Shown here piece by piece: positions 1-20,448 of a stretch of 20,448 bases of DNA. Origin of the DNA: a virus; the IMG/VR virus record IMGVR_UViG_3300040806_001048, positions 1-20,448 of that record, one strand, 5' to 3'. The notes under the pieces are model-generated. The model ran no database searches. It had not been told where the DNA came from and worked only from the letters and a program-made list of their open reading frames with translations. Within the stretch, counting starts at the first letter, position 1. Each line of letters opens with the position of its first letter. Made by a program: the position numbers and the translations under genes.

Positions 1-44
1 CTATGCGCAGCAAGTATGCCCAGGGCAGGGGCTGGGGCTACTGA
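1..44 (+). CDS. C-terminal end of an upstream gene (partial)
   Basis: Reading from base 3 gives the short open stretch MRSKYAQGRGWGY followed by TGA at 42-44. That stop shares its last base with the ATG of the next gene (TGATG), the same coupling seen at several other junctions here, which is the main reason to believe this is the tail of a real gene. The in-frame ATG at base 3 is probably internal. The Gly/aromatic-rich end is too short to assign a function. It could also be a chance open stretch. Confidence 0.5.
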   Translation, partial: MRSKYAQGRGWGY

Positions 45-2557
45 TGATCGGTGTCGGTAGAGCAGCGCGCGTTGTCGGCACGGCTACGGTCACGGATGCG
101 TGGCGTACCGATGCCGATACGCAGTTCGCGCAGTGGGCTTCCGTGTCGAAATACGACCCGGGGGTCAACGAGGGCGCAGCTGTCTACGACACCAAGCACT
201 ACTACACCCGTTTTCTGGCTGATACGGCTGGGACGTTCGACTTCTACGTGCAGTTGAGTGGCCCAGCTACGGGTAGAGAGCGTATTCGGTGGTCAATCGA
301 CGGCGCAGACACCGATTTTGTCGAGTTTGACCAGACGCGAGTCAACGACAGCGGCGTTTTGGAGCTCGCGCCGACGAAAGGGCGCGATCAGGTGCGTTTC
401 CGAGCCACGATCAAGGAGCGCAACGGCTGGTTCCACCCCCGTCGCATGGTTTTGACGCTCGATAGCGCCGATCAGTGCGAGCTTGTCGACGGTCCGACGA
501 CTCTGGTGCTCATTATCTACAGCCGCAAGGACCCGCCGCGCATCACGCTGACCGGCGGCCCGTTGACGATGGGTGTCGGTGGCACGGACGACTGTGACTT
601 CAACGTGGTGGACAGCACTGGTGCTGCCTACACCATGGCCAACCTGATTGACCCCATTACGGTGTACTTCCGTGTTTACCAGACTTCTGACACCTGGAAG
701 ACGCCTCTGCCCGACGTTATCCGCATTGACGGCGACCCAGAAACGGACCCGCGCGATCAGAAGGTCACGTTCACCTCTGCGAGCCCTGCGACGCAGAATG
801 TTACGTTCATTGCGTACAGCGGCAGCGGCAGCTACACGCTGGAAGCGCTCATTGAGCGCGGGTCGCTGAAGTACGCGGCCGAGCAGTTCGACGCGGACAC
901 CGGCATCAAGAACCTGACTGGGTACTACGTCCACCGCGACGAGAACCAGTGGTGCTTTAGCAACGACTTCGCCCGCCTGCGGCAGGACAACTACGGTCTA
1001 TACGACAAAGACGGATGGCACCCCGGTTACCCGACTGGCTATGGATTTGGCGGGCATACCACGACGACCGACGCACAGGATTTCGTACGTTTCGAGACCC
1101 AGAGTGCTGTGACTCCAGTGACGGACCCGATCACGGGGAACTCGATGGAGTGGTGGGTCAACACGGCCCAAGTCACCGCTGGGCCCAGCTATACAAGACA
1201 GCTCTTTACCGTGCAGTACTGCGGTGGGCCATGGATCGGTCACGTCCCCCCCGGCGCTGGTGAGAACTTTGTGCGTGCTGCGTATCGCTTTGAGCCGTTT
1301 AAGAGCGAGGACGCGGACCACCAGCACGAGGTGATGAGCGTTGGCTACCGCGCGCGTCAGGTGGCGCGTAGCAGCAGCGTGCAGTTCAGGGCGCGGAACG
1401 TGGTCGGCGCTAACGGTCACGGCACGTTTGGCCCTCAGGACCAGCCCTACATTGCGTGGACACAGAACACCGTTGGTGTTGCAGGCGATTCGATCACCAT
1501 CACCGACTACGAGGGCACATCTGCCACCTTTACCGCAGGTGCGGAATACGCAGTCGGCTCTACTGCGGACGACACTGCGCAAAACATCGTAGACGCCGTT
1601 AACGGGTCGTCTCTCAAAGTAATTGCTCTAAAGGCCGGGTCGACTGTTGCCGTTAAGCAGGGCGAGGTAAACGGCACGCACCCCGGAGTACCGGCATACA
1701 ACGCTTCTGGCGACCATACAGACCGCCTAGCCGCCACAGGTGGTGGCTTCGATTCGCGAGTGACCTTTCTAACGTCCAAGAGGTTCGTTTCTACGGCTAT
1801 TGTAGACGCCTCTGGCAACGACTGCCGACCGACTGCTGTCGGCGGTACGACCGGCGAGTACTACTACGACTCCGAGACCGGCACCGAGCTGTGGTTCTGG
1901 TCGATGAAGAACATGTGGGGTCGTCAGCTGAACGCGACCGTGTCCGGCATTCTGACCAACAGCGCCCCCGAGCGCCTGACGCACTCGGCGTGGAACATCT
2001 GGTACGGCGTGCGGCGCGACCCGATCTGGGGCTTGACGCTGTGGATGGTCAACTACGTGCCGGATGAACCCGCGGCTTTTAATCCGACCCTGGCGTACGA
2101 CCATGAGCTGGTCTACCGCTACAACGACGGCGACGCGACTAACACCCGCTCGTTCAGCGCCTGGGGATACGACGGCACCCTGATTGACAGGACGCCCGCT
2201 GAGCCTGGGTGGCTGATCGAGAGCACTGAGACTGCGTACCAGCCGCTAGTGGATGACGGGTACGACACTGACGACTGCAAGGGCTGGGACTTTGCTGGAC
2301 ACAGCAAGTGCCTGATGGTGTTCAACCCGGTCTGGGTCAGCAACTTCGACGGCAGCGACGACATCGCGACGTTCAACAACGTCAAGACCAACAGCCTCGG
2401 CAACTTGATCCACAGCATCCAAATGCAGATCGACACTGAGGCTAACGTTGCCGGGTGGCCTGACTTCTTCCCTGCGCAGCTGTACAACTGGTGGAGCCCG
2501 CGCGGTAACTGCACGGCCTTCGACGACACCCGTCCAACCATTGCCATCACCGTCTAA
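44..2557 (+). CDS. Large virion-associated protein with Calx-beta-like domain (putative fibre or receptor-contact protein)
   Basis: This 837-residue protein has no family I can name over its full length. Residues about 55-165 read like a Calx-beta domain: a strand starting FDFYVQLSGP, a D-G-A-x-x-D-F segment, then a strand-rich stretch ending MVLTLDS and TTLVLIIYS. Residues about 482-590 contain an ITITD-x5-TF strand pair followed by TAQNIVDAVN, a module style common in phage structural proteins and matched in the adaptor gene at 10305-11378. Residues about 616-672 are crowded with Trp and Tyr. There is no signal peptide or membrane helix. The start at 44 overlaps the previous stop by one base, with only a G-rich, weak ribosome site upstream. 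It is coupled by TAATG to the next gene and lies two genes before terL. A tail fibre, decoration or host-contact role is inferred from the domains and the virion-gene context. Confidence 0.72.
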   Translation: MIGVGRAARVVGTATVTDAWRTDADTQFAQWASVSKYDPGVNEGAAVYDTKHYYTRFLADTAGTFDFYVQLSGPATGRERIRWSIDGADTDFVEFDQTRVNDSGVLELAPTKGRDQVRFRATIKERNGWFHPRRMVLTLDSADQCELVDGPTTLVLIIYSRKDPPRITLTGGPLTMGVGGTDDCDFNVVDSTGAAYTMANLIDPITVYFRVYQTSDTWKTPLPDVIRIDGDPETDPRDQKVTFTSASPATQNVTFIAYSGSGSYTLEALIERGSLKYAAEQFDADTGIKNLTGYYVHRDENQWCFSNDFARLRQDNYGLYDKDGWHPGYPTGYGFGGHTTTTDAQDFVRFETQSAVTPVTDPITGNSMEWWVNTAQVTAGPSYTRQLFTVQYCGGPWIGHVPPGAGENFVRAAYRFEPFKSEDADHQHEVMSVGYRARQVARSSSVQFRARNVVGANGHGTFGPQDQPYIAWTQNTVGVAGDSITITDYEGTSATFTAGAEYAVGSTADDTAQNIVDAVNGSSLKVIALKAGSTVAVKQGEVNGTHPGVPAYNASGDHTDRLAATGGGFDSRVTFLTSKRFVSTAIVDASGNDCRPTAVGGTTGEYYYDSETGTELWFWSMKNMWGRQLNATVSGILTNSAPERLTHSAWNIWYGVRRDPIWGLTLWMVNYVPDEPAAFNPTLAYDHELVYRYNDGDATNTRSFSAWGYDGTLIDRTPAEPGWLIESTETAYQPLVDDGYDTDDCKGWDFAGHSKCLMVFNPVWVSNFDGSDDIATFNNVKTNSLGNLIHSIQMQIDTEANVAGWPDFFPAQLYNWWSPRGNCTAFDDTRPTIAITV

Positions 2558-3006
2558 TGAGCCAGACAGTCAAAATCGACGTGACCGAGGGCAACGACGT
2601 CTGGTTCGCCCACCGGATCACGCTGCCCAACCAGCAGTACCTAGAGAACGCTGCTGCGGCTAAGTCAAACGGCACTGCGTTGGCGGGGGACATCATTACG
2701 GTAGACCTGATCCGTGACAGCGCAACCGGCTCGACGCGGCGCGTCAAGCGCATCGCGACGATCACCGACACGGCTGCAGTTGCCGACTACGTGTTCAACA
2801 CGCTGCAGTACACCTTCTGGGACGGCTACGACGATATCGGCTACAACTTCCTGTTCCGCCTGACGGAGTCAGGCACGAACGGGGACGAGACGTGGAAGCT
2901 GGAGGGCGGCAACAACTACTACATTGAGTTTGCTGTCGCGACCCAGGACTACGGAACGATTCGCTGGGCCAACAAAATCTACGTCACGGGGCTCATTAGC
3001 CGATGA
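2557..3006 (+). CDS. Small beta-rich virion-like protein of unknown function
   Basis: This is a 149-residue protein. Its ATG overlaps the preceding stop (TAATG) and its stop overlaps the terL start (ATGA), so it is translationally coupled on both sides; no Shine-Dalgarno is visible. Alternating hydrophobic strands, a Gly/Asn turn near GGNNYYIEF and a final strand ending in GLISR suggest an immunoglobulin-like beta sandwich, as in N-terminal domains of some baseplate or fibre-anchoring proteins (BppU-like). That resemblance is impressionistic. It occupies the slot directly before terL where many phages carry the small terminase, but I see no helix-turn-helix or helical oligomerisation region, so I do not call it TerS. 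It may be an accessory partner of the Calx-beta protein upstream. Confidence 0.7.
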   Translation: MSQTVKIDVTEGNDVWFAHRITLPNQQYLENAAAAKSNGTALAGDIITVDLIRDSATGSTRRVKRIATITDTAAVADYVFNTLQYTFWDGYDDIGYNFLFRLTESGTNGDETWKLEGGNNYYIEFAVATQDYGTIRWANKIYVTGLISR

Positions 3007-4436
3007 GTGAGGTCGTCCACAACTACACCCCTTACGGCGCTGCGCGTGAGTTGTGGACATTGGCGCCTGCCGAGCTGCTGCTCGAAGGCCCTGCAGGTAC
3101 GGGTAAGACGCGCGCGCTGTTGGAGTGGATCAACTACCTATGCGAGGCGTACCCAGGCATCCGCGTTCTCATGCTTCGTCAAACAAGAGAGTCGCTGGCC
3201 GAATCAGTGCTAGTTACTTTCGAGCAGGAAGTATTGTGGCCTGGGCACCCCGCTATTCACGGCTCTGCAGGCCGGAACAACCGGCAGAACTACCACTACC
3301 CAAACGGTTCGCACATCGTGCTAGGCGGGCTCGACAAGCCGGAAAAGACCTTCTCGACGCAGTACGACGTCATCTCGGTCTTCGAGGCGCGTGAGATCGA
3401 CCAGCACAGCTGGGAGTACCTGTCTCGTGCAAACCGTAACTTCGTGATGCCCTGGCAGATGCGCATCGCGGATACGAACCCCGCAGGCGAGTACCATTGG
3501 CTGAACCAGTACTTCCCGCAGGGCTTCCGTGAGGTGCCCGAACGGCACCAGAAGGACCAGAAGCTGCGGCTGCTCTCCCGTCACCAGGACAATCCTACCT
3601 ACTGGGACCACGAGAAGGGCAAGTGGACTAAGCGCGGTGACGCCTACGTCAACGGCATCCTCGCTAACCTGCCGCACGGTGCTCGTCGAGCCAACCTCTA
3701 CGAGGGCCGATGGGCCAGCGAGGAAGGCGTCATCTTCGAGGAGTGGGACCCGAGCATCCACATTATCGACAAGGAGGACGCGCCCGAGTTCAAGTGGTGC
3801 TTCGCCTCCTACGACAAAGGCCTGCGTCACCCGGGCTGCCTGCAAATCTGGGGCGTCAACGACGACCGGATGTACCGTATTGCGGAGATATACCGCACAA
3901 ACGAGACGCAGGACTGGTGGGCAGAGCACGTGGTCAAGTACCACAAGAAGTACGACCTGCAAGCTCTGGTCTGTGACCCGAGCGAGCCTGAGTACATCAA
4001 GGTCTTCAATGACCGGTTGGGGCACGCACGGGGGCGGAACGGTAACCGTATCGCCCGGAAGGCGCGTAACGCCATTCGCACCGGTATCGACATGGTGCGG
4101 TGGGGTTTAAGCAAAGCCGACAACGGCCCCCGTATCTTCATCCTGCGCGACAGCCTTGTTGGTCGAGACAAGGACCGCGTAGAGAAGAAGAAGCCGTACT
4201 GCCTTGAAGACGAGATGGCTAGCTACATCTGGACCAAGAGTCGGGACGGCAAACCTGTGAAGGAGAGACCTGACCCGACGTGCAGTGACCACGCCATTGA
4301 CTGCCTACGGTATGCGGCCATGTTCATGTGGAACCGTGACATGGCGGTCGAGGACAGCGGATGGGACTACCCTGACAACAGCTTCGGCAAACTGCTTAAC
4401 CACAAGGAAGTGAAAGGAGTCCCCTATGTCGTTTAA
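3003..4436 (+). CDS. terL: Terminase large subunit (ATPase-nuclease)
   Basis: This is the motor that translocates phage DNA into the prohead and cuts the concatemer. The 477-residue length is typical. The N-terminal ATPase shows Walker A GPAGTGKT at residues 29-36 (Lys35), a Walker B-like strand ISVFEARE at 124-131 with acidic residues 128 and 131, and the coupling motif ADTNPAG at 156-162. The C-terminal RNase H-like nuclease shows Asp271 in ASYDKG, Asp325 in VCDPSEPEY, and Asp429/Asp433 in SDHAIDCLRY, the expected acidic metal ligands. The start is coupled to the previous gene by ATGA, and the 3' end overlaps the portal gene by 11 bases. All key motifs look intact. The packaging strategy (cos or headful) cannot be told from this. 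Confidence 0.97.
   Translation: MSEVVHNYTPYGAARELWTLAPAELLLEGPAGTGKTRALLEWINYLCEAYPGIRVLMLRQTRESLAESVLVTFEQEVLWPGHPAIHGSAGRNNRQNYHYPNGSHIVLGGLDKPEKTFSTQYDVISVFEAREIDQHSWEYLSRANRNFVMPWQMRIADTNPAGEYHWLNQYFPQGFREVPERHQKDQKLRLLSRHQDNPTYWDHEKGKWTKRGDAYVNGILANLPHGARRANLYEGRWASEEGVIFEEWDPSIHIIDKEDAPEFKWCFASYDKGLRHPGCLQIWGVNDDRMYRIAEIYRTNETQDWWAEHVVKYHKKYDLQALVCDPSEPEYIKVFNDRLGHARGRNGNRIARKARNAIRTGIDMVRWGLSKADNGPRIFILRDSLVGRDKDRVEKKKPYCLEDEMASYIWTKSRDGKPVKERPDPTCSDHAIDCLRYAAMFMWNRDMAVEDSGWDYPDNSFGKLLNHKEVKGVPYVV
4413..4419 (+). promoter_or_regulatory. Strong Shine-Dalgarno for the portal gene, inside terL
   Basis: AAAGGAG lies six bases before the ATG at 4426, within the last codons of terL. It fixes the portal start and makes the 11-base terL/portal overlap credible. 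The site should allow independent, stronger initiation of portal than coupling alone. Confidence 0.8.
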
Positions 4437-6318
4437 CGACCCCGAGAACGCGATGGAGGAGGTTAAGGCTGCGATCGAGTATCGCAACCGCCACCTCAAG
4501 TCGCTGAACGACCAAGTCCAGCGCTTCCACGGTCCGCACTACAAGAAGGACACGTACACGGTTGGCGAGGACTACGCGCCGGAGAACACGTACTACGAGT
4601 ACGTGTCGTTGATGATCCCTAAGCTGATCTTCGACAACCCGCGCGTGCAGGTGAACAGCCGCAAGCCGGGACCGGTAAACGACGTGGCTACGGCTCTGCG
4701 TTACGGGCTCAACCGCTGGGTTCGTGACTGCGTGCTGCGTAAGCGCCTTGTCGAGCTGGCGACCGACATGCTGTTCAGCTACGGCGTTGCGGTCGTGCGC
4801 GAAGACGCTGCAAACACCAGCGGTGGCGCGATCAACCTGCCTGAGCAGGACGTTCAGAAGCCGAGCAAGACCATGTGGCCGGTGGTCGAGCGCGTCAGCC
4901 AAAAGCAGTTCATCATCGACCCGGGATGCAGCCGCCCCAGTGACGCGCTGTTCATGGGCCACGAGTATCGCCGCACCCGTAAGGAGCTGCTGGCGATGGC
5001 CGACAAGGAGCCGGGCTGGGACAAGGAATCTATCCGTGAGGCTGCGTCCTCTGACGTCGATCGCGACGAGGGCAGCCAGCGCAAGTACCCCGACCGTGAC
5101 GAGATTGTCGTCTACGAGGTCTGGGTGCCGGACTACGAGATGGAGGAGAGCCCGGGACCCAAGATGGGCTTCCACGGCACCATCCTGACTCTAGCCAGCT
5201 GCGCGTCGCCTGAGGGGGCACAGCCCCTTGGCCGCTACCTGCGTAAGCCGCGCCCGTACTACGGTCCGCGCACGGGCCCGTACAGCATCTTCGGCGTCTA
5301 CAAGGTGCCGGACAGCCCCATCCCCCTCAGCCCGCTGACGGCTGTGGAGGCTCAGATTGGCGACCTGAACCAGCACGTTCGGGCGGCCAGCAACAGCATG
5401 ATGAAGCACAAGCGCATCGTGGGGGTCAACGACCCGCGCACCGCGCAGCTCGTCAAGGACACCGGTCACGATTACGTCGCGGTCGTTCCCTTCGAGGACG
5501 GTCGCGCAATGGTTCAGGAGTTTGAACTTGGCGGACAAACAGAACAGCAAGCCCGCTGGATCGCTACGTGCCGCGAGCGAGCAGACCGGGCACTCGGGAT
5601 GGACGAAGCGCTGCGTGGAGCGGTATCTGGAGCTGGTACGGCAACGGAACACACCATCGCATCTGAGGCCGCAAATACACGTATTGCGTACATTAAGCAA
5701 GCGTTCTCGGACTCAGTGACTGCGGTGCTGGAGAAGGTTGCCTTCTACATGTACCACGACGACCGCATCGTCTTCCCCCTGGGGAGCGAGGTCGCACGGC
5801 AGATGGGGCTGCCGCCTGACGCTGCGCCCTACTTCGAGGGCGGTGGGCACGACGACGCCGAGGGCTACGGGTTCGAAGACCTTGAGCTTGAGATCGAGCC
5901 CTACAGCATGGAGCGTGCCTCCGAGGGTATGGCGCAAAAGCGCGCTATGGAGATGCACAGCCTGATCCTAAACACGCTGCCCGCCATGGCTCAGTACCCG
6001 GACTACCCGTGGCTGGACCACTTCCAGAAGATCGGCAACGCAATGAACGCTCCTGACCTGCCTGAGCTGGTGCGTCCTGAGCTGTTGGCGCGTCTGGCGC
6101 AGGATCTACAGCGCATGCAGCAGACTCAAGCTCAGGTGGCGCTGAAGAGCGCTACCCCGATGATGCAGGTCCAGTCTGGGCAGCCCGGCAAGCCTGTGCA
6201 GACATCGCAGCCGAGCAAGGAGCTGCCGAACGCTGGGCAGCAAATGAGTCGTGTTCTTGGCGCTATGCAACAGCAGGCGCCGACCGGTCCCCCGCAAGGA
6301 GGTACAAGTGGCGCGTAA
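4426..6318 (+). CDS. Portal protein
   Basis: This forms the dodecameric ring at the capsid vertex through which DNA enters and leaves; it is the docking site for terminase and, later, the tail. It has 630 residues, in the range of podovirus portals. The N-terminal half is helical and ends in the FIIDPGCSRPSDALFMGHEYRRTRKELL region (residues about 164-190), a portal-like surface signature. It is followed by the clip/stem region, and later by GTATEHTIASEA (about 405-417) and the long helix around AYIKQAFSDSVTAVLEKV. The last 60 or so residues are rich in Gln, Pro and Gly and probably disordered. It lies immediately after terL and before scaffold and capsid, the classical order. The start is set by the AAAGGAG site within terL. 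I see no protease domain or fusion. Confidence 0.93.
   Translation: MSFNDPENAMEEVKAAIEYRNRHLKSLNDQVQRFHGPHYKKDTYTVGEDYAPENTYYEYVSLMIPKLIFDNPRVQVNSRKPGPVNDVATALRYGLNRWVRDCVLRKRLVELATDMLFSYGVAVVREDAANTSGGAINLPEQDVQKPSKTMWPVVERVSQKQFIIDPGCSRPSDALFMGHEYRRTRKELLAMADKEPGWDKESIREAASSDVDRDEGSQRKYPDRDEIVVYEVWVPDYEMEESPGPKMGFHGTILTLASCASPEGAQPLGRYLRKPRPYYGPRTGPYSIFGVYKVPDSPIPLSPLTAVEAQIGDLNQHVRAASNSMMKHKRIVGVNDPRTAQLVKDTGHDYVAVVPFEDGRAMVQEFELGGQTEQQARWIATCRERADRALGMDEALRGAVSGAGTATEHTIASEAANTRIAYIKQAFSDSVTAVLEKVAFYMYHDDRIVFPLGSEVARQMGLPPDAAPYFEGGGHDDAEGYGFEDLELEIEPYSMERASEGMAQKRAMEMHSLILNTLPAMAQYPDYPWLDHFQKIGNAMNAPDLPELVRPELLARLAQDLQRMQQTQAQVALKSATPMMQVQSGQPGKPVQTSQPSKELPNAGQQMSRVLGAMQQQAPTGPPQGGTSGA
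6296..6302 (+). promoter_or_regulatory. Shine-Dalgarno defining a GTG start
   Basis: AAGGAGG ends five bases before GTG at 6308, inside the end of the portal gene. It is the best match to the consensus among the small genes. It argues for the GTG start instead of the longer reading from GTG 6251, which would begin with 19 extra residues and has no such site. Confidence 0.8.
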
Positions 6319-6613
6319 GAAGAGTAAGGGCACTATGCCCAAGCGCTTCTCTGTCAAGAGTGGTGATAAGTCGAAGTCGGGTGGCCTGACTGCTAAGGGT
6401 GTGGCGCGTTACCGTGCAGCCAACCCCGGTAGCAAGCTCAAGACTGCGGTGACCACTAAGCCCAGCAAGCTCAAGAAGGGCAGCAAGGCTGCTAAGCGCC
6501 GGGCGTCGTTCTGCAGCCGCATGAGTGGCATGAAGAAGAAGCTCACCAGCTCGAAGACGGCGAGCAACCCGAATTCGCGGATCAACAAGGCCCTGAGGAA
6601 GTGGAACTGCTGA
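6308..6613 (+). CDS. Small highly basic DUF6321-like protein
   Basis: This is a 101-residue protein starting at GTG 6308, overlapping the portal stop by 11 bases. It is extremely rich in Lys, Arg and Ser. The core SGGLTAKGVARYRAANPGS, then TTKPSKLKKGSKAAKRR, the SFCSRMSGM segment and the terminal ALRKWNC match my memory of the DUF6321 family, small proteins recurring in environmental phages. Its molecular role is unknown. The charge suggests nucleic acid binding, perhaps in packaging or within the capsid, which is inference. Two Cys residues (in SFCSR and the final position) are a family hallmark as I recall it. It sits in a run of three tiny genes between portal and scaffold and shares its stop with the next start (TGATG). 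Confidence 0.85.
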   Translation: MARKKSKGTMPKRFSVKSGDKSKSGGLTAKGVARYRAANPGSKLKTAVTTKPSKLKKGSKAAKRRASFCSRMSGMKKKLTSSKTASNPNSRINKALRKWNC

Positions 6614-6846
6614 TGGCGAACTCCGAGTACCGCAAGTACCACGCGAGCACCAGGGCTAAGAAGCAGCGTGCTCAGCGGAACCGCAACCGCCGCGAGATGG
6701 TCAAGGCCGGTCGCGCCCGCAAGGGCGACGGCATGGAGGTCGACCACAAGAAACCACTGTCCAAGGGTGGCTCCAACGGTAAGAAGAACCTGCGGATGGT
6801 CCCTAGGACAGTCAACCGGAAGAAACACACCAAGAGGAAAGCATGA
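6613..6846 (+). CDS. Small HNH-nuclease-like protein
   Basis: This is a 77-residue basic protein. The ATG at 6613 overlaps the previous stop by one base, with GAGGAAG at 6595-6601 upstream; an in-frame GTG at 6601 would add four residues and is less likely. The C-terminal half carries an HNH-like core: EVDHKKPLSKGGSNGKKNLR, where the Asp-His pair, the Pro, the Gly-Gly turn and the Asn-Leu pair correspond to the beta-beta-alpha metal motif. The usual zinc-binding Cys pairs are missing, and the final His/Asn position falls in VPRTVNRKK. HNH proteins beside packaging genes assist terminase cutting in some cos-type phages (HK97 gp74 is the known case). Whether this one does so is inference, and it could be a non-catalytic DNA-binding relic. 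Confidence 0.82.
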   Translation: MANSEYRKYHASTRAKKQRAQRNRNRREMVKAGRARKGDGMEVDHKKPLSKGGSNGKKNLRMVPRTVNRKKHTKRKA

Positions 6847-7043
6847 CCCGAGCTAGCTCGCGCATCATTGTGCGCAAAAATGACGCATTCGCTTCTAACC
6901 AGATGCCCCGCAACTGGAAGCATCACAAAGGCCAGTTTGATAAAAAAGGACGGCCCGTTTTCCGCAACATGGCAGAGGCTCACGAGTCCGCTCGCCGTGC
7001 TCGCGGCGAAGAGGGCGCGCAAGTCCACTACGACGAAATGTGA
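6843..7043 (+). CDS. Small conserved-looking protein of unknown function
   Basis: This 66-residue protein is coupled to the HNH-like gene by ATGA, with AGAGGA at 6833-6838 as its ribosome site. The sequence is hydrophilic and charged, with a PRNWKHHKGQFDKKGRPVF segment and a helix around MAEAHESARRARGEE. I do not recognise a family. The good ribosome site, the coupling and its place in a packaging gene cluster support a real gene. A nucleic acid or capsid accessory role is only a guess from its neighbours. Confidence 0.72.
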   Translation: MTRASSRIIVRKNDAFASNQMPRNWKHHKGQFDKKGRPVFRNMAEAHESARRARGEEGAQVHYDEM

Positions 7044-7062
7044 TTAGAGAACTGAGGCACAC

Positions 7063-8082
7063 ATGACTGAAGAAGAGAACAAGATTGAGCAGATTGCCGA
7101 AGCGGTGCAGCCCCAAGAGGCGGCTCCCGCGCCGGAAACGTCTGAGTCGACCGGGGAGACGCCGGAGCAGCAGCAGGACAGGATCCTGATGGAGCTTGAC
7201 GGAGAGCCCGATCCAGACGATCTTGTAGAGGCAGACGGCGCCCCGGAAGAGACTTCGGTGCTGGGGGGGGAACCCAGAGATGAAGAGGAGAGCGGGGCGC
7301 CGTCGCTCTCTGAAGAACACGAGCAGGCTATTGCCGTCCTCAAGCGGGATGGCTGGACGCCTGAAGACCTAGAAGCACTGCCTGCCGATCGGCTGCTCTC
7401 CATTGCGGAGCACAGGCGCAAGGTGCAGGCAGACGTAGACCGCAAGCTGCGAGAGCGGCAACAGCCAGAGCAAGCTGAAGAGACCGACAAGGACTCCGGG
7501 GAAAGCCAAGCAGAGCCCAACCCGGACCAACCCAGAGTCGCCAACCTCACCGAGCAGGCAACGGCAGTAGCTGACTATCTTGGTCTGGACGAGTCAGGCA
7601 CTGAGCTGCTTGTCCAGTTTCAGCAGGCGGCAGTACAGCCGATGCAACAGCTGATCGACGAACAGCGTGCTGCACTCCAAGCTGTACAGCAACAGCTCCT
7701 TTTTACAGAGCTGGAGCGAGCCCGAGTAGCACTTGAGGACCGCTATCCCCAGGCCAGGGATACCGAAAGTGAGCGCTGGGGCAACGTCCTTGACCGCATG
7801 GGCAAGATGTGGAGCGATGGCTCTGATGTCCCCGCAATCAAGGCAATGGAGGATGCCATCCTGCTGGAGTTCCGCGACGAGTTGACTCAACAAGCTCGCG
7901 AGTCCAAAAGCCGGGTGACCAGCCTCCGCGACCATGGGCAACCGACCGCAAGGTCACGCCCCGAAGCTACTCCGGTTTACAGCACGCCGGAGGAGCGCGA
8001 AGACGCTGTGCTGAGAATTCTTGAAAGCAACGACCCGGACAAGTACGCCCGGGCACGTGCTATCGGTAAAGCAACTAACTAG
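7063..8082 (+). CDS. Putative capsid scaffolding protein
   Basis: Scaffolds direct the capsid protein into a closed shell and then leave. This 339-residue protein fits that role by position, directly between the portal cluster and the major capsid gene, and by composition. Residues 1-90 are very acidic and Pro/Gln-rich, probably disordered. Residues about 85-125 hold a short amphipathic region (KRDGWTPEDLEALP), and residues about 175-235 form long Gln-rich helices with coiled-coil character. The C-terminus is a charged helix-turn-helix-like segment ending YARARAIGKATN, a plausible capsid-binding tail. GAGG at 7054-7057 provides the ribosome site. No protease motif is seen, so any removal would be by exit, not self-digestion. 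It contains a G8 run near codon 68. The sequence itself is not diagnostic. Confidence 0.78.
   Translation: MTEEENKIEQIAEAVQPQEAAPAPETSESTGETPEQQQDRILMELDGEPDPDDLVEADGAPEETSVLGGEPRDEEESGAPSLSEEHEQAIAVLKRDGWTPEDLEALPADRLLSIAEHRRKVQADVDRKLRERQQPEQAEETDKDSGESQAEPNPDQPRVANLTEQATAVADYLGLDESGTELLVQFQQAAVQPMQQLIDEQRAALQAVQQQLLFTELERARVALEDRYPQARDTESERWGNVLDRMGKMWSDGSDVPAIKAMEDAILLEFRDELTQQARESKSRVTSLRDHGQPTARSRPEATPVYSTPEEREDAVLRILESNDPDKYARARAIGKATN
7263..7270 (+). repeat. G8 homopolymer inside the scaffold gene
   Basis: Eight consecutive G bases encode part of LGGEP in the disordered acidic region. The intact frame continues for 270 more codons, so the assembled length is probably right. A slip that re-reads one G would hit TGA within five codons, giving a short N-terminal fragment. 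Confidence 0.9.
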
Positions 8083-8086
8083 GAGA
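8081..8086 (+). promoter_or_regulatory. Strong Shine-Dalgarno for the capsid gene
   Basis: AGGAGA begins inside the scaffold stop codon (TAG at 8080-8082) and ends seven bases before the ATG at 8094. Spacing and sequence are near ideal, as expected for the most abundant virion protein. Confidence 0.75.
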
Positions 8087-8093
8087 AACGGTA

Positions 8094-9242
8094 ATGGGCT
8101 CTGCGCTTACTACCTTCAACGACTTCATGGACAACACGGGTCCGTCCTTCCTCACGGGGGCGTCCGATATTGTCAACGAGGCCGTTAAGAACAACTACCT
8201 TCTGCGCCGCTTCATGCGGGGCAAGGGCCCCTCGGAGACCATCCAGGGCGGCTCTTCCATCAAGGACACGATCCTCTTCGACGAGTCCAACACCTTCCAG
8301 TACTACCAGCCGAACGAGACCTTCAGCTGGCAGAACCCGCAGGTGCTGGAGCAGTGGGAGATCAACTGGCGCTTCGCGGTCGACCACATGTCGTGGACCG
8401 ATCACGAGATCGAGCTGAACGTTGGTGGTCAGGGCCGCAACGCCCGTCACACCACGTACAAGGAGATCAAGCGCTCGAAGGAGCAACGCCTGTGGACCTC
8501 GCTCTTCAACGGCATGGAGGACAGCATCTTCGCTGCCCCTAGCGCTACGGAGATGGAGGCTGACGCTGGTACGCGCCCCTACAGCCTGCCTTGCTTCATC
8601 ACTGAAGGTGGTGCAATCCCCACCGGCTTCAGCGCGCTGCAAAAGCTGACCGACACCAAGTGGACTAACCAAACCGCTACGTACACGGGAAGTGACGTTC
8701 CGACTTTCCAGACCGCGATGTTCGAGGGCATGGACAACCTGTATCAGGATGTCAAGTTCATGCCGCCCCCGTCGCACCAAGAGTACTTCGAGAACCCGAC
8801 CCTGAACGCGATGTACATCGCGTGCAGCAAGAGGGGCCTGACGTTCTACCAGCGCGCGCTGCGGGACTCTCAGGACACCTTCGTCACCGCTTCGCGTCAG
8901 GACCCCGCGTTCATGAAGCCGCAGTACGCTGGTCACGACCTTGAGTACGCTGCTGGCCTCGATGACATCGCTGTGTACGGAACCGGAACTGCTCAGGGCT
9001 CTGGCACCGAGACCACCTCTGTCGGCGGCTCGATTAAGGGCCCCCGCTACTACTTCATCAACGCGAACTACATGAAGTACGTGTTCCACACGACGCGCTA
9101 CTTCTACACCCACTCGTCGATGAAGCACCCGAACCAGCCGTTCACCACGGTCATGCCCGTGGACTGCTGGCACAACTTCATCTGCCGTTCCCGTCAGCGT
9201 CAGGGCCTCCTGTCGCCGACTTCGAGCGTCACTGGCTTCTGA
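8094..9242 (+). CDS. Major capsid protein
   Basis: This is the shell subunit, 382 residues. The N-terminal helix (TTFNDFMDNTGPSF), the KNNYLLRRFMRGKG segment, the GGSSIKDTI strand (about 50-58) and the QNPQVLEQWEINWRFAVDHMSWTDHEIELN stretch (about 82-111) match what I know of capsid proteins from environmental podoviruses with an HK97-type fold. The C-terminus ends with the strand-rich FICRSRQRQGLL segment. There is no long N-terminal delta domain, so maturation by protease is not obvious. Codons are strongly biased to C/G-ending preferred forms (AAC, AAG, TAC, CTG), consistent with high expression. The ribosome site AGGAGA is strong. It is preceded by the scaffold-like gene and followed by a decoration-like gene. 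Confidence 0.93.
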   Translation: MGSALTTFNDFMDNTGPSFLTGASDIVNEAVKNNYLLRRFMRGKGPSETIQGGSSIKDTILFDESNTFQYYQPNETFSWQNPQVLEQWEINWRFAVDHMSWTDHEIELNVGGQGRNARHTTYKEIKRSKEQRLWTSLFNGMEDSIFAAPSATEMEADAGTRPYSLPCFITEGGAIPTGFSALQKLTDTKWTNQTATYTGSDVPTFQTAMFEGMDNLYQDVKFMPPPSHQEYFENPTLNAMYIACSKRGLTFYQRALRDSQDTFVTASRQDPAFMKPQYAGHDLEYAAGLDDIAVYGTGTAQGSGTETTSVGGSIKGPRYYFINANYMKYVFHTTRYFYTHSSMKHPNQPFTTVMPVDCWHNFICRSRQRQGLLSPTSSVTGF

Positions 9243-9246
9243 TCCT

Positions 9247-9254
9247 TAGGAGGA
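9247..9254 (+). promoter_or_regulatory. Strong Shine-Dalgarno for the first decoration-like gene
   Basis: TAGGAGGA ends seven bases before the ATG at 9262 and is the best ribosome site in the window. It suggests the product is made at capsid-like levels, in keeping with a decoration or cement role. Confidence 0.78.
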
Positions 9255-9261
9255 TACTGAT

Positions 9262-9729
9262 ATGGCTCTTCCCTCGATTGCAGGGCCCGGCATCGGGCTG
9301 CACCTGCGAACTGAAACGGTGCGCATGACGGCTCACGCGGCTCTGTCGCGTGGCAACATTGTGACCGTGGACATCACGACGCAAGACGCGGATACCCTGG
9401 TGTTCACCAAAACGGCTGCCTGGACGGCTGTCGCTGTCGGTGACCCTGAGGCTGACCAAGTCGAGACCGGCGTTGCCCTCATCGCGCTTGAGGACGTTGC
9501 GTCCGGCGCTATCGGCCTGTTTGCCATTGCGGGCATTGTGACCGCGATCGCGACTGAGGCCGTTGACCCTGGCGACGTCCTCGGCCCCGTTGCGGGTGAT
9601 CTCAAGATTGGTCGCGCTGACGTCAACACCAAGGCCTGCGGCATTGCGCTGGAGACTGCGGCTGGTGACGGTGATCTCATCAAGATCATGTTCAGCGGTC
9701 TGTCTAGCATCGGCGTCGACGCCGCCTGA
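9262..9729 (+). CDS. Putative head decoration (capsid cement) protein 1
   Basis: This is a 155-residue, Ala/Gly/Val-rich protein placed 19 bases after the capsid gene behind an excellent ribosome site. Its short strands resemble beta-barrel cement proteins of the DUF2190 type: LSRGNIVTVD, GVALIALEDV, FAIAGIVTAI, VDPGDVLGPV, and a final ACGIALETAAGDGDLIKIMF. In such proteins a barrel binds the outside of the capsid at three-fold or quasi-three-fold sites and stabilises it. The assignment rests on composition, strand pattern and position, not on a signature I can verify. Codon use is as biased as in the capsid gene. It shares the ALED...IAG-V pattern with the next gene, suggesting tandem paralogues. 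Confidence 0.75.
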   Translation: MALPSIAGPGIGLHLRTETVRMTAHAALSRGNIVTVDITTQDADTLVFTKTAAWTAVAVGDPEADQVETGVALIALEDVASGAIGLFAIAGIVTAIATEAVDPGDVLGPVAGDLKIGRADVNTKACGIALETAAGDGDLIKIMFSGLSSIGVDAA

Positions 9730-9737
9730 TGTAACTA

Positions 9738-9763
9738 GGGGGCGGGCCAACGGGTCCGCCCCC
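9738..9763 (+). terminator. Strong GC hairpin between decoration-like genes (possible terminator or processing signal)
   Basis: GGGGGCGGGCC, loop AACG, GGTCCGCCCCC forms an 11-base-pair stem with one G-U pair. It lies nine bases after the first decoration gene's stop and within the largest gene gap of the window. No U-tract follows (GATACCACAT), so it is not a canonical intrinsic terminator. It may partly attenuate transcription or protect the 3' end of capsid and decoration mRNA. In phage T7 a terminator lies at the comparable position after the capsid gene. Confidence 0.72.
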
Positions 9764-9780
9764 GATACCACATAACATAG

Positions 9781-10305
9781 ATGAGCTATCTCAACCCGAA
9801 CGCCGGTCCCGACGAGTTTACTCAGGTCACTAAAGAGGTGTGCCGGGTTAAGACTGCGGGCACTAACACTGTTACCAAGGGCGACCTCGTGCCCATCCTC
9901 CCGTATGCGCCAGATCAGGATCTGTCTAAAGGTGGCTGGCGATTCGCTGTGTCTCCAGCAGCCAACCAAGGCGGCGAGCGCATCTGGGGCGTGGCACTGG
10001 AGGACGCTGGCAATAACGAATACTTTCGCTGCCAGATCGCTGGCGTCTGCAAAGTCAACGCCGTTGGCAAGCTAAGTGACGCCGTTACGCCGTCGTCGAA
10101 CGGAGCTGGACTGGTCCAGGGAACTGCTCTGACGTGCGACATGTCTGGCAGCATTACGTCTAGCACGGCGGCATACGAGGCCGTGACTGATGACGCAATT
10201 TTGTGTGTCGTGCTGTATGGCGCACAGGACATCGTTGCGCAAAACGCTACTGGGCAGACCACCGTGCTTCTTGCTGGTCCTACGTTCCCGCACCGCTCTC
10301 TGTAA
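9781..10305 (+). CDS. Putative second decoration-like protein
   Basis: This 174-residue protein is not recognised at family level. The middle contains RIWGVALEDAG, FRCQIAGVCKVNAVG and later DAILCVVLYGAQDIV, a strand order similar to the preceding gene (GVALIALEDV then FAIAGIVTAI). That suggests a shared small beta-barrel fold and perhaps an old duplication. The ATG at 9781 has no visible Shine-Dalgarno and begins 17 bases after a strong hairpin, unlike its neighbour with a perfect site, so it is probably translated less. It is coupled to the adaptor gene by TAATG. Alternative roles at this position include a head-completion protein. The existence of the gene is well supported, the function is not. 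Confidence 0.7.
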   Translation: MSYLNPNAGPDEFTQVTKEVCRVKTAGTNTVTKGDLVPILPYAPDQDLSKGGWRFAVSPAANQGGERIWGVALEDAGNNEYFRCQIAGVCKVNAVGKLSDAVTPSSNGAGLVQGTALTCDMSGSITSSTAAYEAVTDDAILCVVLYGAQDIVAQNATGQTTVLLAGPTFPHRSL

Positions 10306-11378
10306 TGGCACTCACCGCTAAGGAAGCGCTGGATCACGTCCGGCACGCGCTCAGCGCAGACAAGATGCCGTCCCTTGGCGGGCTGCGCATCCTGAACGAC
10401 GCTGGCGAGTACCTTGTGAACATGCACCCTTGGCGGTGGCTGGAAGGGGAGCAGGTTCGCCTCAGCCTGCTCCCTGACCAGCCTTACGTCTGGCTGCCTG
10501 AGAACGTGCACAGCGTGAACGCGCTGGTGGCCACGGACACCGTGAACGCCAACGTGACGTTTACGACGGCAGCAGAGTTGGCTCGCAGGCGCGCGTCAGT
10601 CATCAACACGTCGTTTCACTACTGGGCTGCGCTGGTGTACGCCAAGCGCGGCACCAAGAAGCGGTACAACTTCGAGTTCACGGGCGGCCACACTGGCGCG
10701 GCGCCGATGACTATTAGCGACTCAAGTCGCGTAGTCACATTCCGGTTCGACGCTGGCACCTCGACGGACACCGTCAGGTACAACTGCGGCTTTGCAGGTG
10801 ACCAGGCGAAAACAGCTCAGCGGCTCGTCAAGGCCATCAACGACGCTGGCATGGGATGCTACGCAGAGTACGACACTGACCTTGGGCTCGGAGGGTTTTG
10901 GGTCGAGTCGAGGTTTGAAGGCCTGGACGACAGCGATCACTTCTCTATCGACTATGCTGGTATTCCAAACCTCGGCCCCGTCGAAGTGACGAACGCCACG
11001 CACAAGGGCGCGTACCGTCCGCGACTGGACCTGTGGCCAACCCCGGGCACGTACGAGAAGAACGCCTTCACGGCGTACTACCGACGCGGCTGGGATCCGG
11101 TGCGCAGCGACGACGACGGGATCACCATCCCGAGCTTTGTCGAGCCGCTGTACATCAACCTCGTGCGTAACGTCGCTCTGGGATACGAGCGTGACGCCGA
11201 GGGCGACGTAGCCATGCGCTTGGGCAACGTGCGAAACAGCACCCTGTTCAACGACACCCGGCGCAGAGACAGCATGACCCAGAGCAACTTTGGGCCGCTG
11301 CAGAACGGTGCCGCTGTGTACGACTACGGTCTCAACGACCAGATGTGGAACTTCGACCAGACCGGGGGACCGCTCTGA
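10305..11378 (+). CDS. Head-tail adaptor, tail tubular protein A type, with inserted module
   Basis: Such adaptors bind below the portal and connect it to the nozzle (T7 gp11 and P22 gp4 are the models). The N-terminal helical part includes NDAGEYLVNMHPWRWLEGE (about 28-46), with its Trp-rich strand and YVWLPENVHSVNAL. The C-terminal part has RLDLWPTPGTY, YYRRGWDPV, then IPSFVEPLYINLVRNVALGYE, the typical closing strands and helix. Between them, residues about 125-235 form an extra module with MTISD-x5-TFRF (135-146) and TAQRLVKAIND (170-180), absent from small adaptors, which explains the 357-residue length. The ATG at 10305 overlaps the previous stop (TAATG). The open frame extends 34 codons further upstream, but that part lies in the previous gene and is rejected. 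No Shine-Dalgarno is visible, so coupling is likely. Confidence 0.78.
   Translation: MALTAKEALDHVRHALSADKMPSLGGLRILNDAGEYLVNMHPWRWLEGEQVRLSLLPDQPYVWLPENVHSVNALVATDTVNANVTFTTAAELARRRASVINTSFHYWAALVYAKRGTKKRYNFEFTGGHTGAAPMTISDSSRVVTFRFDAGTSTDTVRYNCGFAGDQAKTAQRLVKAINDAGMGCYAEYDTDLGLGGFWVESRFEGLDDSDHFSIDYAGIPNLGPVEVTNATHKGAYRPRLDLWPTPGTYEKNAFTAYYRRGWDPVRSDDDGITIPSFVEPLYINLVRNVALGYERDAEGDVAMRLGNVRNSTLFNDTRRRDSMTQSNFGPLQNGAAVYDYGLNDQMWNFDQTGGPL
10705..10998 (+). other. Inserted beta module within the adaptor gene
   Basis: This encodes roughly residues 134-231 of the adaptor. It is bounded by conserved adaptor segments and carries the TI-x-D, TF and TAQ-x-(I/L)V-x-A-(I/V)N pattern also found near residues 484-520 of the Calx-beta protein at 44-2557. 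Boundaries are approximate. Confidence 0.5.
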
Positions 11379-14296
11379 TGGCGATTCGCGACGGGCGTAG
11401 GCAGCAGAACGTAGACCTCCAGTACCCGTACGAGGGGCTAAGTGAGACGTACGCGTTCAGCGACCAGCCTGTCGGTACCACCAGAGACGAGCGCAACATG
11501 CGCAGCTTCGACCCCACCACGGGTCGTATGCGCGGTACGCAGCGCTCCGGCATCGAGCTGATGACTGGAGACGCCCCGGCCAACGGGTTCAGCAAGATCA
11601 GCTCGCTGGTCAGCGTCCAGCGCGAGGTCAACCCGTACAGCTGGTCGGTTCTGGCTACGGCGCAGAACGAGGCGACCATCGGGTTCGACCGTGAGCACCT
11701 GACCGATGGTCTGTCGAACTGCATCGACCTGCGGCGCGATACGTTTGACACGTACTGGGCACTCGCCGATGGTGGTGAGGTCGTCAAGCTGAACAGCGAC
11801 GGCGGCGTGGTCAAGCGCATCGACGTGACGGCTGACGACGTCAATGAGCTGTACCCGCGACGCTTAGCCGTCGATGACTACGGCAACTTCTTTGTAGCCA
11901 GCGGCCAGATCAGTGGGCACGCGACGATCGACAACGAGCGCGCATGGGTTAAAGGTTACGAGCTACAGGCGGATGGCGAGTACAAGCTTGCTTGGACGAT
12001 CAAGCCGGACTTCCATGTGCTCGACCTGCAGACGTATGGGCGAGACCTGTACGTCTTTGGCATCCACTTCCACCACAACGAGTCTCAGTGCCGTTGGGAG
12101 TTCCGGCGTTACGCAGAGTACGTGTTCGACGAGGAGCCTGAGGCTGAACCGAACAGCACGTGGACGAAGAACTACCACACTGGCAACGACTACCACTGGA
12201 CGGTCAATCCGTACTTTGTCGGCAGCATGGCCATTCGCGGTGATGGCGACGCCTACGTGTGCGGTTCAGTGGTGAACCAAGAGTCTGGCGACGACAACTT
12301 TGCGAAGTACTGGATGATGGCGCGGCTGTCACCAATTAGTACTGACGCCGCTAACGAGCAGTGGTTTCAAGAGGCCGAATACACAAGCGTTAACGCAGAC
12401 GACCACGGCTGGGGCCTGTCTGTGCGCGTGGCAGAGGACAAGGCGACCGATGGCTCGTACGTGCTGCTCTGCTGTGGCGGCACGAGCAACAGCGCTGGGC
12501 AGGATCACGTCAGCGTCTGGTCAGAGGTGGGCAACACGCCGACCAAGAAAGCCGGGCTGAGCTTCGACAACGGAGTCGTCTGCCAAGGGTGGGCGATCAA
12601 CGCAGCCCCCGGTGCAGAGCGCATCCGCACCGCCATCGACGAGAACGGCAACTTCTACGTGCCGTACCACGGGACGGACGCCAACAGCGTCTACAACGGC
12701 AAGAACTTGCTGATCTTCCAGTGGCAGGAGGGCCCGTCGTGGACAATGACGCTGACGCGTTCGGAGACGGACTCGGACCTGGGCCTCATCCAGACCTCGG
12801 TCAACTGCGTAGCTGTCCCGATCGCTGTCCCCGACTACAACGGCGGCTCGCAGACCTACGTGGATCGTGTTGTGACCGGCGGCACGCCGCAAACGAGCAC
12901 CGAACCTAACGACAGCGTGTGCATCGCGCTGCTGGCTACGGCCAAAGTTAGCGCCAGCCTGCCTGTTCGCGAGGTGCGCAACGTCGCTACCTGTGGCGGG
13001 AACTGGTACGAGTACACCTCTAGCGGCTACACGCTGCTCAACGACGGTAGCGCTCCTATTAGCTACAACGCCGACGCGCCGTACATTAGCTCAACTACGG
13101 CGTCTGGCATCGCTGTGTTCAGCGACGGCTCGCGGTACTACTACTACAACCCCAAGGACCGGGTCATCACCAAGATGCGCTCGCAGTCCAACGGGTACAT
13201 CCCTCCGCGCTGTCGGCTGGTGTCGTTCTGGCGTGGGCGTCTGGTGCTGGCCCGCAGCGACGAGACTCCCGGGGCTTGGCACATGAGCCGCGTCGGAAAG
13301 CCGTTTGACTGGGACGAGTTCCCGCCTATCCCCGATGCCGGGGCAGCGGTGAGCAACGTCACCTCGAAGGCTGGCTTGTGCCCTGACAGCATCAACACGA
13401 TTGTCCCGTACAAGGACGACGTGCTCTGGTTCGGCTGTGACCGCAGTATCTACCAAATGTCCGGTGACCCCGGCGCTGGTGGCAGCTTCGACCTTGTGAG
13501 CGACGAGATTGGCATGTCATTCGGCAAGCCGTGGTGCAAGGACGACGCTGGTCGGCTGTGGTTCTTCGGCTCCAAGGGTGGCCTGTACACGATGGCGCCC
13601 GGCACTGGCCTGCAGGACGTCAGCCTCGGGCGCGTGCGCAAGCGCATGCAGAACATCGACCTTGAGACGCACTACGTCGAGCTGGTCTACAACTTCATCG
13701 ACGACGGCGTGCACGTGTTCGTTATGCCGTTCGCTAACCCCGGCATCATCGTCGACCACTACTTCTACAGCAAGCGGACCAACTCGTTCCACGTGGACCG
13801 CTTTGGCCGCAACACAGGCGATGGCATCCAGCCGACAGCAGCCATGATCGTAGACGGCGACAGCCCTGCTGATCGAGTCATGCACATCGGCTGCGAGGAT
13901 GGGCGCATTCGCAAGTGGGGTCAGACCGAGTCCAGCGAGGTGCCTAAGGGTGACCGCGTGCTGTCGAACAAGTACCTGCCTATCGACAGCTACGTCCTGA
14001 TGGGCCCGATCGCGCCGAACAGGGACATGGACGTCCACGCTGTTGGCTCGCTGACCGTCGTGCTGGCTCCGAACTACAGCGGCTGCAACTACGAGTTCTA
14101 CGAGACCGACAACGCGGCCAAGCTAGGCGACCCCCTGGAGTCTGGGGAGTTGCAGGCTGGACGTAACGGCACGCACATGGTGCGGGTCAGTGGCGACAGC
14201 ATTTACCTGATGCTGCGCAACGCCCGTGAGCAGGAGACGTGGAGCTACGAGAAGGGGCAGGTCCACGTGAGCTACGCCGGGGGTATCCGAGCGTGA
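11378..14296 (+). CDS. Tail nozzle, tail tubular protein B type, with propeller-like repeats
   Basis: This 972-residue protein directly follows the adaptor, as gp12 follows gp11 in T7. The N-terminus (DQPVGTTRDERNMRSFDPTTGRMRGTQRSG) resembles the opening of nozzle proteins that dock on the adaptor. The body contains propeller-like strands: LAVDDYGNFFVAS near residue 163, AIRGDGDAYVCGS near 285, TAIDENGNFYVPY near 418, and further strands around AVFSDGSRYYYYNP. The C-terminal region (DRVMHIGCEDGRIRKWG onwards) is again beta-rich. It would form the hexameric tube tip through which DNA passes. The ATG overlaps the adaptor stop (TGATG) with GGGGGA nine bases upstream; the frame is open 11 codons further upstream, but that part overlaps the adaptor. 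It is longer than T7 gp12 (about 800 residues). Assignment is by position, size and repeat style. Confidence 0.75.
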   Translation: MAIRDGRRQQNVDLQYPYEGLSETYAFSDQPVGTTRDERNMRSFDPTTGRMRGTQRSGIELMTGDAPANGFSKISSLVSVQREVNPYSWSVLATAQNEATIGFDREHLTDGLSNCIDLRRDTFDTYWALADGGEVVKLNSDGGVVKRIDVTADDVNELYPRRLAVDDYGNFFVASGQISGHATIDNERAWVKGYELQADGEYKLAWTIKPDFHVLDLQTYGRDLYVFGIHFHHNESQCRWEFRRYAEYVFDEEPEAEPNSTWTKNYHTGNDYHWTVNPYFVGSMAIRGDGDAYVCGSVVNQESGDDNFAKYWMMARLSPISTDAANEQWFQEAEYTSVNADDHGWGLSVRVAEDKATDGSYVLLCCGGTSNSAGQDHVSVWSEVGNTPTKKAGLSFDNGVVCQGWAINAAPGAERIRTAIDENGNFYVPYHGTDANSVYNGKNLLIFQWQEGPSWTMTLTRSETDSDLGLIQTSVNCVAVPIAVPDYNGGSQTYVDRVVTGGTPQTSTEPNDSVCIALLATAKVSASLPVREVRNVATCGGNWYEYTSSGYTLLNDGSAPISYNADAPYISSTTASGIAVFSDGSRYYYYNPKDRVITKMRSQSNGYIPPRCRLVSFWRGRLVLARSDETPGAWHMSRVGKPFDWDEFPPIPDAGAAVSNVTSKAGLCPDSINTIVPYKDDVLWFGCDRSIYQMSGDPGAGGSFDLVSDEIGMSFGKPWCKDDAGRLWFFGSKGGLYTMAPGTGLQDVSLGRVRKRMQNIDLETHYVELVYNFIDDGVHVFVMPFANPGIIVDHYFYSKRTNSFHVDRFGRNTGDGIQPTAAMIVDGDSPADRVMHIGCEDGRIRKWGQTESSEVPKGDRVLSNKYLPIDSYVLMGPIAPNRDMDVHAVGSLTVVLAPNYSGCNYEFYETDNAAKLGDPLESGELQAGRNGTHMVRVSGDSIYLMLRNAREQETWSYEKGQVHVSYAGGIRA

Positions 14297-15378
14297 GCTT
14301 TGTCCCGCGCGAAGAGCGGGCACGCCGGTCGCGTCAGGCTCAGTTCGCTAACGGGCAGCGACCCGGTGGTAGCGATGTAGACCCCAGGCAGCGTCGCTCG
14401 TCTGAGGCGGAGCTGCAGACCAGCCAGCGCGTCGGTGATGGTCAGGAGGTCGACGCCAATGGTCGTGCGCAGGTGCGCAAGGACAACACAATCACGGTCG
14501 ACAGCCGCAACCGGCACGCTGTTGTGCCTGACAACCTGCGGTTTGTGACGCCTACTGACGGCACACAGGCAGCTAACAAGGACTATGTGGACGCTGCGCT
14601 AGCGGACCTCACGATTTTAGGCGACAGCGAGTACGTAGCCGAGAACAGTACGGTGCAAGGCACGTCTGCCGTAACGGTGTGGACATCAGCTGGGGCGTCT
14701 GTGTTGTCGTCATTTAACAACGTTGTGTCGCCAACGAACGCTTCAGCGGTATACGCCATTCTGACGCATACTGGCACTGGCGATACGTCGATACAACTCG
14801 CTCCGGGCTACTACTATGAGGTTGATACCTCGCTTCGCTGCTACAACGCAGGCTTTGAAATTGGGCTTGCCTACAGCCCAAGCATTAGCGCGACTAGCTG
14901 GAACAGCGACATCAGGACAATCCGGTTTGGCGGCGCTGGCACGGATCTGACGACCTACGCCATACTTGACAACACCGCAGGCTCGTACACGTACATTACG
15001 CCTCGGTTCAGGCGGTTTGCATCTGGCACAACCCAGCTGTCGTCGATGCGCCTGCGCATCCGAAGGCTCGTGCCGCATTACAAGGGCGCATACGAGGCTC
15101 TGCCGTTGCCCCCTCCGGTGGCCGCACCTGTGGCCGAGTTTGAGGGCGACCCGCTGTCAATCGCCGCCGGAGGTAACGTGCAGTTTGCTAACCTGTCTAC
15201 GGGGCACGTGCATACCTTCCTGTGGGATTTTGGCGATGGCACTAGCGGGCCTCTTAACGCGCAGGAGAACCCTCTCAAGACCTACGCCCTAGCGGGCACC
15301 TACACCGTGTCGCTGACCGTTACTGGCGACGGCGGCAGCGACACCGAAACCAAGACCTCTTACATCACGGTGACATAA
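14293..15378 (+). CDS. Fibre-like protein with C-terminal PKD domain
   Basis: This is a 361-residue protein from GTG 14293, which overlaps the nozzle stop (GTGA); a G-rich stretch (CGGGGGT) precedes it. Residues 1-75 are charged, Gln/Arg-rich and probably disordered, suited to anchoring. GTQAANKDYVDAAL (about 90-103, Asn95-Asp100) is the motif that opens many phage fibre shaft or head domains. Residues about 105-265 look like a beta-rich middle domain. Residues 280-361 are a PKD domain with WDFGDG at 311-316 and the closing GTYTVSLTVTGDGGS and YITVT strands. PKD folds are surface-exposed adhesion or spacer modules. A short tail fibre, an adaptor for fibres or a tail appendage is likely. It is not long enough to be a full receptor-binding spike. 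The middle region uses less biased codons than the nozzle. Confidence 0.75.
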   Translation: MSFVPREERARRSRQAQFANGQRPGGSDVDPRQRRSSEAELQTSQRVGDGQEVDANGRAQVRKDNTITVDSRNRHAVVPDNLRFVTPTDGTQAANKDYVDAALADLTILGDSEYVAENSTVQGTSAVTVWTSAGASVLSSFNNVVSPTNASAVYAILTHTGTGDTSIQLAPGYYYEVDTSLRCYNAGFEIGLAYSPSISATSWNSDIRTIRFGGAGTDLTTYAILDNTAGSYTYITPRFRRFASGTTQLSSMRLRIRRLVPHYKGAYEALPLPPPVAAPVAEFEGDPLSIAAGGNVQFANLSTGHVHTFLWDFGDGTSGPLNAQENPLKTYALAGTYTVSLTVTGDGGSDTETKTSYITVT

Positions 15379-16083
15379 ATGGTTGACCCCAGTCTTATCG
15401 GCCTCGGGATGAACGTCGTGAGCGGCGTCCTGGGCTTTGGCGGTGCCCGCAAGGCGCGCAAGAAGCAGGAGCGGTTCGTCAAGCAAATGATGGCCGACCG
15501 CGCCGCGCGCATCGCAGAGGCTAAGGGTCAGTACGCTAAGTCGCGCCGTGGCCTGATGGCGGAGAACCGAGCTGCTATGAACGCGGCCATCGCCGGGGCT
15601 CCGACGGCCCTAGGTGCGTCGCTGATGCAGGGGTCAACGTCTGCCAACTACATGCGGAGCATCTACGCTGACGCGCAGCGCAGGGCAGCTGAGATTGGGC
15701 GGCAGACCGCTGCTGGCATGGCTGACCTGTCTATGCTGAGCCCGTATGATGTGGTCGACCCGAGCACGATTGGGCAGAGCGCTGGCGCCGAGGCCCAGGC
15801 TTTGTCTGGCCTGATTGGCAGCTTCGGCAAGTTTGCAGGAGGACTGATGGCGAGTGGCAACCCCTTTACCGCGCAGGCGCGGCAGGGAGAGACCCTGTAC
15901 GGGCCCGGTTACGGCAAGGCGGTGACCCCAGTCACTGCGTCTAACTTTGGGTCTAACTTGCCGAGCGGCATCCCCTACGCGCCCGGAGGCATGCCCGGAC
16001 TGCCTAGCGCGTCTCTGCCGCCGCCAGTGACTCAAAACTCGTACGTCCCCGGCCTCGGCAGCATGGCCCAGCAGAACTACTGA
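15379..16083 (+). CDS. Putative internal virion (ejection) protein, small
   Basis: This 234-residue protein starts directly after the fibre stop, with GGTGA five bases before its ATG. An N-terminal Gly-rich hydrophobic stretch (LIGLGMNVVSGVLGFGG, residues 5-21) could insert in a membrane. It is followed by a strongly basic helix (ARKARKKQERFVKQMM) and a long helical, Ala-rich region to about residue 150, then a flexible Pro/Gly-rich C-terminus. This layout and position resemble the small ejection proteins of podoviruses (T7 gp14 class), which lie after the nozzle and help open a channel through the cell envelope. The role is inferred; sequence identity to any named family is not claimed. Confidence 0.68.
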   Translation: MVDPSLIGLGMNVVSGVLGFGGARKARKKQERFVKQMMADRAARIAEAKGQYAKSRRGLMAENRAAMNAAIAGAPTALGASLMQGSTSANYMRSIYADAQRRAAEIGRQTAAGMADLSMLSPYDVVDPSTIGQSAGAEAQALSGLIGSFGKFAGGLMASGNPFTAQARQGETLYGPGYGKAVTPVTASNFGSNLPSGIPYAPGGMPGLPSASLPPPVTQNSYVPGLGSMAQQNY

Positions 16084-16084
16084 T

Positions 16085-18697
16085 ATGGCACGCGTAGGAA
16101 TTAGCAGGACGCCCGTCAAGATGGACACGGGCGCAACTAACTTCATGGCAGGCATGGCCCAGGTCCAGGCCATGCAGCAGGCGCAGGAAGCGCACGAGCA
16201 GCAGCTGCAGCAGAACGAGGTCAAGATGACCTTGGCCCAGGCTGACAATGAGCGTGCTGACCGCGCCATGAAGATCAAGGAGCAGGAGGCGTACCAGAAG
16301 TCGGTAGCCTTTGACGCAGACGTAGCTACTGGTCGAGCGAGGGTTAGCACGTGGAACGGTAAGGACCGGCCATCGTGGGCCTCAGCGCAGCTAGGCGCGA
16401 AGTATGACAGTCTCAGCTCGCTGCACAGCAGCATCCGAAGCAAGCAACGTAAGGGCGTCGACGCGAGCGCCGACATTCTGGCCTTTCAGGCCATGATGCC
16501 GGAGTACGACCAGCAGTATCAAGCTGAGGTCGGCCAGCGCAGGCTGAGCAATGAAATTGGGGCGCTGGAGACAATCTACGAGCGCACTGGATTGGAGCCT
16601 GACAATGAGGTCATGGCCCTGATTGGCGAAGTGCAATCAAACACGGCTGGCCTTGGGTACACCTCAGCTCAGCTGTCGCCGGATCAGCGGGCGAAAGTTT
16701 CTGAAGAGCTAGCAAGGGCGCGCAAGTTTGCGGAGGAGTTCGACGTGCGCCTAGGCCTCAAGACAGACCTGGATTCCATGCGCGAGATCGTTACGTCGCT
16801 GCGCGCGGGCAGAGCGATCCCTGGTATGGACATCCCGCAGGAGGTCATTACTGAGCTGCAGAAAATCCGTCTGCAGGGGGGCGAGTACGACGACGATGAG
16901 GGGCTTGGCTTTCAAGTCAGCCCGACTCTGTACGAGCTAGTGCAGCTGCTAGACAGCACATCAAACAACGCAATAGATGCTTGGGATCCCGAGCAAGATA
17001 TTGCTGGTTTGCAGGACAAGCTGCAGCAAGCTAAGGGCCTGCTAGATATTGTCGGCAGCGCACCAGCACTCAAGTACACCGACATGCAAAAGCAGGTGTC
17101 GATGAAGCTAGAGCAGGAACGCACTAACCTTCTTACTCGGACCTCAACCGCTGGTCGGGTTCGTAGTGGACGTGAGGCCATTAGGGCCGATCTGATTAAA
17201 GCCGCTGGAGGCAATGACTCTGCGGTGACTATGCGCATGAGTCCGTACGACCGATGGCAGCAACTACATGATAATCGCACGTCGTCTACGAAGTTCGACC
17301 TTGACTACGACAACGACGACGAATACATGACGGCTTGGTCGGCAGTTACACAGCGGGCCGAGCTTACCGGACTGCCTGTAGAGGATGCGGCTGTTCAGCT
17401 AAACGCTGAGTGGCACGCTGCAGATCAGGTGCGACAACGGCATGCGGAGCTGGATAGGAAGCTACGTCGAGGCCAGAAAGACCGTGGCGAGTCAGGATAC
17501 TGGCAGTCCCTTGTGGACGACGTGCTCGCAAGCGAGCGGCAGCTGGAGGGCAAGTACTCAAGCTCGAACGCGTACTTTGACCGCATCGTCAACAACGACG
17601 GTCACCACGATAGAGTCTCCACCGCGTACATTCCTGCGTATAACAAAGAGGCGCTGCAGCAGGAGATATCAGACGCTGAGATTAACGTCAGTTTTCTGTC
17701 GAACCCGTTTAGCGTAGATACGGGCCAAATTCCGGTCAGGGATTACACCATGGACCCGGCCGCAGCGATGAAGCGCGTCAGGATTCGCATGCTGCACGAG
17801 TCGGGCACGTGGGAGATGGGGGAAGACTACCAAGCGTCAAAAGCACTAGGCGACGCGTTGGAGGCTGTCGGCATCGACCGTGCTGAGTACTTTGGCCTGA
17901 CGACCGGCGCTATGTCGGACGGCTTTTTCCACGGGACGTTCTTGGACAACCCGGACATCCCGCTGGAGTTTGAAAACAAGGGCTTTAGCGACTACGCGCG
18001 CAAGTACCCGAAGAAGGCTGCTGAGCTTGCGCACGCGCTGCAGGTCGGAGCAGAGCAGTACAAAAAGTCCAAGCAGACCAGTAAAAAGACTAGACCAGCC
18101 ACTAAGGCGAGTGCTCCTGCGGCGAGTGCCCCCGCGGCTATTGCGCCTGCGACGCAGCCGCGCAGCACTGGGCCCGAAAACGCTCCGGTGAGCATGGACC
18201 GGTATCTTGGTGAAGCTCCTACGAGCCAGCAAGAGGAGTACGCTAAGTCAATGCGCGGAGACGTAGCCCGTCGCGCTTTGAGTGGCGACATACCTAGTGA
18301 CGCGATGCTGACGAGCCCTAGTGGTAGAGACCAAGGGGATCTGCCTGCTGAGCCGCGCGATGCAATGCCGCGTAGGGTAGAGGCGTTTGAGTTGGCTGAT
18401 CTCGGAGGCGACTATGGGCCGGGTCAACGCGTCGACGCAAGCTCGATTTATGCCGACTCCTCACGTACGCAGGTCGGTCGAGCCTCGGAGGATCCGATCT
18501 ATGCGACGGCGCAGAGAAACGCCAACCGTTATGATAAGGCTAAGGTCGAGACCATGATCGCCGACCTAATGGATAGGCGTCGAAAATCTGGCGACGGTAA
18601 ACTTAGCCGTAAAGACGCCGCGATGCTTGCTGCGCTGATCGAGCGTCAACGAAAGTTACAAGGTCGACAAACACGCAGGCCTAGGCGGCGTGACTAA
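16085..18697 (+). CDS. Putative internal virion (ejection) protein, large coiled-coil
   Basis: This is an 870-residue protein one base after the previous stop, with no clear Shine-Dalgarno. Residues about 20-85 form a Gln-rich coiled coil (MAQVQAMQQAQEAHEQQLQQ and beyond). Residues 100-650 are mainly helical and charged. Residues about 655-700 are a Lys- and then Ala/Pro-rich linker (KASAPAASAPAAIAPA). The last 55 residues are basic and helical (DLMDRRRKSGDGKLSRKD, ending RPRRRD). I see no lysozyme or transglycosylase catalytic motif. Position and helical make-up match the second ejection protein of podoviruses (T7 gp15 class). Codons are less biased (CTA, GTA, AGG are common) than in capsid genes. 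Function is inferred from context. Confidence 0.7.
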   Translation: MARVGISRTPVKMDTGATNFMAGMAQVQAMQQAQEAHEQQLQQNEVKMTLAQADNERADRAMKIKEQEAYQKSVAFDADVATGRARVSTWNGKDRPSWASAQLGAKYDSLSSLHSSIRSKQRKGVDASADILAFQAMMPEYDQQYQAEVGQRRLSNEIGALETIYERTGLEPDNEVMALIGEVQSNTAGLGYTSAQLSPDQRAKVSEELARARKFAEEFDVRLGLKTDLDSMREIVTSLRAGRAIPGMDIPQEVITELQKIRLQGGEYDDDEGLGFQVSPTLYELVQLLDSTSNNAIDAWDPEQDIAGLQDKLQQAKGLLDIVGSAPALKYTDMQKQVSMKLEQERTNLLTRTSTAGRVRSGREAIRADLIKAAGGNDSAVTMRMSPYDRWQQLHDNRTSSTKFDLDYDNDDEYMTAWSAVTQRAELTGLPVEDAAVQLNAEWHAADQVRQRHAELDRKLRRGQKDRGESGYWQSLVDDVLASERQLEGKYSSSNAYFDRIVNNDGHHDRVSTAYIPAYNKEALQQEISDAEINVSFLSNPFSVDTGQIPVRDYTMDPAAAMKRVRIRMLHESGTWEMGEDYQASKALGDALEAVGIDRAEYFGLTTGAMSDGFFHGTFLDNPDIPLEFENKGFSDYARKYPKKAAELAHALQVGAEQYKKSKQTSKKTRPATKASAPAASAPAAIAPATQPRSTGPENAPVSMDRYLGEAPTSQQEEYAKSMRGDVARRALSGDIPSDAMLTSPSGRDQGDLPAEPRDAMPRRVEAFELADLGGDYGPGQRVDASSIYADSSRTQVGRASEDPIYATAQRNANRYDKAKVETMIADLMDRRRKSGDGKLSRKDAAMLAALIERQRKLQGRQTRRPRRRD
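18049..18170 (+). other. Lys then Ala/Pro-rich linker in the large ejection-like protein
   Basis: Imperfect repetition of an Ala-Ser-Ala-Pro-Ala unit follows a Lys/Thr-rich stretch, separating the long helical body from a distinct C-terminal region. Such linkers usually mark a domain junction and allow unfolding during passage through the portal. Confidence 0.6.
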
Positions 18698-18699
18698 CC

Positions 18700-20448
18700 A
18701 TGACGGATCAAGGCTTTGATTTTGGCGCTCTCAATCGACAGCTAACGAACCCGAACACGCAGAAAGCTCTGCGTAAGCAGCTGGAAAGCACATCAGACCA
18801 GCTGGTTAGGTCTCGTCTAGAAACGAAGATTCAAGAGCTGGACCCACTTGGCTTTGCTGAGGGGTACGGAAGGACAATGACCGGCGAGGAGCGTAACCTC
18901 GCCGACTACACTCCGTTTCTCAGCTCTGCAAGGCAGGCCGCAAGCCTTGAAAGGCTAGAGGCTGCCATGGATCGTTTGTCTCGTAAGGAGGGCAACGACG
19001 CCGATAGGGAGGTAGTAAGGCGCTTCTATGACGAGCAGACCAAACCCAAGACCTTTGGGTACGAGGTTGGGCGTATTGCTGCAGAGGCGATTCCGTTTGC
19101 TGGCGAGTTCTTTCTGACGCGTGGCGCATTCGGCAAGCTAGCGAAGGTCGGTGCAACAGCCAAGCAGGCGAGCCTCCTGGGCAAGGCCCGGACCCTGATG
19201 GCTGGCATGGCGCAGCCGTTTCAGCGGTATGGCAAGTACGCCAAGGAGATCGCGACCAAGAGGCCTGTGCTGGGCAACACGCTGCTGGCTCTGGGCTACG
19301 AGGCGCCCAAGCAGTACGTCGGCCAGACGGTGATCGGCGAAACGCTAGGAGGTAGCCGTACCCGTGCTTCGGCGTACACCAACTACATTGCTAACCGTTA
19401 CGGCCTCCAAGCCAAGGGCGACTATGGCGTAGCCGTGCGCGTGGCTGACGACAGCTACGGCATGTGGACGAACGCACTGCCTGCGGCTGTGCTGGACAAC
19501 TACATCGAGCTGTTTAGCGAGGCTATGGGCGAGGCGCTGGTACACCTGCCCGCTGCACTGAAGCTCACGCTGATGGGCGACGTCGGCGAAGCTGCCCGCA
19601 GGGGCGCCATGAAGGAGGTGGCCAACAACCGCCTGCTGAGCTTCCTTGGTCTGAGCCCGGACCCGCGTTACACGAAGCTGTGGAGTGACTTCGGCTTCCA
19701 GGGCCTTGTGCCTGAGCTGGGCGAAGAGTTCGTCGGTGCCATGACGCGTGACGTTGTGCACCAAGTGGCGCCGCAGCTAGCTGAAGGCGGCAACACCCAG
19801 CACCTGATCGAGAACCTGCCTGCTGTCGCGCTGGGCATGGGCCTCGGCATGTTCGGCCCCGCGTCTGTGTCCAGCGGCCTTGCCCGCATGGACTACTACG
19901 TGGCCACGGCGGACATGGACAAGGAGACCCTTGAGAAGGTCAAGGCGCTGAAGAAGTACGCCGAGGCTGAGGGTCTGCAGGTCATGGGGCGTGACCTAAT
20001 CCAGATCGCCAAGATCATCGACGCGGGCCCGACTGCTGCTGGCAGTGGAGCGCTTGCGGCAGACGAGTTCATTCGCGGCAAGTGGATGAACAGCGAGAGG
20101 GTCAGGAACGACGCCCTCGGCCGCATCGGCAGGCGGGCAGAGCAGAACCGCGAGCGTCCCGACACGTCGATGGAGGCGGTCGAGGAGGAGATGCTGGCCA
20201 TGCTGCAGGAGGCCATGAGTCTCCCGTTCGAGTCGCAGAGCCAGATGGGTGACCGCAGCCCCATGCTGGAGCGCCTCAAGGAGCTGGAGATCATCAACGC
20301 GGAGGAGGCGACCGACCTTGAGCGCCGGTTCAACGCGCGTCTCGCCAAGCTGCGCAAGGCCTTTGACGAGGGCAAGCTGGCCGATGTGGCTGAGCTGGCT
20401 GGCGATACCGAGGCTAAGTCCATGCTGGCTGAGATGGAGTCGCGTGGC
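18700..20448 (+). CDS. Large ejection or polyvalent-type protein (partial, open at right edge)
   Basis: An ATG two bases after the previous stop opens a frame of 583 codons with no stop up to the window end, so the C-terminus is missing. Only a weak AGGCGG lies upstream. The protein is helical. ELFSEAMGEAL (270-280) and LVPELGEEFVGAM (337-349) are Glu-bearing helix motifs reminiscent of very large phage proteins annotated as large polyvalent or internal virion proteins. Hydrophobic stretches lie near residues 127-150 (RIAAEAIPFAGEFF) and 372-388 (NLPAVALGMGLGMFG), and long charged coiled helices follow from about 400. As third gene of the ejection set it would correspond to T7 gp16 in position, but no transglycosylase motif is seen in this part. 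Codon use becomes markedly more biased from about base 19180. Function is inferred. Confidence 0.75.
   Translation, partial: MTDQGFDFGALNRQLTNPNTQKALRKQLESTSDQLVRSRLETKIQELDPLGFAEGYGRTMTGEERNLADYTPFLSSARQAASLERLEAAMDRLSRKEGNDADREVVRRFYDEQTKPKTFGYEVGRIAAEAIPFAGEFFLTRGAFGKLAKVGATAKQASLLGKARTLMAGMAQPFQRYGKYAKEIATKRPVLGNTLLALGYEAPKQYVGQTVIGETLGGSRTRASAYTNYIANRYGLQAKGDYGVAVRVADDSYGMWTNALPAAVLDNYIELFSEAMGEALVHLPAALKLTLMGDVGEAARRGAMKEVANNRLLSFLGLSPDPRYTKLWSDFGFQGLVPELGEEFVGAMTRDVVHQVAPQLAEGGNTQHLIENLPAVALGMGLGMFGPASVSSGLARMDYYVATADMDKETLEKVKALKKYAEAEGLQVMGRDLIQIAKIIDAGPTAAGSGALAADEFIRGKWMNSERVRNDALGRIGRRAEQNRERPDTSMEAVEEEMLAMLQEAMSLPFESQSQMGDRSPMLERLKELEIINAEEATDLERRFNARLAKLRKAFDEGKLADVAELAGDTEAKSMLAEMESRG

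Follow-up and report, generated by a model that had tools for sequence, protein, structure and literature searches.

A predicted tail-sheath/FliD-type domain inserted in a podophage head-tail adaptor

The DNA analysed here (the 'window') is a virus record of 20,448 bases with a run of head and tail genes, one of which encodes a head-tail adaptor of 357 residues (10305..11378, + strand). This adaptor is confidently predicted to carry, inserted in its core, a domain that folds like the lateral domain of tail sheaths and like domain D2 of the flagellar cap protein FliD. The insertion, an old one, has become fixed in the clade to which the phage belongs; as judged from sequence comparisons, the domain nevertheless moves, by replacement with divergent alleles, within an exchanged cassette of a second protein that carries a relative of it, and by copying into the nozzle protein of one related phage. 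The reading that we consider probable is that of an SU10/T7-type adaptor, with the domain set in a hairpin of its fibre dock, where it would form a mobile, exposed accessory platform for appendages.

Background

The lateral domain of contractile tail sheaths has been described as a seven-stranded beta-sandwich with a helix, and the same domain has been recorded in podovirus nozzle proteins, auxiliary capsid proteins, FliD and flagellin (passages of PMC12846349). Given that list, the recurrence of the domain among virion proteins and FliD was already known; adaptors do not figure in the same listing, and the word 'adaptor' does not occur in the main text of that source. The insertion domain of the XM1 sheath has been noted to resemble a FliD domain, with a suggestion of transfer from host to phage (in a passage of PMC10457771), and the roles of extra sheath domains in adhesion or stability are discussed in part of PMC9230969. 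The FliD domain is likewise an insertion in a loop (from a section of PMC5072837).

Three parts have been described in the adaptors of T7 and SU10, namely the helix bundle, the fibre dock and the embracing C-terminus (sections of PMC6702177 and PMC9509320). The dock is the seat of the fibres (same sections of both sources) and, in T7, takes the form of a small five-stranded jelly-roll barrel (PMC6702177, same section). As far as searches of the open-licence literature show, an adaptor with this domain in its fibre dock, the fixation of the domain across a clade, the replacement of its alleles and its copy in a nozzle protein have not been met before.

The adaptor gene and its core

The gene run of the window opens with the protein encoded at 44-2557, a 149-aa protein, the terminase, the portal protein (SU10_portal, PF23899), a small HNH protein, the scaffold and the capsid protein, and continues with two small proteins, the adaptor, the nozzle, a PKD protein and later genes. 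The HNH protein (6601-6846; PF01844, above cut-off) is encoded between the portal and scaffold genes. The PKD protein (14341-15378) has a C-terminal PKD domain (PF18911, E 1.9e-17) and varies more among relatives than the product of the adjoining nozzle gene, with an identity of 73% in relative L001 and 39% in L003. The adaptor gene, which starts with an ATG at 10305 (relatives begin at the same site), lies between the capsid gene and the nozzle gene (11441..14296, + strand), as is the case for head-tail adaptors of the SU10/T7 type.

An AlphaFold2 model built on 19 adaptors (mean pLDDT 77), compared by VIA-align with its Foldseek matches, splits into a core and a module. The core is made of an N-terminal part (10305..10652, + strand) with helices at residues 5-15 and 26-40 and the first strands of the dock, and of a C-terminal part (11013..11378, + strand) with the last dock strands, further helices and a tail of low confidence at residues 328-357. 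Among the matches listed, it matches podophage adaptors of 181-243 aa across model residues 1-346, with Z scores of 13.3 for cyanophage A4, 12.8 for KHP30, 12.4 for Pa223, 11.5 for SU10, 10.5 for N4 and 8.1 for T7; the model thus contains the helix bundle and fibre-dock fold of the SU10/T7-type adaptor (Z up to 13.3). The window's protein resembles gp11 of SU10 and of T7 in this core fold (Z 11.5 and 8.1) and in its place in the gene order, after the capsid gene, and differs from both in its inserted domain of about 120 residues. Because T7 gp11 has 196 residues and SU10 gp11 250, the window's adaptor (357 residues) is longer by approximately one domain, and the preliminary description was right to single out its unusual length.

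At the level of sequence, five of ten relatives scanned pass the 27-bit cut-off of the SU10_adaptor family (PF24175), which does not report the window's own protein at E values up to 1; that protein reaches no Pfam or PHROG cut-off. Alignment of the core with the single SU10 and T7 sequences (hhalign) falls short of significance (P 0.18 and 0.42, respectively), so the exact point of insertion rests on the model, in which the module is bounded by strands 105-114 and 237-244 of the adaptor's beta part and would extend a hairpin of the fibre dock. A tblastn search of 50,697 phage records with the adaptor, the portal protein and the adaptor of relative L035 gave no match, and a search of PDB sequences with the adaptor and module profiles gave nothing relevant.

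The inserted domain

The module corresponds to residues 117-236 of the adaptor (10653..11012, + strand) and is predicted to be a beta-sandwich with one helix, of the sheath-lateral/FliD-D2 type, on the combined indications of AlphaFold2, VIA-align, hhalign and PHROG comparisons. The preliminary description had seen here a separate domain, which the model bears out, and had delimited it at 10705-10998; its three motifs lie where they were placed (MTISD at 10707, TFRF at 10737 and TAQRLVKAIND at 10812), but position 10705 misses the reading frame by one base, and the natural module is the wider segment given above. The pLDDT of the module, taken in ten-residue blocks, is mostly 87-92, with the lowest value (63) near residues 201-210.

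When model residues 115-234 are compared alone, sheath domains score Z 6.9-10.6 among the matches listed: 10.6 for the A-1(L) sheath (rmsd 2.0 over 90 residues), 10.1 for PhiTE, 8.9 for Mu and 8.5 for Milano. FliD proteins follow with Z scores of 9.7 to 6.9, flagellin outer domains with 7.6 and the Kp9 nozzle (residues 145-247) with 7.3; no adaptor of solved structure with a domain of the sheath/FliD type is found among the matches listed. Profile comparison points in the same direction. The adaptor profile aligned with a profile of 12 Mu-type sheaths with a probability of 90 and P 1.7e-6 (hhalign; adaptor 115-216 to Mu 98-181), against P 0.2 for the reversed sheath and a best score of 27.5 for column-shuffled controls, compared with 55.3 observed; against the single A-1(L) sheath sequence the same profile was not significant (P 0.09). 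Nine of 15 modules match the tail-sheath family phrog_165 (best E 3.7e-6), and a search of 12 records for this family found it in five, once in each and always at the adaptor, with no sheath-family match elsewhere in the 12. Matches to Pfam stay below their cut-offs: for Flagellin_IN (PF07196) the module reaches 17.1 bits (cut-off 22.7 bits), and for Phage_sheath_domII (PF17481, cut-off 31.4 bits) one of ten relatives, L035, reaches 15.9 bits, with no match in the window record.

Taken together, these comparisons lead to the confident prediction that the adaptor module is folded like the lateral domain of tail sheaths and like FliD D2. With the lateral (or 'insertion') domain of type 2 contractile sheaths (Mu gpL, PhiTE, A-1(L), Milano, XM1) it shares both fold and profile, although that domain sits in contractile sheaths and the module in a podophage adaptor. 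With FliD D2 and the flagellin outer domain (Flagellin_IN, PF07196) it shares a likeness of fold and a weak motif match, although FliD D2 belongs to a flagellar protein and the module to a viral protein that lacks a flagellar context. The same beta-sandwich is reported from short-tailed phage virions, in podovirus nozzle and auxiliary capsid proteins (8i4m, 7ey9, 7qof, 8giu; listed in a passage of PMC12846349). A side observation concerns the sheaths themselves: the tail sheath of the Leptolyngbya phage Lbo402-yong5 (L146) is annotated with 386 aa, where the related sheath of the A-1(L) type (L133) has 506 aa, and being shorter it may lack the lateral domain.

A related module in the 837-residue protein

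The protein encoded at 44..2557 (+ strand; 837 aa) matches nothing in Pfam or PHROG better than chance would. It had been named after Calx-beta, a name that goes unsupported since no such Pfam match appears at E values up to 1. It had also been proposed to share the adaptor's module, and the motifs on which the proposal was built are in place (ITITD at 1493, ATF at 1523, TAQNIVDAVN at 1574). The plain pairwise likeness of the two modules is marginal (a Smith-Waterman score of 49, which 16 of 2000 shuffles also reach); between the whole adaptor and this protein, the best BLASTP match falls outside the module (E 0.013, adaptor residues 58-93). In view of this weak pairwise alignment, profiles were compared instead, one of 15 adaptor modules from relatives and one of six modules from the family of the 44-2557 protein (hhalign).

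The two profiles align with a probability of 90.6 and P 1.3e-6, over a segment of the protein that corresponds to 1442..1681 (+ strand); when the adaptor-module profile is run against the whole protein or family, the same stretch is the best place (P 5.4e-5). The best of 200 column-shuffled controls scored 17.2, compared with 42.3 observed; with the profiles reversed, or with 12 further protein families from the window, the probability did not exceed 1.6. Subsets of the second profile varied: P was 4.5e-5 for the window-type allele, 4.2e-5 for L020, 0.0013 for the L001-type allele and 0.046 for L018. When the open reading frames of 134 loci were searched at E below 0.01, the adaptor-module profile returned, beyond adaptors, only this stretch of the 44-2557 family and one nozzle protein; the reverse search returned, beyond its own family, only adaptors and the same nozzle. 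The module alone gave only tblastn matches with E above 0.05 against phage records, and only its own protein family against viral contigs. Its recurrence, which the preliminary description had proposed to examine by such a search, could therefore not be shown by tblastn and could be shown by profiles.

A model of the 44-2557 module from six sequences has a pLDDT of 46, in contrast to the confident prediction for the adaptor module; the part above 50 is ordered beta-beta-beta-alpha-beta-beta, like the adaptor module. Its top VIA rows name the same families (the PhiTE sheath with Z 5.5, Vibrio flagellins with 5.0 and the A-1(L) sheath with 4.7, below which FliD and the Kp9 nozzle are ranked), at Z scores of only about 3 to 5.5. 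These rows support the profile result without proving the fold of this module, for which PHROG and Pfam searches gave nothing significant. On the strength of the profiles, the adaptor module and the 44-2557 segment are clearly homologous. The shared module proposed earlier thus stands as homology; a special link between the two proteins is not supported, the domain being widespread in sheaths, nozzles and FliD.

Fixation, exchange and copying of the module

All 21 distinct adaptors for which both flanks are available carry the module, with 116-136 residues between the flanks (L005 and L069, cut off at contig ends, were left out), and the single adaptor found in a search of cellular genomes, which lies on a Flavobacteriales MAG contig of 3.5 kb, has it as well. 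The insertion is an old one, fixed in this clade, and not a recent import from the 44-2557 protein. In 119 of 120 adaptor pairs, drawn from 16 of the 19 rows of the adaptor alignment, conservation is lower in the module than in the core. Trees of core and module (with L067, L061, L005 and L069 left out) show supported conflicts as drawn, but AU tests fell below 0.05 in only one of six cases, and for that reason a conflict between the two is not claimed.

One exchange is seen between relatives L019 and L054. Over the 237 codons of the adaptor core they differ by eight synonymous and no non-synonymous changes, and over the 124 codons of the module by 36 synonymous and 16 non-synonymous changes; their adaptor DNA is 0.97-1.00 identical up to nucleotide 360 and from nucleotide 780 onward, and 0.62-0.92 identical in between. 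The excess at synonymous sites indicates the import of a divergent allele, rather than demonstrated selection. On a smaller scale, the adaptors of the window and of L001 differ at 16 of 120 module residues and at three of 237 core residues, probably through a small exchange. Separately, the small gene directly upstream of the adaptor (9781-10305 in the window) is swapped outright among near-identical relatives (L019, L054), with an identity that rises from about 0.4 to 1.0 where the start codon of the adaptor is reached.

In the 44-2557 family, the related module lies in a cassette (1379..1858, + strand) that exists as two alleles among relatives otherwise 97-100% identical. Between the window and L001, identity falls to 17-40% across approximately residues 450-590, and at the DNA level it drops to 0.25-0.63 across positions 1427-1880, approximately.

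A copy of the module is present in the nozzle protein of relative L025 (1317 aa), at residues 592-714 (L025:12722-13090; E 3.8e-20 with the module profile). It is 48% identical to the module of L025's own adaptor, the best of 15, with that of its near relative L063 next (47%), and sits in a variable region that falls between residues 206 and 333 of the window's nozzle. A recognisable module was found in this one nozzle of 17; the other 16, that of the window among them, show none. Locus L111 is named together with L025 for this copy. The nozzles of L057, L058, L060, L035 and L025 (about 950 to 1317 aa in total length) have a long variable region that does not align with approximately residues 155-510 of the window's nozzle.

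As far as sequence comparison can tell, then, the module moves, by allele replacement (L019/L054), as part of a cassette in the 44-2557 family and as a copy in the L025 nozzle. The shuffling of a virion-surface type of domain proposed at the outset survives in this form; a recent origin of the adaptor's module in the 44-2557 protein does not, in view of its presence in 21 of 21 adaptors.

Origin and role of the inserted domain

In the explanation that we favour as probable, a beta-hairpin of the fibre-dock part of an SU10/T7-type adaptor would have accepted an extra domain of the sheath-lateral/FliD-D2 type. If the adaptor forms a dodecamer as in SU10, the ring would carry twelve copies of the domain around the neck, placed outside the assembly core. 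Although its insertion in the adaptor is an old event and fixed in the clade, the domain evolves faster than the core, is replaced by divergent alleles and has been copied into other virion proteins, with a relative in the 44-2557 protein and a copy in the nozzle of one related phage. Its likeliest job would be that of an exposed platform at the fibre dock, by which peripheral appendages would be held or braced. Against this explanation, any tie between alleles of the module and particular fibres is hypothetical, and between L020 and L053 the upstream gene differs and the module does not. Also to be counted against it are the weak tree conflict (one of six AU tests), the single nozzle of 17 with a copy, the lack of a solved adaptor with this domain among the matches listed, the Pfam and PHROG cut-offs that the window's own adaptor does not reach, and the non-significant alignments of the core with SU10 and T7. 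Among the roles considered, the fibre dock is given the most weight, direct host contact less, and bracing of the neck less again.

A role in host contact, for which we see a lesser but real chance, would have the ring of exposed domains contribute weak attachment to glycans or protein of the cell surface, in line with a proposal made for the extra domains of sheaths. The module is of the same type as the sheath lateral domain for which a role in adhesion is put forward in part of PMC9230969; it diverges faster than the core and its alleles are exchanged, and the nozzle copy occupies a variable region (window-nozzle residues 206-333). The binding, its site and its ligand are putative, however, and the neck is distant from the distal end of the tail; moreover, the excess divergence between L019 and L054 includes synonymous sites and so speaks for import, not for demonstrated selection.

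It seems rather unlikely that the domain is instead a brace, strengthening the neck or the contacts between capsid and tail and having no partner outside the virion core. Such a role would have parallels in the extra sheath domain, which Novacek and co-workers, as quoted in a passage of PMC9230969, suggested to stabilise the sheath disc, and in the T7 adaptor, whose dock residues contact the portal (according to a section of PMC6702177). However, module identity lies below that of the core in 119 of the 120 pairs, unlike what would be expected if the module formed a conserved interface with the portal and capsid proteins, which are themselves highly conserved.

Two further possibilities bear on origin rather than role, and both are judged to be very improbable. 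The first is that ancestral adaptors already had the module and that it was lost outside the clade, in which case there was no insertion; its presence throughout the clade (21 of 21) is what such a history would give. Within the clade, this presence in every adaptor is also one of the outcomes that the preliminary description had named as refuting its own reading. Outside the clade, however, the solved adaptors listed (181-243 aa; T7, SU10, N4, KHP30, crAss001 and others) are not long enough to contain it, and the best BFVD match (A0A516LLD3; 247 aa, TM 0.71 by its own length) is shorter by about one domain. The second, marginally weaker still, is that chance or convergence of short motifs explains the likeness of the adaptor to the 44-2557 protein, for which the 16 in 2000 shuffles, the BLASTP match elsewhere, the pLDDT of 46 and the poorer P values of the L001-type allele and L018 could be cited, but against which stand the profile P of 1.3e-6 with clean controls, the reciprocal searches confined to adaptors, the 44-2557 family and one nozzle, and a model that, even though poor, places the PhiTE and A-1(L) sheaths and flagellins at the top, with FliD just below.

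Implications

Allele replacement and the nozzle copy catch the domain in the course of moving between virion proteins, and the natural set of domain swaps that results offers a way to probe the function of such common extra domains. A bolder extension, to which we give only a small chance, would treat a single sheath/FliD-type domain as an interchangeable surface tile, displayed as a ring of twelve on the adaptor and as copies on the 837-aa protein and on some nozzles, with alleles swapped or copied between genes. If that were true, the surface of the neck would be re-dressed while the assembly core stays untouched.
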